Below are positions 1 through 64,000 of a DNA stretch of 64,000 nucleotides, one piece after another. The DNA comes from Cellulomonas chitinilytica (GTDB lineage: Bacteria; Actinomycetota; Actinomycetes; Actinomycetales; Cellulomonadaceae): assembly GCF_016862675.1 (NCBI RefSeq), contig NZ_BONK01000006.1:62001-126000 (forward strand). Reading direction: 5' to 3'. Under the pieces are notes generated by a model. It did no database searches. It was not told the DNA's origin and saw nothing but the letters and a program-made list of their open reading frames with translations. Positions within the stretch are counted from its first letter, which is position 1; every line of letters starts with the position of its first letter. The position numbers and the translations under genes were made by a program.

Positions 1-130
1 CCACCTTCGGTCCGCCGCCGCGGCTGGACCAGGCGTAGACGCAGTGCTTGGTCACCCCGAGGTAGTCGGCCAGCTCGTCCGGCGTCCAGAGACGCCTGCG
101 GGTCGTCGGTCCCGCGCTTGTGGTGCTCAT
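1..130 (-). CDS. xis: excisionase-like helix-turn-helix protein, 3' part outside window
   Basis: The reading frame starts at an ATG at 130 and runs off the left edge, so only about 43 residues are seen. They contain the typical N-terminus of MerR/excisionase-type DNA-binding proteins: WTPDELADYLGVTKHCVYAW, then a basic Gly-rich turn. In pSAM2-type elements this protein binds the attachment site and directs the integrase towards excision. It begins one base after the stop codon of the replication gene, so it is the last visible gene of the element's operon. An integrase gene is expected just to the left. The C-terminus cannot be judged. Confidence 0.8.
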   Translation of the reverse strand, partial: MSTTSAGPTTRRRLWTPDELADYLGVTKHCVYAWSSRGGGPKV

Positions 131-131
131 C

Positions 132-1703
132 TCAGATCCCCCTGCTCGTTCGTACTGTCGTTGGCTTGTCCTGTCGGTTGTCGCTGGTGCGCGCATGGCG
201 TTGCTCGGCTCGCCACTTCGCATACTCGCGGGCCCGCGACGCGGCGGCGTCGGCGAGTGCCTTGTCGCCGGCGCGCGGCCAGCCGGAACCGTCGTAGGCC
301 CAGGTGCCGATGACCAGCGTCGTCTCTTCGTCGTCTGCCATGAGCTGGGCCTCGAGCGCACGGGTGTCGAGGGGCGTCGCGCGGCGCCTGGCCTCGACGG
401 TCAGGCTCTGGAAGCGCCGACGAGCGCGGCGTAGAGCACCGAGGGTGACCGAGTACCGGCGTGACTTGGTCGAGAAGTGGCCGCGGAAGCCGAGCATCGA
501 GGCCCATCGCCCGAGCAGCGCGTACGGGCTCTGAGCGCACTTGCCGCACAGTCGCGGGTGCCGGTCGCCCGCTCGCTTGTCGCACGCGAAGGGGCAGCCG
601 GCCATGGCGCGAGCGGCGAGGGCTCGGCACGACTCCATGAGGTTCGCCAGGTGGGGAAGAGGGTGCCTCGGGTCGACTCCGGCCGACTTCGTCGAGTACT
701 TCGCCAGGTAGGCCGCAACCTGCTCGGTGGTGATGTGGTCGCCGCCGGCGAAGCCATCGCGAACGATCCTGACGTCCGTCTGGGCCCCGAAGCGCAGGAT
801 CCGCTCGACGTCTCGGTCGTCGAGGGGCGCTGCGGCGCAGCGCACTGTGCTCACGGCGTGACGCACGGCTTCGTGGAGCCTGGCGGCGGCGACGGGTGCA
901 GGAGAGCCCGGACCGTCCGGTCCGTCGATCCGCACGAGAGCGTGGAAGTGGACAAGGCCGCGCGTCTGGAACTCGGCGACCTTGGCGTACTCGAGTCTTG
1001 CGTGGTGCTTGAGATCGTGGTCCCGCACCCCGAGCTCGGCAGCCAGCTGGCGACGCAGCGCGATGGTGAAGCGGCGCCACAGTTCTGGCGCGTGCCACTG
1101 CCAGATGATGGCCGAGTCGGTGTCGTAGCACTCGCGGCACAGCGGAGCGCCGACCCGGGGGTCGTCGGCGTCGTGGTGTGCCCAGCAGGTCAGCCGGCGG
1201 CCGTGCGGGCACCACGCCAACCGGGTGCGCGGGTGGCAGGGCTGCTTTCCGTCGCGGACTCCGTGGACGAGTCCGAACGACGGCGCCGTCAGCGTCACGA
1301 ACAGCAGCGGGCTTGCGTTGACCGTGGCTGGGACGCCCTTGCCACCGTTGAGGCCGGTAGAGATCAGCTCGAACGTGTCGCGCGCGTAGATGCGCGAGCA
1401 CGACGCGCACACCGACTCGCGACGGTTGCCGCACGGCTTGTAGAGCAGACCCAGCGGCTCGTCGGCCGAGCGGAACGTCTCCACGATCTCGCCCGTCCGC
1501 AGATCGACGGTCTCCGATCGTCCGACCAAACGGACCGGGTGTGCGCAGTTGCCGGCCCTGGAGATCGTGTCCGCGAGAGCTGGCATGGTGCCGTCGCTGA
1601 GGCGTCCCATGATGGACTCCACCTCAGCCAGCGCCAGGTGGTCCAGGTCGAGTGGTGCGTCAGGCCCGTGACCTCGAAAGCCGGTGCGAGTTGCCCTCGT
1701 CAT
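132..1703 (-). CDS. repSA: rolling-circle replication initiator of an AICE (RepSA-like)
   Basis: A 523-residue protein of the replication initiator family of Streptomyces integrative elements. It nicks the element's origin to start rolling-circle replication of the excised circle. The HUH metal motif is visible as HFHA at residues 252-255, and candidate nicking tyrosines lie in AAYLAKYSTK (about 331-339). Cysteine pairs near residues 91-102 (CGNRRESVCASC) and 189-192 look like zinc ligands. I chose the ATG at 1703, which overlaps the TGA of the upstream traSA-like gene; a GTG directly before it (1706) gives a protein one residue longer. The overlap implies translational coupling inside the conjugation operon. 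Confidence 0.9.
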   Translation of the reverse strand: MTRATRTGFRGHGPDAPLDLDHLALAEVESIMGRLSDGTMPALADTISRAGNCAHPVRLVGRSETVDLRTGEIVETFRSADEPLGLLYKPCGNRRESVCASCSRIYARDTFELISTGLNGGKGVPATVNASPLLFVTLTAPSFGLVHGVRDGKQPCHPRTRLAWCPHGRRLTCWAHHDADDPRVGAPLCRECYDTDSAIIWQWHAPELWRRFTIALRRQLAAELGVRDHDLKHHARLEYAKVAEFQTRGLVHFHALVRIDGPDGPGSPAPVAAARLHEAVRHAVSTVRCAAAPLDDRDVERILRFGAQTDVRIVRDGFAGGDHITTEQVAAYLAKYSTKSAGVDPRHPLPHLANLMESCRALAARAMAGCPFACDKRAGDRHPRLCGKCAQSPYALLGRWASMLGFRGHFSTKSRRYSVTLGALRRARRRFQSLTVEARRRATPLDTRALEAQLMADDEETTLVIGTWAYDGSGWPRAGDKALADAAASRAREYAKWRAEQRHARTSDNRQDKPTTVRTSRGI

Positions 1704-3208
1704 CACGCCACCTCGGAGTCCTTGGGCGTGCGAGGGGTGCGAGGAGTCCGCCGGCGCGGAGCCGATGCCTGCTCGTCGACGTCCGGAGTGACCACGGAGA
1801 CCAGCTCGTCCAGTGCATCGTCCTCGACGGCCTCGACGGCCTCGACGGCCTCGACGGCCTCGACGGCCTCGATCGGCACGGGCGGTGCCGGGTAGCACTG
1901 CGCAACCATGCGGATGACGTCGTCTGGCCAGAAGTCGGCACGGACCCGCTCGACGGCGCCGTCATCCCTCACGACGTAGCCGGCGCCCGGCATCGTCCGG
2001 TCGATCCAATGAGCCGGGGCCAGGTCGCCGTAGCCGTCACCCAGCACCATCCGTGTCTCGGAGGACGACGCGAGCCGCAGCGCGATCGTCTGAGTGGACA
2101 GCTCGCGCATGCCCACGGTCTCCTTGCGCGGGTCCTGCACGAACGCCACGACCATCACGCCGAGTGCGCGCCCCTGGGTGAGGATCCTCTTGAGCAGGGA
2201 GCTCGCCTCGTTCACGACGTCCCGCGACGCGTACGCGGTCAGGACAGCGAGCTCGTCAATCAGGAGCAGGTGCACTGGATCGCCCTGGGACGGCGTGAAC
2301 TGGCGCGACAACCCGCGCATGACCGTCTGCCGCTCGGCGATCACCTGATGCAGGGAGTGCAGCAGTCGCAGCGCGGTCTGCTCGTCCATAGCGACCGACG
2401 AGAACATGCCGGCGCCCACCGCGACCTCGACACCGCCCTTGAGGTCGATGCCCCAGAGCCGCACCAGGCCCGCGTGAGCGGCCGGAGCAAGGTTGCCGGC
2501 GATGCCCCACAGGATCGACCCCTTGCCGGCTCCCGACCGTCCGACCACGAGTGTGTGGAGGCCGTTCAGCTCGAGCCGCCACGGTGACCCGTCGGAGCGC
2601 CGGCCGAGGGTCACCGCCTCCGTCTCGAGCTCGGAGGGAACCGGCGCGGTCGTTGGCTGGTGGAGCAGCTCGCGCATCGCCAGGACCATCTCTACGACGC
2701 CCGGCCCCACCCGACGTGAGTCCGCAGACTCCGCCCCAAACGCCGTCGCGATGGCCTCAACGGCGCCGTCCAGGTCGTCAACGGTCTGACCGACGGCGGC
2801 ACGAACGCGCAGCGTGAGCATGTTCCCGCTCGTCCGCACCTTCAGCAGTCTTGAGATCGTTGGCGGCTCGTCGGTGGTCCGGCGCGACGCCAGCCCGCAC
2901 CGCTCAGCGACCCGGTCCCATCCCTTCCGCACTCTGCGCCGCCACGCGCGCCGGCGGAGCGGGCCACCGAGCGCCGTCTCGTACGTCAGCGGGCTCACGG
3001 CCTCCCAGACCGCGCGGACCAGGCTCCAGGCCGGGACGAGCCAGAAGACGACGACCCCCGCCGCCTCGTGATCGGCGATCACCAGTACGTTGCCGATCAC
3101 GAGGCAGACGAGGACCGTGCGCCATGACTGGACGGTCCAGGACACGAAGCGCCGGCACGCGCGGCCCAACCGCCTCAGCACGAACCAGACGACCCGGAGA
3201 CCAGCCAT
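1703..3208 (-). CDS. traSA: FtsK/SpoIIIE-type conjugative DNA translocase (TraSA-like)
   Basis: A 501-residue membrane ATPase. Two hydrophobic segments lie at about residues 32-46 and 50-70, followed by a motor domain with Walker A GRSGAGKG (223-230) and Walker B HLLLIDEL (313-320). This is the FtsK-HerA type that moves double-stranded element DNA between mycelia or cells in AICE transfer, a single-protein alternative to type IV secretion. The start ATG at 3208 overlaps the stop of the preceding gene; earlier in-frame starts lie deep inside that gene. Near the C-terminus an EAV tripeptide is repeated because the DNA carries a 9-bp tandem repeat. Confidence 0.9.
   Translation of the reverse strand: MAGLRVVWFVLRRLGRACRRFVSWTVQSWRTVLVCLVIGNVLVIADHEAAGVVVFWLVPAWSLVRAVWEAVSPLTYETALGGPLRRRAWRRRVRKGWDRVAERCGLASRRTTDEPPTISRLLKVRTSGNMLTLRVRAAVGQTVDDLDGAVEAIATAFGAESADSRRVGPGVVEMVLAMRELLHQPTTAPVPSELETEAVTLGRRSDGSPWRLELNGLHTLVVGRSGAGKGSILWGIAGNLAPAAHAGLVRLWGIDLKGGVEVAVGAGMFSSVAMDEQTALRLLHSLHQVIAERQTVMRGLSRQFTPSQGDPVHLLLIDELAVLTAYASRDVVNEASSLLKRILTQGRALGVMVVAFVQDPRKETVGMRELSTQTIALRLASSSETRMVLGDGYGDLAPAHWIDRTMPGAGYVVRDDGAVERVRADFWPDDVIRMVAQCYPAPPVPIEAVEAVEAVEAVEAVEDDALDELVSVVTPDVDEQASAPRRRTPRTPRTPKDSEVA
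1822..1866. repeat. perfect 9-bp tandem repeat inside traSA
   Basis: Five perfect head-to-tail copies of CCTCGACGG (1822-1830 through 1858-1866), followed by a degenerate sixth copy. Read in the gene they encode repeated Glu-Ala-Val between the motor core and the basic C-terminal tail. Copy number changes would keep the frame, so the linker length could vary between strains. Confidence 0.95.
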
Positions 3209-3594
3209 CACGCAGCCCGGCCAGTGGTCGTGTTCGCGACCGCCGGAAGCTCGCGGCAGGGGAACGTGCGCAGCGGCGGCACCAGGTCGCCCCGGCAGAA
3301 CACCTTGAACTCCGCCTCGGGCCACTCACCGCCGCTCCAGACCGCGAACCCGTGGCACGTCCTGGTCGGCTCGTAGGTCGTGACGCGGTCGAGGGCGAGC
3401 CGCCATGCCAGGTACTCGGCGGCCGCCTGGCAGGTGACGTGCACCGACACGATGCCGTGGCCGACGTCGGTCGATCGCACGTGACCGTCGACCATCGCCA
3501 CCACGTCGGAGGCCATGGTCAGCAGCTCGAGCATCGTCGGCCCCACTTCGACTGGCGCGCTCTCGGTCCGTCCAACGGCGATGAGCTCGGACAT
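3208..3594 (-). CDS. small AICE operon protein of unknown function
   Basis: 128 residues, starting at an ATG (3594) that overlaps the stop of pra and ending in overlap with traSA. I do not recognise a domain. The sequence has no membrane segment and contains several His, Cys and aromatic residues. It has a conserved-looking middle (VSVHVTCQAAAEYLAWRL) and a C-terminus with FKVFCRGDLVPPLRTFPC. Its fixed place between the activator pra and the translocase suggests a role in transfer or replication of the element, comparable to the small spread or accessory genes of pSAM2 relatives, but this rests on position only. Confidence 0.75.
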   Translation of the reverse strand: MSELIAVGRTESAPVEVGPTMLELLTMASDVVAMVDGHVRSTDVGHGIVSVHVTCQAAAEYLAWRLALDRVTTYEPTRTCHGFAVWSGGEWPEAEFKVFCRGDLVPPLRTFPCRELPAVANTTTGRAA

Positions 3595-4019
3595 CACGCC
3601 GCCGCCTTCGGCTCCCCGACCTTGACCTGCTGGCCGGGCGTGACGAAGCCCTGCGCACGGAACGACCACGCGATCCGGGGCCGCTTGCCCGAGTCGTCGA
3701 CGTACGGCAGCGCAGTCAGCCCGACGAACTCCACGGGCGTCCACGGGAGCGGCGAGGTGTTCTTCGGCGGCACCGGCTGGACCTCCGCGGCGAACTTCAC
3801 CGTCACACCGATCTCGCGTCGGCCGGCCTCGTCGTCACCGTCGATGACCGTGCACTGCCACAGCCGCAGGCCGCTCTCCTTGTCGTGCTGCTGGGGCCGC
3901 GACCCGTCCGGACGCTGCTCGGCCTGGAAGTCCGTCACGGGCTCGACCAGCCCGCGCAGGTAGGCCCCGTTGGGGAACACCGTCTTGTGGGCGATCTCGA
4001 AACGCTTGGCGATGGCCAT
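3594..4019 (-). CDS. pra: activator of AICE replication, integration and excision (Pra-like)
   Basis: A 141-residue protein beginning MAIAKRFEIAHKTVFPNGAY, with the pattern of the Pra family of Streptomyces elements: an early F-P-x-G-A-Y, then W-Q-x-x-x-x-D-x-D, then V-K-F-A-A-x-V-Q-P and P-F/W-T-P-V-E-F. In pSAM2, Pra switches on the replication, excision and integration genes and is itself repressed by KorSA. Here it is the first gene of the minus-strand operon pra, unknown, traSA, repSA, xis, and the two palindromes directly upstream fit repressor control. The start is the first ATG after this control region. Confidence 0.85.
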   Translation of the reverse strand: MAIAKRFEIAHKTVFPNGAYLRGLVEPVTDFQAEQRPDGSRPQQHDKESGLRLWQCTVIDGDDEAGRREIGVTVKFAAEVQPVPPKNTSPLPWTPVEFVGLTALPYVDDSGKRPRIAWSFRAQGFVTPGQQVKVGEPKAAA

Positions 4020-4033
4020 GATCCCGACTCCTT

Positions 4034-4091
4034 CACTCGACTAGAGCAGTTCTCTGCTCGCGTCCAGCGAACCACTCATCTAGAGGAGTGG
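4034..4091. promoter_or_regulatory. two related palindromes upstream of pra, probable KorSA operators
   Basis: Copy A (4034-4050) reads CACTCGACTAGAGCAGT; copy B (4072-4091) reads CCACTCATCTAGAGGAGTGG, palindromic except for one central-flank pair (4078/4085). The shared core is CACTC-N-(A/T)CTAGAG-N-AGT. Copies start 39 bp apart and fill the gap between the pra start and the korSA stop. Tandem palindromes in front of a KorSA-controlled gene, next to a GntR gene, make this the obvious operator region. No binding data are implied. Confidence 0.6.
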
Positions 4092-4104
4092 CAAGGGTTC
4101 GGGA

Positions 4105-4923
4105 TCACTCAGCGGGGAACCGGTACTCCAAGACGTAAGCCGGAGCTGCCTTCACGGTGTCGGTCGTTTCGACGGGCACCCCGTCCTTGCGGAACGCGAT
4201 TCGCCGGACGGTGAGCACGGGCGTGCCCTCGGGAAGCCGGAGACGCCGCCGTTCCTCCGGCGTCGGCATCCGTGCAGCGACCTCCTCGGTGAACTCTGCG
4301 AGGTGGTGGCCGTTCTCCTCGAGCCGCGCGTACACGCCGCCGGGGCCGGTGTGGCGCTCCTCGATCGGCGTCCCCTTGGCTAGGTCTGCCGGCACGAATG
4401 TCTGCGCCAGCTCGACCGGCTCGCCGTCGAGCAGGTACCGCCGGCGCCGGGCCAGCACCTTGGCGCGCGAGCCGAGAGCCAGCGCCTCGCGGACATGGGG
4501 GAGTGCGGTCTCGTACCCCACCTCGAGCTCGTCGACGCTCGGAGCGCCCACACCCTGAGCCTCCGCGATGAACGCCGCTTGGCCGGCCTCGCGCTGGCGG
4601 CGTGCGAAGCGGTCCGACGCAACGCGCCGGACGACAGGCCGCGCGCGGACGAACACCCCGCGGCCATGCTCGGCGACCAGCAGCCCTTCGGCCTTCAGGA
4701 GCGCGAGCGCCTGGCGCACGGTCATGCGCGCAACCTGGTACGACGCCATCAATTGCGTCTCGGAGGGCACCTTGTCGCCCGGCCCGAGCTGTCCCGCGAT
4801 GATCTGCGCGCGCAGCGAATCCGCGATCTGCCTGAACAGCGGGCGGTCGGAGTCCTTGTCGAGAGCCGCGCCGGAGGAACCGACGATGTGCAGGCGCGCT
4901 GCACGGTTCTCTTGGCTGTTCAC
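4105..4923 (-). CDS. korSA: GntR/UTRA-family transcriptional repressor (KorSA-like)
   Basis: 272 residues. An N-terminal GntR winged helix (about residues 25-95, with PLFRQIADSLRAQI, VPSETQLMASYQVARMTVRQ and the wing GLLVAEHGRGVFV) is followed by a UTRA ligand-binding domain of the HutC group (about 115-268). In pSAM2 the KorSA protein keeps the element silent by repressing pra. The start is a GTG at 4923 with AGGAG five bases upstream. The gene sits between pra and a divergent Nudix gene, the standard pSAM2 order, and the palindromes on both sides suggest it controls both promoters. Confidence 0.9.
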   Translation of the reverse strand: MNSQENRAARLHIVGSSGAALDKDSDRPLFRQIADSLRAQIIAGQLGPGDKVPSETQLMASYQVARMTVRQALALLKAEGLLVAEHGRGVFVRARPVVRRVASDRFARRQREAGQAAFIAEAQGVGAPSVDELEVGYETALPHVREALALGSRAKVLARRRRYLLDGEPVELAQTFVPADLAKGTPIEERHTGPGGVYARLEENGHHLAEFTEEVAARMPTPEERRRLRLPEGTPVLTVRRIAFRKDGVPVETTDTVKAAPAYVLEYRFPAE

Positions 4924-4941
4924 TCATACTCCTGTAGACGT

Positions 4942-4956
4942 GTGTAGTTCCTACAC
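4942..4956. promoter_or_regulatory. perfect inverted repeat between korSA and pif
   Basis: GTGTAG-TTC-CTACAC, a perfect 6-bp inverted repeat with a 3-bp centre, in the divergent gap. It overlaps a TACACT hexamer (4952-4957) that could be the -10 box of the Nudix gene. Shape and position suit autoregulation by the GntR protein. Confidence 0.5.
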
Positions 4957-4982
4957 TGGCACAGACGGGAGGTGGGCCACAG

Positions 4983-5444
4983 ATGCCGACGCCCCAGCAC
5001 TCAGTCAGTGCAGCGGGGATCGTGCTCGACGCCAGCGGCACACGCATCCTGCTGATCCACCGCCGCGACAACGGGCGGTGGGAACCGCCCGGGGGCGTAC
5101 TCGAGCTGGGCGAGACGATCGAAGATGCAGTCATCCGCGAGGTCGAAGAAGAGACCGGCGCGCAGGTCGAGGTCGAACGACTGACCGGCGTCTACAAGAA
5201 CATGCGCCAGGGGATCGTCGCCCTCGTGTTCCGCTGTCGGCTCCTCTCTGATCCGGTGTCGCAGACCGACGAGGCACGAAACGTCGCGTGGATGGAAATC
5301 GACGACGTCCCCAGTCTGATGAAGCCCGCCTACGCCGCCCGAGTACTCGACGCACTCGGCGACGACGTCCATGTTCGCGCGCACGACGGCGTCGATCTTC
5401 TACCTGACTCGGCGATCAGCCCGATCCATCGAGCCCACGGGTGA
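4983..5444 (+). CDS. pif: Nudix hydrolase, conjugal immunity factor (Pif-like)
   Basis: 153 residues with a complete Nudix box: G38-x5-E44-x7-REVEEETG (residues 52-59), preceded by the usual WEPPGG strand. In pSAM2 the Nudix protein Pif prevents redundant transfer into cells already carrying the element. This copy has the same place, divergent from korSA, so immunity is the most likely role. The substrate cannot be read from the sequence. The ATG at 4983 has GGGAGG upstream and follows the predicted operator. Confidence 0.85.
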   Translation: MPTPQHSVSAAGIVLDASGTRILLIHRRDNGRWEPPGGVLELGETIEDAVIREVEEETGAQVEVERLTGVYKNMRQGIVALVFRCRLLSDPVSQTDEARNVAWMEIDDVPSLMKPAYAARVLDALGDDVHVRAHDGVDLLPDSAISPIHRAHG

Positions 5445-5471
5445 CGCTCTACACCGGCCCGAACACCTCCC

Positions 5472-5500
5472 TTGAGCCTCACTTCCGGGCAAAATATCGC
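5472..5500 (+). promoter_or_regulatory. candidate promoter of the EVE-DUF3883 gene
   Basis: TTGAGC (5472-5477), 17-bp spacer, TATCGC (5495-5500). The GTG start codon lies only 3 bases downstream of the -10 box, so the transcript would be nearly leaderless; no ribosome binding site is present. Confidence 0.4.
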
Positions 5501-5502
5501 CC

Positions 5503-6507
5503 GTGGCGATCAATGAGTGGTGGGCGTCCGACGCGAGTCAGCGTTTCTGGATGGAGATCACGGACCGCGAAGACCTCGGCGCTGATCTTTTCGCTCCGGT
5601 CACCGACGGCAGTGGTCGACCGTATTGGGGCTACGAGCTTGTCACCTACGTCCAGCCCGGCGACATCGTCCTCCACTGGCACAAGACGCTCGCGGGTGAG
5701 CCTGGCATTGTCGGGTGGTCTCATGCGACCGGCGCATACGAGGAGACCGATATCTCGTGGCAGGCGCACGGATCGGTCGGTCGAACCCGGGGAACACTTG
5801 TGCCGCGTCCTGCGTGGCGGATGCCGCTACTGAGCTACACGCCCCTCGCTAGTCCAGTCCTCATCACCCAGGTTCGGGCACTGGAGCCCCAGCTACGCGC
5901 GGCTCAGCGAGATCTGAAGGCGCGGTACCCCGACGGAAGGCTGTACTCGCCGTTCCAGTTCAGCGACAAGCGCGAGTTGCGGGCGCAGCAGACGTACTTC
6001 GTAAAAATGCCGCGCGAAATGGCTGTCTTGTTGTCTCTGGACGAGGTAGGCGCGTCGGCGCGCGTTGCGGCGCCGCCGGCGAAGGCCAGGGCGACGAAGC
6101 GTGTCGGCAGCGGCTACATTGCGGACTCCGCTGTCCGGGCCGCTATCGAGTGGCGAGCCGTCAACCTTGCGACCGAGGCCTACCGAGCAGCTGGCTACCG
6201 CGTCGAATACACCGGTGCCTCAGAGTCTTTTGACCTGGTTGCGACCAAAGCGGGTGCGGAACGTCACGTCGAGGTCAAGGGCTCATCGGGTGCTGCGCTT
6301 CACGTCGAGCTCACTATCGGGGAGGTCCGAAACTCGCGCGACTGGACCGCGACCGACCTGTACGTGGTCGATGGCATTCGGTGGTGGCGTGAATCTGACG
6401 GTGCTGTCCGCGCCGACGGTGGAGACGTTCGGTGGTGGATGGATTGGACCGCGGAGGAAGGTCGACTGGATGCGATCCGCTACCGATACAGGCTTCCCGA
6501 AATCTAG
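5503..6507 (+). CDS. EVE-like domain fused to DUF3883 nuclease-like domain
   Basis: 334 residues in two parts. Residues 1 to about 165 look like an EVE/PUA-type base-reading domain (WWASDASQRFWMEI at the start, Y-x-x-x-x-x-x-GDIVLHWH, then IVGWSHATG). Residues about 200-330 match DUF3883, a PD-(D/E)xK-fold domain, with ESFDLVATKAG and HVEVKGSS (D244, E257, K259). EVE domains recognise modified bases, so a modification-dependent nuclease is likely. It is the first cargo gene after the AICE core. The start is a GTG at 5503; the translated N-terminus agrees with the EVE pattern from its first residues. Confidence 0.75.
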   Translation: MAINEWWASDASQRFWMEITDREDLGADLFAPVTDGSGRPYWGYELVTYVQPGDIVLHWHKTLAGEPGIVGWSHATGAYEETDISWQAHGSVGRTRGTLVPRPAWRMPLLSYTPLASPVLITQVRALEPQLRAAQRDLKARYPDGRLYSPFQFSDKRELRAQQTYFVKMPREMAVLLSLDEVGASARVAAPPAKARATKRVGSGYIADSAVRAAIEWRAVNLATEAYRAAGYRVEYTGASESFDLVATKAGAERHVEVKGSSGAALHVELTIGEVRNSRDWTATDLYVVDGIRWWRESDGAVRADGGDVRWWMDWTAEEGRLDAIRYRYRLPEI

Positions 6508-6549
6508 CCTCATTGCCCCGGACCCCACCAAAGTGTCTGCGCCCCGCTG

Positions 6550-6555
6550 TACGGT
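6550..6555 (+). promoter_or_regulatory. -10 box for a leaderless transcript
   Basis: TACGGT, followed by seven bases and then the GTG start codon at 6563. This spacing is what leaderless actinobacterial transcripts show. No -35 box or Shine-Dalgarno sequence is apparent. Confidence 0.45.
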
Positions 6556-6562
6556 CTCGGCC

Positions 6563-7144
6563 GTGCGCAAAAACTGGGTCCTCGACTACACCGCCGCCTG
6601 GCATGACACCTGGGAGATCATCGGCGCCTTCGCCACGTTCGTTGCCGTTGCCCTGGCCCTGGTGGGCTTCTGGTTCGAAGCCAGACGGGCACAACGAGCC
6701 GACGCCCGAGCCGAGGCCGCAGAGGCGGGCCGAGCCGCAGATCGGGCCGCCACGGACGCTGACCGCGCCGCTGCGGACGCCGCGCGGATAGCCCGAGAGC
6801 GGCGCGCCCAGGCGCTGCTCGTTCTCGCGTATCCGGAGTGGCATGAAGAGCACCGCGGCCTAGGCGGAAGAGCGGTCGGGCACTGGCGCGTTCGGCACGG
6901 GAACTACTCCGCTTCACCGATATTCGACGTCTTCGCTCAAGCGTTCGTCGGCTCGGCAGTAGACTCAGAGATGACCAGTTCCGTCCTCGTTCCGGGCGGA
7001 GCTGGTGATTTCCTGACGACAGCGACGGACAATGCCGCACCGCCTGTGGCCGTCATCTTCTTCCGGGATCTCGCCGGCGTGCGTTGGAAGCGTTTGCAGA
7101 CCGGTGAGCTGATAGAGGTGGACGAGAACCGTCGTCCGATCTAG
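6563..7144 (+). CDS. single-pass membrane protein with coiled coil, unknown function
   Basis: 193 residues. One transmembrane segment (about residues 17-37, IIGAFATFVAVALALVGFWF) is followed by an Ala/Arg/Asp-rich helical stretch (about 38-83) that should form a coiled coil, then a cytosolic or external beta-rich domain ending at the stop. This architecture is frequent among small genes of actinobacterial mobile elements, but I recognise no family. The GTG start fits a leaderless promoter seven bases upstream. Its stop overlaps the stop of the convergent next gene in a shared CTAG. Confidence 0.6.
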   Translation: MRKNWVLDYTAAWHDTWEIIGAFATFVAVALALVGFWFEARRAQRADARAEAAEAGRAADRAATDADRAAADAARIARERRAQALLVLAYPEWHEEHRGLGGRAVGHWRVRHGNYSASPIFDVFAQAFVGSAVDSEMTSSVLVPGGAGDFLTTATDNAAPPVAVIFFRDLAGVRWKRLQTGELIEVDENRRPI

Positions 7145-7374
7145 CTCGGCTGGACGTCGCTCACCTTGAATTGCAACCGCCCGAGCCCGGGGCGGTCCAG
7201 GCCGTCGCTGACAGCGCGGACCAGCAGGGCCAGGATCGCGACATTGGGCTCCAGCTCGATGTCAACAACGCTCTCGTCGCCGGGACTGACGCCGCGCACC
7301 GGGCCGATGGTCGCCGCCAGGGCGCCGACGTCGTCGACCTCGACCGAGCCTGCGATCGTGAACGTGTAGCGCAT
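7141..7374 (-). CDS. small protein of unknown function
   Basis: 77 residues starting at an ATG (7374): MRYTFTIAGSVEVDDVGAL, followed by a regular alternation of acidic and hydrophobic residues and no membrane segment. It looks like a compact alpha/beta domain. It converges on the preceding membrane-protein gene, sharing the bases CTAG between the two stop codons, and lies downstream of the NERD gene on the same strand (gap 37 bp), so it may be co-transcribed with it. No function can be assigned. Confidence 0.55.
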   Translation of the reverse strand: MRYTFTIAGSVEVDDVGALAATIGPVRGVSPGDESVVDIELEPNVAILALLVRAVSDGLDRPGLGRLQFKVSDVQPS

Positions 7375-7411
7375 CGGCCTGTGCTCTCCCTGTCGACTCG
7401 GTGTGTAAGCC

Positions 7412-8269
7412 TTAGGCGATCGGGAACGCTGTAGCGACTCGTCGATGGATTTCGTCCACCTGACCGGCGGTGAGCGCGCCGTCGCGGTTGAGCAGTTGCG
7501 CGGCCTTCTTCGGCCAGAGCACGTCGACTTCGTGAATGGAGAAGGCGCCACCGACCAGGGGCCAGTCGGCGTCGACGAAGCACAGCATCCCGCGCACCCG
7601 TGCCTCTGGGTACGACGGCGCAAGAGCAGCGGCGACGAGCTCGACCTGGCCGCGAACCCCGGCCACCAGCCGAGTGGAGTCCCGACCACCAACGGTTAAC
7701 GTGAAGCTGCGAGGCCGCAGAATCCCACCCTCGACCTTCAGATCGGGCCGGCCGGTATAGCGCTTGGCATCGATGACATAGACACCGGTGGGCGCGACGG
7801 CGATGTGGTCGATGTTCGCCTTCGTGCCGGGGATCCGCCGGTCGTGCAGAACGCGCACGTGGTCTCTGGACCACTTGGCCAGGCTTCGAGCGACGACCTG
7901 CTCGCCTTTCGCCCCGGCACTCCACGCGCGGGAGCTCTGGGGCTCCTCGGTCAGCGCGAGGATCATGCCTGCAAGTCTCGGATGCGCGGCGCGGATGCGG
8001 TCCTCGCGTTTGGTCGCCCGCCGATCGTGCTCGCGCTGCGCCGAAGCCCCGGCATTGCCGATCTCAGGGACAGCCAACGGCGAAAATACCCGGGGCGCTT
8101 CCGTGCCGAACGCCGTGCTGACGCAGAAAGCACAGCGAATCGTCTTCGTTGCGCGCTCGTAGACGGCACTCTCGCCCACGCGCAGCTGCACGCCGCACAG
8201 GCGGCATGTCCCGGCAAAGCGCAAGCGCATAGCCTTGTCGGCAGCGCCCCCTGCGTCCCTGCCACTCAT
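7412..8269 (-). CDS. NERD-domain (nuclease-related) protein with N-terminal zinc motif
   Basis: 285 residues. Near the N-terminus CRLCG (about residues 22-26) and CAFC (about 46-49) form a probable zinc ribbon. The NERD domain covers about residues 115-230: GAKGEQVVARSL, then NIDHIAVAPTGVYVIDAKRY with the D-x-D-A-K style nuclease core, then GQVELVAAAL. NERD proteins have a predicted nuclease fold and often sit on mobile elements or in defence islands. Start ATG 8269 was taken; a second ATG at 8230 would remove 13 residues but keep the zinc motif. It diverges from the small zinc-ribbon gene at 8502. Confidence 0.8.
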   Translation of the reverse strand: MSGRDAGGAADKAMRLRFAGTCRLCGVQLRVGESAVYERATKTIRCAFCVSTAFGTEAPRVFSPLAVPEIGNAGASAQREHDRRATKREDRIRAAHPRLAGMILALTEEPQSSRAWSAGAKGEQVVARSLAKWSRDHVRVLHDRRIPGTKANIDHIAVAPTGVYVIDAKRYTGRPDLKVEGGILRPRSFTLTVGGRDSTRLVAGVRGQVELVAAALAPSYPEARVRGMLCFVDADWPLVGGAFSIHEVDVLWPKKAAQLLNRDGALTAGQVDEIHRRVATAFPIA

Positions 8270-8488
8270 GGCGGCTGCATCGGCATATTGTCTCGATGAC
8301 CTGAGTCGGTACGGCCGCCACGTCGCCTAGCGACCGGTGGGCTTCGCCGTGGCCGGTCCGGTTCACGGCCAGCCCCTCGCATGGCACGGGCACTCCGCCG
8401 CGCCGAACGCCTAGAAGTGCTGACATGCGCCAAGCTCGACGGCGTCACGTCCGCAAGACGCTGCCCGCGCTGGGCTTCACCCTCGCGG

Positions 8489-8494
8489 TAGCCT
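8489..8494 (+). promoter_or_regulatory. -10 box for a leaderless small gene
   Basis: TAGCCT, then seven bases, then the GTG start codon at 8502. The spacing is the same as for the gene at 6563, suggesting leaderless transcripts are a habit of this island. Confidence 0.4.
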
Positions 8495-8501
8495 GCGCAG
8501 T

Positions 8502-8672
8502 GTGCCTGCGCCGACCACACGCAGCTGCAAGCGTTGCGGCCGACCGCTATCTTCGAGCGCGCGCCGGGATGCCAAGTTCTGCAGCAGCGCGTGCCGGCAA
8601 GCTGACTATCGGGCGCGCGCCGGGCAGAACGCTCCGCCTCAAGCCGAGCGCGAGAGTCCCCGCGAAGAGTAG
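8502..8672 (+). CDS. small double-CxxC zinc-ribbon protein
   Basis: 56 residues from a GTG start. The core reads CKRCGRPL (Cys 9 and 12), then ARRDAKFCSSACRQADYRAR (Cys 27 and 31). This is the widespread actinobacterial small zinc-ribbon type in which R-R-D-A-x-F-C-S-x-A-C-R-Q-A-x-Y-R-A-R follows a CxxCG knuckle. Such proteins occur in phages and mobile elements; molecular function is unknown, nucleic-acid binding is plausible. It is a lone gene between NERD and mcrC, with a -10 box seven bases before the start codon and no ribosome binding site. Confidence 0.7.
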   Translation: MPAPTTRSCKRCGRPLSSSARRDAKFCSSACRQADYRARAGQNAPPQAERESPREE

Positions 8673-8782
8673 TCCAACTCCGCCCTCGGCAAGTCGACGT
8701 GCATCGAGGCCGCCCGGCTCGAGCTCGGACTACGCGGCGCCGGGCGGAGTCCCATCGGACGCCACTCGCCGTTCGTGCGCGT

Positions 8783-10372
8783 TTACTCGAAGACCGGCGC
8801 CAAGCCAGCCGGCTGGTCCGACGTTCCTGCCTCAGGACGTGAAGCGATGCCCTGCAATCCCAGCTCCAGCGCGTCCGCTAGCCGCCGCAGGTAAGATTTC
8901 CATGCGACATCGGAGCCAAGATCGGACGGCGCAGGAAAGGGCAGACCCAGCAGCCTCGCTTCGTAGTTTGGCGCAGTCGCCCGGCGTAGCCGGCGACCGC
9001 CCAGCCGCCCGCCATAAATCGAACCAGGGGATCGCGAGGGGTACAAAATGGCTGCAGCATCCGACAACCTGCCGTTCGTGCCGCTGCGCGCCGTGTGACT
9101 GTACGCGAACACCTGATATCCGTCGCCGGCTGCCAACGCACCGCTGTTCAGCTTGTATTTGGCGTCGGCAATGATGGTCGCGCCGCGAAGTTCAAACATC
9201 AGGTCGACGTGCCGCGTCTTTTCTTCTTGGGACGATGCGTCAAGACTGTCGTCCGCTGGGCTCTCGTCCGCGTCCAGTGGTTCATTTCCCCTTATTTCGA
9301 TCCAGGGTGACGGCACAGGAACCTGTTCGAGAACGCTTCCGCGATCGGCAAGAATCCGAAGTGCACCCGCGAGGCACTGTTCCCACCACTTATCCATGTA
9401 GAGACTGACAGCTACCGCGTGCGTCGACCGTGCCCGTCCGGGTCGCGGCAGTACCGTCCTTCGCTCGAGCACCTCGTTGGCGAGCTCAACCGTCCGCAAC
9501 CAGGGCCGATCCAGCGGCGTCAAGACGAGACGCCGAACGGCTGCGAGGGCACGCTCGCGATCAAGAAGGGCCACGCTGTCCATTTGACGCGCCAGTGCGA
9601 TCGCCCGCATCCGCGTCGGCGCAGCGAGGTTCCCAAATAGCGATGGGCAAGGATCAGTAGCCACCACACGGAGGCCAGCGAGCACAATCCTTAGCACCGT
9701 CGTGTCCGTCGAGAGTTCATCAAACCTCGACTCTATTCGCGGTCGACCTGTATGTAGAGCCAACGCCAAGCTCGTAGCTTCAAGACGGCCGCGCGGAGCT
9801 GCCAGGACCTCGACGCATTCTCGATATGCAGGCCGGGCTCGGCCGACCACACGCCCGACCTCGTCGACAAACATGCGATGGGTGACGAGTCTCAACAACG
9901 ATTCAGCAGGGTCGCCGGTGTATCCCGCGCCGTCCAGTGCCCGATACTGGTGCCGCGCAAGCAGCATGAGGTGAACCAGGTCAACAAAGTCTGTTTTCCG
10001 GACTCCTTCGGAGGGAAATTCCAAGCTACCTGTACCATCTTCCGCGCGTACAAGTTGGAGAAGGTTCGCCTGGCTGCCTGCACGGGCAATCTCTAGCGCC
10101 CCACTCGCGAAGCTGTTAACGACGCTCTGCGTCGTATCGAGTTGAACAACGTCGCCCTCGAACATCGAAACGTGGGTCGACTCGCCCGGCCGGTGTTCGA
10201 GAAGGTGACGGCGGGGACTACTAGCCGGCGCCCAAGGCTCGGGCAGGACCGTCAGTGTCAGGACGCCGCCGCATCCGTCAGCCAAGACCGCAAAGCCAGT
10301 GCGAGTTCCGAATGGACTGGCTCTGAGCGCAATTCGAGACCTAGCCTGCACTTTCGCGAGCGCTTTCGTCAT
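8783..10372 (-). CDS. mcrC: McrC-like endonuclease subunit of a McrBC restriction system
   Basis: 529 residues. McrC is the nuclease partner of the McrB translocase and cleaves DNA carrying modified cytosine. The C-terminal half has the family signature MDKWWE (about residues 326-331) and a PD-(D/E)xK core in RHVDLMFEL...IIADAKYK (D390, D403, K405). The N-terminal half is the beta-rich McrB-contacting part. The start is an ATG at 10372, 32 bases inside the end of mcrB, so the two are translationally coupled. The reading frame stays open a further 77 codons upstream through the mcrB repeat region. Confidence 0.88.
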   Translation of the reverse strand: MTKALAKVQARSRIALRASPFGTRTGFAVLADGCGGVLTLTVLPEPWAPASSPRRHLLEHRPGESTHVSMFEGDVVQLDTTQSVVNSFASGALEIARAGSQANLLQLVRAEDGTGSLEFPSEGVRKTDFVDLVHLMLLARHQYRALDGAGYTGDPAESLLRLVTHRMFVDEVGRVVGRARPAYRECVEVLAAPRGRLEATSLALALHTGRPRIESRFDELSTDTTVLRIVLAGLRVVATDPCPSLFGNLAAPTRMRAIALARQMDSVALLDRERALAAVRRLVLTPLDRPWLRTVELANEVLERRTVLPRPGRARSTHAVAVSLYMDKWWEQCLAGALRILADRGSVLEQVPVPSPWIEIRGNEPLDADESPADDSLDASSQEEKTRHVDLMFELRGATIIADAKYKLNSGALAAGDGYQVFAYSHTARSGTNGRLSDAAAILYPSRSPGSIYGGRLGGRRLRRATAPNYEARLLGLPFPAPSDLGSDVAWKSYLRRLADALELGLQGIASRPEAGTSDQPAGLAPVFE

Positions 10373-12092
10373 CGGGTGCGCTTTGCTGTGCGAGGTCGGA
10401 TCCACCATCCCTATCGACCACAGCATCCCCTTGGGCACCGACATCCCCGTCGGCACCGACGTCCCCGTCGGCCACAACGTCCCCGCCAGCCACAACATCG
10501 CCGTCGGCCACAACGTCCCCGCCAGCCACAACGTCGCCGTCGGCCAGAACATCCTCGCCAGCCACAACATCCCCGCCGGCACCGACATCCCCGCCGGCCA
10601 CAACGTCCTCGATCAAGAGGCCGCTCGACAGTCCGTGCCCGGCCTGCACGATCTCGAGGAGCAGCACGTCCTTCAGAAACCTGTCGAAATCGCCGAAGGC
10701 TTGAGAGACTTCATCCTTGGCACTATCGGGCAGGTTGTCCTGTATCCACGTCTGCCGCAGCTTTGCGATTAGCAACTCTGGCACGAACGCTTGACTTACC
10801 GTCTCGATAAGCTGCGGCAGCACCAGGAATCTCCAGACGTCGCGTTCACCACCGTCGCCACGAATCGCGCGATCCGTGCCAAAACGGCCAAAAGCGCGAG
10901 TCGTGGCCGGCCATGTGTAATCGGATCGTTCGACAAACGTCGCCAGCACGTCGTCTTTGGCGCCGTTGAACGGTACGTACTCCAACCGGACCTGCCGGTG
11001 ACCATTCGGCGCCCAAACCATGACTCCATCGTTCATTGTACGGAATGGGAGCCGGGTCCCATGGGCGGAGAACCGGACGTTCCCTGCGGTTGGATTCTCA
11101 AGGCGGACGCCTGTGTAGATATGTCCAGAATACTCAACATCGAGTTCGACAGCCGTTCCGGGGCGATTAATGCTCTCATCCGGCGCTACGGCAGCCAAGA
11201 GCGCCGATGCCCAATCTATTGTCAGCTGGAACTGTGACCCCGTCTGTGTCGACGAATTGTCGGCCTGTATCCAGAATCTAACATCCGACGCGCGACCGTC
11301 GATCTGGAACAAGTAGCTATGGCCGAGCATCGCGTCCGGCCCTAGCGCCAAACGGAGCGCGCGATTCACGGAATCCAGCGCTTGCGCTGATCTCTGAAGC
11401 ACTTCATCCCCGATTCTGGGCAAGGCGTCCTTCAACTCCCCCAGCAGCTCTTCGCCCGCCAGCGGCGATACTCGAACAAACGCGAATCGACGACGCAGTG
11501 CCGAATCCAGCGGTGCGATGGATCGATCCGATGTGTTCATCGTCGCCAGCACGTAAAGGTTGTCCGGCACACCGAGAAGCTTGTTGGAGTACGGGAGCTG
11601 AGTCCGCGCGCCCCCTGACCAGCACGCCCCGTGCCTTGCACCGGTCCGAGTGCACGCCGGGTCGTGGTGCAGTCGCTTGGTGGACTCCAGAAGAAGCAGC
11701 AGGTCACCCAGGACCTTGGGGACATTGGCGCGGTTGATCTCATCGATTAGGACAAGAAAATCCGAATCTGGCTCGGAAAGCGCGGCTCGAATCCACTTCC
11801 GAAAAACGCCAGACCTCAGCTCGAAACCGCGCGGCTTCGCCGTCGCCGGTGTGGTGCCAGAGGTGGCTACTCGCTTGGGATTGTATCGAATTCCCTCCAC
11901 GAACTCTTCGTAGCTAGTGCTCGGATGGAACGTCACCGCCCATTTTCCGTCGCCTGCGCCGAGCAGCCGCCTCGGCCACGAACCGGCAATTTCAGCCACG
12001 GCGAACGACTTGCCAGTTCCGGGCGGGCCCTCAAGAATTACGTTCTTAGAGAGCTCAAGGGCCGCCAGGGCCTCCTTGACAGCCTTCGTCAT
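10341..12092 (-). CDS. mcrB: McrB-like AAA+ GTPase lacking an N-terminal recognition domain
   Basis: 583 residues. The AAA+ motor begins almost at the first residue: Walker A GPPGTGKS (22-29), Walker B FLVLIDEIN (112-120), the McrB-type nucleotide signature MNTSD (185-189) and the arginine cluster LRRRF (199-203). Classical McrB carries a DNA-reading domain before the motor; none is present and only 37 bases separate this start from the methylase stop. Recognition must therefore come from the C-terminal part or another protein, for example the EVE-DUF3883 protein. Residues 495-556 are an acidic hexapeptide repeat. It is the third gene of the helicase, methylase, mcrB, mcrC operon. Confidence 0.88.
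   Translation of the reverse strand: MTKAVKEALAALELSKNVILEGPPGTGKSFAVAEIAGSWPRRLLGAGDGKWAVTFHPSTSYEEFVEGIRYNPKRVATSGTTPATAKPRGFELRSGVFRKWIRAALSEPDSDFLVLIDEINRANVPKVLGDLLLLLESTKRLHHDPACTRTGARHGACWSGGARTQLPYSNKLLGVPDNLYVLATMNTSDRSIAPLDSALRRRFAFVRVSPLAGEELLGELKDALPRIGDEVLQRSAQALDSVNRALRLALGPDAMLGHSYLFQIDGRASDVRFWIQADNSSTQTGSQFQLTIDWASALLAAVAPDESINRPGTAVELDVEYSGHIYTGVRLENPTAGNVRFSAHGTRLPFRTMNDGVMVWAPNGHRQVRLEYVPFNGAKDDVLATFVERSDYTWPATTRAFGRFGTDRAIRGDGGERDVWRFLVLPQLIETVSQAFVPELLIAKLRQTWIQDNLPDSAKDEVSQAFGDFDRFLKDVLLLEIVQAGHGLSSGLLIEDVVAGGDVGAGGDVVAGEDVLADGDVVAGGDVVADGDVVAGGDVVADGDVGADGDVGAQGDAVVDRDGGSDLAQQSAPDDESARESAG
10425..10610. repeat. degenerate 18-bp tandem repeat in the 3' end of mcrB
   Basis: About ten imperfect 18-bp units encoding G-D-V-V-A-(G/D)-like hexapeptides. 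Units differ by few bases, so the array is young or recombining. It is open in the mcrB frame and also in the mcrC frame. Confidence 0.9.
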
Positions 12093-12129
12093 TTCGGTTC
12101 CATTTCAACTCGAGGGCCTGGGCAGCAGG

Positions 12130-15100
12130 TCAGGCGCCTTCTCCGGAAGGCAGGGACGTAGCGGCAGCGTTCGCTCTCGCCTTAGCTGGGTCGTGCCGCA
12201 ATGTGCCCGGTCGCTCGCCTGTCGGCTTATAAGCGCAGTAGTAGGCATGCTCCAGCGCGGGAAGAAGGTCGGCATAACCCAGCTCTTCGGCGAGCACGGC
12301 ATCTATTCGATCGGTGATATCGCGCATTTCGGAGTGGACGTAGTTGCCCATCCATTTGCCGGCGTACTTAGTGAAGGCGACATGGTTCCCGAAGTCAGCG
12401 ACGAGTTCGTCGGCGAGCTCTATAAGGCGCCTCTTGGCGTCGGCCGACAGCGCTCCGACGTTGATCGGGATGTTCCTGAGGATCTCGCCTGTTACGTCGA
12501 AGTCATCGCCCGTGCAATACCACCACACGAGCCCATATTTGGACGCAGTGATGGCAAGGCCGATCTTGGCGTCGTTCTCCGTCGCAAACGCAATACGGCC
12601 AACTTTGGTCTGTGCAGTGGGTGTGTAGTCGAGCTCGTACGCGGGTGGATCGTTCAAAAAGACTGACAGCCAATACAGTGCGGTCGTCTTGAATCCGATC
12701 GTGCTGCCCCCGCGAGCGGCGATCTGTGAAAGGCGTTGCTTGGGAACGGTTCGGGCGTAGAGATTCGCGACGTTGTCATCCACGAGACGGATCCACCCTG
12801 CATGCGGTCGAACGGCGTTGGCGTTGACGTAGCTGAGAGTCTCGAAGAGTGCAGGGCGGTAGTCATCGAACCAGCGATGGGTTTTCGTTACGTGGAGGGT
12901 ATTGCCCTCTGTGCCGTCTCCTGCCCCAACGACGATCGTCGAGCGCACACCGAGTCCAGCCGAGAAGAGTGCCGCGGGGTTCCGGGAGAACGTGCTGACC
13001 CACAGATGTGTGAATCGCCCCTCGAGGAACTTGCGGAGGTCAGTAAAGTCAGCTCCGAACTGTGCGGAGATCGGAACGATAAGAGTCATGCGACCGTCGG
13101 GGCGGGTGATCTGTGCGGCCCGTTCAGTACACGGTGCATAGATGTCAGGCGTCCCGTCGGTGACGAAGCCACTGAAGCTGTAGGCCTTGATCTTGTTTCG
13201 GTTCACGTACGGCGGGTTGCCGATTAGTACGTCAAAACCGCCCTCGGCGAACACTTCGGGATATTCGATGAACCAGTGAAACGGCGAATGAGTTCGCAGC
13301 CATGTCGGGAGCGACATGCGAATGCCACGAACCGAGTGGTAGTGCTCGTTGACGATGCCACGAACCTCGGAAAGTAGCGCCGCTAGGGCGTCGCGGGCAC
13401 TCTTGACGGCGGTTGGGTCGCCTGACTCCTGAATATTGCGAAACTCTCTGTAGGCAGCGCTCACGGCACTAGCCTTCTCCACCACCGCTTCGATGGTTTG
13501 CTCCGCGAAGAGGTCGGTGGTGTCCTGTATTTCCTCGACGGTGCGAGCGCCAACGAGCATATTGCCCGACTTGATATTGAAATCCAGGTCCGGCAAGGGC
13601 TCTAGATGCTCACGGTCGTCGATCGCTGACACCAACTTTAGGAACAGCCGGAGACGCGCAATCTCAGTGGCTTCCTTCATGAGATCGACGCCATATATGT
13701 TGTTCAGGGTGGCGTGCTTCAGGATGAAATACGTCTGGTTTGCGTGCTTGTCTACTTCTGCAAGAAGCGCCCGAAGCTCGGGGTCAGATGAGGTGACCGC
13801 GTGAGCCCGAGCCGCATCCAAAACGGCGTCGTAGAGCTCGAGCAGGATTTTCAGCGCGGCAAACAGAAAGGCCCCCGAACCGCACGTCGGGTCGATGATC
13901 TTGAGATCCGTCAGGATTCGCCAGGCGGCGACGACGTTGCCCGGCGAGTCCATCCCGTCGATGACCGCTGTGGCGAGGCTTTCGAGGTCGATATTCCACG
14001 TGACAGCTTCGTCCACATTGTTGATGGTGCCCGTCTTCGCGTGCTCCAGCACGCGTGTGTAATTTGCTCGACGCTGCTCGACTTCCCAGATCGTCTCGCC
14101 AGGAAGCCCATGGGTATCAGGAGCACGGCCGTTCCATGCTGGCCGTGGGAAGACGTGGCGCTGCTCCTCCACGCTGTCGGGCATCGGTTCAGTCAAACCG
14201 TAGACAAGGCTATCCCACACGAACGCACCTGGCTCCTGGGCGACGTAGTCCCAGGGGTTGATCCCGGTTCGGGCCTGCAGCCGCTCGAGGAACACGGGCA
14301 GAAGCGTCGACGACGTCATGTAGTGCGTGACGTCATCCTTTGTATAGTAGGCGCCTTGCTCTTTCTGGTTGATGAACTGTTCGAAGATGTAGCCGAGCAC
14401 ATCGGGGTTTATTTCGTTCTGATTGCTCGTTGGTCGCTCGTCGAGGTGCCACTGATAAGAGTCGAAGAGGTCGAAGATCGACTCGAATACGGCGTCAGGA
14501 ATCGAGATGTTGCTATGTGCGGCTTCGAGCTCGTGCACGGCAAAGATGCCACCGTTGATAAACGGTATATCTCCGATGAGAGACTTGATGAATGGATCGC
14601 TCACGTGGAGGCCAGGTGCGCCAAGGCCGTCGTGGAACATCGGCAACAAGAAGTCACGGTAGAAGGTGTACTGCTTGTGGCTGCCGTCTCCGCCCTGGCC
14701 ATGCAGCGTATTGAGCCGCGTGCGCAGGTAGTCACGGTCGTTGTCCATGAAGCCCTTGCGCTGCATGAAGTAGGTAAACATGAGCCGGTTCATCAGGAGC
14801 GCGGAATACCACTTGCGATCGCCCTCGACGTCGAGACCATAGATGGCTCTGACCAATGCGTCGTGCTGTTTCAGGAACTTCTTGTAGAACTCGTTGGTGA
14901 TCTTGTCGGCGTCAAAAGCCGATCGCATGCGACGTAAGACCTCGGGTACGCTCGGAGATTCGTTGAACCCGATCTCGATCATGGCTAGCCGCTGGTCGAG
15001 AGCTGCATTGTCGCTACCGACTGCATGGTTGTGGGTGACTAGTCGAGCCTGTCCCGAGCCCTGGGTATTTCCCACTTGCGGCCAACGCCATGCCTGTACA

Positions 15101-15363
15101 TGACCATCGGAGAAGATCACAAGACGCTCGTCGGAGACTCGTCGAAGCTCGGCGTCGATGAGTCTCTGCGCGCGGTTGTCGGGCATGCTGTTGATCTGCC
15201 AGACGCGAACTCCCTTGTAACCGGCTACCTGCCGGGCTTCATGTGTCGTACCGTCGACTTCGACGTTGACCGGGACTGTGATGTCGGGCCGGTTCCAGCC
15301 GAGCTCTTCGAGAAATAGCCCCCGTATATCCCCTCGGTTGACGTAGTCGAGACGGGTTGTCAC
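12130..15363 (-). CDS. Eco57I-class N6-adenine DNA methyltransferase
   Basis: 1077 residues from the GTG at 15363 (GTGA overlap with the helicase stop); an ATG at 15384 would add seven. Motif I DPTCGSGAFLF (about 491-501) binds SAM; motif IV GNPPYVN (about 715-721) is the adenine-specific NPPY box; GAYYTKDDVTHYM (about 337) is the usual segment before the methylase core. The long N-terminal part and the C-terminal target-recognition part match the large stand-alone methylases of BREX (PglX), DISARM and Hma. It probably marks self DNA, with the coupled helicase as part of the same complex. A short linker separates it from mcrB. Confidence 0.9.
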   Translation of the reverse strand: MTTRLDYVNRGDIRGLFLEELGWNRPDITVPVNVEVDGTTHEARQVAGYKGVRVWQINSMPDNRAQRLIDAELRRVSDERLVIFSDGHVQAWRWPQVGNTQGSGQARLVTHNHAVGSDNAALDQRLAMIEIGFNESPSVPEVLRRMRSAFDADKITNEFYKKFLKQHDALVRAIYGLDVEGDRKWYSALLMNRLMFTYFMQRKGFMDNDRDYLRTRLNTLHGQGGDGSHKQYTFYRDFLLPMFHDGLGAPGLHVSDPFIKSLIGDIPFINGGIFAVHELEAAHSNISIPDAVFESIFDLFDSYQWHLDERPTSNQNEINPDVLGYIFEQFINQKEQGAYYTKDDVTHYMTSSTLLPVFLERLQARTGINPWDYVAQEPGAFVWDSLVYGLTEPMPDSVEEQRHVFPRPAWNGRAPDTHGLPGETIWEVEQRRANYTRVLEHAKTGTINNVDEAVTWNIDLESLATAVIDGMDSPGNVVAAWRILTDLKIIDPTCGSGAFLFAALKILLELYDAVLDAARAHAVTSSDPELRALLAEVDKHANQTYFILKHATLNNIYGVDLMKEATEIARLRLFLKLVSAIDDREHLEPLPDLDFNIKSGNMLVGARTVEEIQDTTDLFAEQTIEAVVEKASAVSAAYREFRNIQESGDPTAVKSARDALAALLSEVRGIVNEHYHSVRGIRMSLPTWLRTHSPFHWFIEYPEVFAEGGFDVLIGNPPYVNRNKIKAYSFSGFVTDGTPDIYAPCTERAAQITRPDGRMTLIVPISAQFGADFTDLRKFLEGRFTHLWVSTFSRNPAALFSAGLGVRSTIVVGAGDGTEGNTLHVTKTHRWFDDYRPALFETLSYVNANAVRPHAGWIRLVDDNVANLYARTVPKQRLSQIAARGGSTIGFKTTALYWLSVFLNDPPAYELDYTPTAQTKVGRIAFATENDAKIGLAITASKYGLVWWYCTGDDFDVTGEILRNIPINVGALSADAKRRLIELADELVADFGNHVAFTKYAGKWMGNYVHSEMRDITDRIDAVLAEELGYADLLPALEHAYYCAYKPTGERPGTLRHDPAKARANAAATSLPSGEGA

Positions 15364-18300
15364 TCGCTCACTCCCATCGTGCAAACGATTCGGATGGGGT
15401 CGCTCCCGGCAGTGTCAGGAATGATTAGTCTGTTGTCCCGATGCAGGAGGGCGACGAGGTCTGCTAGGTCGTCGTCGTTCGCTCGGGTTGCGAGCGCAGA
15501 CTTGAGCCGTCGCTCGGCGTCGCGTGTCAGGGGACGGCGGAATAGCGCTTCGAGTGCGTCGCCGACGCCGGGGTTGAGACTTACAAAATTGCCGTTCAGC
15601 CGGCTCCAGACACGCTTACGGATGCCACGCAGCCGTCCCTCGATAGTGGTGGGCTTTGCGAGCGGGCCACGTGCGAGAGCAGCCGTAAGCTCGAAGTGGT
15701 CGACGCGTAATTCCATGCTCGGAGTGTTCACCTCGGCACGGAACACACGGAGCGCCTCATGGCCCGTCAGGAGTCTCTGGTCGCCCGACTTTGATGCGAA
15801 CCCGAAACCATCGGTGCCGTTCTCGGTGCGAACGTAGCATGCGACGCCTGAGAGGTCGTCCGCTGCCGTGGATGCGCGGGTTGCGTGGACGAGGTCGGGT
15901 AGTTCGGTGACCTTGTGGGCAATTTCCGGCGTCTCGTTCTCGGCTCGTGACCAGACCTCGTAAGCCAGGCTCGAGGCGTCGACTTCGGTATCAACTTCGG
16001 TCTCGTCAAGCTTGCCGTTGTAGAGGTCTTCGATCGCCCTGGTCTCGTCCTCGGTGCCGAAGAACACCTCGTCTGAGCCGAACGCCTCGGCGTTGGCTGC
16101 GAGGCGATCCTTGATCCGTTGACGTAGGGAGATGACGTTCTCGACTGACTCATGAAAGAAGGAGTAGATGAGAATCTCTTCGGCCTTTTGCCCGACGCGG
16201 TCCACCCGGCCGGCACGCTGAATGAGCCGGATGATGGCCCAGGGAAGGTCGTAGTTGACCACGATGTGAGCGTCTTGGAGATTTTGCCCCTCCGAGAGGA
16301 CATCGGTGGCGATGAGGACGCGGTTCTGCGCCGTCTCGCCCAGCTCGATTTTTGCCTCGTCGTTCGGCTTCCGGTTGGAAATTGGGGCGAACGCGCGGAC
16401 TGCCGAGGTCGGGTCTTCAGTGTCGCCAGTCACCAGGGAGACCTTGTCGACATGGGCCGCTCTTAGGGCTCTGGCTACGTACTCGGCGGTGTCCTTGTAT
16501 TCGGTAAACACGAGGACCTTCTCGTCAGCGTGCGTCTTGCTGACAAGTTCGACGAGCGCTGCAATTTTGGAGTCAGCGCCGACGGTCCACTCGCCGTATG
16601 TACTAAGCAAGTCTCGCAGCTCGTCGGAGTCGAGCTGAATGTCCGTGGCGAGCGCCCGCTTGAAGATTCCAGCACGGACCCAAGTCACACTGCTTGGGTT
16701 GCGCTGCCTGAGAGCCTCGTAGTCCGCCTTACCGTTCCCCAGAGATCGGTCGCCTTCGTCGGCTTCGCTTTCGTCGTCCTGGGCGCTGTTGAACATCGCG
16801 TCGAGCACGGTGCCCACTGGCAATGGCAAATCGTTTGCTATTGCGTAGAGCCACATGTCGTTTCGGGCCAGGTGACGGGTTACCGAGAGAACGTACGAGT
16901 GCCCACATGACGAAAGCCGCTTGTACAAGCCGGTGCGGATAAAGCCGGTCAAGTGACCGCTGGCGCGCTGAAGGCGCTCGACGAGGTCTGTTTCCTCCGT
17001 AGTCCGCTGCGACTTCGGATTCACATACGCCCCGAGATTGTAACGGGGCAGGCGCAATCCATCGATTGTGTTGAGCGTGTTATCCGACGCCATGACCGAG
17101 GCGGGGTCGTCCACGCCAAACGAGTGATCGATGGGCTTTGGCGTGCGCTCGGGGAAGTAGAAACGGCTACCGTCCGGGTACAGAAGGTAGTCGCGTCCGT
17201 TCTCGGCGTCGGTTCTGGCGTAGTTGTTCCGCACAAAGGACCGTGTCCGCCGGACGAGGTGCTCAGACATCAGCCGCTTCCAGTCGTCCGCCTGTTCCGA
17301 CCTGCGGAAGGCCAGCAGCGTGTTCGTCTTGAAGTCGACCTGCTCCGCGAGCCGGGGGTCGAGAAGCATCGCCGAAAGCGGCTGCAGTCCGAGATCGTCG
17401 TCGTCGTCGATGTAGAGCCCCAGCTGGTTCGCAACGTCGGTGAATCGAATATTGTAGGGAGTGGCCGTCAGCAGCAGGACCTTGCTGCCTGCGTTCTCGA
17501 TGTAGTCCTTGATGGCGACGTAGTCACGGCGCTTGTCGGACCGGAGCGTGTGCGACTCGTCACAGATGACGAGCTGATACGCGCGCATGTCGGGCAAATC
17601 CCGATGCGCCTGCGTGTATGAAACGACGCGTCCGGGCACGTCGTAGGCATCGAGGTGCTCCTGCCACATCTTCACGAGGTTCTTGGGGCAAAGGACGAGT
17701 GTCGAGTAGCCGTACTCCTCCCGGAGCATCAGCGCCGCCGCAACAGCCGTGAGGGTCTTGCCGAGTCCCACGACGTCGCCAAGCATGGTGCCGCCTCGAG
17801 TTACGATCCGCCGCGCGAGGGTCTGCACTGCGTTGACCTGGTACTCGAGCAGCTTCTCACGCATGGAAGGCGGCAGGCTGTACTCGATGAGGCCCTCTCG
17901 AACATCCCTGGATAGGTGCCAACAGACCTTCAGGAATACTTCGTACGGTGTGAGCGGATCTTCGCCGGCCCAGGACTCATCGATCAGCGAAATCAGGTCC
18001 GCGGTGATGTCGATGGAGAACTTGTCCTCCCAGCGGGCGATAAACCACGCATCCAACTTCTTGGCGGCGTCGAAGTCGAGGACGTCCACGTTCAACTCGT
18101 AGTTGTGCCGCAGGCCGGACATGGTCAGGTTCGAAGAGCCGACAAAGCCGACGATGGGCAGATTGGCATCCTGCCGATGGCACAAGTACGTCTTGCCGTG
18201 GAGCGGGCGGCGGGTGAACAACTTGATCTTCACACGGCCGTCTGCGAGGTGTTGCCGGAGTCGTCGGAGGCTGTGCTGGTCGTGGGCGTTCGGGATGCCG

Positions 18301-18629
18301 CGCATCAGTTGCGTACGAAACTTCATGACCGCCGCCTGCCGGCGCGCGCGCGCGACGTCGCCGTCGATGCCCTCGTCCTCGTCTGTGCCTTCCAAGTCAT
18401 CCTGGAGGGCACGGAGCAACTGCTCGTCGGGATCTGCAAGGGTCATCCCCACCAGCACACGCATCACGGGCTCGTCACTCACGGCTGAAGCGTCGACAGC
18501 ATCCGCAAAGGTGGCCCAGCCGCGCAGGTTGAAGTAGCCGACAGCAGCATCCATACGCTCCGACGCACCGAAGGTCTCGATCAGGTGGGGACCGAGGTCG
18601 GCGTCGATGTTGTCGAAGATCCGGGTCAT
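15360..18629 (-). CDS. SNF2-type helicase with N-terminal phospholipase-D-like domain
   Basis: 1089 residues. Residues about 1-210 are a PLD-like nuclease domain with HGKTYL (144-149) and GSSNLT (164-169), only one such motif pair. The superfamily 2 motor follows: GDVVGLGKT (284-292), CDESH (356-360), LLLTATPYN (about 388-396), and C-terminal ATDVLSEGQNLQ with QRAGRVDRVGQ. It is the first gene of the minus-strand defence operon and overlaps the methylase start. Such proteins translocate on DNA in methylase-associated phage-defence systems; the PLD domain could cut or only bind. The start is the first ATG after a 480-bp divergent gap. Confidence 0.9.
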   Translation of the reverse strand: MTRIFDNIDADLGPHLIETFGASERMDAAVGYFNLRGWATFADAVDASAVSDEPVMRVLVGMTLADPDEQLLRALQDDLEGTDEDEGIDGDVARARRQAAVMKFRTQLMRGIPNAHDQHSLRRLRQHLADGRVKIKLFTRRPLHGKTYLCHRQDANLPIVGFVGSSNLTMSGLRHNYELNVDVLDFDAAKKLDAWFIARWEDKFSIDITADLISLIDESWAGEDPLTPYEVFLKVCWHLSRDVREGLIEYSLPPSMREKLLEYQVNAVQTLARRIVTRGGTMLGDVVGLGKTLTAVAAALMLREEYGYSTLVLCPKNLVKMWQEHLDAYDVPGRVVSYTQAHRDLPDMRAYQLVICDESHTLRSDKRRDYVAIKDYIENAGSKVLLLTATPYNIRFTDVANQLGLYIDDDDDLGLQPLSAMLLDPRLAEQVDFKTNTLLAFRRSEQADDWKRLMSEHLVRRTRSFVRNNYARTDAENGRDYLLYPDGSRFYFPERTPKPIDHSFGVDDPASVMASDNTLNTIDGLRLPRYNLGAYVNPKSQRTTEETDLVERLQRASGHLTGFIRTGLYKRLSSCGHSYVLSVTRHLARNDMWLYAIANDLPLPVGTVLDAMFNSAQDDESEADEGDRSLGNGKADYEALRQRNPSSVTWVRAGIFKRALATDIQLDSDELRDLLSTYGEWTVGADSKIAALVELVSKTHADEKVLVFTEYKDTAEYVARALRAAHVDKVSLVTGDTEDPTSAVRAFAPISNRKPNDEAKIELGETAQNRVLIATDVLSEGQNLQDAHIVVNYDLPWAIIRLIQRAGRVDRVGQKAEEILIYSFFHESVENVISLRQRIKDRLAANAEAFGSDEVFFGTEDETRAIEDLYNGKLDETEVDTEVDASSLAYEVWSRAENETPEIAHKVTELPDLVHATRASTAADDLSGVACYVRTENGTDGFGFASKSGDQRLLTGHEALRVFRAEVNTPSMELRVDHFELTAALARGPLAKPTTIEGRLRGIRKRVWSRLNGNFVSLNPGVGDALEALFRRPLTRDAERRLKSALATRANDDDLADLVALLHRDNRLIIPDTAGSDPIRIVCTMGVSE

Positions 18630-19108
18630 GCGCTGTGGTCCCGCTCTCTATGTTTCATACTTCCGTCGATGCGTCGCGGGGGCTGGCCCTGCAGACGTCA
18701 CGATAGGGCCGAGGGCGCCCGGACGACCGAAGGGCGCACACACGACTCCGCGGCCACGCCTCTCCCTAGCTATGACTCCGTCCGCCGCCTGACTTCCATC
18801 TCACGCGACCAGCGCCTCGTGACAGCAGCTTCCCGTGACGGGGACCGTAGTCCTCCCGACCGACATCCTGGGATAGGACTTGGCCGACCTTCGGATGACC
18901 GTCCGCCGCTCGGACGTGCTGGTCAATGACCTCGATCCAGCCGCGGCAGGGCCAGACGTTGGCTCGCACCGGCCAGGGCGGCACCAGGGGTGCGTCGGGT
19001 GCGGTGGGCCACGGTTACCAGATCTCGAAGCCGGTCGCGGACCCGGAAGCGGACCTGGACATCGCTGAGCACGGGCATTCTTGGTCTGACGGCGAGCGGA
19101 GGTCGGGC
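18630..19108. other. divergent control region of the defence operons
   Basis: 479 bp without a convincing gene, between the helicase operon (minus) and the sacsin-like gene (plus). On the minus strand a TATGAA hexamer (18654-18659) lies about 25 bases before the helicase start and could be its -10 box; no matching -35 is seen. A frame in the plus strand is open from 18926 into the ATPase gene but shows no ribosome binding site before 19109. I see no clear operator. Confidence 0.5.
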
Positions 19109-22100
19109 ATGGACGTAGCAGAGCATCTCCGGAGCGGAGAGTTTCAGTCGATCCGAAGTGCCGTACGCGACGGCAACTCCGATCACGCGCGCAAGCAGCT
19201 GAGTGAGCGAGGCAAGGCTCAGGAACTCATCCGACAGCAGTACTCCGGGCGCTACCCCTTCGAACTGCTCCAGAACGCCAACGATGCCGCCAAGGAGAGT
19301 GGCCTCGAGGAGGGGCGCAGTGCCTACTTCCTTCTGACCAGATCTGCGCTCATAGTGGCGGACAACGGTGCTGGCTTCGGCGAACGCCAGATCCGCTCGA
19401 TCTGCTCGTTGGGCGATTCTTCAAAGGGTCCTGGTACGGCGATCGGGCACAAGGGCCTTGGCTTCATGTCGGTCGGTGAAATCACGGCGCGTCCGCAAAT
19501 CATCTCCACCGGAGCCGAGTTCCAGTTCGACGGCGAGCAGGTGCGCGAGAACGTCGAGAAGATTCTCGGCGCACTGCCCAATAACCAGCGGTTCCCGGTG
19601 TACGCCTTCCCCTTCCCACTGACCGACGATGACCTCGGCGCCGACGCCGATGAGGTCCAGCGACTCCGCAGCGAGGGCTACACGACGGTCATACGGCTGC
19701 CGTTCGCCGAGACGGTGGCACGGGAGACCGTCGAGGGACACCTCCTGCAGCATCTCTTCCCAAACTTGTTGCTCTTCCTACCGAGCATCCAGACGATCGA
19801 GCTGCACGGCACGACCAAGGACTTCGCGGCGACAATCGTGCATGAACGGGACGGAGTCGCTTCGAACGCCTTGCTCGAGTACGGCAGCCAGGTCGAGCAG
19901 TGGCTCATCTACCGGCATCAATTCTCGCCGGCACGCGAGCTGCTCGAGCCGCTGGGCGACAGCTGGACCGACATCGAAGTGCTCCACATCTCCATTGGGG
20001 TGCCACTGGACGACGCTGGGCAACCCAAGACCCGGACGCCCTATCCGCTGAGCGTCTACTTTCCTACCGAGGTCTTCGCGGGTCTGAGGGCATCGATCCA
20101 TGCAGAGTGGGTCCTAACTCTTGACCGCAAGCACATAGCCGACACGCCAGAAGCCAGGCCGCTCAACAATGTCATCCTCAACGAAGTCGCGAACTTCGTG
20201 GCCGACACCTTCGCCGTCGATCTGGTGGAGCGGTTCGAGGTCAGTCGCGCAGCCGTCCACTCCCTCACGCCGGGACTCGATACGGCTATCTCCCCAGGCT
20301 CAGGCAGCGGGCTCCGCGAGCTGTGGATCGAGGCGCTGGCGCGGTCCGCATTCATCCCGACCGCCGGCGGAACGCTCCGATCGCCGGCCGAACTCCGCAT
20401 GCTGCCGCCGGCCATCTCGGATGCCTTGTCTGCGCACCGCTTCCTCGACCTCGACCCCAACACCATGCTGCGGCCAGACCTGGAGGGTGTGCGGGCAGTC
20501 CGCCAACTCATCAGGAGGCTGGCACCGCATGCCGAGCTTGGCACCGACGAGTTCGTCGCCCAGCTGCGCGCCGTCGAGCCGGACGAGCTGGCCGACTACT
20601 ACCAATTCCTGCTGGCCTGCCGTGAGGCGATGGGCGGCGTGTTCACGAGCGCACTCGCGAAGGTTCCTTGCGTACTGACTGCTCGCGGCGAGTGGGTAGC
20701 GCCCGGCCAGACGCCCGTCTTCCTACCGCGAAGCCGAGGCGAAGCATCGATACCCGAGGGCATTCCGGTCCCGATCGCCGTCCTGCCGGACGACGTGAAG
20801 GACTTGGACAAGTTCCTCGAAGCGCTGGGCGTCAAGCCGTTCCAGTGGCGCACGATTATCGAGAACTACCTCATGGATGTCCTTCGCGATCCGGCGGCCG
20901 ACAGTGGGCTCCGACATGAGGCACTCGCCAGCCTTGAGGCCTACAACCAGCAACGCATCGGTGAAGCCGTGCCAGCGGTGCTGGCCGATGTGCTGCTCCC
21001 AGCCAGAAGCGCAGACGGTACCCAGCGGCAGTTGCGACGGAGCGGTGACCTGTACCTCGGCCGCTCCTGGACGGAGTCGACCGACCTCGAAGTCCTGTAC
21101 GGCCCATTCGGCCAGGCTGAGTTCCTCGACGTCGAGCCGTCCGAAGACGCAGACGAGAAGGAGGAGGCGCTCAGGTTCTACGAGATGCTCGGGGTCGTTG
21201 GGCACCCGCGCATCGAGGGAGAGACCACCAACCACGTTGGGTGGGCCCATCCGCATGGGCGGGATCCGGTGTTCTCCGAGTGGTGGAACCTGCCGAGGAC
21301 GCGCGAGCTAGCAAGCAAGTGCCAAATGGGCCATCCGGCGTCTCAGCGGCTCAACAAGTCGTACCGACTCGACCGCCTTCCGGAGATCCTCGATTCCCAA
21401 GACAGGCACCGGCTGACAACCCTGTGGCGGCAGTTGGCCCTGCACCGGGACCTGTACAAGCCGGCCATGACTGCGACTTTCCACTGCGTGGCGAGTGTCA
21501 GTCACACCGGTCCGCGAGACCGAACTACTGACTCGCTCCTTGCATACACCCTGCGCTCGCGCGCTTGGGTCCCAGTCAGGCGCGGCGACGCGGACGAGCT
21601 CTCGGTGCCCGAGGATGCCTGGTACGAGGCGCCAGACACGCCGCGCGGCATCCGCGTCCATCTGCCGCTCATTTCCAATGATCTACGTCAACTCAAGGGC
21701 GGCACGATGCTCGCGGCCGATCTCGGCCTAACGGATGTTGCTCGACCGCGCATCGATGACCTGCTCACTCTCCTCGGCCGCCTCTCCTGCGACGCGGACG
21801 ACGCCGGCGAAGTGAGCAATGAGGTTGCCTACGCTGCCCGCTGGGTGCAGCGCCGGATCAACGACAACCTGCACCGAGACAGCAAGCCACACCCCGCACC
21901 CGAAACCGTGCGACTACTGGCAGTCGAGAGCGGCGTCAAGAAATTCGTGGCTCAACCGGCCTATGCGGTCGACCGCCTCATGCGCGAGGCGTGGGAGAAG
22001 CTGGAGCCGGTACTCGTGTCGGACAACCAGCCAAGTCGGCTGGCCAGGTATCTGACGCTCCTCGACCTCGGTGAGGTGGTTGACACCGTCCCGGATGCCG

Positions 22101-23374
22101 TCATCGGGGACTACGAGCGCGGCAGCGAGCCCGATCGCTGGGTCCGTCAACGGATCGACGCGCGCAAGCCTCACACCTTGGCGCTGATTAGGGCCGAGAA
22201 TCCAGGTTCCGACGAACGTGCTCAACGGGACCTGCGTTGGCTTGAAGTCGTCGTCTGCGAGGACCTGGCGCTGCGCTACAAGCGCGGCGAGATCGAGATC
22301 CCTCGTCCGACAGCGCCCTGCTTCATTGATGCCCGAGTCACTCGCGTTGGAAGCGTCAACCATCGAGTCGGCACGGTGTATCTCCGCCTGCAGCCTGGAC
22401 CGAGGCCCCAGCCCGATTGGCACGCCTTCTCAAGCCAACTTGCCGAGTTCCTTGGCGTTCCGACATTGTCGGACGCCATCGCCATGATCTTCACCACCAC
22501 CCGTGAGAACCGGGACAGCATGCTTGCCCAACATTCTGTCGAGCCAGTCGACGTCGCCGAGGCACGTCGTCGGCTGGAAGTGTTCGAGGAACTCGACGAT
22601 GAGCGGGCCGACGCACTCAACGGCCTACTCCCGACTTCGCCGGGGTTCGACTTGCCGGTGGCGGCCGCCACGAACCCAGGCACTAGCGTCACCGTCGCCA
22701 TTTCGGCAGTGGGACCAGTCGCCGGGGGCGAAGTGTCTCCGACGCCTTCAGCCGCTTCCGAACCTCCTCAGCCGATTGTCGTCACGCCGCTCACCCCTCC
22801 AGCGGTCGACCTGTCCAAGGTCACGATTGTTGACGCAAAGCCAGGAGCAACCGTCTCGTCAATGCCGCCCAAGCCAAGTGCGGGCAGCTACGGCGGCGGT
22901 GGAGCCTCTTCTGCGCCGACAGCAGCCGAGAACCAACGCAATAGAGACGTCGGCAAACATGGTGAGCGGATCGCCTACCAAAAGGAGATGGCGCGGCTCG
23001 TCGAGGGCGGGTTCGACCCGTCGCAGGTTAAGTGGGAGTCCGAGCACAACGAGCTGGCTCCATATGACATATCTAGCATTGATGGCGGCCAGATCATCTA
23101 CATCGAGGTCAAGTCGACGACCGCTTCTGATCCCGTCGAACCGTTCGTGATTTCGTACAATGAGCTCGTGTTGGCGGGCGTTAAGCGAGATCGGTACTTC
23201 ATCTACCGCGTGACAGACGCGCTGAGCGAGACACCGACGATCACGCGATTCCGCGACCCCTTCGGTTTGATCCTCGACAAGAAGGGCGAGTTGCACCTGC
23301 GCAACGCCACGATGTCTTTGACGGTCGAGCCAGTCGACGACCGTGACGAAGAGGCGACCGACGGGATTGACTAG
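19109..23374 (+). CDS. sacsin-like HATPase with C-terminal DUF3883 domain
   Basis: 1421 residues. The N-terminal GHKL-type ATPase fold has the N-box LLQNANDA (53-60), DNGAGF (85-90) and GHKGLGF (113-119), as in sacsin/Hsp90-like repeat ATPases. A very long middle region has no domain I can name. The C-terminus (about 1285-1400) is DUF3883: GKHGERIAYQKEM, APYDISSIDG, IIYIEVKST (about 1329-1337), then FIYRV; a PD-(D/E)xK core is apparent. A Ser/Pro-rich linker (about 1180-1280) separates the two. I chose the ATG at 19109 because GGAGG lies seven bases upstream. It diverges from the helicase/methylase operon and likely forms the third, sensor or regulator, component. Confidence 0.85.
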   Translation: MDVAEHLRSGEFQSIRSAVRDGNSDHARKQLSERGKAQELIRQQYSGRYPFELLQNANDAAKESGLEEGRSAYFLLTRSALIVADNGAGFGERQIRSICSLGDSSKGPGTAIGHKGLGFMSVGEITARPQIISTGAEFQFDGEQVRENVEKILGALPNNQRFPVYAFPFPLTDDDLGADADEVQRLRSEGYTTVIRLPFAETVARETVEGHLLQHLFPNLLLFLPSIQTIELHGTTKDFAATIVHERDGVASNALLEYGSQVEQWLIYRHQFSPARELLEPLGDSWTDIEVLHISIGVPLDDAGQPKTRTPYPLSVYFPTEVFAGLRASIHAEWVLTLDRKHIADTPEARPLNNVILNEVANFVADTFAVDLVERFEVSRAAVHSLTPGLDTAISPGSGSGLRELWIEALARSAFIPTAGGTLRSPAELRMLPPAISDALSAHRFLDLDPNTMLRPDLEGVRAVRQLIRRLAPHAELGTDEFVAQLRAVEPDELADYYQFLLACREAMGGVFTSALAKVPCVLTARGEWVAPGQTPVFLPRSRGEASIPEGIPVPIAVLPDDVKDLDKFLEALGVKPFQWRTIIENYLMDVLRDPAADSGLRHEALASLEAYNQQRIGEAVPAVLADVLLPARSADGTQRQLRRSGDLYLGRSWTESTDLEVLYGPFGQAEFLDVEPSEDADEKEEALRFYEMLGVVGHPRIEGETTNHVGWAHPHGRDPVFSEWWNLPRTRELASKCQMGHPASQRLNKSYRLDRLPEILDSQDRHRLTTLWRQLALHRDLYKPAMTATFHCVASVSHTGPRDRTTDSLLAYTLRSRAWVPVRRGDADELSVPEDAWYEAPDTPRGIRVHLPLISNDLRQLKGGTMLAADLGLTDVARPRIDDLLTLLGRLSCDADDAGEVSNEVAYAARWVQRRINDNLHRDSKPHPAPETVRLLAVESGVKKFVAQPAYAVDRLMREAWEKLEPVLVSDNQPSRLARYLTLLDLGEVVDTVPDAVIGDYERGSEPDRWVRQRIDARKPHTLALIRAENPGSDERAQRDLRWLEVVVCEDLALRYKRGEIEIPRPTAPCFIDARVTRVGSVNHRVGTVYLRLQPGPRPQPDWHAFSSQLAEFLGVPTLSDAIAMIFTTTRENRDSMLAQHSVEPVDVAEARRRLEVFEELDDERADALNGLLPTSPGFDLPVAAATNPGTSVTVAISAVGPVAGGEVSPTPSAASEPPQPIVVTPLTPPAVDLSKVTIVDAKPGATVSSMPPKPSAGSYGGGGASSAPTAAENQRNRDVGKHGERIAYQKEMARLVEGGFDPSQVKWESEHNELAPYDISSIDGGQIIYIEVKSTTASDPVEPFVISYNELVLAGVKRDRYFIYRVTDALSETPTITRFRDPFGLILDKKGELHLRNATMSLTVEPVDDRDEEATDGID

Positions 23375-23487
23375 ATCGTGTCTCCCATAGGTGCGTCCAG
23401 GGATGTCCGCGGACGACGAAGCTCGTCGGTCGAACAGCGCTGCGGCGGTGACGCCCTCACGCGCTCGAGTGGGCTCGTGTCCTGCGT

Positions 23488-23528
23488 CAGGTGATGCGCG
23501 ACAGTTGTCCGCCACCTGATGTGCGACA
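23488..23528. repeat. possible remnant of an insertion-sequence end
   Basis: Two 13-bp near-direct repeats (GTGATGCGCGACA at 23491-23503, CTGATGTGCGACA at 23516-23528), 25 bp apart, flanked by TCAGGTG (23488) and CACCTGA (23513) in opposite orientation. Repeated TGTCGC-containing terminal sites are a feature of IS21-type ends in actinobacteria. No transposase gene is near, so this would be a solo end. Confidence 0.3.
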
Positions 23529-23580
23529 TCTGGGCTAGGGAATTGAGGTGTTCAGGACGGCCACGAGGCGCAAGACCGGT

Positions 23581-24012
23581 CTACGCAGTCAGCGGTTCGA
23601 TGTCGCAGTTGTCGAGCTGGAACTCGCGCAACAGAGCGAGCATCCGCTCGGAGACGGTGAGGTCGCCGAGGTTTCCTGACCATGCGTCGTCGCGGTACGC
23701 CGCGCCGGTCAGACGCAGCCACGCCCACTCGGGAAGCGCCGGCGAGCCCGTGTCCTCGAACTGCTCGCTCCTGGTCACCGTCACCGAGTCGAAGGAAAAG
23801 CCGGTCAGGCCGGAGGACTCCAATGCCCGGCGCAGCCGGTCGGTGACGATGTAGACGGGGAACGTCGTCACCAGATCGTCACCCAGCCAGCCGTCGAACT
23901 CGTAGACGAGCCTGGACACGATCGGCGGATGGAACTCGCGATCAACGACCGTTCCGTCGCCCCAGCCGCCAGCGACCTCGGGCTCGAGCACGTAGAACTT
24001 GGACTCGCTCAC
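23581..24012 (-). CDS. probable immunity protein of the adjacent toxin
   Basis: 143 residues from a GTG start that overlaps the toxin stop (GTGA). The protein is acidic, with FYVLEPEVAGGWG at the start, YIVTDRLRRALE in the middle, a conserved-looking WAWLRLTG segment and a C-terminal LLREF-x5-CDIE. This profile is typical for cytosolic immunity proteins following polymorphic or type VII toxins, where the last gene of the cassette protects the producer. I cannot name the Imm family with certainty. There is no signal peptide or membrane segment. Confidence 0.65.
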   Translation of the reverse strand: MSESKFYVLEPEVAGGWGDGTVVDREFHPPIVSRLVYEFDGWLGDDLVTTFPVYIVTDRLRRALESSGLTGFSFDSVTVTRSEQFEDTGSPALPEWAWLRLTGAAYRDDAWSGNLGDLTVSERMLALLREFQLDNCDIEPLTA

Positions 24013-25040
24013 GGTGCGACTGCTCCTTCGATGGCGGGGCGGAACTGTGTGCCGTACTTCGCGTCAAGGTACGTCGCGTGGTCGAGCAGGTCGTCGACGG
24101 AGGCTGTCGGGTGAGTCCGGTAGAACGAGTTCCACTCCTTGCGCAGAGCGCTCAGGTGGAGCTCCGGGTTGATGTCGCTCGGGATGCCGCGCAGGTTCTC
24201 GAGGGAGTGCATCTGCTGACGCGTCACGATGTCTGGGTAGCGGCGGAAGACCTGCTGCTCGACTGCATGGTGCACCACCACCTTGCCCTCCAACTCGGGA
24301 TGGGCCTGGAAGAACGTCCCCTTGTAGTTCGCCGTCGCGGACTCTCCGAGTGTCGCGCGCGGCACCCGGGCGATCATCACCTCGGCCTCGGCCGACTTTG
24401 CCAGGGCGGACATCTCGCCCGGGCCCACAGCCATCATCGCGAGCGACGCGGTCGCGCCTGCGGCCACGGCGCCCTCGACATGCCACGGGTTCGCATCAGC
24501 CTTGCTAAGACCGAGCGCGACCGCGAGCACGTTGGGGCCGCCGATGCCGAGTTCGGCCAAGCGATTGAGGGCGTCCGCCGTCTCGGTCACGGACGCGTCG
24601 TAGGTAGCCTTCACGCTCTCGAACCGCGCCACCGCGGCCTGCTGGTCAGGCGTCAGACCTGGCTGAAGTCCGAGCTGGAACGGGGGAACGCACGCCGGAG
24701 CAGACGCCGCCTGGCGGTAGTTGTGCAAGCACTCTTCGACACGCTCTTGCGCCCAGGACACGACGCCCGCGTGAGTCGTGAGGACCGATGCGGCCTGGTC
24801 GACGACGTCGGCGCCGTAGGTCAACTTTGCTGCGAGGAGCGCCGCAGACTCCCCGTACTTGCGTGCCGTCTCACCCGACCAGGGCGTCAGGTCGATGTGG
24901 GTGACCGAGTGCGCCTTCTCGCTGAGGACTCCTCCGAGTCGACGCAGCGCGAGCGCATCGGAGAACAACGCTTCCGGTTCTCCGGGGATGATCGCCTCAG
25001 CGTGTGCCGCCGAGGCGAGAGGGCTCGGGAACGCCGTCAT
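24009..25040 (-). CDS. T7SS-type toxin with predicted HNH/AHH-like nuclease C-terminus
   Basis: 343 residues. The helical N-terminal half (about 1-165) carries a W-S-G turn (54-56) typical of proteins exported by ESX/type VII secretion. An Ala/Gly-rich hydrophobic linker (about 168-215) separates it from the C-terminal domain (about 235-343). There VHHAVEQQ (256-263, His257/His258), Asn282, His295 in ELHLSAL, and His310 in FYRTH are spaced as in HNH/EndoVII-fold toxin nucleases of the AHH/LHH type. It is coupled by ATGA overlap to the upstream small gene and by GTGA overlap to the downstream immunity gene. DNA cleavage in competitor cells is inferred, not shown. Confidence 0.65.
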   Translation of the reverse strand: MTAFPSPLASAAHAEAIIPGEPEALFSDALALRRLGGVLSEKAHSVTHIDLTPWSGETARKYGESAALLAAKLTYGADVVDQAASVLTTHAGVVSWAQERVEECLHNYRQAASAPACVPPFQLGLQPGLTPDQQAAVARFESVKATYDASVTETADALNRLAELGIGGPNVLAVALGLSKADANPWHVEGAVAAGATASLAMMAVGPGEMSALAKSAEAEVMIARVPRATLGESATANYKGTFFQAHPELEGKVVVHHAVEQQVFRRYPDIVTRQQMHSLENLRGIPSDINPELHLSALRKEWNSFYRTHPTASVDDLLDHATYLDAKYGTQFRPAIEGAVAP

Positions 25041-25396
25041 AGGGCGTCACCAATGCCGTTGAACCGTTCCGCCTGGTACTCGTCCATCACCTCGTAGTGC
25101 GTCGCGTTGTCACGCAACTTCTGAGCATGGTCCTGGGCTGACGCCGACGCGTTCTGGAGGCTCAGCGACCAGTGGCGCGCGAACCGGTACGCGGCTGAGA
25201 TGACGGCACGCGCGCCGTACGAGGGCCGATCAAGGAGAAGCCCGGCGCGCTCGGCCGCAGAGATGTCGTCGGACAGCGAGTCGTAGAGTCGGGCGCCGGC
25301 ACGGAGACGATCAGGCGAGACGTGAAAGCCGTCATCCACCCTGACGCCACGTTGCCGGATCTCGCCACCTGGGGTGACGTAGAAGTCGCCGTCCAT
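25037..25396 (-). CDS. small helical WXG100-like partner of the toxin
   Basis: 119 residues from an ATG at 25396 with GGAGG five bases upstream. After a short beta-like N-terminus the protein is mostly helical (SPDRLRAGARLYDSLSDDI, then a helix with FARHW and a final amphipathic helix with YEVMDEYQAERF). Size, helical content and position before a WSG-containing toxin suggest it is the chaperone-like partner needed for type VII export. A classic central W-x-G is absent, so the assignment rests on shape and context. Stop and toxin start overlap. Confidence 0.5.
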   Translation of the reverse strand: MDGDFYVTPGGEIRQRGVRVDDGFHVSPDRLRAGARLYDSLSDDISAAERAGLLLDRPSYGARAVISAAYRFARHWSLSLQNASASAQDHAQKLRDNATHYEVMDEYQAERFNGIGDAL

Positions 25397-25958
25397 GCCG
25401 CCTCCGTCAGTCGTTCCGAACACGTGATGGTAGGGGAGGCGCACGAGTTCGCGGCGACCGGGTCGCCCGGGATGCCGAACCGGCCCCGTGTCGCACATCA
25501 GCTGGCAGACGACTGTCCCGCATCACCCGACCGAGGACACGTGTCTGGCGAGCGTGTCTGGCGAGCGCCTCGTGAGTACTTTCCTTACTGACTCAAGGCG
25601 CGCGGCTCCGCCGCGCGCGGTCGGCCTCCCGGGCGGGGCCCCGCGCTCCGCTCGCAAGCTCGCTGCGCGCACCCCACCCGTCCAGCCGACCACACACGAC
25701 GAAAGCGGCCCCGAGCCATCCCCGGAACCGCTGCTACCCACCGCCGACTTGCACCGTCCTGACCGCCCGGCCCCGCACCGACCGCCGATCGTCCGGCCGT
25801 CTCCGGCCCGCATCAAGGGCGCCTACGGCGTCGCTCCGCGATGGCTGCGCCACCCTTGACCCGGACCTCCGACGACCGAGGGTGCTCCGCTATCGGTCCG
25901 ATGCCTCCGAATGGCTGACCTCGTTGATCCCGCCGGCACGAGATGCGACTCTCCGTCC
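25397..25958. other. gap at the probable right border of the island
   Basis: 562 bp with no supported gene. It holds a perfect 9-bp hairpin with a 3-base loop at 25598-25618 (GCGCGCGGC-tcc-GCCGCGCGC). GC content climbs across this stretch. I looked for a tRNA gene or a tRNA 3'-end copy, as expected for an AICE attachment site, and found none. Confidence 0.4.
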
Positions 25959-26144
25959 GTGACGACAGGCAAAGCTGCCAGGACGGGTTTCTGGCACCAG
26001 GTCGGCGGGCCGTTCCGAGCCATCGGCCGCGCCGTTGCCCGCAGGTGGACCGTCTTCGACACCATCGACCTGACCGTCGCCGTCGGACGAGGCATCGCCT
26101 GGGTGTTCCGCGCGCTCGGCCGAGCGATCTCCGACCGGTACTGA
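25959..26144 (+). CDS. small basic amphipathic protein of unknown function
   Basis: 61 residues from a GTG at 25959; an ATG at 25911 in frame would add 16 residues of unlikely composition. The sequence alternates Arg/Lys with aromatic and aliphatic residues (FWHQVGGPFRAIGRAVARRW, then IAWVFRALGRAISDRY), which would make two amphipathic or membrane-surface helices. No family recognised. It stands alone near the island border and is not clearly part of any operon, so it may be either the last island gene or the first chromosomal one. Confidence 0.4.
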   Translation: MTTGKAARTGFWHQVGGPFRAIGRAVARRWTVFDTIDLTVAVGRGIAWVFRALGRAISDRY

Positions 26145-26477
26145 CACCCACCCCGTACCCACATTTGGCCTCCAGTTTCCAACCCGAGCGCGACGGACAA
26201 CGTGTAACGCATTACACGGCCAAACAACACGTACTCCCAGGTCAGCGCCACCTCGTCACCTCCCGTCGACCCCATCAAACTCGAGCCCATCAACCCCACC
26301 GCTACCGCCACTCGACAGCCCGAACCCTGGACCAGGGTCCGGGCTGTCGACGTTCCGGGCACCACGCCGCACCCGGCACGTGCCCCACGTCCGGGCGTAT
26401 CAGGCCGAACGACACGGTCCTCCTTGCCGGTGGCGCCGCGTGCGGTGCGCGGTGCCACCGTGACCGGGAGGCACGCT
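26145..26477. other. intergenic region with an operator-like palindrome and a long hairpin
   Basis: No gene seen. A perfect inverted repeat CGTGTAA-CGCA-TTACACG lies at 26201-26218, the size and shape of a TetR or MarR operator. At 26312-26350 an almost perfect 39-base palindrome (TCGACAGCCCG, one mismatch, ACCCTGG, loop A, and the complements) could be a terminator or a recombination relic. GC content rises sharply just after it. Confidence 0.5.
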
Positions 26478-27242
26478 GTGAGCACCACGGACGACCCGAG
26501 CGAGGACGCCGGGCGCATCCCTGAGGGACCGGCCCCGAGCAGCGACGACGTCCGGGCGGCGACACCCGCGCCGCCGCCCCCGGTCGGCCCGCCCGGGATG
26601 GGCGCGGAGGACTGGCGCGGCGGTCGAGGAGCGCCGGGCTGGTCGGGTCCCGGGTACGGGCAGCCCGACCGGTCGTCGAGCCGGAGGTCCTTGCTCCTCG
26701 GGGTCGCGGCGGGTGCGGGCGGGGTCGTCGTGCTGGGGGCGCTCGCGTTCGCGCTGTGGCCGGACGGTGCGCCCGACGCGGGCGCCGCGGCGCAGCCCGC
26801 CGCTGTGACGAGCTCGGCGCCGGCTCCCGCGAGCCCGTCTCCAACGGCCGCGCCGACGACCCCGACGGTCGCGGTGGTGGACCGGGTCCTGCCGGCGACG
26901 CAGGTGTGGACCGCGATGGGTGTCTCGTGCGTGACGGGGGACGTGCTGAGCATCGCGGTGGCCGGGTCGGTGTCGCACGACCAGACGCTCGCGGGGACGG
27001 TCGGGCCGACGGGGCTGCTGGACCCGGGCTTCCACAAGTTCAACGTCGAGGGGTTCCCGGACGCGCACACGATGACGGTCATCGGCAGCCTCGGCCAGGA
27101 CCCGGGCACGTTCTTCGTCGTGGGGGAGGGGGCCACGTACGTCTGCCCGCACGACGGTGAGCTGAACCTCGGTGTGAACGACCGTGGGGTGCAGAACAAC
27201 AGCGGGGCGTTCCTGGCGACGATCACGCTCACGCACGGCTGA
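26478..27242 (+). CDS. membrane-anchored protein with LecA-like lectin domain
   Basis: 254 residues from the GTG at 26478, which has GGGAGG upstream. An Asp/Pro-rich cytosolic N-terminus (about 1-75) precedes one transmembrane anchor (about 79-101, LLLGVAAGAGGVVVLGALAF) and a Pro/Ser/Ala-rich external stalk. The C-terminal 115 residues resemble the PA-IL/LecA galactose-binding fold: V-W-T-x-x-G-V-x-C-x-x-G-D-x-L-x-I, MTVIGSLG, FFVVGEGATY, ELNLGVNDRG then NNSGAF. Sugar or glycan binding on the outer face is likely. Its stop lies 3 bp from the stop of the convergent PPOX gene. Confidence 0.7.
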   Translation: MSTTDDPSEDAGRIPEGPAPSSDDVRAATPAPPPPVGPPGMGAEDWRGGRGAPGWSGPGYGQPDRSSSRRSLLLGVAAGAGGVVVLGALAFALWPDGAPDAGAAAQPAAVTSSAPAPASPSPTAAPTTPTVAVVDRVLPATQVWTAMGVSCVTGDVLSIAVAGSVSHDQTLAGTVGPTGLLDPGFHKFNVEGFPDAHTMTVIGSLGQDPGTFFVVGEGATYVCPHDGELNLGVNDRGVQNNSGAFLATITLTHG

Positions 27243-27245
27243 CCG

Positions 27246-27662
27246 TCAGCCGCTGCCCGACCATCCCGACCAGCGGCGGACGGAAGCCCACACCACCGGG
27301 CCGGTCGGCGGGAGGGCACGGTACTGCGGGTACCGCCCGACGAGCGCCGCGACGGCCGCCTCATGCTGCGGACCGCCAGCGACGACGACCGCGTCCGCGT
27401 CGGCCCGCACCCACCACAGGGCGGACCAGTCGTCGTCGTACCGGTCGACGAGGAACGCGACCTGCGGGTTGTCGGCGATGTTCCGCAGGCGGCGCAGGTC
27501 GGTGGTCCGTTTGGGCTTGTGGTCGACGGCGTGGACGACGACGTCGTCGTCGAGCAGCGCGAACGTCACGGGGACGAGGTGCGGTTCACCGCCCGCCCCG
27601 GTGGTCGCGAGGACGGCACGGCGGGCGTCGGCGAACAGGTGCCGGCACGAGGCGGGGTCCAC
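27246..27662 (-). CDS. PPOX-class F420-dependent oxidoreductase (TIGR03668-like)
   Basis: 138 residues with the split-barrel flavin-binding pattern of pyridoxamine-phosphate-oxidase relatives: ARRAVLATTGAGGEPHLVPVTFAL at the start, KPKRTTDLRRLRNIADNPQV in the phosphate/cofactor region, then VAFLVDRYDDDWSALWWVRA. The closest family I know is the actinobacterial group with cofactor F420 that reduces small substrates. The final residues, including the WASVRRWSGW stretch, are typical. It follows the L,D-transpeptidase gene on the same strand with a one-base gap, so the two could be co-transcribed without being functionally linked. Confidence 0.8.
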   Translation of the reverse strand: MDPASCRHLFADARRAVLATTGAGGEPHLVPVTFALLDDDVVVHAVDHKPKRTTDLRRLRNIADNPQVAFLVDRYDDDWSALWWVRADADAVVVAGGPQHEAAVAALVGRYPQYRALPPTGPVVWASVRRWSGWSGSG

Positions 27663-27663
27663 G

Positions 27664-28515
27664 TCAGCCGACGGTGACGACGGTGCCGGCGGGTGCCTGC
27701 CAGACGAGGTCGAGCACGTCGTCGCCGACGCGGACGCACCCGTTCGACACCTCGCCGGTGCCGCGCAGGGTCGTGGTGTGGATCGCGGTCACGGCGGTGC
27801 CGGTGGGCTTGTCGTAGTGATCGATCGACTCGCTCTGCGTGGACAGCGGCAGGACGCGCGGGGTCGTCGTGCCGGGTTCGAGCCAGCGGACGCCGAGCAG
27901 GAACGAGAGCCCGGCGGGGGTGGGGGTCGCGGCGCTGCCGGTGGCCTTGACGGGGAACTGCTGGGTGCCGGCGGGGCTCGTGACGGTGATCGTCTGGCCC
28001 GCGGTGTCGACGTGGACGCTCCAGTCGGTGCCGGCCGGTGTGGTGTCGGCGGCGTGGATCCATGCGGTGCGGCCGTTGACCTGGGCGCGGTCCTCGGAGG
28101 GGAGCGCGCCGCGGGTCGCGACGAGCACGCGCAGCCAGCCGTCGTGCTCGTCGAGCACGGGCAGGGTCGTCGCCTCGCCGAGGGTGGTCGTCGGGACGAC
28201 GCCGACGGGGGTGCCCTCGGGCCGGTCGTAGGCGGCGGCGGGTTGCGAGACCACCGCGGTCTGCCAGACGCCGAGCGACGGGTCCGCGTTGCGCCGGGGG
28301 GACAGGCCGTCCGTGCCGGGCAGGCCGGCGACGACGTGCAGCGGGTCGACGACCGGCAGGGTGCTGAGGTCCGGGGGCGGGGCGGGGACCGCGGCCTTCT
28401 CGACCGTGACGGGCGCGTGCACGACGACGGCCGCGGGAGGCTCGACCGGTCCGGCGCACGCACCGAGCACGGCTGCGGCGACCACGACCGCGCCCGTGAG
28501 CCACCTGCGTCGCAC
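27664..28515 (-). CDS. L,D-transpeptidase (YkuD) lipoprotein
   Basis: 283 residues from the GTG at 28515, preceded by GGGGGG. A lipoprotein signal RRRWLTGAVVVAAAVLGAC places the lipobox LGAC at about residues 18-21. The C-terminal YkuD domain has the catalytic pattern H-x13-S-x-GCVR (IHTTTLRGTGEVSNGCVRV), with Cys as nucleophile. A bacterial SH3-like segment may lie in the middle. The enzyme makes 3-3 cross-links in peptidoglycan or attaches proteins to it. Longer frames upstream are open because of a 12-bp repeat but have no signal peptide at their start. Confidence 0.85.
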   Translation of the reverse strand: MRRRWLTGAVVVAAAVLGACAGPVEPPAAVVVHAPVTVEKAAVPAPPPDLSTLPVVDPLHVVAGLPGTDGLSPRRNADPSLGVWQTAVVSQPAAAYDRPEGTPVGVVPTTTLGEATTLPVLDEHDGWLRVLVATRGALPSEDRAQVNGRTAWIHAADTTPAGTDWSVHVDTAGQTITVTSPAGTQQFPVKATGSAATPTPAGLSFLLGVRWLEPGTTTPRVLPLSTQSESIDHYDKPTGTAVTAIHTTTLRGTGEVSNGCVRVGDDVLDLVWQAPAGTVVTVG

Positions 28516-28531
28516 CCGTGCACCCCCCGTC

Positions 28532-28579
28532 GTCCCGACCACAGTCCCGAGGACTGTCCCGACCACTGTCCCGACCATC
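28532..28579. repeat. four 12-bp tandem repeats upstream of the L,D-transpeptidase gene
   Basis: Units GTCCCGACCACA, GTCCCGAGGACT, GTCCCGACCACT and GTCCCGACCATC, head to tail, in the 5' region of the transpeptidase gene (minus strand). The unit is about one helical turn, so they could be protein sites or simply a slippage product. Confidence 0.9.
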
Positions 28580-28675
28580 GTGCGCCAGCCGGGGACGGAT
28601 GCCCAGGTCTGTCCACCTGAGAGCGTCCTGAGGGGTCCGGGTCGGCGGCGGCGGACGTCGCTAGCGTCGACCCGC

Positions 28676-29200
28676 ATGGGGGTGCCGTCGACGTGGGGTG
28701 CGCGGCCGGACGAGGTCGCGCGGCGGTACCCGTGCGACGAGGCGATGCCCGGCGCACCGGCGCGGTGGCTGCGCGCGGTGGACGTCGACGCGCCGGCGTC
28801 CGTCGTGTGGCCCTGGCTCTGCCAGCTGCGGCTGGCGCCGTACAGCTACGACCTGGTGGACAACGGCGGCCGGCGCAGCCCCCGGCTGCGTGACCCGCGC
28901 TGCGAGGCGCTGGAGATCGGGCAGCGGTTCATGCGGATCTTCGTGCTCGACGCGTTCTCGCCCGGCCAGGAGCTGACGGTCCGGATCGACGACCCGCGGG
29001 CGCTGCGGCTGTTCGGGGAGGTGGTCGTCACCTATCGGGTGGACGACGAGCCGGGCGGCCGGTCGCGGCTCGTCGCCGCGCTGCGGGCCGACGACGCGGG
29101 GCGGCGGTGGGGGCCGTGGCGGCGACGGGTCCTCGTGTGGGGTGACCTCGTGATGATGCGCAAGCAGCTGCGCACGCTCGCCGCGCTCGCCGCGCGCTGA
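28676..29200 (+). CDS. SRPBCC (polyketide cyclase/START-like) family protein
   Basis: 174 residues from an ATG at 28676 that follows a TAGCGT -10 box by eight bases, so the transcript may be leaderless. The sequence has the SRPBCC layout: D-V-D-A-P-A-S-V-V-W-P-W-L-C-Q-L near residue 35, a central LVDNGG and FMRIFVLDAFSPGQELTVRI strand pair, and a C-terminal long helix ending MMRKQLRTLAALAAR. Such proteins bind small hydrophobic ligands. No partner gene indicates the ligand. It is divergent from the transpeptidase gene. Confidence 0.7.
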   Translation: MGVPSTWGARPDEVARRYPCDEAMPGAPARWLRAVDVDAPASVVWPWLCQLRLAPYSYDLVDNGGRRSPRLRDPRCEALEIGQRFMRIFVLDAFSPGQELTVRIDDPRALRLFGEVVVTYRVDDEPGGRSRLVAALRADDAGRRWGPWRRRVLVWGDLVMMRKQLRTLAALAAR

Positions 29201-29387
29201 ACGCCACCCGAACGGCCGACCGTCGGTGTTCGTTCGTCCGGCAGGTGGCGTCGGCGGGGTACCTTCTGCCGACTTGAGGTGCGCGAGGCGGAGCGGGACC
29301 TTCACGACGAGCTGGCGACGGCGTCCGGACACGAACGGCAGGAGCAGAGGACCATGCGCGGACCGACCCGGGCGGAGGTGCTCTGAC

Positions 29388-29807
29388 ATGGCGTGCCTGT
29401 TCTGCGAGATCGTCGCCGGCCGGATCGAGGCGTCCGTCGTCCACAGCGACGACCTCGTCATCGCGATCATGGATCTCCACCCGGTCAGCCCGGGTCACGT
29501 CCTCGTCATCCCCCGGAAGCACTCGGAGGCGATCACCGACCTCCCGCGGGCCGAGATGGCCCGTGTCGCGGAGGTGGCGGGGACGCTCGCCCGGGCCGTC
29601 AGGGGGGCCTTCCCCGAGACGGAGGGGATCAACCTCCTCATGTCGGAGGGCGCGGCGGCGGCCCAGTCGGTGTTCCACTCCCACATGCACGTGATCCCGC
29701 GGGTGACCGGTGACGGGATGCAGCTCTCCTCGCCCGCCCGCGCGGTGTCGCGAGCCGAGCTCGACGCCGCGTCGGACGCGGTCCGGCGTGGCCTGCCCGG
29801 TGAGTGA
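29388..29807 (+). CDS. HIT-family nucleotide hydrolase
   Basis: 139 residues. The N-terminal CLFCEIVAG knuckle and the catalytic triad HSHMHV (about residues 98-103) identify a HINT/Fhit-type HIT protein, which removes groups from adenosine phosphoramidates or dinucleotides. The segment between (LHPVSPGHVLVIPRKH) is the usual HIT strand-helix. The length is normal for the family. I chose the ATG at 29388 because the CxxC segment begins directly after it; upstream codons in frame do not resemble the family. A hairpin at 29983-30001 lies between this gene and the convergent monooxygenase gene. Confidence 0.9.
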   Translation: MACLFCEIVAGRIEASVVHSDDLVIAIMDLHPVSPGHVLVIPRKHSEAITDLPRAEMARVAEVAGTLARAVRGAFPETEGINLLMSEGAAAAQSVFHSHMHVIPRVTGDGMQLSSPARAVSRAELDAASDAVRRGLPGE

Positions 29808-29982
29808 TCCCGCGGGTCTGCCCGCCGACCAGATCGTCGAGTCGTTCCCGCACAGGCCTCGTCGGGCCGAGCAACCGGTGGACATGGAGACAGCGGGGGC
29901 CGCGACCCGCTGACGGGGGGTTGTCAGTGGGCCGCGGTGTCGGTGGCTGGAGCACCTCTTCCGCACATTCCTCGCATAGCGG

Positions 29983-30001
29983 GCGCCGTGCAAGACGGCG
30001 C
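29983..30001. terminator. hairpin between convergent genes
   Basis: GCGCCGT-gcaag-ACGGCGC, a perfect 7-bp stem just before the stop of the monooxygenase gene and after the HIT gene. No T-run, as usual in very GC-rich hosts. Confidence 0.5.
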
Positions 30002-30011
30002 GCCGATCGTC

Positions 30012-31217
30012 TCATCCGAGGTGGGCCCGCACGGCGGCGGCCGTCGCCGCGGCGTCGCCGGGCATCCCGACGAGGTTCGACGAGCACCGCCGGACCATCC
30101 ACCGCAGGCCCATGAACCACAGCCCGGCCAGCGGGGACGCGCCCGAGGTGTGCCGCGGGACGCCGCCGTCGAGCAGCTCGTCGGGCAGCCAGCGGTGGCT
30201 GCCGCCCATGCCGGTGCACCAGACGACCGTCGTCACGCCCTCGGCGCGCAGGTCGAGCTCGTCGACGTCCCGGACGGGGTAGTCGAACGGCTCGTCGGGC
30301 GCGTCGGGCGGCGAGTCGAGCCCCAGCCGCTCGATCGCCCGGTCGGCCATCGAGCGGGCCCGTTCGGCGAACGCCTCGGCGAACGCGACGCAGTCGCCGA
30401 CGGAGCGGTCCACGTGCAGGCGGCCGTCGGCGGCGCCCGTGACGCGCCCGACGAGCTCGACGCCGTCGACCGCGAGCCGGCGCAGGTCGAGGTCGTGGTC
30501 GCCGCCCGGCGGGAGCAGCGGGTTCGGCATGCGCGTCATCGCCGGGTCGGGGAGGTCCTCGGGCCGCTGGTCGAAGAACCCGGCCTCCCGGAGCCACTCG
30601 ATCATCGGCCGCCCGCGGTACGGGGTCGGCAGCCGCCCGACCGGTGAGGCGGACAGCAGCACCCGCCGGCCGTCGGACACGAGGTCCTCGACGACCTGCG
30701 CCCCGGTCTGGCCGCTGCCGACGACGAGCACCGCACCCGCGGGCAGCGCGCCGGGGGAGCGATAGGACGCGCCAGTCAGCTGGGTCGTCCGGCGCGGCAG
30801 CGCCTGGGCCGCCGGAGGGAGGCGCGGGACGTTCTCGGAGCCCGTCGCCACGACCACGGAGCGGGTCCGGACGGGGCCGTCGGACGTCGTCAGGACGAGC
30901 TCGCCGTCGTGAGGCGCCAGGCCCGTGACGTCGACGCCCGCGCGCACCGGGCACCGCCCGGCCACCGTGTCGAGGTGCCGGACGACGTCGTCCCGGCCGG
31001 TGTACTCGTCGTCCGGCAGCGGGCCGAGCAGCTGGTTCATCGAGCCGGGCGTGTTCAGCCGGAACGAGTCCCACCGGTGCGCGCGCCACGACTCCCCGAC
31101 CCGGTCGCGCTCCAGCACGACGTGGTCGACGCCCTCCTCGGCGAGGGCCGCGCTCGCGGCCAGCCCGGCGGGGCCGGCGCCGACGACGACGCAGTCGACG
31201 GTGCCCATCGCGGTCAC
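30012..31217 (-). CDS. flavin-containing monooxygenase-like oxidoreductase
   Basis: 401 residues. An N-terminal FAD-binding Rossmann motif VVVGAGPAGLAASAALAEEG (about residues 10-29), the family pattern GESWRAHRWDSFRLNTPGSM, and a second dinucleotide-binding motif VLVVGSGQTGAQVVEDL (about 185-201) place it among YUCCA/FMO-like single-component monooxygenases. VVWCTGMGG near residue 330 and the C-terminal FMGLRW are also typical. Substrate unknown. Start taken at the first ATG (31217); a second ATG three codons later (31208) is equally good. It diverges from the large unknown gene at 31422. Confidence 0.8.
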   Translation of the reverse strand: MTAMGTVDCVVVGAGPAGLAASAALAEEGVDHVVLERDRVGESWRAHRWDSFRLNTPGSMNQLLGPLPDDEYTGRDDVVRHLDTVAGRCPVRAGVDVTGLAPHDGELVLTTSDGPVRTRSVVVATGSENVPRLPPAAQALPRRTTQLTGASYRSPGALPAGAVLVVGSGQTGAQVVEDLVSDGRRVLLSASPVGRLPTPYRGRPMIEWLREAGFFDQRPEDLPDPAMTRMPNPLLPPGGDHDLDLRRLAVDGVELVGRVTGAADGRLHVDRSVGDCVAFAEAFAERARSMADRAIERLGLDSPPDAPDEPFDYPVRDVDELDLRAEGVTTVVWCTGMGGSHRWLPDELLDGGVPRHTSGASPLAGLWFMGLRWMVRRCSSNLVGMPGDAAATAAAVRAHLG

Positions 31218-31421
31218 CTCCGTGACCAGGGTCCACCCGCGCGCGCAGTGCGTCGAGGGGTGTCAAGACCTGCGCGGCCAAGAATTGGTGACACGTGACA
31301 CCTCGATTCCATTGCCGGGCCGGTGCCGCGCGTGTCATGGTGTGGGAGCGCGTCCACAGGCGGGCGCAGCGCAGGCCGGGACGGACCACCGCAGCGATCG
31401 TCCCCGAGTGAAGGAAACCGC

Positions 31422-34400
31422 ATGTCGTCGCAGACACTGACGTCCGCTTCCACCCCTCCGGACGCCGAGGAGCCGGCCGCGCAGGTCGCCGTCCCGGTGA
31501 GCGGACCCGTGGACCTCGACGGGCGCCGGTTCTACCGGATCACCGCGTACGACGAGCTGCCGCCGTTCTTCATGACGCTCATCGGTGCGAGCGACCTGTG
31601 GCTGTTCATCTCGAGCACCGGCGGGCTCACGGCCGGCCGTGAGGAGTCGGACCGGGCGCTGTTCCCGTACACGACGGAGGACAAGGTCGCGCAGGGCGCC
31701 GGACGCACCGGCGGGCTGACGCTGCTGCGCGTGTCCGCGCCCGACGGGAGCACCCGGTTCTGGCAGCCGTTCGCCGAGCGTCGACCGGGCGACCCCGACG
31801 TCGAGCGCAACCTCTACAAGGACTTCCTCGGCACCACCCTCGTGTTCGAGGAGTCGCGCCCCGACCTCGGGCTGCGCGTGCGGGTGTCCTGGCAGACGAG
31901 CGCGCGGTACGGGGTCGTGCGCGGCGTCGAGCTCACGTCGGCGACGGACCGCACGGTCGCCGTCGAGCTGCTCGACGGGTTCGTCGACCTGCTGCCGTCC
32001 GGCGTCACCGCGCAGACGCAGAACGAGTTCAGCGTGCTCATCGACGCGTACAAGCGGGCCGAGGTCGACCCCGCGACGGGCCTCGGCATCCTGTACATGA
32101 ACTCGTCGCTGACGGACAAGTCCGACCCGAGCGAGTCGCTCGCGGCGACCGTGTCCTGGCAGGTCGGGCTCGAGGGCGTCGAGCACCTGCTGTCCACGGG
32201 CCAGGTCGGCGCGTTCTCGGCGGGCCGTCCCGTGACCGGCGAGCGCGAGGTCCGCGGCCTGAAGGGTGCGCACCTGGTGCACACCCGGCTGACCCTCGCG
32301 GCCGGGGAGCAGCGCCGGTGGCGGTTCGTCGCCGACGTCGACCACAGCGCCGCCGACGTCGTCCGGCTCCAGGTGGAGCTCGCCGACCGGACGGAGCTCG
32401 AGGCCCGGCTGGCCGCCGACGTCGAGCGCACCCGCGAGGGCCTCGACGGGCTCGTCGCGACGGCCGACGCCGCGCAGCTCACCGGCGAGGAGCTCGCGAC
32501 CGCCCACCACGGCGCGAACGTCCTGTTCAACGTCATGCGCGGCGGCCTCCCGGTCGACGGGTACACCGTGCAGACCGCCGACCTGCGCGCGTTCGTCGCC
32601 CAGCGCAGCCCGCGGACCGCCGCCCGCTGCGCCGCCGAGCTCGTCTCGTGGCCCGCCGCCGCGGACGTCGACGCGCTCGTCGAGCGGGCGCAGGCGTCCG
32701 GCGACCCGGACCTGCTGCGGCTCGTGCGCGAGTACCTGCCGCTGACGTTCAGCCGCCGGCACGGCGACCCGAGCCGCCCGTGGAACAAGTTCCGCATCGC
32801 GCTCACCGACGACAAGGGCAACCCCCGCGTCGACTTCCAGGGCAACTGGCGGGACATCTTCCAGAACTGGGAGGCCCTCGCCTGGTCGTTCCCGGAGTAC
32901 GTCGAGTCGATGGTCGCCGTGTTCCTCGACGCCACGACGGCCGACGGCTACAACCCGTACCGGATCTCGCGGTCCGGCATCGACTGGGAGGTGCCCGAGC
33001 CGTCGAACCCGTGGGCGAACATCGGCTACTGGAGCGACCACCAGATCATCTACCTCGTCAAGCTCCTCGAGGCGTCGCACCGGTTCCACCCCGGCCGGCT
33101 CGAAGGGCTCGTCGACAGCGCCGTGTTCACGCACGCCGACGTCCCGTACCGCATCGCGTCGTACGCCGACACGCTCGTCGACCCGATCGAGACCATCACG
33201 TTCGACCTCGAGGCCGAGGAGCGCGTCGAGCGCCGTCTGGCGACCGAGGGCGCGGACGGCCGCCTCGTGCACGGGTTCGACGGCGACCTCGTCCGGGTGA
33301 CGCTGGGGGAGAAGCTGCTGCTGCTGATCCTCGCGAAGGTCGTCAACCTCGTGCCCGACGGCGGCATCTGGATGAACACCCAGCGCCCCGAGTGGAACGA
33401 CGCGAACAACGCGCTCGTCGGCAAGGGCGTCTCCGTCGTCACGCTCGCGTACCTGCGTCGTGCGCTCACCCTCGCCCGAGACCTGCTGGCCGACGACCTC
33501 ACCGTCACGACCGAGCTGTCCGGGCTGCTCACCGACGTGTACGCGGCGCTCGAGGCGCACGTCGGGACGGTCGACGGCGGGTTCGACGACCTCGGCCGTC
33601 GCCGCGTGATGGACGCGCTCGGCGCCGCGGGCACCGACTACCGGACGCGCGTCTACGCCGGGTTCGACGGCCGCCGCACCACGGTCGACGCCGCCTCCGT
33701 GAAGGCGTTCCTCGACGTCGCGCAGCGGTACGTCGACGCCGCCCTGCGGGCCAACCGCCGCGAGGACGGGCTGTACCACTCGTACAACCTGCTCGACCTG
33801 CGCGACGGCCGGGCCGTGGTCGGCCGGCTGCAGGAGATGATCGAGGGCCAGGTCGCGGTGCTGTCCGCGGGCGTCCTGAGCCCGGCCGAGGCGCTCGACC
33901 TGGTCGGGGCCGTGCGGCGCAGCCGCCTCTACCGCGCCGACCAGCACAGCTACACGCTGTACCCCGACAAGGAGCTGCCGAGCTTCCTGGAGCGCAACCG
34001 GATCACCGCCGAGCAGGCCGCGGCGTGCCCGCTCGTCGACGAGCTCGTGCAGGCCGGCGACACCTCGCTCGTGCTGCGCGACGTGCGCGGCGTGCACCGG
34101 TTCGCGCCCGGGCTGCACAACGCCCGCGACGTCGAGGCGGCGCTCGACGCGCTGCCCGACGCCCCGTCGCCGGCCGGGCGGGCCGCGCTGCTCGACGTGT
34201 TCGAGCAGGTGTTCCACCACGCCGAGTTCACCGGCCGGTCCGGGTCGTTCTTCGCGTACGAGGGGCTCGGCAGCATCTACTGGCACATGGTGTCGAAGCT
34301 GCTGCTCGCGATCCAGGAGAACGTCGAGCGTGCCGTCGCGGACGGTGCCGACCCCGCCGTCGTCGCCGGCCTGGTGGACGCCTACGAGGACGTCCGTCTG

Positions 34401-34868
34401 GGCCTCGGGTACTGCAAGACCCCCGAGGTGTACGGCGCGTTCCCCGTGGACCCGTACTCGCACACCCCGGCCGGCCGCGGCGCCCGCCAGCCCGGCATGA
34501 CCGGACAGGTCAAGGAGGAGGTCCTCACCCGGCTCGGCGAGCTCGGCCTGCGGGTCGAGGCCGGGCGCGTCGTGGTGCGGCCCGTGCTGCTGCGGGCGAC
34601 CGAGTGGACGGCCGAGCCGGACGTGTTCCGGTACCTCGACGTCGCGCAGCGGCCGCAGACGATCGCGCTGGCGGCCGGGTCGCTCGCGTTCACGTTCTGC
34701 CAGGTGCCGGTCGTGTACAGCCGTGGCGGTGCGGCGTCGGTCGTGGCGGTCCTGGCCGACGGCTCGCGGGTCGCCGGTGTCGACGGGGCGCTCGACGCGG
34801 ACGTCTCCCAGAAGGTGTTCCGGCGGACCGGCGAGGTCGTGCGGATCGAGGTGGAGCTGCCCGCCTGA
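31422..34868 (+). CDS. very large conserved protein, possibly carbohydrate-active
   Basis: 1148 residues from the ATG at 31422 with AAGGAAA upstream. No signal peptide or membrane segment. Residues about 35-300 are beta-rich. The rest is helical and has aromatic-rich motifs such as WNKFRIALTDDKG, WRDIFQNWEALAWSFPEYVE, GYNPYRISRSGIDWEVPEP, WANIGYWSDHQIIYLVKLLE and RPEWNDANNALVG. A beta-sandwich followed by such helices recalls GH94-like or other (alpha/alpha)6 glycosidases and phosphorylases, where W-N-D is a functional motif. I cannot assign a family or substrate. It is a monocistronic-looking gene, and the long antisense frames over it are shadows. Confidence 0.7.
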   Translation: MSSQTLTSASTPPDAEEPAAQVAVPVSGPVDLDGRRFYRITAYDELPPFFMTLIGASDLWLFISSTGGLTAGREESDRALFPYTTEDKVAQGAGRTGGLTLLRVSAPDGSTRFWQPFAERRPGDPDVERNLYKDFLGTTLVFEESRPDLGLRVRVSWQTSARYGVVRGVELTSATDRTVAVELLDGFVDLLPSGVTAQTQNEFSVLIDAYKRAEVDPATGLGILYMNSSLTDKSDPSESLAATVSWQVGLEGVEHLLSTGQVGAFSAGRPVTGEREVRGLKGAHLVHTRLTLAAGEQRRWRFVADVDHSAADVVRLQVELADRTELEARLAADVERTREGLDGLVATADAAQLTGEELATAHHGANVLFNVMRGGLPVDGYTVQTADLRAFVAQRSPRTAARCAAELVSWPAAADVDALVERAQASGDPDLLRLVREYLPLTFSRRHGDPSRPWNKFRIALTDDKGNPRVDFQGNWRDIFQNWEALAWSFPEYVESMVAVFLDATTADGYNPYRISRSGIDWEVPEPSNPWANIGYWSDHQIIYLVKLLEASHRFHPGRLEGLVDSAVFTHADVPYRIASYADTLVDPIETITFDLEAEERVERRLATEGADGRLVHGFDGDLVRVTLGEKLLLLILAKVVNLVPDGGIWMNTQRPEWNDANNALVGKGVSVVTLAYLRRALTLARDLLADDLTVTTELSGLLTDVYAALEAHVGTVDGGFDDLGRRRVMDALGAAGTDYRTRVYAGFDGRRTTVDAASVKAFLDVAQRYVDAALRANRREDGLYHSYNLLDLRDGRAVVGRLQEMIEGQVAVLSAGVLSPAEALDLVGAVRRSRLYRADQHSYTLYPDKELPSFLERNRITAEQAAACPLVDELVQAGDTSLVLRDVRGVHRFAPGLHNARDVEAALDALPDAPSPAGRAALLDVFEQVFHHAEFTGRSGSFFAYEGLGSIYWHMVSKLLLAIQENVERAVADGADPAVVAGLVDAYEDVRLGLGYCKTPEVYGAFPVDPYSHTPAGRGARQPGMTGQVKEEVLTRLGELGLRVEAGRVVVRPVLLRATEWTAEPDVFRYLDVAQRPQTIALAAGSLAFTFCQVPVVYSRGGAASVVAVLADGSRVAGVDGALDADVSQKVFRRTGEVVRIEVELPA

Positions 34869-35190
34869 CGGATGACGGACGAATGACTGACGGTGCGGTG
34901 CGGCGGGTCGGGCAGGGGGCGGCCCGCCGCTCGCACGGTCAGGCGCGGGCTCACCCGCTCGTCGTCCCGACCGTGTGGCGGGCGTCCCCGTGGTGCTCGG
35001 CCGGGCGCCCCCGACCACACGAGGACGCCGTCCGTCCGGACGCCGGGCGGGAGCCCGAAGGCTTCCGCGTAGAGACGGTCGAGCGTGAGGAAGCGCTCGA
35101 TGGCGGTGTATCCGGAGTCGACGCAGCCGGCGTCGGGCACGTCGGCGATCCTGCCATTCGAGCAGGCCGTCTCACCATACGAACTGCGTT
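34869..35190. other. non-coding gap with a possible gene remnant
   Basis: 322 bp between the large gene and the sulfur-operon promoter. On the minus strand, about 35190 down to 35017, a frame reads like real protein (YGETACSNGRIADVPDAG, then YTAIERFLTLDRLYAEAFGL) but has no ribosome binding site and dissolves into low-complexity sequence. It could be a decayed gene end; no family recognised. Confidence 0.3.
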
Positions 35191-35219
35191 TTGACCTGCG
35201 GCGTCGTCCTGCGTTTAAT
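35191..35219 (+). promoter_or_regulatory. sigma-70-type promoter of the sulfur operon
   Basis: TTGACC (35191-35196), 17-bp spacer, TTTAAT (35214-35219). This is the clearest housekeeping-type promoter in the window; transcription would start about 35226, just ahead of the riboswitch. Confidence 0.75.
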
Positions 35220-35230
35220 TCCGACTAACA

Positions 35231-35313
35231 AGGTCAAGATTTCCAGCGCGAAGCCCCGGCTTGCTGGACGGCAACCCTCCCGCGCGGCGGGGTGCCCCGG
35301 GTGAGGACCTGGT
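35231..35313 (+). promoter_or_regulatory. SAM-IV-class riboswitch
   Basis: Core segments match the actinobacterial SAM-IV aptamer: an opening GGTCAAG (35232), CCAGCGCGAAGCCCCGGCTT, GCTGG then CGGCAACCCTCC, a short GC hairpin, GGGGTGCCCCGGGTGA, and the closing GACCTGG. The opening GGTC pairs with the closing GACC to form P1. These RNAs bind S-adenosylmethionine and switch off sulfur-assimilation genes when SAM is plentiful. It lies between a strong promoter and a cysteine-containing leader peptide, about 270 bases before the first enzyme gene. Confidence 0.88.
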
Positions 35314-35394
35314 CGTGGACGGACGGTGACGCCCGGACCACGGCAAGCGACGCGGACCGCGCCGGCACTGCCGGTGCACGAGAAGGGACGGAAC

Positions 35395-35460
35395 ATGAGC
35401 GCACACCGCTCCGTGAGCAGCACTCGCACGCTCACGTGTCCGTCCTGTTGTCGCCGCTGA
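35395..35460 (+). CDS. cysteine-containing leader peptide
   Basis: A 21-residue reading frame, MSAHRSVSSTRT then LTCPSCCRR, with a strong GAAGGGACGG upstream of its ATG. Cys occurs at positions 15, 18 and 19 just before the stop, the arrangement of cysteine-responsive attenuator peptides known in mycobacteria and other actinobacteria. Ribosome stalling at the Cys codons when cysteinyl-tRNA is scarce would change folding of the following RNA. It sits between the SAM-IV riboswitch and the first structural gene, so the operon appears to read both SAM and cysteine. Confidence 0.7.
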   Translation: MSAHRSVSSTRTLTCPSCCRR

Positions 35461-35472
35461 CCTGATCAGCGC

Positions 35473-35523
35473 GCCGGCCTCCCCGCCGGCCCCCGCGACG
35501 CCGCGCCCACCCGCAGCGGCGTC
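35473..35523 (+). promoter_or_regulatory. candidate attenuator hairpins after the leader peptide
   Basis: Two GC-rich stems follow the leader stop: GCCGGC-ctcccc-GCCGGC (35473-35490) and GACGCCG...CGGCGTC (35497-35503 with 35517-35523). No T-run follows, so control would be Rho-dependent or at translation. Alternative pairing with the leader region was not computed. Confidence 0.4.
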
Positions 35524-35581
35524 CCTCCGCGCACCCCGTGCGCCCCCTCAGCGACCTCACGCACCGGAACGGACCCTTGCC

Positions 35582-36739
35582 GTGCCCATCCCCCGACACG
35601 TCCACCTCGGCATCGACCTCAGCGACACCGGAGCCCGCGCCGCCGCCTGGCGCGACCACGGTTCCCAGGCCCAGCGCCTCTTCGACCTCGACAAGCTCAC
35701 CGAGCACGTCGCCGTCGCCGAGCGCGGCGCCCTCGACTTCGTCGTGTTCGACGAGTCGTTCGCGCTGCACCCCAGCCGCAACACGACCCTGCAGGGCCGC
35801 CTCGACCCCGCGCTCGTCGCCGCCCGGCTCGCCCCCCGCACCGTCGGGATCGGCCTCGTCGCCCAGCTCGACGCGAGCCTGACCGAGCCCGGGCACGTCG
35901 CGCAGGCCGTCGCGACCATCGACCGCGCGAGCGGCGGCCGCGCCGCCTGGCAGGTCGGCGGCGGTGCCCTCGACGGGCGGACGGTCGACGCCGTCGAGAA
36001 CACGTGGGACGCACCCGCCGCCCGCGAGCTCCCGCGGCCCGTCGACCGTCGGGACCCCCGGTTCGTCGAGGTCGACGGCGTGCACTTCGCCGCCCCGCAG
36101 CCGGTGCGCGCGTCGCGGTCGCCGCAGGGCCGCCCGCCCGTCGTCGTCCGGCTCGACACGACCGGCAGCGCGGTCGGGCACGACCTGGGAGCCGACGCGC
36201 ACGACGTCGACGTCGCCGGGCGCACCGCCGACGTGGTCCGGATCCGGGTCGACGACCGTGCCACCGCGGCCGAGCTGCGCACGCAGGTGCGCGACGCCGC
36301 GGCACGGCACGGCCGCGACCCCGACGCCGTGCGGGTCCTCGTCGACGCGTTCCTGCTGCTCGGCCCCGACGCCGCGAGCGCGCAGGCCCGCCTCGACCTG
36401 CTCACCGAGCTCGGCGACGTGCAGCCGACCGCCGGGTCGCTCGTCGCGCTCGGCACCGCCGTGGACGTCGCGTCGCTGGTCACCGAGTGGTTCGCGCTCG
36501 AGGCCGCCGACGGGTTCACGTTCCGGCCCGCGTCCGTGCACACCGACCTGCCCGGCCTGGTCGACGCCGTCGTGCCGCGGCTGCGCGGCGCCGGGGTGTT
36601 CCGCGACCGGTACCCCCGGACGGCCACGCTGCGCGGCACCCTCGGGATCGCCCGCCCCCCGCGCCGTACGGCCGCGCGAACCGTCGCGGCCGGGGCGCGG
36701 GTCGCCACCGGGGCCGGGCGCTCGGCGGCCGCCCGATGA
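35582..36739 (+). CDS. luciferase-like flavin monooxygenase (DszA/NtaA group)
   Basis: 385 residues from a GTG at 35582. The TIM-barrel luciferase-like pattern is visible: HLGIDLSDTGARAAAWRDHG at the start, FVVFDESFALHPSRNTTL, RLDPALVAARLAPRTVGIGL, the SGGRAAWQVGGG strand turn, and EWFALEAADGFTFRP near the C-terminus. This group uses FMNH2 supplied by a separate reductase to oxidise sulfur- or nitrogen-containing organics. First structural gene behind the SAM-IV riboswitch; its stop overlaps the next start (ATGA). Likely job: opening an S-alkyl amino acid or similar organosulfur compound. Confidence 0.85.
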   Translation: MPIPRHVHLGIDLSDTGARAAAWRDHGSQAQRLFDLDKLTEHVAVAERGALDFVVFDESFALHPSRNTTLQGRLDPALVAARLAPRTVGIGLVAQLDASLTEPGHVAQAVATIDRASGGRAAWQVGGGALDGRTVDAVENTWDAPAARELPRPVDRRDPRFVEVDGVHFAAPQPVRASRSPQGRPPVVVRLDTTGSAVGHDLGADAHDVDVAGRTADVVRIRVDDRATAAELRTQVRDAAARHGRDPDAVRVLVDAFLLLGPDAASAQARLDLLTELGDVQPTAGSLVALGTAVDVASLVTEWFALEAADGFTFRPASVHTDLPGLVDAVVPRLRGAGVFRDRYPRTATLRGTLGIARPPRRTAARTVAAGARVATGAGRSAAAR

Positions 36740-37335
36740 GCGGGACGTCCGCCGTCGTCGCGGGCGCCCGGTTCCGGTCCGTGCCGCAGCACCACCCGAG
36801 CGTGCGCCCGATGCTTGACGAGCTCGCCGTCGAGTACGCCACCCGGTACGCGGACGAGTTCAAGATCGCCGAGCTGCGCGCGGAGCTCGGGCGGTACCCC
36901 GCCCACGAGTTCGCCCCGCCGCGCGGCGAGCTCGTCCTGCTCATCGAGGGTGGCGGGGCCGTCGCCGGCGGCGCGTTCCGCCGTCGGAGCGAGCCCGAGG
37001 TCGGCGACATCGCCCTGTCCACCCGTCCCGGCGGGCGCGACGACCGCGGCGTCCCCGCCGTGCCGACCGCGGAGCTCAAGCGGATCTGGACCCACTCGGC
37101 GCACCGCCGCCGCGGGCTCGCGCGGCGCGTGCTCGCCGAGCTCGAGCGCCGCGCGCTCGCCGCCGGCTACCCGCGGATCTACCTCACCACCGGCCCGCGG
37201 CAGCCCGAGGCGGCCGCGCTGTACGTCGCCACCGGCTACACGCCGCTGTTCGACGCCACCGCCGACCTCGAGCAGCTCGGTCACCTGCCGTTCGAGAAGT
37301 GGCTCGTCCCCCACGTCCTGCCGACAGAGAGCTGA
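36736..37335 (+). CDS. GNAT-family N-acetyltransferase
   Basis: 199 residues. The acetyl-CoA site is visible as IWTHSAHRRRGLARRVLAELE (about residues 115-134, the R/Q-x-x-G-x-G/A type loop), followed by YLTTGPRQPEAAALYVATGYTP, the usual C-terminal GNAT strand and helix. Coupled by ATGA overlap to the upstream monooxygenase. Acetyltransferases occur in comparable operons for S-alkylcysteine use, for example ytmI in Bacillus, where N-acetylation precedes oxidation. That role is inferred from the neighbourhood. Confidence 0.85.
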   Translation: MSGTSAVVAGARFRSVPQHHPSVRPMLDELAVEYATRYADEFKIAELRAELGRYPAHEFAPPRGELVLLIEGGGAVAGGAFRRRSEPEVGDIALSTRPGGRDDRGVPAVPTAELKRIWTHSAHRRRGLARRVLAELERRALAAGYPRIYLTTGPRQPEAAALYVATGYTPLFDATADLEQLGHLPFEKWLVPHVLPTES

Positions 37336-37340
37336 CCGCC

Positions 37341-38408
37341 GTGTCCACCGTCTCCCTGCACCACGAGGAGCCCCGCCTGCTGGTCGGCGAGGCCCCGAGC
37401 CGCCCGACCACCGACGAACCGCGGGTCATCGGCGCACGCCACCCCGGCCGGTGGGTCGCCACCGTCGTCGTCGCCGTGCTCCTCGCGATGGTCCTCAACT
37501 CGCTCGTCACGAACCCCAAGTGGGAGTGGAGCGTCGTCTGGCAGTACCTGACGTGGCCGTCCGTGCTCGAAGGGCTGTGGGGCACCCTGCGCCTCACCGC
37601 AGTCGCCGCGTTCATCGGCTTCGGCCTCGGCACCGTGCTGGCCCTCATGCGGCTGTCCCGGTCGCCGCTGCTGCGCGGCGTCTCGTGGCTGTACACCTGG
37701 GTGTTCCGGTCGGTGCCGCTGATCCTGCAGCTGCTGCTCTGGTACAACCTCGCCTACCTCTACCCGCAGATCACGCTCGGCATCCCGTTCGGCCCGTCGT
37801 TCACCGGGTTCGACACGCTCGACGTCATCGACAAGTTCGGCGCCGCGATCCTCGGCCTCGGGCTGTCGCAGGCGGCGTACTCCGCCGAGATCGTGCGCGC
37901 CGGCATCCTCGGCGTCGACCAGGGCCAGCACGAGGCCGCCGCCGCGCTCGGCCTGCCGCGGTCCGTGCAGCAGCGGCGGATCATCCTGCCGCAGGCCATG
38001 CGGACGATCGTGCCGACGGCCGTGAACGAGATCATCGGCCTGGTCAAGGGCACGTCGGTCGTCTACGTGCTCGCCTACAGCGAGCTGTTCTACATCGTCG
38101 GCGTGATCTACGGCCGCAACCAGCGGGTCGTCCCGCTGCTCGTCGTCGCGGGCATCTGGTACCTCGTCATCACGACCGTGCTGACCGTCATCCAGTTCTA
38201 CGTGGAGCGGCACTACGCGAAGGGGGCGCTGCGACAGCTCCCGCCGACGCCGCTGCAGCGGGCCCGCTGGGGGCTCGGCGTCGCCTGGTCCCGGATCACC
38301 GGGGCACCGCTCCCGTCCGACCTGCCGCCCGGGTACGGGTCGCGGTCGCTCGCGGCCCGCGGCGTGCTCACCCGGACCCGTCGCACCGAGATCGGGGGCG
38401 TGGCATGA
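37341..38408 (+). CDS. polar amino acid ABC transporter, permease
   Basis: 355 residues from the GTG at 37341. At least five hydrophobic segments follow a hydrophilic N-terminus; the His/Glu/Gln/Arg/opine permease pattern is clear (SVLEGLWGTLRLTAVAAFIG, and the EAA loop EAAAALGLPRSVQQRRIILP near residue 200). The long tail after the last membrane segment is hydrophilic. It forms the channel with the next gene's ATPase. In this operon the substrate is probably a sulfur-containing amino acid or derivative, as for cystine-type TcyJ/TcyK systems, but specificity cannot be read from the permease. Confidence 0.88.
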   Translation: MSTVSLHHEEPRLLVGEAPSRPTTDEPRVIGARHPGRWVATVVVAVLLAMVLNSLVTNPKWEWSVVWQYLTWPSVLEGLWGTLRLTAVAAFIGFGLGTVLALMRLSRSPLLRGVSWLYTWVFRSVPLILQLLLWYNLAYLYPQITLGIPFGPSFTGFDTLDVIDKFGAAILGLGLSQAAYSAEIVRAGILGVDQGQHEAAAALGLPRSVQQRRIILPQAMRTIVPTAVNEIIGLVKGTSVVYVLAYSELFYIVGVIYGRNQRVVPLLVVAGIWYLVITTVLTVIQFYVERHYAKGALRQLPPTPLQRARWGLGVAWSRITGAPLPSDLPPGYGSRSLAARGVLTRTRRTEIGGVA

Positions 38409-39172
38409 GCGCCGGGCTGGTCGAGGTCCGTGGCGTCCACAAGGCGTACGGCACGCTCGAGGTGCTCGACGGGATCGACCTGGTGGTCAAGCCCGGCGAG
38501 GTCACCGTGATCCTCGGGCCGTCCGGCTCCGGGAAGTCGACCCTGCTGCGGGCGATCAACCACCTGGAGAAGGTGGACCGCGGGTTCATCGAGGTCGACG
38601 GCGAGCTCATCGGGTACCGCACCCGCTCCGACGGCGCTCTGCAGGAGCTCAAGGAGAAGGAGATCCTGCGCCAGCGCACCCGCATCGGGTTCGTGTTCCA
38701 GAACTTCAACCTCTTCCCGCACCTCACGGCCCTCGAGAACGTCGTCGAGGCACCCGTCTCCGCGCAGGGCCGGCCCCGCGCCGAGGTCGAGGCGGAGGCC
38801 CGTGAGCTGCTGGAACGCGTCGGGCTCGGCGACAAGATCGACGCCTACCCGCGCCAGCTGTCCGGCGGGCAGCAGCAGCGGGTCGCGATCGCCCGGGCGC
38901 TCGCCGTCAAGCCGTCGGTCGTGCTGTTCGACGAGCCGACGTCCGCGCTCGACCCCGAGCTGGTCGGCGAGGTGCTCGACGTGATCCGCGACCTCGCGGC
39001 CACCGGCACGACCCTCGTCGTCGTCACCCACGAGATCGGCTTCGCACGCGAGGTCGCCACGACCGTCGTCTTCATGGACGGCGGGCGGATCGTCGAGCAG
39101 GGCAGCCCCGCCCAGGTGCTCGACGACCCGCAGCAGGAACGCACCCGCGCGTTCCTCGACAAGGTCCTCTGA
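38405..39172 (+). CDS. polar amino acid ABC transporter, ATPase
   Basis: 255 residues. Walker A GPSGSGKS (about 39-46), Q-loop VFQNFNLFPH, signature LSGGQQQRVAIARAL (about 152-166), Walker B VVLFDEPTSALDPE and the switch VTHEIGFAREV are all intact. This is the GlnQ/TcyN type of ATPase that powers amino acid import. A 20-residue insert after Walker A (YRTRSDGALQELKEKEILRQ) is frequent in cystine-type relatives. The ATGA overlap with the permease means fixed stoichiometry. Confidence 0.92.
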   Translation: MSAGLVEVRGVHKAYGTLEVLDGIDLVVKPGEVTVILGPSGSGKSTLLRAINHLEKVDRGFIEVDGELIGYRTRSDGALQELKEKEILRQRTRIGFVFQNFNLFPHLTALENVVEAPVSAQGRPRAEVEAEARELLERVGLGDKIDAYPRQLSGGQQQRVAIARALAVKPSVVLFDEPTSALDPELVGEVLDVIRDLAATGTTLVVVTHEIGFAREVATTVVFMDGGRIVEQGSPAQVLDDPQQERTRAFLDKVL

Positions 39173-39211
39173 CCGTCCCCCCACCCCCACCGAGAGAAGC
39201 GAGAACTCCCC

Positions 39212-40210
39212 GTGAACGTCCCCTTCCGACGCGCCAGGCTCCTCACCGCGATCGCGGTCGTGCCCCTGCTGGCGCTCGCCGCGTGCGCCGGATCGAGCGC
39301 CGACGACGACCCCGCCGCCGACAGCACCCCGAGCAAGGCCGCAGGCCTGGAGATCAGCACCAGCCCCGACCAGGACCGGATCCACACCACGGTCGCGGAC
39401 GACGCCGTCGCCCTCCTGCCGGCCGACGTCAAGGCGTCGGGCGTCTTCAAGGTCGCGACGACGGCCGGTGCGGCGCCGCCGCTCGGGTTCCTCGCGGACG
39501 ACGAGAAGACGCCGATCGGCAACGAGACCGACATCGCCCAGCTCGTCGCCGACGCGCTCGGCCTCAAGCTCGAGCTCGAGCAGAAGGCGTGGGCCGACTG
39601 GCCGCTCGCGCTGCAGTCGGGCGACGTCGACGCCGTCATCTCGAACGTCACCGTGACCGAGGAGCGCAAGGAGCTCTACGACTTCTCGTCGTACCGCAAC
39701 GACCAGCTCGGCTGGATCACGTCGGCGAGCAGCAAGGTCAAGGAGATCAAGGAGCCCAAGGACATCGCGGGCCTCACGGTCGGCGTCAGCTCCGGGACCA
39801 ACCAGGAGAAGATCCTGCTGGCCTGGAACGAGCAGAACATCAAGGACGGCCTCGACCCCATCAAGGGCGGTGAGCCCGAGTACTACGAGGCCTACTCCGA
39901 CGTGCTCCTCGCCGTGCAGTCCGGCCGCCTCGACACCTACGTCGGCCCGAACGCGAGCCTCGCGTACAGCGCGGCGACGGCGCCCGACCAGTTCAAGGTC
40001 GTCGGCACCCTCAACGGCGGCTGGCCGCTGACGGCGCAGATCGCCGTGGCCACGCTCAAGGGGTCCGACCTCGCCCCCGCGGTGACGGCCGCCCTGCAGC
40101 ACGCGTTCGACGACGGCACGTACGCCGACGTCCTGGCGCGCTGGGGCCTGACGGCCGAGGCCATCGAGAAGCCCGAGACGAACCCGCCGGGGCTCCCCAA
40201 GACCGAGTGA
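39212..40210 (+). CDS. ABC transporter substrate-binding lipoprotein
   Basis: 332 residues from a GTG at 39212. A lipoprotein signal with LLALAAC places the lipid-modified Cys at about residue 25. The periplasmic-binding-protein type 2 fold of the amino acid group follows: VATTAGAAPPLGFLADDE, GNETDIAQLVADALGLKLEL, DVDAVISNVTVTEERKELYDF and a C-terminal LAPAVTAALQHAFDDG. It captures the substrate outside the cell for the permease and ATPase just upstream. The gene lies 39 bases after the ATPase with its own ribosome binding site (GAGAGAAGCGAG). Confidence 0.9.
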   Translation: MNVPFRRARLLTAIAVVPLLALAACAGSSADDDPAADSTPSKAAGLEISTSPDQDRIHTTVADDAVALLPADVKASGVFKVATTAGAAPPLGFLADDEKTPIGNETDIAQLVADALGLKLELEQKAWADWPLALQSGDVDAVISNVTVTEERKELYDFSSYRNDQLGWITSASSKVKEIKEPKDIAGLTVGVSSGTNQEKILLAWNEQNIKDGLDPIKGGEPEYYEAYSDVLLAVQSGRLDTYVGPNASLAYSAATAPDQFKVVGTLNGGWPLTAQIAVATLKGSDLAPAVTAALQHAFDDGTYADVLARWGLTAEAIEKPETNPPGLPKTE

Positions 40211-40300
40211 CCCGACCGGTCGCTCGCGGTGGTCGGCCGGGGTCGGGGGACACCCGGCCGACCACCAGTTCTCTTTCCCGTCGTCCCCTTGGAGGAGCCC

Positions 40301-41566
40301 GTGCAGGTCGTGGACCACGTCGTCGTCGGCGGCGGTGTCATGGGCTCGGCGGCGGCCTGGCAGCTCGCGGCCCGCGGGCGTGACGTGCTGCTGCTCGAAC
40401 GCTTCGAGCCCGGGCACGTCCGCGGCGCCTCCCACGGGGCGTCCCGCATCTACCGGACCACGTACGACCGGCCCGAGTACGTGGACCTCGCCCTCGAGGC
40501 GCTCGACCTGTGGCGCTCGCTCGACGACCCGTCCGTCCTCACCCTCAACGGAGGCGTGAGCCACGGCGTCCGGCACGAGGGGGTCGCCGCGTCGTTCGCC
40601 GCCCGCGGCGTGCCGCACGAGTGGCTCACGCCCGCCGCCGCGGGGGAGCGCTGGCCGGGTCTGCGCTTCGAAGGGTCCGTGCTGCACGAGACGTCGACCG
40701 CCGGACGGCTGCACGCCGACCGGGCCGTCGCCGCGCTGCAGGGGTCCGCACGGTCGCACGGTGCCGACGTCCGGCACGAGGTCCAGGTGCACCGGGTCGT
40801 CGCCGACGGGTCCGGTGTCCTGCTCGAGACGTCGACCGGTGACGTCCGGGCGCGGTCGGTCGTCGTCGCCGTCGGGGCGTGGACCGCGGGGCTCGTCGGG
40901 CCGCTGCTCGGCGTCGACCTCGCACCCGCGCTCGTCGTGACCCAGGAGCAGCCTGCGCACTTCGCGGTGCTGCCCGGTGCGCCCGACGAGGACGCGTGGC
41001 CGTCGTTCACCCACCAGCCCCTCGGCACCTACCCGTGGCCGAGCGGCACTTACGGGCTCGCGACGCCCGGTGAGGGCATCAAGGTGGGGTTCCACGGCGT
41101 CGGGCCCGTGACCGACCCCGACCGCCGGTCGTTCACCCCCGAGCCCGGGCAGCTCGCGGAGCTGCAGCGGTACGCCGAGCTCTGGCTGCCCGGTGTCGAC
41201 CCGTCCGCCCCCGCGCCGATCTCGTGCACCTACACGACGACGCCGGACAGCGACTTCGTCCTCGACCGGCGCGGACCCGTGGTCGTGGCCGCCGGGTTCT
41301 CCGGGCACGGGTTCAAGTTCGCACCCGCGATCGGCCGGGTGCTCGCGGACCTGGCGTCCGAGCCCGTCGACGCGCCCGCTCGCGCCGCCGACCCCGCCTT
41401 CGCGCTGGCCCGTCTCGCCGGCGCGCGCCCGACGGGTGGCGGTGCGGCCGGCGCCCGTCCTGCCGGCGCCCGTCCTGCCGGCGCCGCCGTGCGGCCCGTC
41501 GCGTCCGACCGTCCCCCCGTCAGCACCGTCAGCACCGTCAGCACCGTCCCCCAGGAGATCCGATGA
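40301..41566 (+). CDS. sarcosine/N-methyltryptophan-oxidase-like FAD oxidase
   Basis: 421 residues from the GTG at 40301 (GGAGGAG upstream). The N-terminal FAD motif VVVGGGVMGSAAAWQLAARG, the GASHGASRIYRTTY active-site loop, and SCTYTTTPDSDFVLDR with the Cys that holds FAD covalently in monomeric sarcosine oxidase all fit the MSOX/SolA group. AAGFSGHGFKFAPAIGRVLA is the usual C-terminal flavin contact. Such enzymes oxidise secondary amines. Inside this operon it may remove an N-alkyl group from the imported compound. The last 50 residues are a low-complexity repeat tail. Confidence 0.85.
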   Translation: MQVVDHVVVGGGVMGSAAAWQLAARGRDVLLLERFEPGHVRGASHGASRIYRTTYDRPEYVDLALEALDLWRSLDDPSVLTLNGGVSHGVRHEGVAASFAARGVPHEWLTPAAAGERWPGLRFEGSVLHETSTAGRLHADRAVAALQGSARSHGADVRHEVQVHRVVADGSGVLLETSTGDVRARSVVVAVGAWTAGLVGPLLGVDLAPALVVTQEQPAHFAVLPGAPDEDAWPSFTHQPLGTYPWPSGTYGLATPGEGIKVGFHGVGPVTDPDRRSFTPEPGQLAELQRYAELWLPGVDPSAPAPISCTYTTTPDSDFVLDRRGPVVVAAGFSGHGFKFAPAIGRVLADLASEPVDAPARAADPAFALARLAGARPTGGGAAGARPAGARPAGAAVRPVASDRPPVSTVSTVSTVPQEIR

Positions 41567-42759
41567 CCGACCCCCGTCCCGTCCCGCTGTCCGTGCTCGA
41601 CCTGGCCCCGGTGCGGGCCGGCGGCACGGGCGCGGAGGCGCTGCGTGACGCCGTCGCCCGTGCCCAGCTCGTCGAGCGGCTGGGGTACCACCGCGTCTGG
41701 TTCGCCGAGCACCACCTGGCCCCGGGGGTCGCGTCGGCGGCGCCGGGGGTGCTCGCGGCGCTCGTCGCGTCGGCCACGTCGACCATCCGGGTCGGGTCCG
41801 CGGCGGTGCTGCTCGGGTCGACGAGCCCGGTGGTCGCCGCCGAGCAGTTCGGGACGGTGGTGGCCCTGCACCCCGGGCGCGTGGACCTCGGCCTGGGGCG
41901 GGCGTCGTTCCCGCCGCCGTCCGTCGCGGGCGGCGCCGACGCGCCCGCGCCCCGCCGCCCGCGGTCCGAGCCGACACCCGAGCGGGTCGTCGACGGGCTG
42001 CTCGTCCCGGCGACGCCCCCGGTGTCGTTCGGGGAGGGGCCGCTGCTCGAGCGGATCCTCGCCCAGCACCGTTTCGTCGGGGCCGGTCGTACGCCGGGCG
42101 GGTTCGCGGCCGAGCTCTCGACCGTGCTCGACGTGGTCCGCGGCACCGCCCGGACGGACGCCGACCGAGCCGTGTCGGTCCCCGCCGCGCAGGGTGCGGA
42201 CCTTGCCCTGTGGGTCCTCGCGTCCAGCGGCGGCGAGAGCGCCCGGGTGGCCGGGGAGCTCGGGCTGCCGCTCGGGGCGAACTACCACGTGAGCCCGTCG
42301 ACGGTGCTGGAGACGGTCGAGCAGTACCGCGCGGCGTTCCGCCCGGGAGTCCTCGACGAGCCGTACGTGGTGGTCTCGGCCGACGTGCTCGCCGCCGACA
42401 CCGCCGCACGCGCGCATGAGCTCGCGGACCCGTTCGCCGAGTGGGTCCTGTCGATCCGCCGCGGCGAGGGCGCGATCCCGTACCCGGCGCCGGGCACGAC
42501 GACCCGGTGGGAGGACCGCCCGGCGGCCGAGCGGGACCTGGTGCGCGACCGCGTCGACACCCGCTTCGTCGGGACGCCCGACGAAGTCGCCTCCGGCCTG
42601 TCCATCCTGGCCCGTGTCACCGGCGCCGACGAGCTCCTGCTCACCACCATCACCCACGACCCGGCGGACACGGCGCGCTCCTACGAGCTCGTCGCCGCCA
42701 CCTGGCCGGCCACCGCCACCCCCGCCCTCACCCCCACCCTGGCGACCGCCTCGGCCTGA
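41563..42759 (+). CDS. second luciferase-like monooxygenase
   Basis: 398 residues, start overlapping the previous stop. The N-terminus LSVLDLAPVRAGGTGAEALR, then WFAEHHLAP, IRVGSAAVLLGSTSPVVAAE, FGTVVALHPGRVDLGLGRA define the MsnO8/YtmO-like subgroup (actinobacterial LLM class with the EHH motif). C-terminal DTRFVGTPDEVASGL and ADELLLTTITHDP are typical. With the first LLM gene at the other end of the operon, it implies two successive oxygenations, matching the two-monooxygenase pattern of S-alkylcysteine operons. The preceding DNA has small AGCACCGTC tandem repeats. Confidence 0.88.
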   Translation: MTDPRPVPLSVLDLAPVRAGGTGAEALRDAVARAQLVERLGYHRVWFAEHHLAPGVASAAPGVLAALVASATSTIRVGSAAVLLGSTSPVVAAEQFGTVVALHPGRVDLGLGRASFPPPSVAGGADAPAPRRPRSEPTPERVVDGLLVPATPPVSFGEGPLLERILAQHRFVGAGRTPGGFAAELSTVLDVVRGTARTDADRAVSVPAAQGADLALWVLASSGGESARVAGELGLPLGANYHVSPSTVLETVEQYRAAFRPGVLDEPYVVVSADVLAADTAARAHELADPFAEWVLSIRRGEGAIPYPAPGTTTRWEDRPAAERDLVRDRVDTRFVGTPDEVASGLSILARVTGADELLLTTITHDPADTARSYELVAATWPATATPALTPTLATASA

Positions 42760-42796
42760 CCCCGCCGCCGGCCTCCCGGCAGCTCGAGCCCGTCAC

Positions 42797-42854
42797 TTCG
42801 GGGTGAGAACGGCACTTCAGAGTGCCGTTCTCACCCCGAACTGCCGTTCTCACC
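42797..42854. repeat. long palindrome with a third partial copy
   Basis: A perfect 20-bp inverted repeat with a 4-base loop: arm TTCGGGGTGAGAACGGCACT (42797-42816), loop TCAG, complementary arm 42821-42840, followed directly by another copy of the right arm's core (TGCCGTTCTCACC, 42842-42854). It ends the sulfur operon and may act as terminator, but the sequence also looks like a mobile palindromic repeat. Confidence 0.8.
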
Positions 42855-42900
42855 AGCGGCGACGGCCTGCGGCGCCGGGAGGGGCGGGGAGCGGGGACGA

Positions 42901-42937
42901 CGAACGCCCCCGGCCCGTGAGGGGCCGGGGGCGTTCG
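42901..42937 (-). terminator. strong hairpin terminator of the flavin reductase operon
   Basis: CGAACGCCCCCGGCCC pairs perfectly with 42922-42937 around a short GTGAG loop, a 16-bp GC-rich stem 13 bases after the flavin reductase stop (minus strand). It can also block read-through from the sulfur operon. Confidence 0.8.
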
Positions 42938-42950
42938 CCGTCGGGCGGGG

Positions 42951-43535
42951 TCAGATCGAGTAGTCGTCGCCGATCTGGTGGTACGTGCGGTCGTGGTAGA
43001 CGAGCGGCGTCACGTCGTGGGTCCCGTGGGACAGCGCCCGCACGGAGATGAGGTACGACCCCCCGACGGGCGTGCGCTGCACGACCCGCCCCCGCACCCA
43101 CGACACGGCCCCGTCGATCACGGGCTCGCCGGTGGGCAGCGCGGACCAGCCGCCGGCGGCGAACCGGTCGATGCCGTGCGTCGCGAACCGGGCGGACACG
43201 TCGTCCTGCGACCCGGACAGGAAGCTGATCGCGAGCGTCCGGGCCCGGGACACCGCGGGCCAGGACGACGACGTCGACGCGAGCGAGAACGCGAGCAGCG
43301 GCGGTTCGGCCGACACGGAGATGACGGACGTCGCCGTGAACCCGACGAGCCGCACGGGGTGCTCGGCCCCCTCGAACGAGTCGAGGCCCGGCTCCTGCGC
43401 GTCGTCGACGAGCGCGACCACCGCGACACCCGCGGGGTGCCGGCGGAACACCTCCTTGTACTCGTCGGGCGTGAGCTGCTGCTCGTCCTGCTGTGCGAGG
43501 TCGGCGTCGAGGGCGCGCAGGATCTCGGCGGTCAC
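42951..43535 (-). CDS. flavin reductase (FMN-binding, HpaC/DIM6 type)
   Basis: 194 residues from a GTG at 43535 overlapping the FMN reductase stop. The flavin reductase pattern is clear: YKEVFRRHPAGVAVVALVDD, VGFTATSVISVSAEPPLLAF (the G-x-T-x-x-S motif), SFLSGSQDDVSARFA, and C-terminal PLVYHDRTYHQIGDDY. Such enzymes reduce FMN or FAD with NAD(P)H for two-component monooxygenases. Being under the same class of riboswitch as the two luciferase-like enzymes, it is the probable electron supplier for them. Confidence 0.88.
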   Translation of the reverse strand: MTAEILRALDADLAQQDEQQLTPDEYKEVFRRHPAGVAVVALVDDAQEPGLDSFEGAEHPVRLVGFTATSVISVSAEPPLLAFSLASTSSSWPAVSRARTLAISFLSGSQDDVSARFATHGIDRFAAGGWSALPTGEPVIDGAVSWVRGRVVQRTPVGGSYLISVRALSHGTHDVTPLVYHDRTYHQIGDDYSI

Positions 43536-44095
43536 CGGAGCACCTCCGCGAGGGTCGCGACGCCGCCGAGGGAGCGGCGCAGCGGCTCGGCGGCCCGGTC
43601 GAGCCAGCGGTCGACGGCGGGGTCGAGGTCGGCCAGGTCCGCCTCCGTGACGGTGAACGACCGGGCGGGCACGGTCGCGCCGAGCTCCACGAGCAGGGGG
43701 CGCAGGTGCACCTCGCCGACGAGCGCGTGCGCGGGGTTGCCGGACACCACGACGGGCACCGCCGTGACACCCGCGAGGCCGTCCGGGCCGTAGGCGTCGA
43801 GGAACGACTTGAGCAGCCCGGTGTACGACGCCTTGTAGACGGGCGTCGCGACGAGCAGCACGTCCGCGGCGGCGACGAGCCGGAGCGCCTCGTCGACCGC
43901 GGGCCGCTCGGCCGCGAAGAGCTGCGGCGCGAGGTCGGCGAGGTCGACGGTCGCGAACGGCACGGGCTCGTCGAGCGGGACGGGGGCGAGCGCGGGACCC
44001 AGCCGCTGCGCGAGGTGCTCGGCGGCGGCGCGGGTGCGCGACCCGGGTCGGGGGTTGCCGACCAGCGCCACGACGGACGGATGGGGGTGGACCAC
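43532..44095 (-). CDS. NADPH-dependent FMN reductase (SsuE/MsuE-like)
   Basis: 187 residues. The flavodoxin-like fold shows VALVGNPRPGSRTRAAAEHL at the N-terminus (the phosphate loop), ADVLLVATPVYKASYTGLLK (the T-P-V-Y-K-A motif of SsuE) and VPVVVSGNPAHALV. It provides FMNH2 to sulfonate or organosulfur monooxygenases. The start is a GTG at 44095 with AAGGAG seven bases upstream, directly behind the second SAM-IV riboswitch. Two different flavin reductases in tandem suggest that two monooxygenases with different flavin handling are served. Confidence 0.9.
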   Translation of the reverse strand: MVHPHPSVVALVGNPRPGSRTRAAAEHLAQRLGPALAPVPLDEPVPFATVDLADLAPQLFAAERPAVDEALRLVAAADVLLVATPVYKASYTGLLKSFLDAYGPDGLAGVTAVPVVVSGNPAHALVGEVHLRPLLVELGATVPARSFTVTEADLADLDPAVDRWLDRAAEPLRRSLGGVATLAEVLR

Positions 44096-44147
44096 GGTGC
44101 AGCTCCTTCACGATCACGAGTTGCCGGCACCCCCCGGTGGGACGCCG

Positions 44148-44229
44148 ACCAGGTCATCTCCCGGAGCACCCCGTCGTGACAGGGGTTGCTGACCAGCGAG
44201 CCGGGGCTTCGCGCTGGTGCTCGTGACCT
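44148..44229 (-). promoter_or_regulatory. second SAM-IV-class riboswitch
   Basis: On the minus strand the same blocks as at 35231 appear: GGTCACGAGCACCAGCGCGA, AGCCCCGGCTCGCTGG, TCAGCAACCCCTG, a short hairpin, GGGGTGCTCCGGGAGATGACC and CTGG. P1 pairs GGTC with GACC. It precedes the FMN reductase start by about 55 bases, without a leader peptide. Its presence puts the flavin reductases and the organosulfur operon under one signal. Confidence 0.87.
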
Positions 44230-44237
44230 CGCCGCGG

Positions 44238-44265
44238 TTTGTACCAGCGGTCGCGCCGCCGACAA
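44238..44265 (-). promoter_or_regulatory. promoter of the flavin reductase operon
   Basis: On the minus strand TTGTCG (44265-44260), 16-bp spacer, TACAAA (44243-44238), about ten bases ahead of the riboswitch. Acceptable sigma-70-type match. Confidence 0.5.
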
Positions 44266-44316
44266 GGGCTTGTGCCGGACGTCTCGCACTGCGGACACCA
44301 GGGCCGTCGTGCCAGC

Positions 44317-45147
44317 ATGCCGAGCATGACCGCGATCCCCGGCGACCCCGTCGACGTCCCGGACCCGCACGTCGTCGCGTCGGTGGCGGTGCAGAACCTG
44401 CGGGACCTCGGCGGCCGCCCGACGGGCGACGGCGGGTCGGTGGCGCGGGGCGTGGTCTTCCGGTCGGCGGAGCTCGCGTCGGACGGCGTCGAGGACGACC
44501 CCGCGCTGGCCGCGCTGGGCATCCGCACGGTCGTCGACCTGCGGACGGAGGCGGAACGGGAGGCCCGCCCGGACCACGTCCCCGCGGGTGCGGACCATCG
44601 GGTGCTCGACGTCCTCGCGGACCTGCCGACGGCCGCGGCGACGCAGGCGGCGGCCCTGGTGTCGGCCCCGGCGGGTCTGGCGGGGGCGCTCGCGGGGACG
44701 GACGTCGCCGAGCAGATGCGCGCCACGTACCGCCGGCTCGTCGTCGGCGACGCGGCCCGGGCGGCGTACGCGGCGCTCGTGCGCACGGTGCTCGACGCGG
44801 ACCGCACCCCGGTGCTGGTCCACTGCACGGCCGGCAAGGACCGCACGGGCTGGGCGGCGACGATCCTGCTGCTCGCGGCGGGCGTGGACGAGGACGGGGC
44901 CACCGAGGAGTTCCTGGCCGTGAACCCGGCGGTGCGGGCGGTGTTCGCGCCGATGCTCGCGCACCTCGACGCCCTGGGGGAGGACTCGTCGGTGCTCGTC
45001 CCGTTCCTCGAGGTGCGACCGGACTACCTGCGGGCGGCGCTCGACGAGATGCGGGCGACGTACGGCGACTTCCCGGGCTACCTGCGGGACGGCCTCGGCC
45101 TGAGCCCGGTGGAGGTCGAAGGGCTGCACCGCACCATGCGTGGGTGA
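44317..45147 (+). CDS. tyrosine-protein phosphatase (Y_phosphatase3 type)
   Basis: 276 residues from the ATG at 44317 (a second ATG at 44326 is possible). The P-loop HCTAGKDRTGWAA (about residues 168-180) is the C-x5-R motif of the actinobacterial/fungal tyrosine or serine phosphatases related to PtpB/Siw14. The N-terminal NLRDLGGRPTGDGGSVARGV and TVVDLRTEAER are diagnostic for this group. It lacks a signal peptide. Substrates may be phosphotyrosine or phosphoinositides. The gene diverges from the flavin reductase operon and ends 138 bases before the FtsH-like gene. Confidence 0.88.
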   Translation: MPSMTAIPGDPVDVPDPHVVASVAVQNLRDLGGRPTGDGGSVARGVVFRSAELASDGVEDDPALAALGIRTVVDLRTEAEREARPDHVPAGADHRVLDVLADLPTAAATQAAALVSAPAGLAGALAGTDVAEQMRATYRRLVVGDAARAAYAALVRTVLDADRTPVLVHCTAGKDRTGWAATILLLAAGVDEDGATEEFLAVNPAVRAVFAPMLAHLDALGEDSSVLVPFLEVRPDYLRAALDEMRATYGDFPGYLRDGLGLSPVEVEGLHRTMRG

Positions 45148-45285
45148 TTGAGCCGTTCGGGTGGTCCGAATTGTCCGGCGTTGCCGTCCGGTTCGTCCGG
45201 TTCCACGATGGTCCGGACGCGCCCGTCGTGGCGTGACTCGCATGTGCGCCCGCCCATGCGCGCCGGACCACGAAAGGCGCACCTC

Positions 45286-47154
45286 GTGCACGAAGAGCTC
45301 GTCTCCCCGATCCGCCGTGGTGCCCACGACATCGCCGTCGACCGCGAACGCATGCGCCGCCGTCGGGTGTACCGGCTGGCGGTCGTGGTGCTCCTGGCGG
45401 AGGCGTACGTGATCGCCGCCGCGCTCATGGGTCGCCGCATCGTGCCGCCGATGCCGTCCATCGACCCGCTCGTGCTGGTCCCGGTGCTGTTCTTCGCGGG
45501 GCTGCTGGCGATCATGCTGCTCACGCAGGTGGGCTCGGCGCGCTCGCCGCACGTGACGTTCCGGCCCGAGCAGGTCGACGTGCGGCTCGACGACGTCATC
45601 GGCATCGACCCGGTCCTCGAGGACGTGCGCCGCTCGATCGACCTGTTCCAGACGCACCGCCGGTTCGCGGACCAGATGGGCGGGACGCCGCGCCGCGGGC
45701 TGCTGTTCGAGGGCGCGCCGGGCACCGGCAAGACGATGACGGCGAAGGCGATGGCGGCCGAGGCGGGCGTGCCGTTCCTGTTCGTGTCGGCGACGTCGTT
45801 CCAGTCGATGTACTACGGCGCCACCGCGAAGAAGATCCGCGCATACTTCAAGGCGCTCCGCAAGGCGGCCCGGGCGGAGGGCGGCGCGATCGGCTTCATC
45901 GAGGAGATCGACGCGATCGGCCTGCGGCGCGGCGGGATGCTCGCGGCGAGCGCCGACGGGCAGCGCGGGTCCGTGACGAACCTGATGACGAGCGAGGGCA
46001 CCGGCGGCGTCGTCAACGAGCTCCTCGTGCAGATGCAGTCCTTCGACGAGCCGACGGGCGCCGCGAAGCTGGGCGACCGGCTCGTCGCCCGCCTCAACCT
46101 GCTGCTGCCCGCGCACCGGCAGGTCCCGCGCCGCCGCCCGGCGAAGGCCCCGATCCTGCTCATCGCGGCGACGAACCGCGCCGACTCGCTCGACCCGGCG
46201 CTGCTGCGTCCGGGCCGGTTCGACCGCCACCTGACGTTCGTCGCGCCGGACGCGCACGGCCGCCGCGCGCTCGTCGACCACTTCCTGACGCGCCGGTCGC
46301 ACGACGTGGAGCTCGACGACCCGGTGGTGCGCGACCGGGTCGCGGCCGCGACGAACGGCTGGACGCCCGTGATGATCGAGCACCTGCTCGACGAGGCCCT
46401 GGTGAACGCGCTGCGCCGCGGGTCGCTGACGATGTCGTTCGCGGACGTCGAGACGGCCCGGATCACGGAGATGGTCGGCATCGGCCAGCCCGTCCGGTAC
46501 ACCGAGGCGGAGCGCCGGCTGATCGCGACGCACGAGGCCGGGCACGCGGTGACGGCGTGGCTGGTCGCCCCGAACCGGCACCTGGAGGTCCTGACGATCG
46601 TCCGCCGCGGTGAGGCGCTGGGCCTGCTCGCGCACGGCGACTGCGAGGAGGTCTGGACGCACTCGGAGGGTGACCTGCGGGGGCTCGTGCAGATCGCGAT
46701 GGGCGGCTGGGTCGCCGAGGAGCTGTTCTTCGGCCAGACGACGACGGGCCCGGCGAGCGACCTGGCGGCCGCGACCCGCACGGCGGCGCAGATGGTCGGC
46801 GCCGCGGGCATGACGGGGTCGCTCGTGTCGTTCCTCGCGACGGACCGGCCGCTGGTCTCCGCCGTGCTCGCCGACGGCAAGGCCCGCGAGCAGCTGGAGC
46901 AGGTGCTCGACGACGCCCGGTCGAGCGTCCGGCGTCTGCTGTCCCGCAACCGGCACCTCGTCGAGGCCCTGCGGGACGCGCTCCTGGAGCGTCACGAGCT
47001 GCTCGGCGACGAGATCACGGACGTGCTGCTCGCGGCGCACCTCACGGGCGGTGACCTGCCCCCGGTGCCGCAGCTCGAGGAGTCGTCCACGTCGGACCGC
47101 GTGAGGATCGCGGCGGCGTCCGTCGGGGCGCTGCGGGGCTCGGTCGTGAACTAG
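45286..47154 (+). CDS. FtsH-like membrane AAA+ zinc protease
   Basis: 622 residues from the GTG at 45286, which has GAAAGG upstream. Two membrane segments (about 30-48 and 58-80) precede the AAA+ domain with Walker A GAPGTGKT (about 144-151), Walker B GFIEEID (about 203-209), and the SRH-like TNRADSLDPALLRPGRFDRH. The M41 peptidase has HEAGH (about 416-420). The region between Walker B and the sensor contains an insert of about 50 residues not seen in housekeeping FtsH, and the C-terminal tail is short. It is probably a second, specialised FtsH paralogue. Confidence 0.85.
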   Translation: MHEELVSPIRRGAHDIAVDRERMRRRRVYRLAVVVLLAEAYVIAAALMGRRIVPPMPSIDPLVLVPVLFFAGLLAIMLLTQVGSARSPHVTFRPEQVDVRLDDVIGIDPVLEDVRRSIDLFQTHRRFADQMGGTPRRGLLFEGAPGTGKTMTAKAMAAEAGVPFLFVSATSFQSMYYGATAKKIRAYFKALRKAARAEGGAIGFIEEIDAIGLRRGGMLAASADGQRGSVTNLMTSEGTGGVVNELLVQMQSFDEPTGAAKLGDRLVARLNLLLPAHRQVPRRRPAKAPILLIAATNRADSLDPALLRPGRFDRHLTFVAPDAHGRRALVDHFLTRRSHDVELDDPVVRDRVAAATNGWTPVMIEHLLDEALVNALRRGSLTMSFADVETARITEMVGIGQPVRYTEAERRLIATHEAGHAVTAWLVAPNRHLEVLTIVRRGEALGLLAHGDCEEVWTHSEGDLRGLVQIAMGGWVAEELFFGQTTTGPASDLAAATRTAAQMVGAAGMTGSLVSFLATDRPLVSAVLADGKAREQLEQVLDDARSSVRRLLSRNRHLVEALRDALLERHELLGDEITDVLLAAHLTGGDLPPVPQLEESSTSDRVRIAAASVGALRGSVVN

Positions 47155-47163
47155 CCTGCGGGC

Positions 47164-48093
47164 GTGCCCGAGGGTCATACCGTCCACCGCATCGCCCACC
47201 GGTTCACGCGCGACCTCGTCGGCCGGGAGGTGGCGGTGTCGTCGCCGCAGGGCCGGTTCGCGGCCGGTGCGCGGCGGCTCGACGGGCAGCGGCTCGTGCG
47301 CGCGTCGGCGGTCGGCAAGCAGCTGTTCTGCACGTTCGACTCCGGTGACGTGCTGCGCGTGCACCTCGGGCTGTACGGGGCGTGGGACTTCTACGGGACC
47401 GTCTCCGGCATCGGCGACGGCGACACGTCGGGCAGCATGGGCGCCCCGCGGCTGCGCCGTGCGGTCCGGATGGGGGAGGACGAGCGCGAGCAGCCGTCCG
47501 CGGAGGGCGGTCTGCTCGCGCACTTCCCGCCGGACCCGGTGGGCCAGGTGCGGGTCCGGCTGGCGACCGACGACACGGTCGCCGACCTGCGTGGCCCGTC
47601 GGCGTGCGAGGTCCTGGACCCCGACGCGGCCCGCGCCGCCGTCGACCGCCTGGGCCCGGACCCGGCGACGGCGAGCGACGTCGCGGCCGCCGGCGAGGTC
47701 GTCGTGGACCGGCTCACGGGGAGGTCGGTGGCGGTCGGGCAGCTCCTCATGGACCAGTCCGTGGTGGCCGGGATCGGCAACATCTACCGCGCCGAGCTGC
47801 TGTTCCGCGCCCGCCTCGACCCGCACACGCCAGGGCGTCAGGTCCCTCGGGAGCTCGCGCGGGCCCTGTGGGAGGACTGGGCGGTGCTCCTCGCCGACGG
47901 CATCCGCACGGGCGTGATGCTCACCCGGGAGGACCTGGACGACGAGGGCCGTGTCGCCGCGGTGATCGACCCGACGCTGCGGCACTGGGTGTACGGGCGT
48001 GGCGGCGAGCCGTGCCGGGTGTGCGGGACGCCGGTGGTCGTCGAGGAGATGGCCGCCCGCAAGCTCTACCTCTGCCCGTCCTGCCAGCGCTGA
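47164..48093 (+). CDS. endonuclease VIII-like DNA glycosylase (Nei family)
   Basis: 309 residues from a GTG at 47164. The catalytic N-terminus PEGHTVHRIAHRF (Pro as nucleophile, Glu next to it), the H2TH segment QLLMDQSVVAGIGNIYRAEL, and a complete C-terminal zinc finger CRVCGTPVV...CPSC identify an Fpg/Nei enzyme of the actinobacterial Nei2 group. It excises oxidised bases and nicks the abasic site. Starts nine bases after the FtsH-like gene and could be co-transcribed. Confidence 0.92.
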   Translation: MPEGHTVHRIAHRFTRDLVGREVAVSSPQGRFAAGARRLDGQRLVRASAVGKQLFCTFDSGDVLRVHLGLYGAWDFYGTVSGIGDGDTSGSMGAPRLRRAVRMGEDEREQPSAEGGLLAHFPPDPVGQVRVRLATDDTVADLRGPSACEVLDPDAARAAVDRLGPDPATASDVAAAGEVVVDRLTGRSVAVGQLLMDQSVVAGIGNIYRAELLFRARLDPHTPGRQVPRELARALWEDWAVLLADGIRTGVMLTREDLDDEGRVAAVIDPTLRHWVYGRGGEPCRVCGTPVVVEEMAARKLYLCPSCQR

Positions 48094-48096
48094 GCG

Positions 48097-48936
48097 CTAC
48101 GACGCGGTGTCGAGCCCCAGCAGGTGCCGCCACGCCCGGTGGTGCTCGACGGTGACGCCCTCGTACCCCGGCAGGCCCCCGAACGCGGCCGCGACCTCGG
48201 CGGTCTCCTGCTCCATCACCTCGGGGCCCTCGTCGTAGAACGTGAACTGCGGCCCCCCGGCGACCTCCGGGGTGTCGGTCTCGACGCCCACGGTGAACGG
48301 GTGCCCGGCCGTCGACGCCGCGACGACGGCCGGCCCGGCGAGCGCGATGATCCCGTCCGGCCCGTGCGCGTGGTCGGCGAACGCCACGACGGCGACCCGG
48401 TCGCACCGGTCGAGCACGTCGTCGAGCAGGGTCCGCCCCGGGGTCTGGCCGGGTTCGTGCGCCAGCCACCACGGGGTGTCGACGCCGAGCGGGACGCCCG
48501 GTGGCAGGGCGGCGCGCACCTTGCGGATCAGCGTCAGCCACCGGCGCACCACCTGCGCCCGGTACGTCGTCCAGGACGGCGTGGTCCACGGCTCGACGTC
48601 GAGCTGCACGAGGGTGGCGGTGGGCGCGGCACGCAGGGCCGTCGTCGCCCACTGCACCGCGAGCGCCGGGTTCGTCAGCCAGCCGGGGTCCCCGCCGAGC
48701 GCACCGACCCGCGCCCCGGTGCCGGCGACCGCGGCGCACGCGTCGGTGAACCACGTGCCGACCGGGCCTTCGTCGGCCGCCCACGGCGCACCGAGGAGCA
48801 CCAGCCCGAGCTCCCGGTCGACGCAGAACCCGGCGAGCGGGCCGGGTGCGGCGGGCGCGTACCCGCGCCCGCGCGCGTCCACCGAGGCGGGCACGGGGTT
48901 GTCCCACGCCCACATCGACGTCAGCGCGCTGGTCAC
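48097..48936 (-). CDS. conserved protein, TIM-barrel-like, unknown function
   Basis: 279 residues from the GTG at 48936, overlapping the stop of the upstream DUF1684 gene. The alternation of strands and helices, with LVQLDVEPWTTPSWTTYRAQ, VRAALPPGVPLGVDTPWWLA, VAVVAFADHAHGPDGIIAL and GHPFTVGVETD, resembles the second half of glycoside-hydrolase-type TIM barrels, where D-x-E at a strand end could be catalytic. No signal peptide. I do not know the family. Coupling to DUF1684 suggests a joint role. Confidence 0.65.
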   Translation of the reverse strand: MTSALTSMWAWDNPVPASVDARGRGYAPAAPGPLAGFCVDRELGLVLLGAPWAADEGPVGTWFTDACAAVAGTGARVGALGGDPGWLTNPALAVQWATTALRAAPTATLVQLDVEPWTTPSWTTYRAQVVRRWLTLIRKVRAALPPGVPLGVDTPWWLAHEPGQTPGRTLLDDVLDRCDRVAVVAFADHAHGPDGIIALAGPAVVAASTAGHPFTVGVETDTPEVAGGPQFTFYDEGPEVMEQETAEVAAAFGGLPGYEGVTVEHHRAWRHLLGLDTAS

Positions 48937-49592
48937 GGCGACGCCGGGGAGGAGAACACGCGCTCGCCGACGGGCACGGGTGCGGCGAGCGTGTTGGCGC
49001 GGGTCGCGAGCGGGCAGCTCCACGACGGGTCGTACGCGCAGGACGGGTTGAACGCGAAGTTGAGGTCCACGACGAGCAGCCCGTGGGCGACCCCGAGGTC
49101 GGCGCCCTTGATGGTGTCGAGCACGTACCGCCCGCCGCCGAACGTGCCACCCTCGTGCCCGGCGAGGGCGTCCCGCACCGGCAGGAACAGCCCGCCCGCG
49201 TACCCGTGCATCGCCCACACGGCGAGCGCGCCGAGGTCACCGAGCTCGACGGTGCCGATGCGCTCGTACGAGATCAGCCCGTCCGTCTCCGTGCTGATCT
49301 CGAGGCGCTGCGGCTCGGACGGCCGGACCTGGACCTCGAACCGGTAGGCGGGGTCGTAGGGGGCGACGTCGAGCCCGGCGAAGAACGCGCGCGTCGCGGC
49401 GTCGAGCGGTGAGGCGGGGTGCTCGGCGAACAGCTCGTCGCGGCGCTGCACCCACACGGCGTGCGCCTGCGCGGGGTCGGCGGCCGCGAGGTGCCGCACG
49501 TCCGCGTACGCCTCCGCGACCCGGCGTCGCCAGTCGGCGACCGCGAGCGCGTCGGAGGCCGGCCCGGGGAGGGTGCGGGGTCGGTGCGGCAC
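48933..49592 (-). CDS. DUF1684 family protein
   Basis: 219 residues. The DUF1684 pattern is present: ADWRRRVAEAYADVR at the start, RRDELFAEHPASPLD, then a beta-rich core with LPVRDALAGHEGGTFGGGRYVLDTIKG and the diagnostic C-terminal LVVDLNFAFNPSCAYDPSWSCPLA. This family is widespread in actinobacteria and occurs near redox or carbohydrate genes, function unknown. The start ATG at 49592 is the first after the small membrane protein gene upstream (58-bp gap); the stop overlaps the next gene. Confidence 0.88.
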   Translation of the reverse strand: MPHRPRTLPGPASDALAVADWRRRVAEAYADVRHLAAADPAQAHAVWVQRRDELFAEHPASPLDAATRAFFAGLDVAPYDPAYRFEVQVRPSEPQRLEISTETDGLISYERIGTVELGDLGALAVWAMHGYAGGLFLPVRDALAGHEGGTFGGGRYVLDTIKGADLGVAHGLLVVDLNFAFNPSCAYDPSWSCPLATRANTLAAPVPVGERVFSSPASP

Positions 49593-49650
49593 GTCCCCAC
49601 CGTGCCATGCCGTCCGTCATCCCGTCTCGTCGGGGGACCCGGCGCGTCAG

Positions 49651-49836
49651 TCAGCGCGGCGCGTGCCGTTGCAGCGCCCGCACCTCCCGCACGGCGATCG
49701 CGGCGGCGACGAGCGCGACGACGAGCGCCCACCGCCGCCCGCGCAGCGCGGCGGCCACGCACACGAGCACGACGACCACGCACAGCAGCACCGTGAGCAG
49801 GCTCGCCCACCGGATGCGGGGTCGTGAGATCGGCAC
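49651..49836 (-). CDS. small two-helix membrane protein
   Basis: 61 residues from a GTG at 49836. Two hydrophobic helices (WASLLTVLLCVVVVLVCVAA and RRWALVVALVAAAIAVREV) with a positively charged N-terminus and basic tail; likely an integral membrane protein with both ends inside. No family assigned. It is divergent from the F420 oxidoreductase gene and lies upstream of the DUF1684 pair on the same strand. Confidence 0.6.
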   Translation of the reverse strand: MPISRPRIRWASLLTVLLCVVVVLVCVAAALRGRRWALVVALVAAAIAVREVRALQRHAPR

Positions 49837-49899
49837 GCTGCATCGTCGCCCCGCGGACGGGGAACGGGCCACCCGACCTGCCGTGCCAGGGTGTGCCGC

Positions 49900-50844
49900 A
49901 TGGATCTGCGCATCTTCACCGAGCCCCAGCAGGGCGCCACCTACGACGAGCTGCTCACCGTGGCGAAGGCCACCGAGGACCTCGGCTTCGACGCCTTCTT
50001 CCGGTCCGACCACTACCTCGCGATGGGCACGGACGGCCTGCCGGGCCCCACGGACGCCTGGACGACGCTCGCCGGGCTGGCGCGCGAGACGAGCCGGATC
50101 CGGCTGGGCACCCTCGTGTCGTCGGCGACGTTCCGGCACCCCGGCGTCCTCGCGGTGCAGGTCGCGCAGGTCGACCAGATGTCGGGCGGCCGGGTGGAGC
50201 TCGGGCTGGGCACCGGCTGGTTCGCGCGCGAGCACGAGGCGTACGGCATCCCGTTCCCGGAGAAGCGGTTCGGGATCCTCGAGGAGCAGCTCGAGGTCGT
50301 CACGGGCCTGTGGGGGACGCCCGTCGGCTCGACGTTCGGCCATGCGGGCGAGCACTACACGCTGGTCGACTCCCCTGCGCTGCCCAAGCCCGTGCAGGCC
50401 TCGCCGCTCGACCCGACGAAGGCGGGCGTGCCGGTGATCGTCGGCGGCTCGGGCCCCCGCCGGACGCCGGCGCTCGCGGCCCGCTACGCCGCCGAGTTCA
50501 ACCTGGCCTTCCCGGCGTTCGACGAGATCGACGGCAGGCTCGCCAACGTCCGTCGGGCGTGCGAGGAGGCGGGACGGGCGCCTGAGACGCTCACGCTGTC
50601 GGCCGCGCTCGTGCTGTGCGTGGGCCGCGACGACGCCGAGGTGGACCGTCGCGCGCGGGCCGTCGGCCGCGACCCGCAGGAGATCCGCGGGCAGGGGATC
50701 GCCGGGTCGGTGGCCGAGGCGGTCGACCGGCTCGGCGAGCTCGCCGCGCACGGCATCACCCGCGTCTACCTGCAGGTTCTCGACCTCGGTGACCTGGACC
50801 AGCTCGAGCTCGTGGGCGGTCAGGTGGCCCCCCAGATCGGGTAA
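49900..50844 (+). CDS. F420-dependent LLM-class oxidoreductase (TIGR03560-like)
   Basis: 314 residues. The luciferase-like barrel starts MDLRIFTEPQQGATYDELL, with FRSDHYLAMG (the D-H-Y-L motif of this F420 group), IRLGTLVSSATFRHPGVLAV, VELGLGTGWFAREHEAYGI and VPVIVGGSGPRRTPALAAR. These enzymes use deazaflavin F420 rather than FMN, which agrees with an actinobacterial host. The natural substrate is unknown. ATG at 49900; a hairpin 58 bases after the stop ends the transcript. Confidence 0.9.
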   Translation: MDLRIFTEPQQGATYDELLTVAKATEDLGFDAFFRSDHYLAMGTDGLPGPTDAWTTLAGLARETSRIRLGTLVSSATFRHPGVLAVQVAQVDQMSGGRVELGLGTGWFAREHEAYGIPFPEKRFGILEEQLEVVTGLWGTPVGSTFGHAGEHYTLVDSPALPKPVQASPLDPTKAGVPVIVGGSGPRRTPALAARYAAEFNLAFPAFDEIDGRLANVRRACEEAGRAPETLTLSAALVLCVGRDDAEVDRRARAVGRDPQEIRGQGIAGSVAEAVDRLGELAAHGITRVYLQVLDLGDLDQLELVGGQVAPQIG

Positions 50845-50901
50845 AACGTCCACAGAACGAGATGGACGCGCGATGAACTCGAGACGTCGCGCGACCGCCC
50901 C

Positions 50902-50940
50902 GGACATCGCCGCAGGTGGGAGTGACCTGCGGCGATGTCC
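50902..50940 (+). terminator. hairpin terminator after the F420 oxidoreductase gene
   Basis: GGACATCGCCGCAGGT and its exact complement around GGGAGTG, a perfect 16-bp stem, followed by GTTTC. Confidence 0.8.
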
Positions 50941-50993
50941 GTTTCACCCGGGACCTCCGTCCCCCCTGTGACCCGGCGCACTACGTCGTTTCC

Positions 50994-51024
50994 TCGACAG
51001 CCCCGCTCGACGGGTCTGTAAGTT
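50994..51024 (+). promoter_or_regulatory. weak candidate promoter of the glucan operon
   Basis: TCGACA (50994-50999), 19-bp spacer, TAAGTT (51019-51024). Spacing is longer than ideal, so this is tentative; the start would be about 51031, immediately before the structured leader. Confidence 0.3.
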
Positions 51025-51040
51025 CGTAGGTATCCACAAG

Positions 51041-51106
51041 GGGCGGCGACGCCTGCCGAGGACACCGGATCCACCAGGGATCCACCGTCCTCGCGAGCCG
51101 CCGCCC
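51041..51106 (+). promoter_or_regulatory. long structured leader of the glucan synthase operon
   Basis: Nested stems in register: GGGCGGCG (51041-51048) with CGCCGCCC (51099-51106), CGAGGAC (51057-51063) with GTCCTCG (51087-51093), and GGATCC (51067-51072) with GGATCC (51078-51083). The result is one extended hairpin with two internal loops, in the mRNA leader about 100 bases before the start codon. It does not match a riboswitch class I know. Confidence 0.55.
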
Positions 51107-51202
51107 TTCGTGCGCCCGGCGCCAGCGTCGCCGTCGCATCGGTCAGGTGGGCCCACCCGGGTCCGCCCGGCCGTCCGACAGGACGACCGAAGGGGGCTGG
51201 AC

Positions 51203-52912
51203 GTGACAACCACGTTCGACAGGCTCGTGATGGAGCCGCGAAGAACCGAGCAAGTCAAGATCAAGTCGACCGGGACGAACGAGAACGAGTCGTCCCAGAG
51301 CCCGTCGCTCATGCTGCTGGTCCTGCTGGCCGCAGCGGGCATCATCATCTACGCGGCGTTCCTGCTGAACCCCGCGAACCGGGGTGACTGGCTCCCCTAC
51401 GTGCTGGTCATCGTCGCCGAGTCGGTGCTGGTCGCCCACGGCCTGCTGGCCATGTGGACCGTCCTGTCCAGCGGGTTCAACCCGCGCGGGTTCTCGTTCA
51501 ACCTCGCCCAGGACAGGCTCTACGACATCGCGGAGATCATCCGCGACGGCGCCGAGGACAAGCCGAACGAGTGGCGGATGTACCTCCAGGAGTGGCCGAT
51601 CTCGATCGACGTCTACATCACGACGTACGGCGAGGCCATCGAGTCCATCCGGAACACCGTGACCGCCGCGGTCGCCATGCAGGGCAAGCACGACACGTAC
51701 GTCCTGGACGACGGCCGGTCCGACGAGGTCCGTGACCTCGCGGCCGAGCTCGGGGCCCGCTACATCCGCCGGCTGTCGAGCAACGGCGCCAAGGCGGGCA
51801 ACATCAACCACGCGATGTCGATCACGAAGGGTGACTTCTTCGTCATCTTCGACGCCGACTTCGTGCCGAAGCCGAACTTCCTGCACGAGACCGTGCCGTT
51901 CTTCTCCGCGGACGACGTCGCCTTCGTGCAGACGCCGCAGGTGTACGGGAACCTGCACTCGGTGATCTCGAAGGGCGCGGGCTACATGCAGTCCGTGTTC
52001 TACAAGTTCATCCAGACGGGCCGTAACCGGTTCAACGCCGCGTTCTCCGTCGGCACGAACGTCATCTACCGCCGCTCGGCCGCCGACTCCGTCGGGGGCA
52101 TCTACTCCGACTCGAAGTCGGAGGACGTGTGGACGTCGCTCATGCTGCACGAGAAGGGCTGGCGGACGATCTACATCCCGACCGAGCTCGCGGTGGGTGA
52201 CACCCCCGAGACCGTCGAGGCGTACACCAAGCAGCAGCTGCGCTGGGCGACCGGTGGGTTCGAGATCATGCTCACCCACAACCCGCTGAGCCGGAAGCGC
52301 AAGCTCACCATGGACCAGCGGCTGCAGTACCTGGTGACGTCGACCTTCTACCTCACCGGCATCGCACCCCTGCTGCTGATCCTGGTGCCGCCGCTGCAGA
52401 TCTACTTCAACCTCACGCCGATGAACCTCACGATCACCCCGCTCCAGTGGCTCCTGTACTACGCAGGGTTCTACGTGATGCAGGTCCTCGTGGCGTTCTA
52501 CACCCTCGGCTCGTTCCGCTGGCAGGTGCTCCTGCTCGCCGCGGTGTCGTTCCCGATCTACACGCGGGCCTTGGTCAACGCGATCACCAAGAAGGACCAG
52601 AAGTGGCACGTGACGGGGCAGAAGGGCGCCTACCGCTCACCGTTCGCGTTCATGATGCCGCAGGTCCTGTTCTTCCAGTTCCTCCTGATCACCACCGTGG
52701 TCGGGTTGTGGAAGGACCTCGGGAACGGCTACTTCAGCCTCGCCGTGGCGTGGAACGCCACCAACACCCTGATCCTGGGCAGCTTCGTCGTCACCGCCTG
52801 GAAGGAAGGGCGCCTCGCCCGCAAGGCCGCCAAGGCCGAGCGTGAGGCCGACCTCACCCAGCACGACGTCCCTGCCGCACTCGAGACCGCACCCACCGGA
52901 GGTGTCGCATGA
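51203..52912 (+). CDS. processive GT2 glucan synthase, probable curdlan synthase
   Basis: 569 residues from the GTG at 51203 with AGGGGG upstream. Two N-terminal membrane segments (about 36-56, 68-90), a cytosolic glycosyltransferase 2 domain and about four C-terminal segments. The processive D,D,D,Q-x-x-R-W set is complete: DDGRSD (about 170), FDADFV (about 216), SEDVWTS (about 306) and QQLRW (about 344-348). No PilZ domain is visible. Coupling to a GH81 beta-1,3-glucanase two genes downstream argues for beta-1,3-glucan, and Cellulomonas strains are known curdlan producers; cellulose synthesis is the alternative. Confidence 0.75.
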   Translation: MTTTFDRLVMEPRRTEQVKIKSTGTNENESSQSPSLMLLVLLAAAGIIIYAAFLLNPANRGDWLPYVLVIVAESVLVAHGLLAMWTVLSSGFNPRGFSFNLAQDRLYDIAEIIRDGAEDKPNEWRMYLQEWPISIDVYITTYGEAIESIRNTVTAAVAMQGKHDTYVLDDGRSDEVRDLAAELGARYIRRLSSNGAKAGNINHAMSITKGDFFVIFDADFVPKPNFLHETVPFFSADDVAFVQTPQVYGNLHSVISKGAGYMQSVFYKFIQTGRNRFNAAFSVGTNVIYRRSAADSVGGIYSDSKSEDVWTSLMLHEKGWRTIYIPTELAVGDTPETVEAYTKQQLRWATGGFEIMLTHNPLSRKRKLTMDQRLQYLVTSTFYLTGIAPLLLILVPPLQIYFNLTPMNLTITPLQWLLYYAGFYVMQVLVAFYTLGSFRWQVLLLAAVSFPIYTRALVNAITKKDQKWHVTGQKGAYRSPFAFMMPQVLFFQFLLITTVVGLWKDLGNGYFSLAVAWNATNTLILGSFVVTAWKEGRLARKAAKAEREADLTQHDVPAALETAPTGGVA

Positions 52913-53640
52913 CCTGGGCCAGCCGAATCAGACTGATCGTGGGCACGATCCTCGTGCTCGTCCTCGCCGCACTGGCGACCTACAAGCTGAACGAGACCAA
53001 GGGGATCGCCGCGAGCGACTCCGCGCAGATCCTCGCCAAGCACTACACCGTCGGCACCCCGTACGCGGGCCTCGTCGTCGACCAGAAGGTCGACGTCGGG
53101 GACACGGTGACCGCAGGCCAGCCGCTGTTCGTCATCGAGTCGGCCGCGCTGCAGTACGACCTGAAGAACGGGTTCGCGAAGTCGGCGACCGAGGCCACGC
53201 AGATCGACGACCAGGGCCGCCTCGTGGTCCTGGCGACCGGTGACGGCACCGTCACCAAGGTCTCGTCCGAGCGGGGCACGTTCGTGCAGTCCGCCACGGA
53301 CCTCGCCACCGTGCAGAAGGCCGACACCCTGTACGTCCAGGCCGAGTACACGCTCACGGCCAAGGAGTACGCCCGGGTGAAGGACGACGCCGCCGTGACG
53401 GTCGTGCTCCCCAACCAGCGGACCGTCACCGCCCACGTCGACAAGGTCAAGGTGAAGACGGTCGCCGGCGAGGCGCAGGCGGTCATGACCCTGACCGGGG
53501 AGTCGCTCAAGGACGGTGCCCAGAACGGGCTCGTCGCCGCCGGCACCCCCGTGACTGCCGAGCTGAAGCTCGAGAACGACGGCGTCGTGACGCGAGCGTC
53601 GGAGGACGTCAAGAACTACCTGGGAGGCATCTTCGGATGA
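52909..53640 (+). CDS. membrane-fusion-like accessory protein of the glucan synthase
   Basis: 243 residues, start overlapping the synthase stop (ATGA). One N-terminal membrane anchor (about 8-27) and an extracytoplasmic part with two half lipoyl/barrel-sandwich motifs: GLVVDQKVDVGDTVTAGQPLF and GDGTVTKVSSERGTFVQSAT. The rest is beta-rich with a C-terminal GTPVTAELKLEN strand. HlyD/BcsB-like accessory proteins guide the growing polymer away from the membrane or link to the wall. The exact role here is inferred from operon position and architecture. Confidence 0.75.
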   Translation: MTWASRIRLIVGTILVLVLAALATYKLNETKGIAASDSAQILAKHYTVGTPYAGLVVDQKVDVGDTVTAGQPLFVIESAALQYDLKNGFAKSATEATQIDDQGRLVVLATGDGTVTKVSSERGTFVQSATDLATVQKADTLYVQAEYTLTAKEYARVKDDAAVTVVLPNQRTVTAHVDKVKVKTVAGEAQAVMTLTGESLKDGAQNGLVAAGTPVTAELKLENDGVVTRASEDVKNYLGGIFG

Positions 53641-55787
53641 CGGTACGCATGAGTGAACCCACGACCGAGGTCCGACCCCCGCCCACGAACCGTCGCCGGT
53701 GGTTCATCGCCGGCACGGCTGCGGCGCTCGCCGTAGTCCTGGGCTCGGTGGTCGCGCTCTGGGCCCCCTGGTCCGGCGACGAGACCGCGTCCGACGGCAC
53801 CGGCTCGGCGCCCGAGGGACCCGTCAGCGGTCCCGCGGACGCCACGCCGCCGAAGGTCGACAGCGCGGCGCTCGTCGCGGCGGTGCCCGACCAGCAGGTC
53901 GCCAAGATCGACCCGGTGCGGCTCGCCGACGGCGTGGTCCCGCCCACCAACCGCTGGTACAGCGGTCTGGTGTTCGGGGACCAGCCGCAGCCGGTGTTCG
54001 CCGAGCCGCTGTCGTTCGGCCTGACGGACTCGGGCTTCACGCTCGGGCTCCCGACGCCGACGGTCAGCGAGAAGACGATCATCGCGCCGCACGTGGCGAC
54101 CGTGACCGTGGACGCCGGGGCCGCCTCGGCCCAGGTCAGCGCCGCGGACCCGGTGAGCGTGACGATCGACCTGCTCGACGCGTCGGGTGCCGTGCTCGGC
54201 CACGTGGTGCTCGCGGAGGGCTCGCCCTTCGTCAGCTTCACGGCCGAGAAGGACGTGACGCTCAGCTCGACGGTCGCCGGCGGCTCGTTCGCAGCCGGCG
54301 CCGACGGTGCGGCCACGGCCGACGCGGGCACCTCGCAGTGGGGCCTCGTCGGCGGGACGTCCGACGGCGGGTCCACCACGCTCGGCAAGGGCGAGTCGGC
54401 CAGCTGGTACGCGCTGCCCCCGAAGGCGTCCGCCGCGGCGAAGAAGGCCCTCGCCACGGCGGCGGCCGACCCGGTCACCGGTGTCGACACCACCTACGGG
54501 GTGGGCGACGACGTCGCCCGCACCACGCTCACGTACAAGACGGCCGGCGGCTCGCCGACGGCGTACGTGACCATGCCGCACCAGCGCACCGGCGACCAGC
54601 CGGCGCGGGACTGCGGCCTGGGGGCGTACCCGAGCGTGTACGGCGACCTGGAGCTCTGCACGGGCTCGCAGCTCACGTCGTACGCACCGGCTCTGCCGGC
54701 GGACGGCGAGCTCGACCTCGAGGGCATCTCGGCCGACCAGAAGTCGGCGATCGTGGACGCCCTGAAGGCCGACGTCGCGGCGACCCCCGACTACCCGTCC
54801 GACACCTACTTCGGCGGCAAGTGGCTCAACCGCGCGGCGTCGCTCGTGGTGCTCGGCGACCAGCTGGGCGTGCCGGACGTGGTCGCGGACCTCAAGACGA
54901 AGTCGGTCGGCGTGCTCAAGGAGTGGGCCGAGTCGGACGGGTGCACCCAGCGCGACGCCCGCTGCTTCGTCTACGACAAGTCCGCCCGCTCGGTCATCGG
55001 CCTCACGCCGTCCTTCGGGTCGGACGAGCTCAACGACCACCACTTCCACTACGGCTACATCCTGGCCGCCGCCGGCTTGCTCACGCAGGACGACCCGGCG
55101 CTCGCCAAGGAGATCGCCCCCGTGATGAACCTGATCGGTCAGGACATCGCCGCCGCGAAGCCGTCGTCCGAGCTGCCGCAGCTGCGGTCGTTCGACCCGT
55201 ACACCGGTCACTCGTGGGCGTCGGGCACCTCGCCGTTCGCCGACGGGAACAACCAGGAGTCGTCGTCCGAGGCGGTCAACGCCTGGAACGGCCTGGGCCT
55301 GTGGGCGAAGGCGTCGGGGCAGAAGGACCTCGGGACCGAGGCCACCTGGCTCGCGTCGACGGAGGCCTCGACCGCCCGGACGTACTGGACGGCCCCTGAC
55401 ATGAGCTCCTTCGAGGGGTTCGACCACACCATGGTGTCGCTCAACTGGGGCGGCAAGCGGGACTACGCCACGTGGTTCAGCCCCGACCCGAACGCCATCC
55501 TCGCGATCCAGCTCATCCCGATGGGTCCGGTGCAGACGTACCTGGCCGCCGGGGTGGACCCGGAGAAGATCCGGGCCTCGGTCAAGGAGGCCACGCCGCA
55601 GGGCTACGGCGTGCAGTTCGGCGACTACCTGCTCATGTACTCGGCTCTCGCCGGCGCGGACGACGCGGCGGCGGCCTGGACGGAGGCGACGAGTCTTCCG
55701 GACACGTCGATCGACGACGGGAGCTCGCGTTCCGCGATGCTCGCGTTCATCGCCTCGGCCCAGGCGCACCCGACCGCCGGTCGCTGA
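53637..55787 (+). CDS. GH81 endo-beta-1,3-glucanase, membrane-anchored
   Basis: 716 residues, coupled to the previous gene by ATGA. An N-terminal anchor (about 22-45, RRRWFIAGTAAALAVVLGSV) is followed by the GH81 beta domain (PPTNRWYSGLVFGDQPQPVF) and the catalytic part: NDHHFHYGYIL (about 466-476) and NNQESSSEAVNAW (about 537-549), which carry the acidic residues of the family. GH81 enzymes cleave beta-1,3-glucan internally. In the operon it probably trims, releases or edits the polymer made by the synthase, as glycosidases do in cellulose and alginate operons. Confidence 0.9.
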   Translation: MTVRMSEPTTEVRPPPTNRRRWFIAGTAAALAVVLGSVVALWAPWSGDETASDGTGSAPEGPVSGPADATPPKVDSAALVAAVPDQQVAKIDPVRLADGVVPPTNRWYSGLVFGDQPQPVFAEPLSFGLTDSGFTLGLPTPTVSEKTIIAPHVATVTVDAGAASAQVSAADPVSVTIDLLDASGAVLGHVVLAEGSPFVSFTAEKDVTLSSTVAGGSFAAGADGAATADAGTSQWGLVGGTSDGGSTTLGKGESASWYALPPKASAAAKKALATAAADPVTGVDTTYGVGDDVARTTLTYKTAGGSPTAYVTMPHQRTGDQPARDCGLGAYPSVYGDLELCTGSQLTSYAPALPADGELDLEGISADQKSAIVDALKADVAATPDYPSDTYFGGKWLNRAASLVVLGDQLGVPDVVADLKTKSVGVLKEWAESDGCTQRDARCFVYDKSARSVIGLTPSFGSDELNDHHFHYGYILAAAGLLTQDDPALAKEIAPVMNLIGQDIAAAKPSSELPQLRSFDPYTGHSWASGTSPFADGNNQESSSEAVNAWNGLGLWAKASGQKDLGTEATWLASTEASTARTYWTAPDMSSFEGFDHTMVSLNWGGKRDYATWFSPDPNAILAIQLIPMGPVQTYLAAGVDPEKIRASVKEATPQGYGVQFGDYLLMYSALAGADDAAAAWTEATSLPDTSIDDGSSRSAMLAFIASAQAHPTAGR

Positions 55788-55815
55788 CCAGCAGCACCGA
55801 CCGGTCGCACGAAGC

Positions 55816-55850
55816 GACGCCCGCTCCCACCGCCCCCGGGAGCGGGCGTC
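55816..55850. terminator. hairpin terminator after the glucan operon
   Basis: GACGCCCGCTCCC and its exact complement (13 bp) around ACCGCCCCC; sits between the convergent GH81 gene and the next minus-strand gene and can serve both. Confidence 0.8.
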
Positions 55851-55886
55851 GTCGTGCCCGGCGCGCCCCCGCGGGAGGTCGGCGAC

Positions 55887-57188
55887 CTACCAGCCGCTCG
55901 GCGTGTCCGGCTCGGAGTCCACCCAGGTCGTCCTGTCGTACCCGAGGTCGCTGAGCACGTTGCCGGCGAGGGTGGCGACCGCGTCCTCCGGTTCGCCCAG
56001 TGCCCGAGCGCCGGCTTCCCTGAGCTGGCAGGCCATGATGCAGACGTCGATGTCGAGCCCGGAGGCGGCGACGATCGCCGCTCCCGCGTCGACCCCGTAC
56101 CCCCGTCGTGCCAGGAACTGCGGCATCCGGGCAGCGGCCGCGACCGCCGCCGTCTGCCTCGCGGTGTAGCGGCCTCCGGCCCGCGTGCCGGCACGGACGA
56201 GCGCGTGCGCGAGCTCCTCGATCCGTTCTCGCTCGTCGTCGTCCTCGTTGCGGGCGGCCGCCAGGTGCAGGATGTCGCCGATCCGCAGCTGGACGCCGGG
56301 GTCGCCCCCGGGCAGCCGCGGGTGCTGCCCACGGCGCACGGCGGTGACGACGTCGCGTGCGACTGCGCCCGGGCGTCGAAGCCCGGGGGGCAGCGGCCCC
56401 GCCCAGGCCTCGTCGATCCAGGGCAGGTGGCTGTACGAGGGGTACGAGGGGTTCTTCGGGTGCCGCACGTCGAGGAGCCGGGCGATCCAGCGCTGCCGTG
56501 CCTGGTCGACCGGCCCGAACGCGAGGCTGGCCCCCAGGTAGACGGCGCGCACCTGCTCGCGCAGCTCCTTGTCGCCCTTGACGCGGCGGACGCTCTGGCG
56601 TGCCCACGACCCGGTCAGCGCATACCCGAGGGCGACCCGCGGGTCGCCGCCCGTCAACCAGGTCTTGTCGATCGCCGCCTCGATCTTGTCGGCCAAGGAG
56701 CCCTCCAGCTCCCAGTAGACCGACCGCGGGGTCTCCTCGTACTCGTCGTCGTCCTCGTCCTCGTCGAAGTCGTCGTCCTCGTCGTCGTCCAGGGCTGGAC
56801 CGACTCGCGACGCGCGCAGACGCTGCTCGAGGTCCGCCAGCAGGCCCTGGCCGGGTGCGGGGCCGCGATAGGCGTGCAGGTCGAGCCAGACACCGTCGGT
56901 GAACCACAGCTGCAGGTCCCACGGAGCGAAGATCCGGTCGACCGCGGACGCGAGGCCGGCGGCGACCATCCCGCCGACCCCGAAGCCGAAGAACGTCCGA
57001 CCGTCGACGCTGACGTTGGCGTCGTCCACCAGCCTCGCCGCGATGTACGCCGGTTCGCTCCCGTCCGGGGAGGCCAGGGCGAGTGCTGCGTCCGGCCGCT
57101 CGTGCGGTGCGAGCCGCAGGTACACCGTCTGGCGGAGCATCTCGGGCCCCCACCCGCCGCCGCGGATCTCCATCTGCGTCCAGTCCAC
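55887..57188 (-). CDS. conserved protein of unknown function with acidic linker
   Basis: 433 residues. N-terminal alpha/beta part (LRQTVYLRLAPHERPDAALA, FFGFGVGGMVAAGLASAVDR), then an almost purely acidic run at about residues 131-149 rich in Asp and Glu, then a helical C-terminal half with LADKIEAAIDKTWLTGG, ARNEDDDERERIEELAHAL and YTARQTAAVAAAARMPQFLA. No membrane segment or known motif. The start at 57188 was taken as the first ATG; a second at 57173 is possible. A lone gene between a terminator and the GT87 gene. Confidence 0.55.
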   Translation of the reverse strand: MDWTQMEIRGGGWGPEMLRQTVYLRLAPHERPDAALALASPDGSEPAYIAARLVDDANVSVDGRTFFGFGVGGMVAAGLASAVDRIFAPWDLQLWFTDGVWLDLHAYRGPAPGQGLLADLEQRLRASRVGPALDDDEDDDFDEDEDDDEYEETPRSVYWELEGSLADKIEAAIDKTWLTGGDPRVALGYALTGSWARQSVRRVKGDKELREQVRAVYLGASLAFGPVDQARQRWIARLLDVRHPKNPSYPSYSHLPWIDEAWAGPLPPGLRRPGAVARDVVTAVRRGQHPRLPGGDPGVQLRIGDILHLAAARNEDDDERERIEELAHALVRAGTRAGGRYTARQTAAVAAAARMPQFLARRGYGVDAGAAIVAASGLDIDVCIMACQLREAGARALGEPEDAVATLAGNVLSDLGYDRTTWVDSEPDTPSGW

Positions 57189-57254
57189 GTCCTGAAGATC
57201 GGCGCCGGGCCGGGCTCCATGACCACCTGATCGGGCGAAACCCGACAGGACGAG

Positions 57255-58715
57255 CTACGCGACGGGCGCCTCGACGTCGACGGTCGGCTCCGGCTCCGCG
57301 GCCGGGGTGTCCGGCCGGGCGACGTGCTGCCGGAGCAGGGCCCGGACCGTCACCACCGTGAGCACGACGAGGGCCACGTTGCGGGCGGCGAGCACCAGCG
57401 TGACGCCGGGGCCGGCGTTCAGGACCTCGTCGTACCCCCACGGGAACACGACCTGCGTCGCGGCGGCGACCCCGAGGGTCCACCACGCGGTGGTCCGCCA
57501 GCCGGGCAGCCGCAGCGCGAGCGCGACGGCGACGGGCGGGGCCAGCCACCCCATGTACTGCGGCGACCCGACCTTGTTGAGCACGAGCATCGTGAGCGTC
57601 AGCAGCATCGCGCCGCGCACCACGAGCTCGCGCTGCGCGACGGGATCGGTCCAGAACCCCTCACCGGCACGGCGCCGGCACCACCACAGCAGCCCGCCCG
57701 CCGCGACCAGCCCGAGCGGGAACAGCGTGCCGAGCACGTCGGCCGCCACGACCGTGCCGGGTCCGCGGATCTCCCACGTGACGATCGGCTCGTTCAGCCA
57801 GCGCACCACGTCGTCGGACCACAGGCCGGCGACGAGCCACGGCGTGGCACCGGGCGACTCGACCTGGAGCCCACGCTCGCCCTGCTCGAGCAGGAACGAC
57901 GCGACGTGCGACGTGCCGCCGCCGACGGCGACCGCCGCGAGGATCCCGATCGAGACGAGGGCGGCGGGGACGACGACGTCCCGCCAGGGCCGACGGACCG
58001 CGACGACGACGGCGAGGAGCAGCGCCCCCGGGGCGACCTTGACCCAGGCGGCCGCCGTGAGCAGGGCCGAGGAGACCTTGGGGTGCCGCAGCGTGACGGC
58101 GAGCGCGACGACCACGACGGGTGCGACGACGGCGTCGAGCCTGCCCATGGCGATCGGCCCGAGCAGCAGCAGGAACCCGATCCACCACCAGGCACCCGCG
58201 GTGGTCCGCGGCTCGTGCAGGTGGTGCCCGCGGGGGTGGTCCTGCGCGCCCACGGGCCGGGCGATGCGCGGCGCGTGCAGCAGCACGCCGAGGGCGGCGG
58301 CGTCGAGCGCGGTCACCATGAGCGACCACGCCCACATGTACCCGGAACCGGCGGTGACGCCGCCGACCCCCGCCACGAGCATCGGGACGACCGCGCCTGC
58401 GGGGTACACCCACGAGCCGGACAGCACGGGCCACTGCCCGTCGTGGATCCCCAGGTACATCCAGTAGCGGTACAGCCCGAGGTCCCAGAAGGCGCGCTCC
58501 GGGATCAGCACGACGCCGACGTACATGAGCCAGCCGTGCACGAGGAGGAAGGCCACCCACACGGCGGTGAGCGAGCGCGACAGTCGGCGGAACAGGGTGC
58601 GCCTCCGGCGGGAAGGGGCCGCCGAGCCGACCCGGCGGGCAGCGGGGACGCCAGGGTAGCCCGCGCGCCTGTGACCAGGAGGCCCCCGTCCGCGCGTCCC
58701 ACCCCGCGAGCTCAC
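57255..58715 (-). CDS. GT87-like polyprenol-dependent mannosyltransferase
   Basis: About ten hydrophobic segments and the GT-C layout: an early acidic motif in PERAFWDLGLYRYWMYLGIH, LGPIAMGRLDAVVAPVVVVAL, VGSPQYMGWLAPPVAVAL. This matches DUF2029/GT87 enzymes (PimE-like), which add mannose from a lipid carrier on the outer membrane face. The N-terminus is uncertain. GTG 58715 is the first plausible conventional start, but a CTG at 58595 has a perfect GGAGG six bases upstream and begins next to the first membrane helix (LFRRLSRSLTAVWVAFLLVH). That would give 446 residues. Confidence 0.75.
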   Translation of the reverse strand: MSSRGGTRGRGPPGHRRAGYPGVPAARRVGSAAPSRRRRTLFRRLSRSLTAVWVAFLLVHGWLMYVGVVLIPERAFWDLGLYRYWMYLGIHDGQWPVLSGSWVYPAGAVVPMLVAGVGGVTAGSGYMWAWSLMVTALDAAALGVLLHAPRIARPVGAQDHPRGHHLHEPRTTAGAWWWIGFLLLLGPIAMGRLDAVVAPVVVVALAVTLRHPKVSSALLTAAAWVKVAPGALLLAVVVAVRRPWRDVVVPAALVSIGILAAVAVGGGTSHVASFLLEQGERGLQVESPGATPWLVAGLWSDDVVRWLNEPIVTWEIRGPGTVVAADVLGTLFPLGLVAAGGLLWWCRRRAGEGFWTDPVAQRELVVRGAMLLTLTMLVLNKVGSPQYMGWLAPPVAVALALRLPGWRTTAWWTLGVAAATQVVFPWGYDEVLNAGPGVTLVLAARNVALVVLTVVTVRALLRQHVARPDTPAAEPEPTVDVEAPVA

Positions 58716-58740
58716 GACCCGTCGGGCCGGCCGGGACGCG

Positions 58741-58938
58741 TCAGGTGATGCCGCCCCCGGAGACCGGGGGGTAGGACGTGGGGCGCAGGCTGTCGTGGTC
58801 GTCCTCGTCGCCGAGCTCGGGGGCGTACTCACCCTCCGGGGGTGGCGGCGGGGCCGTCGGGGCGGTCGCGATGACGGGGTCGGGGGCCCCGCCCGGGACC
58901 ACCTCGCGTGGGGGCGGTCGCAGCTGGTCGTCGGTCAC
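58741..58938 (-). CDS. small proline-rich protein of unknown function
   Basis: 65 residues from the GTG at 58938 with GAGGA directly upstream (aggaggacc, then gatc). Composition is dominated by Pro, Glu and Asp (PPPPPEGEYAPELGDEDDHD), so it is probably disordered. The stop lies 25 bases before the GT87 frame opens on the same strand, so both may share a transcript. No relatives recognised; supported by the ribosome binding site and by codon use. Confidence 0.5.
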   Translation of the reverse strand: MTDDQLRPPPREVVPGGAPDPVIATAPTAPPPPPEGEYAPELGDEDDHDSLRPTSYPPVSGGGIT

Positions 58939-59172
58939 GATCGGTCCTCCTCGTGCTCGGGCCGCGGCTCCGCCGGAGGTTCGACGTGTGCCGTCAGGGA
59001 CACCGTGGCACGTCGGCCCCGCGCGCGCCCGACGAGGGCGCCGAAGGTCCCGTCGGCGCCTGTCACCAGGCCCTAGCCTTCGGTTCAGCGGCCACGAGCC
59101 GCCGGCCCCTGGCGCGTGCCCGGGTGCGCTCGGACGGCGTGGGCCGGCCTGCCGGCCCGGGAGGAGGACGGC

Positions 59173-60495
59173 ATGGACCTGCTCGCGTGGAGGCTGCACG
59201 GGAACGGCAAGCACGTCCCGCCGGGCGAGGTCGTCGCGCCCGACGAGCGGCTCACCTGGCCGCGGACGATCGGCATCGGCATGCAGCACGTCGTCGCGAT
59301 GTTCGGGGCCACGTTCGCCGTCCCGCTCATCACCGGGTTCTCCCCGCAGACGACCCTGTTCTTCTCCGCGGTCGGCACGCTCGGCTTCCTGCTGATCACC
59401 CGGAACCGGCTGCCCAGCTACCTCGGGTCGAGCTTCGCGTTCATCGCGCCGATCCTCGCGGCGACCGCGTCGGACGGCCAGGCCGTCGCCGTCGGGGGCA
59501 TCCTCGTGACCGGTGTGGTGCTCGCCGCGGTCGGCCTGGTGGTGCACCTCGTCGGCACGCACTGGATCGAGGTCGTGATGCCGCCGGTGGTCACCGGCAC
59601 GATCGTCGCGCTCATCGGGTTCAACCTCGCGCCCGTCGCCTGGCAGTACACGCAGCAGGCGCCCCTGACGGCGATCATCACGCTGACGGCGATCATCCTG
59701 TCCACCGTGCTGTTCCGCGGCATCCTCGGACGGCTGGCCATCCTGGTCGGCGTGGTCGTCGGGTACGTCGCCGCGCTGGTCCAGGGACAGGTCGACTTCT
59801 CCCAGTTCGACAGCGCTCCGCTCGTCGGGCTGCCCGACTTCGTCACGCCCCGGTTCGACGCGTCCGTGCTCGGGCTGTTCGTGCCCGTCGTCCTCGTGCT
59901 CGTCGCGGAGAACGTCGGCCACGTGAAGTCCGTCGCCGCGATGACCGGCCGCAACCTCGACCCGCTCACCGGCCGGGCGCTGCTCGCCGACGGCCTCGCG
60001 ACGACCCTCGCCGGTCTCGGCGGCGGATCCGGCACCACGACGTACGCGGAGAACATCGGCGTCATGGCCGCGACCCGCGTGTACTCGACGGCCGCGTACT
60101 GGGTGGCGGGTGCGTCCGCGCTGCTGCTGTCGATGTCACCGAAGTTCGGCCAGCTCATCCAGACGGTGCCCGCGGGCGTCCTCGGCGGCGCCACGACGAT
60201 GCTCTACGGCATGATCGGCCTGCTCGGCGCCCGCATCTGGATCCAGGCGAAGGTCGACTTCGGCAACCCGGTGAACCTGGTGCCCGCCGCCGTCGCGCTC
60301 GTCGTCGGCATCGCGAACTACACGTGGGTCGTCGGCGACCTCGAGTTCGCCGGCATCGCGCTGGGCACCGCTACCGCGATCGTCGTCTTCCACGTCATGC
60401 GGGTCCTCGCCCGGTGGCGGGGCACCGCCGCGGAGCCGGTGTCGCCGACGTCCGTCGAGCCGGTCGAACCCGTCGACGACGGGGCCGCCCGCTGA
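59173..60495 (+). CDS. NCS2 nucleobase:cation symporter (uracil/xanthine permease)
   Basis: 440 residues from an ATG with GGAGGA upstream. About 12-14 membrane segments. The uracil permease pattern is visible: IGIGMQHVVAMFGATFAVPL near the N-terminus, FAFIAPILAA, VGLVVHLVGTHWIEVVMPPVVTGT, LVAENVGHVKSVAAMTGRNL (the helix-8 substrate motif) and GGGSGTTTYAENIGVMAATRV (helix 10, T-T-Y-A-E-N as in UraA). It imports uracil or a related base with protons. Monocistronic. Confidence 0.9.
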   Translation: MDLLAWRLHGNGKHVPPGEVVAPDERLTWPRTIGIGMQHVVAMFGATFAVPLITGFSPQTTLFFSAVGTLGFLLITRNRLPSYLGSSFAFIAPILAATASDGQAVAVGGILVTGVVLAAVGLVVHLVGTHWIEVVMPPVVTGTIVALIGFNLAPVAWQYTQQAPLTAIITLTAIILSTVLFRGILGRLAILVGVVVGYVAALVQGQVDFSQFDSAPLVGLPDFVTPRFDASVLGLFVPVVLVLVAENVGHVKSVAAMTGRNLDPLTGRALLADGLATTLAGLGGGSGTTTYAENIGVMAATRVYSTAAYWVAGASALLLSMSPKFGQLIQTVPAGVLGGATTMLYGMIGLLGARIWIQAKVDFGNPVNLVPAAVALVVGIANYTWVVGDLEFAGIALGTATAIVVFHVMRVLARWRGTAAEPVSPTSVEPVEPVDDGAAR

Positions 60496-60515
60496 CCGCC
60501 CCGGAGGGCTGACGC

Positions 60516-61148
60516 TCAGCCGGCGGGCGCGGTGGGCGTCGGCTGAGCGACGGGCGTCGCCTCGCTGAGCGGGGTGCAGCCCGGCGGAGGCGTGAACGGC
60601 ACCGCCGGGTCGAGCAGCACCGTCTCGGCGGGCTTCAGCTCGGCGTAGTCGCTGCCGAGCGCGAGGTCGACGCTCGGGTCGGCCGGGTCCTTGTTGACGA
60701 GCAGCAGCGTCGCGCCCTCGATCTGGGCCGCGAGCGTGTACGCCTGCGCCACGCCGCCCGGGCCGAACGAGATCAGCGCGACACCCGAGTACGCCGACCC
60801 GTTCTGCGTCGTCCCGACGTGGAACCCGCGCTCGCCGAGCACCTCCGCGGTGGCCGCCGCGAGCCGGACGCGGGTCGTGGCGTTGTACACGTTGACGGTG
60901 ACCTGGTCGTACGGCACAGGGAGCGCGCCCTCGGGCGGGCACGGACCGACCGCGTTCGCCGCCGTCGGGCTCGCGGGAGCGGTGCTGAACCCGCGGCCGA
61001 TCACGGGCAGGTCGAGGCTGCCGGTGTACACGGCGGCGGCACCCAGCCCGGCGACCGCGAGGCCGGCGAGCAGGACGCCGAAGATCACGGCCTGGCGTTC
61101 GTGCATGTGCCGGCGGCGCAGCGCGCGCCCGCGGTCCTGGTCGCTCAC
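60516..61148 (-). CDS. membrane-anchored LytR_C-domain protein
   Basis: 210 residues from the GTG at 61148, overlapping the stop of the upstream gene (GTGA). One transmembrane segment (about 22-43), then a Ser/Pro/Ala stalk and a LytR C-terminal domain (about 70-170, VTVNVYNATTRVRLAAATAE, GFHVGTTQNGSAYSG, AEIRFG-like ISFGPGGVAQAYTLA). The C-terminal tail is Pro/Thr-rich. LytR_C domains occur on cell-wall-linked proteins; without the catalytic LCP domain this one is an accessory. Paired with the following conserved gene in many actinobacteria. Confidence 0.8.
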   Translation of the reverse strand: MSDQDRGRALRRRHMHERQAVIFGVLLAGLAVAGLGAAAVYTGSLDLPVIGRGFSTAPASPTAANAVGPCPPEGALPVPYDQVTVNVYNATTRVRLAAATAEVLGERGFHVGTTQNGSAYSGVALISFGPGGVAQAYTLAAQIEGATLLLVNKDPADPSVDLALGSDYAELKPAETVLLDPAVPFTPPPGCTPLSEATPVAQPTPTAPAG

Positions 61149-61441
61149 TCGATCACCAGGACGCGCGCGTGCAGGACCGGGCGCTGCTGGAGCGCGGCCC
61201 GGACGGCCCGGTGCAGGCCGTCCTCGAGGTACATGACGCCCTTGTACTGCACGACGTGCGCGAAGAGGTCGCCGTAGAACGTCGAGTCCTCGGCCAGCAG
61301 CGCCGTGAGGTCGAGAGTGCGCTTGGTCGTCACGAGCTCGTCGAGGCGCACCACCCGGGGAGCGACCTCGGCCCACTGCTTGGGGGTCTCGAGCCCGTGG
61401 TCCGGGTAGGGCCTGCCCTCGCCCACCGCCTTGAAGATCAC
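61145..61441 (-). CDS. conserved actinobacterial protein with ParB-like DGLHR motif
   Basis: 98 residues, MIFKAVGEGRPYPDHGLETP then W-A-x-V-A-P-R-x-V-R-L-D-x-L-V-T-T-K-R-x-L-D-L, and YLEDGLHRAVRAALQQR near the end. The DGLHR segment resembles the DGxHR motif of ParB/Srx-fold proteins. Relatives are usually labelled as VapB-type antitoxins, but no toxin gene is adjacent, so I doubt that label. The start of the LytR_C gene overlaps its stop, a conserved pairing as far as I recall. Confidence 0.75.
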   Translation of the reverse strand: MIFKAVGEGRPYPDHGLETPKQWAEVAPRVVRLDELVTTKRTLDLTALLAEDSTFYGDLFAHVVQYKGVMYLEDGLHRAVRAALQQRPVLHARVLVIE

Positions 61442-61461
61442 GGGGGGAGTCTAGGGGGACG

Positions 61462-61513
61462 CCCACCCGCGAGACGGCCCGCTCCAGGGTGAGCCGTCCC
61501 GCGGGCGGGTGGG
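61462..61513. terminator. long imperfect hairpin between minus-strand genes
   Basis: CCCACCCGC-ga-GACGGC pairs with GCCGTC-cc-GCGGG-c-GGGTGGG (right arm to about 61513), directly after the stop of the 160-residue protein gene on the minus strand. Confidence 0.65.
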
Positions 61514-61514
61514 T

Positions 61515-61997
61515 TCACCCGCCGAGACCCTTCTGGGCCGCGTCGAGCGCGATGTCGTGGGCACGTTCGAGCGACCGTGCTGCGTCCGTCTGCTCCCACG
61601 CGGACTGGGACGCCTCGAGGAACAGCGCCAGGCCGAGGTTGTAGTCGGCGAGCCACGGATCGGGCTGCGGGCCGCGCGGCCACGGGCCCCAGCCGCCCGG
61701 CGGGCGCGGGGGCGTCGGGCACCAGTCGTCGAGGTCCGGGTCGAACGCGAGGCGCAGCTGCGTCGCGGTGCGGGCGAGCCGGAACAGGTCCTGGCCCGCC
61801 TGGAAGCCGACGGCCAGCGGCGGCAACGGTTGCGGGTTGAGCTCCGCGGCGGCGTGCGCGGCGTGCGCGACGTGAGCCTGCAGGCCCACCTGGATGCCTC
61901 CGACGGTGCCGTACGGGCCGTGCGGGTTCCCCAGGATGTCGAAGATCTCGGGGTGGATGCGGCCGATCAGGTAGATCGCCGCCTTGGTCAACGCCAT
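61515..61997 (-). CDS. conserved protein with LNPQPLPP motif, unknown function
   Basis: 160 residues. Starts MALTKAAIYLIGRIHPEIFD; the middle has AAELNPQPLPPLAVG, a motif known from several unrelated uncharacterised actinobacterial proteins, then GQDLFRLARTATQLRLAFDP and a Pro/Trp-rich stretch. No signal peptide or membrane segment. No function known to me. It lies between a terminator hairpin and the desaturase gene, with a 114-bp upstream gap, so it could be transcribed from that gap or by read-through from the desaturase gene. Confidence 0.65.
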   Translation of the reverse strand: MALTKAAIYLIGRIHPEIFDILGNPHGPYGTVGGIQVGLQAHVAHAAHAAAELNPQPLPPLAVGFQAGQDLFRLARTATQLRLAFDPDLDDWCPTPPRPPGGWGPWPRGPQPDPWLADYNLGLALFLEASQSAWEQTDAARSLERAHDIALDAAQKGLGG

Positions 61998-62111
61998 CGT
62001 CGCCCTCCTCGTCCACGGGCGGCCGTGCGGGTTGCGTGGCCGCGGGTGCGGTGCTGCACCCGACGAGGAGGAGGACGGCCCGAACGGCCCAGATACGGCC
62101 GCGCGACGACG

Positions 62112-63191
62112 TCAGACGCGGTAGGCGGCAGTCACCGGGCAGGCGAACAGGTCGCGGTCGGGGCGCCCGACGCTGTTGAGGTGCCGGACGATGATCGCGT
62201 ACGACCGCGGCAGCGACACCGACGCGTACGGGATGTTGTGCGCCTGGCAGTACGCCTTCACCAGGGGCTGCGCCCGACGCAGGCTCGGGCGGGGCATCGA
62301 CGGGAACAGGTGGTGCTCGACCTGGTGGTTGAGCCCGCCCATGAGCACGTCGACCCAGCGGCCGCCACCGATGTTGCGGCTGGTGAGCACCTGGCGGCGC
62401 AGGAAGTCGATGCGCGCGTCCTTGGGGATCAGCGGCATGCCCTTGTGGTTCGGGGCGAACGACGCCCCCATGTAAAAGCCGAACAGGGCGAGCTGCACCG
62501 CGAGGAACACGACGGCCTTCGTCGGCGACATCACGAGCAGCACGAGGCCGAGGCCGCCGAGCAGGCGGACGGCGAGCATCGAGATCTCGACGCCACGACG
62601 CTCCATCGGCTCGCGCGAGGCCACCCGCTTGATGGCCGCGACGTGCAGCGCGAGGCCCTCGAGGAACAGCAGCGGGAAGAAGAACCAGCCCTGCTTGCGC
62701 AGGAACCAGCGCGACAGCCTGCTGCGGTGCCGGGCGATGTCGTCGGGCGTGAACGCGATGACCTCGAGGTCGATGTCCGGGTCGGCGCCGACCTGGTTCG
62801 GCTTGGCGTGGTGGCGGGTGTGCTTGTGCTGCCACCACCCGTAGCTCAGCCCGACGAACAGGTTGGCCAGCACCAGGCTGGTCCACGTGTTGGCGCGGCC
62901 GTTCGTGAAGATCTGCCGGTGCGCGGCGTCGTGCCCGAGGAACGCCACCTGCGTGAGGATGATCGCCGCGCCGACGGCGATCGCGACCTGCCACCAGGAG
63001 TCGCCCACGAGGACGATCCCGGCCACGAGGGCGCCCATCGCGAACACCGCGGCGGTGATCCGTGCGGTGTAGTGGCCCGGCCGGCGGCGCATGAGGCCGG
63101 CGGCCTGGACCCGTCGGGTGAGCTCGGTGAAGTCGCTGACCGCGCGGTCGCGGGGTCGCGTCGGTGCGTCGACGGAGGCGTCGATCGTCAT
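62112..63191 (-). CDS. membrane fatty acid desaturase
   Basis: 359 residues with the three histidine boxes of membrane di-iron desaturases: GHDAAH (about 86-91), HKHTRHH (122-128) and HQVEHHLFP (289-297). Four main hydrophobic stretches are visible. The Q-V-E-H-H third box is typical of front-end or acyl-lipid desaturases of the DesA3/delta-type in actinobacteria. It introduces a double bond into a lipid acyl chain, often for membrane fluidity in the cold. The neighbouring cold-shock gene may reflect shared conditions, not proven. Confidence 0.9.
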   Translation of the reverse strand: MTIDASVDAPTRPRDRAVSDFTELTRRVQAAGLMRRRPGHYTARITAAVFAMGALVAGIVLVGDSWWQVAIAVGAAIILTQVAFLGHDAAHRQIFTNGRANTWTSLVLANLFVGLSYGWWQHKHTRHHAKPNQVGADPDIDLEVIAFTPDDIARHRSRLSRWFLRKQGWFFFPLLFLEGLALHVAAIKRVASREPMERRGVEISMLAVRLLGGLGLVLLVMSPTKAVVFLAVQLALFGFYMGASFAPNHKGMPLIPKDARIDFLRRQVLTSRNIGGGRWVDVLMGGLNHQVEHHLFPSMPRPSLRRAQPLVKAYCQAHNIPYASVSLPRSYAIIVRHLNSVGRPDRDLFACPVTAAYRV

Positions 63192-63273
63192 GTCAGTCCG
63201 TCCTGTCGTCCCTGTCAGGGTCCTGGGGGAGTGGACTTCGCGACGTGTCCGGCCTCGTCGTCCGATGAATACG

Positions 63274-63306
63274 ACGAGACCCCGGCCGAGGGGGCCGGGG
63301 TCTCGT
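63274..63306 (-). terminator. hairpin terminator of the cold-shock gene
   Basis: ACGAGACCCCGGCC and its exact complement (14 bp) around GAGGG, 25 bases after the cold-shock protein stop on the minus strand. Confidence 0.8.
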
Positions 63307-63331
63307 GCGGATGCTCAGTGGTGAGCGTGGA

Positions 63332-63535
63332 TCACAGAGGCGTGATGTTCGAGGCCTGCGGGCCCTTGGGGCCCTGCGTGACGTCGAACTGGACCTTCTG
63401 GTTCTCCTCGAGCGTGCGGTAGCCGCTCGTCGCGATGGCGGAGTAGTGCGCGAAGACGTCGGGGCCGCCGTCCTCGGGGGCGATGAAGCCGAAGCCCTTC
63501 TCGGCGTTGAACCACTTCACGGTGCCAACAGGCAT
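63332..63535 (-). CDS. cspA: cold-shock protein CspA family
   Basis: 67 residues, a complete OB-fold cold-shock domain: [17 protein letters not shown] (RNP1, K-G-F-G-F-I) and DVFAHYSAI (RNP2-like V-F-A-H). Single-stranded nucleic acid chaperone that melts mRNA structure. The ATG at 63535 is preceded by an AGAGAAGAGAG purine-rich ribosome binding site. Length and sequence are standard for actinobacterial CspA; an earlier in-frame start would add a basic, unlike-family extension. Confidence 0.93.
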
Positions 63536-63767
63536 GATGCTCTCTTCTCTCAGGATGCGTACTGACAACCCCGTCTGACCGGGACCGGTGATCACGGTGG
63601 TCGTCGTCCGTCCGTCGAGGAAGCCTCGAGAACGTCGTGCCGGGTCTCCCGCGGCGGTCATGACAAGCGATGCACAGCGACTACAGGCACCACCGTACGG
63701 CACGGATGCCTCAGATGGGAAAGGTCACACCGAATCTCGGTGCCCGAGGTGTGGGCGTGCGGTACCC
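63536..63767. other. upstream region of the cold-shock gene
   Basis: Non-coding. It should contain the promoter and 5' leader of the cold-shock gene (minus strand); I see no unambiguous -10/-35 pair and no known cold-box. Confidence 0.4.
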
Positions 63768-63806
63768 GTCAAGGGTGGTCGCGCGGGCGTCAAGGATCCG
63801 TCAAGG
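63768..63806. repeat. three GTCAAGG direct repeats upstream of the kdp-like gene
   Basis: GTCAAGG at 63768-63774, 63789-63795 and 63800-63806, spaced 21 and 11 bases, i.e. two and one helical turns. Phased direct repeats are what OmpR-type regulators such as KdpE bind. They lie about 110-150 bases before the small membrane-protein gene. Confidence 0.6.
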
Positions 63807-63915
63807 ACGCCGGTCGCGGCCCTGAGCCGGGTCTACACCTGAGGAGCGGGCCCCTGCCGGGGCTCGTCCGGAGCGGCCCCTGCGACCGCCCGGCCGTTCG
63901 TCGAAGGTGCCTCCC

Positions 63916-63999
63916 GTGGCCGACCTGGCCTTCCTCGCGCTGACCGTGGTGTTCTTCGCCGCCGTCGCGCTCGTCGCCCAGCGGGCGGACCGGTCATGA
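63916..63999 (+). CDS. 27-residue single-helix membrane protein, kdp-operon type
   Basis: GTG start, sequence begins VADLAFLALTVVFFAAVALV and ends with a short basic tail: one transmembrane helix and nothing else. Its stop overlaps an ATG (63996) that begins the next gene beyond the window edge (ATGA). Tiny membrane proteins of this kind precede or equal KdpF, the small subunit stabilising the Kdp K+-ATPase in actinobacteria. Identity rests on size, helix type and coupling, since kdpA is not in view. Confidence 0.5.
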   Translation: MADLAFLALTVVFFAAVALVAQRADRS

Positions 64000-64000
64000 G

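Follow-up and report, generated by a model that had tools for sequence, protein, structure and literature searches.

The leader of a putative operon of Cellulomonas chitinilytica carries two known kinds of sensor in tandem, a SAM-IV riboswitch aptamer and, directly behind it, a short upstream open reading frame (uORF) that ends in cysteine (Cys) codons, and this pairing was found in 32 of 224 SAM-IV loci, 19 from a first set of related genomes and 13 from a class-wide set. The 32 uORFs span eight families, with 18 of them in the family of C. chitinilytica itself, and most of them stand before genes for LLM-class monooxygenases. Judging from the arrangement of its parts, the leader probably senses sulfur supply through two inputs, with SAM-IV governing the uORF and the speed of the ribosome at the Cys codons governing the operon. 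The tandem was located in a stretch of 64,000 nucleotides (contig NZ_BONK01000006.1, positions 62,001 to 126,000), hereafter the window, whose coordinates are used throughout (Table 1).

Table 1. Features of the tandem leader and its neighborhood in the window.
Feature	Position	Strand	Basis or remark
Promoter-like TTGACC-N17-TTTAAT, directly 5' of the aptamer	35191..35219	+	By eye; both hexamers present in L280; weak
SAM-IV riboswitch aptamer	35232..35355	+	Rfam RF00634, full-length match to model 1-116
GC-rich hairpin in the aptamer-SD interval	35359..35377	+	Predicted stem
Shine-Dalgarno (SD) sequence AAGGGA of the uORF	35383..35388	+	Sequence; present in L280 too
Cys leader ORF MSAHRSVSSTRTLTCPSCCRR, 21 codons	35395..35460	+	ATG 35395, TGA 35458-35460; translation predicted from sequence
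Candidate regulatory Cys codons TGT-CCG-TCC-TGT-TGT	35437..35451	+	All Cys codons TGT
C-rich, G-poor spacer with hairpins, 121 nt, 66 C/32 G	35461..35581	+	Candidate Rho loading region
Probable ribosome binding site of the first gene, GGAACGGA	35566..35573	+	Sequence
LLM-class flavin monooxygenase, first gene of the putative controlled operon	35582..36739	+	Pfam Bac_luciferase above cut-off
GNAT acetyltransferase, amino-acid-type ABC transporter (permease, ATPase, binding protein), FAD oxidoreductase	36742..41566	+	Rest of the putative operon
Second LLM oxidoreductase, MsnO8 family	41563..42759	+	TIGR03558 above cut-off (scanned from 41566)
FMN reductase gene	43532..44095	-	Directly behind the second SAM-IV aptamer
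Second SAM-IV aptamer	44112..44228	-	16 nt 5' of the FMN reductase gene

A preliminary description of this DNA had placed a 21-codon frame with a ribosome binding site and a Cys-rich end behind a SAM-IV riboswitch. The frame and its SD were found exactly as claimed, and the aptamer ahead of it was recovered at full length by Rfam with 83.4 bits, above the gathering score of 38 that marks SAM-IV membership; its P1 stem closes inside the matched interval and not at its two ends. The ATG of the uORF lies 39 nt past the end of the aptamer. Its Cys codons are nos. 15, 18 and 19 (35437-35439, 35446-35448 and 35449-35451), each of them TGT, so that Cys makes up three of the last seven codons, a clustering within a short ORF of the kind that marks a Cys-responsive leader. 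The promoter-like sequence of Table 1 was recognized by eye, and a formal consensus scan of positions 35050-35700 reported no promoter. Short hairpins of differing sequence were seen by eye at the aptamer-SD interval in most of 19 uORF-type loci; the aptamer with its linker (35232-35410) folded no better than shuffled sequences (z 0.66). A fixed DNA pattern of the Cys end, sought across the C. chitinilytica genome, gave 0 matches.

From their order and common strand, the genes that follow the first LLM gene would putatively share an operon with it. The best NCBIfam match of this LLM gene is the NtaA/DmoA family and those of the ATPase and permease of the ABC transporter are cystine transporters, all under cut-off, and by its gene content the cluster looks like one for organosulfur uptake and desulfurization. 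The motif AACGGA, found downstream of the uORF in 12 of 22 leaders, lies inside the gene in one of these. At the second SAM-IV aptamer of the window a Cys uORF was looked for and none was found. As a separate observation, a long palindrome without mismatches, GGGGTGAGAACGGCACT-TCAG-AGTGCCGTTCTCACCCC, lies between convergent genes at 42800-42854, and a further, partial copy of the arm comes after it.

The recurrence of the tandem was analyzed in SAM-IV loci, which like the other loci compared are designated here by L numbers. Of 58 related genomes, counting the window's own, 47 contain SAM-IV, with 117 matches in all, four of which belong to C. chitinilytica. All 117 were taken with their flanks and grouped by the first downstream gene, which could be called in 114. 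In the LLM group, 17 of the 20 loci have a uORF with SD and ATG starting 13-44 nt 3' of the aptamer, and all 17 of these uORFs, listed without asking for Cys, end in Cys, with 2-4 Cys among their last 14 residues (examples are MSTDGQPAATADGLARLSSCCPGALSTCCR, MSMRSTDGDTRATRLDMCCRSMCTDESCR and MSRTVQAPWAPSAPALPTTAAAPGGRCCCRR). Of the other three members, L061 has a Cys ORF that lacks a clear SD, and L004 and L100 are short-leader paralogues with no uORF. A class-wide search detected SAM-IV in 150 of 246 genomes, and from it we assembled a set of 107 further loci, 27 returned by the search and 80 hand-chosen from part of the matches listed, with more existing beyond that list, so that frequencies in this set do not amount to a survey; 13 of the 107 carry an SD-led Cys uORF, such as MCIRRMCCR, MRASLHPLTRCCCR, MCCCCRMTRR, MCCCRMTSR and MKICCCTRTVS. 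The count of 32 follows a single rule, namely an SD with ATG, at least two Cys in the last 14 residues and a start at most 60 nt after the aptamer, and it may be low, because some uORFs that fail the two-Cys rule resemble a known kind of leader, for example ERRHVDLLRVSSALCRR in L183.

Starting from the protein instead, a search of 40 genomes of the genus at E 1e-20 recovered the LLM monooxygenase in 17, and eight LLM loci were examined for Rfam families and Cys uORFs. SAM-IV and a Cys uORF occur together in three of the eight (L115, L118 and L128), and SAM-IV alone in two (L137 and L138). L136, the locus of an LLM paralogue in the C. chitinilytica genome (C7; 891-996, +), has a SAM-I-like aptamer scoring 42.5 bits against a gathering score of 44.4 and lacks a Cys uORF; at L113 (genome G030; 59% identity) and L126 (genome G034) the stretch scanned contained no SAM-IV aptamer and no Cys uORF. 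In a side observation, five loci (L073, L077, L080, L082 and L089) contain back-to-back SAM-IV pairs 203-234 nt apart, of which one aptamer faces a Cys uORF and the other an FMN reductase-like gene. The spacers between Cys uORF and LLM gene in L080 and L082 hold an inverted repeat around GGCCGAGATAGGACC...GGTCCGATCTCGG, which may be a mobile palindromic repeat.

An ORF of 66 nt in a long leader could arise by chance, leaving the SAM-IV riboswitch alone to matter, and we regard this explanation as close to negligible in view of the shuffles, the spread over eight families, the codon bias described below and the presence of the uORF in the nearest relative. Across 100 dinucleotide shuffles of the downstream DNA, Cys uORFs numbered 0.35 on average and 3 at most, as against the 32 seen, although related genomes are not independent and the 32 loci represent fewer than 32 events. 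When short ORFs with SD and ATG were collected regardless of Cys, 32 of 48 were Cys-ended, versus 7% in shuffles. Cys accounts for 8.35% of the residues of these 48 ORFs, compared with 0.52% in 28 genes of the window, and its share is 2.9 times that of the other frames of the same DNA; Cys is not alone in this, as Met (5.3 times), Ile (2.4 times) and Thr (1.8 times) exceed the other frames too. Judged by these sequence statistics, the occurrence of a Cys uORF behind a SAM-IV aptamer is not a matter of chance. In column comparisons within close groups, Cys positions were kept in 41 of 53 cases and other columns in 288 of 394, a difference that is not significant, so that recurrence and codon choice, and not per-site rates, carry the argument.

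The nearest named relative is L280, from Cellulomonas sp. MAG BIN39, the sole relative returned by the LLM-protein scan that retrieved it, whose LLM protein is 89% identical in the best segment. Its uORF shares 63 of 66 bases with that of the window, with one amino-acid change (A3D), 0 indels and all three TGT codons present. Conservation of the Cys codons had been proposed as a check in the preliminary description, and it turned out favorably, with the three codons intact in L280 and Cys uORFs recurring among relatives. The aptamer is identical at 121 of 124 bases and the start of the main gene at 56 of 59, and the spacer of L280 has 14 bases inserted and 3 missing with respect to the window. 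Because conservation of the uORF does not exceed that of the gene start, this close pair shows the presence of the uORF rather than strong constraint on it.

The uORFs of the 32 loci start at a median of 34 nt 3' of the aptamer, and in the cysteine-desulfurase-like group, whose genes are controlled directly, the gene starts at a median of 39 nt behind SAM-IV (31 of 40, hand-picked values). Since the uORF thus begins about where SAM-IV normally acts, its position suggests that the direct target of the aptamer is the uORF. In 26 of the 32 uORFs the distance between the last Cys codon and the stop is 0-3 codons. The gene behind the tandem was scanned in seven loci besides the window, and in five of them (L139, L147, L187, L214 and L241), from three families all outside the genus, it encodes a bifunctional O-acetylhomoserine/O-acetylserine sulfhydrylase above the curated cut-off. 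A MetQ-like protein stands behind the tandem in L101, where the uORF begins 202 nt past the aptamer and is excluded from the 32, and an ABC binding protein does so in L232. As a separate matter, in SAM-IV cluster 0 (for example L023, 1650-3101) SufS-like cysteine desulfurases lie directly behind SAM-IV, and by eye their proteins often have Cys within the first ~10-12 residues (MTTITELFACADE, MTVIAERLSCASV); this early Cys is possibly an in-gene Cys sensor.

The choice of Cys codon distinguishes the uORFs from the genes around them. In 22 SAM-IV uORFs, selected for at least two Cys and not for the codon, we counted 51 TGT and 15 TGC, compared with 35 TGT and 380 TGC in 185 genes of the same loci (odds ratio 37) and with 1 TGT and 54 TGC in 28 genes of the window. 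The bias is not a general drift to T, because the other C- or T-ending codons of the same 22 uORFs end mostly in C (323 C vs 22 T). It is weaker in the 13 class-wide uORFs, with 23 TGT vs 10 TGC and 37 T and 132 C among the other such codons. Before a non-Cys codon the 32 uORFs use 51 TGT and 14 TGC, and before another Cys 17 and 9, so that the preference for TGT is slightly stronger in the former position. Sequence context was considered as a cause of the bias and rejected, as TGT before C makes up only 9 of 92 in genes. The known Cys-leader family NF042934, which 13 of 40 genomes in the genus contain above cut-off, uses 23 TGT and 5 TGC across 17 of the 30 loci returned, these being the 13 above cut-off and four weaker ones; the remaining 13, all weaker, were excluded. 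Such genomes presumably have a single tRNA-Cys isoacceptor, and our guess is that the bias is due to wobble reading by this tRNA.

Two observations on other leaders belong here. A known-type leader, LTERRAVDLRRVASALCR, is found in L248 (C13:17985-18035 of the C. chitinilytica genome) and in L246-L261, and its signature Cys is TGT in the loci read. On contig C3 of the same genome, L276 has at ~851-907 (+) a candidate Cys leader, MCAGIADPCMCCCCPRID, with no obvious SD, 5' of a same-strand match to NIR_SIR (sulfite/nitrite reductase), which uses TGC five times and TGT last. The TGT rule is thus not absolute, as MCAGIADPCMCCCCPRID is mostly TGC.

Strong preference for TGT would also be expected if the end TGT-CGC-TGA were a site in the RNA, bound by a protein or another RNA, with the reading of Cys incidental. 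CGC or CGT follows the last Cys in 18 of 22 uORFs and 42 of the 45 Cys codons that precede a C are TGT, as this explanation would have it; we nevertheless judge it very unlikely, because TGY occurs 103 times in frame versus 53 and 18 times in the other frames of 48 uORFs, the number (2-4) and spacing of the Cys codons vary, as do the ends (CCR, CRCR, CCCRR, CC), and TGC is accepted at 23 of the 91 Cys codons of the 32 uORFs. The Cys-rich C-termini could instead belong to a small peptide acting in trans, for example in metal or thiol binding, and PMC12810186 describes a mycobacterial riboswitch-controlled small ORF of unknown function. As beyond the Cys end both the length (9-56 residues) and the sequence of the peptides differ between groups, we consider a function in trans very unlikely as well.

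With respect to the step downstream of the uORF, the first 100 nt of the window spacer have a C-G skew of 0.37, at the 99.5th percentile of the 100-nt windows of this DNA, and over 19 loci the mean spacer skew (100 nt) is 0.24, whereas coding DNA gave 0.01 and the DNA 5' of the aptamer 0.00. As a Rho signal the C-richness is suggestive only, because among 18 upstream regions of the window, with a mean skew of 0.07, two others are also C-rich (0.29 and 0.25). A terminator scan of positions 35050-35700 found no site downstream of the aptamer start and a single match, at 35197-35213, 5' of the aptamer. A C-rich, G-poor stretch behind the uORF together with no intrinsic terminator is the sequence picture of a Rho attenuator, though not a specific one, and as far as composition goes it favors Rho for the downstream step. 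Rho has already been proposed, weakly, for mycobacterial cys leaders (PMC1262725).

A different division of labor would have the two controls stacked but independent, with SAM-IV acting on the entire leader at the level of transcription and the Cys uORF later unmasking the main ribosome binding site (RBS), so that SAM would not gate translation of the uORF. PMC13236596 presents RBS unmasking as the mode of translation attenuation and places cysteine genes of M. smegmatis under such attenuation, and in the window TCAGCG at 35548-35553, 34 nt 5' of the gene, is complementary to CGCTGA, with which the uORF closes (35455-35460), and is unchanged in L280, a match of six bases only. On the other hand, a second TCAGCG at 35466 is altered in L280, and in 22 loci we saw no pairing partner of the uORF end that kept a fixed position. 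The region spanning the spacer and the gene start (35461-35620) is more stably folded than shuffled sequences (z -2.74). In a partition-function test of 13 loci, opening the main RBS cost 6.88 kcal/mol in the free leader, 6.84 when a ribosome was stalled on the last Cys codon and 7.07 for control footprints, so that stalling did not open it in this test; the result lends no support to unmasking by a stalled ribosome, folding being a weak test. Taken with these findings, independent stacking is unlikely. As for the preliminary idea of a SAM aptamer and a Cys-codon attenuator joined on one mRNA, its first half holds, in that a Cys-type ORF behind SAM-IV recurs across families before sulfur genes, and the word attenuator goes beyond the data, as the scan up to 35700 found no terminator-like site past the aptamer start and folding gives RBS unmasking no support.

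SAM-IV riboswitches, actinobacterial Cys leader peptides and riboswitch-plus-uORF leaders are each known already. The window aptamer is like other members of RF00634 in being a full-length, high-scoring match and unlike them in directly preceding a Cys leader ORF instead of an enzyme gene. With the actinobacterial Cys leaders (NCBIfam NF042933, NF042934 and NF042936) the window uORF shares the short ORF, the Cys codons near the stop and the sulfur genes behind, and the TGT bias is common to window-type uORFs and the family present in the genus. It differs from them in being SD-led behind an aptamer, not leaderless, and in its peptide, which gave 0 NCBIfam families up to E 10 and hence no match to any of the three. 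Two of eight other SAM-IV uORF peptides scanned against NCBIfam, those of L055 and L220, reach the cut-off of NF042934; they have no SD-ATG and are not among the 32. The uORF of L233 matches NF042936 under cut-off. Canestrari et al. are said to have described, in 2020, leaderless poly-Cys short ORFs as attenuators. In a leaderless ORF the mRNA begins with the start codon, whereas the SD-led uORF of the window would begin 39 nt past a 124-nt aptamer, given the predicted transcript start.

Dual RNA control of a sulfur operon has a precedent in the clostridial ubiG operon, where S-box and T-box control read SAM and Cys-tRNA through RNA. The window leader would likewise bring SAM and Cys-tRNA inputs to one sulfur operon via RNA, but ubiG uses a T-box and an antisense S-box RNA and no leader peptide. 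Candidate actinobacterial Cys leader peptides appear in PMC1262725. Mycobacterium has riboswitch-linked uORFs at B12/ppe2 and metE (PMC11260477) and at Mbox/pe20 (PMC12810186), which, in the accessible portions of these papers, similarly combine a riboswitch and a small ORF in one leader and are translational platforms with Rho shown or proposed; those portions describe no amino-acid-sensor role for them, whereas the window uORF carries its own likely input. According to PMC7270179, a Xanthomonas SAM-I riboswitch responds to uncharged initiator tRNA, and it is thus comparable in joining a SAM riboswitch with a second, translation-linked input, which there is initiator tRNA and in the window a Cys uORF. 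A literature search for the pairing of SAM-IV with a following Cys uORF found none, most subscription papers, including the main paper on Cys leaders, being outside its reach. What appears to be new is the recurrent pairing of two known sensors together with the codon bias, for which we found no description in the literature searched.

In the proposed two-input leader, transcription would start just 5' of the aptamer, and SAM binding would set either ribosome entry into the uORF or the continuation of transcription, with SAM-IV assumed, by analogy, to be an OFF switch. When Cys-tRNA is low, the ribosome would slow at the terminal TGT codons and remain over the uORF end; when Cys is high, it would finish and depart, exposing the C-rich spacer, and Rho or RNA folding would lower expression. 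Activity of the operon would then be highest under a shortage of both SAM and cysteine. We extend this scheme beyond the window tentatively: in actinomycetes, SAM-IV with a Cys uORF might be a recurring RNA logic element with two inputs, turning sulfur-supply genes on only if SAM and Cys-tRNA are both low. Its Cys sensor would be tuned by selection of TGT over TGC, in genomes where Cys codons are almost always TGC, so that the single tRNA-Cys has to read a wobble codon, with slower decoding and greater sensitivity to its charging.

Cysteine and SAM are two end products of sulfur assimilation, and two inputs make sense before genes such as that of a sulfhydrylase named for making homocysteine and cysteine. 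The TGT bias offers a simple, testable handle on synonymous-codon tuning of attenuators with one tRNA isoacceptor. If the proposal is true, the joining of an aptamer and a reading of ribosome speed in one leader would be a compact natural logic gate.
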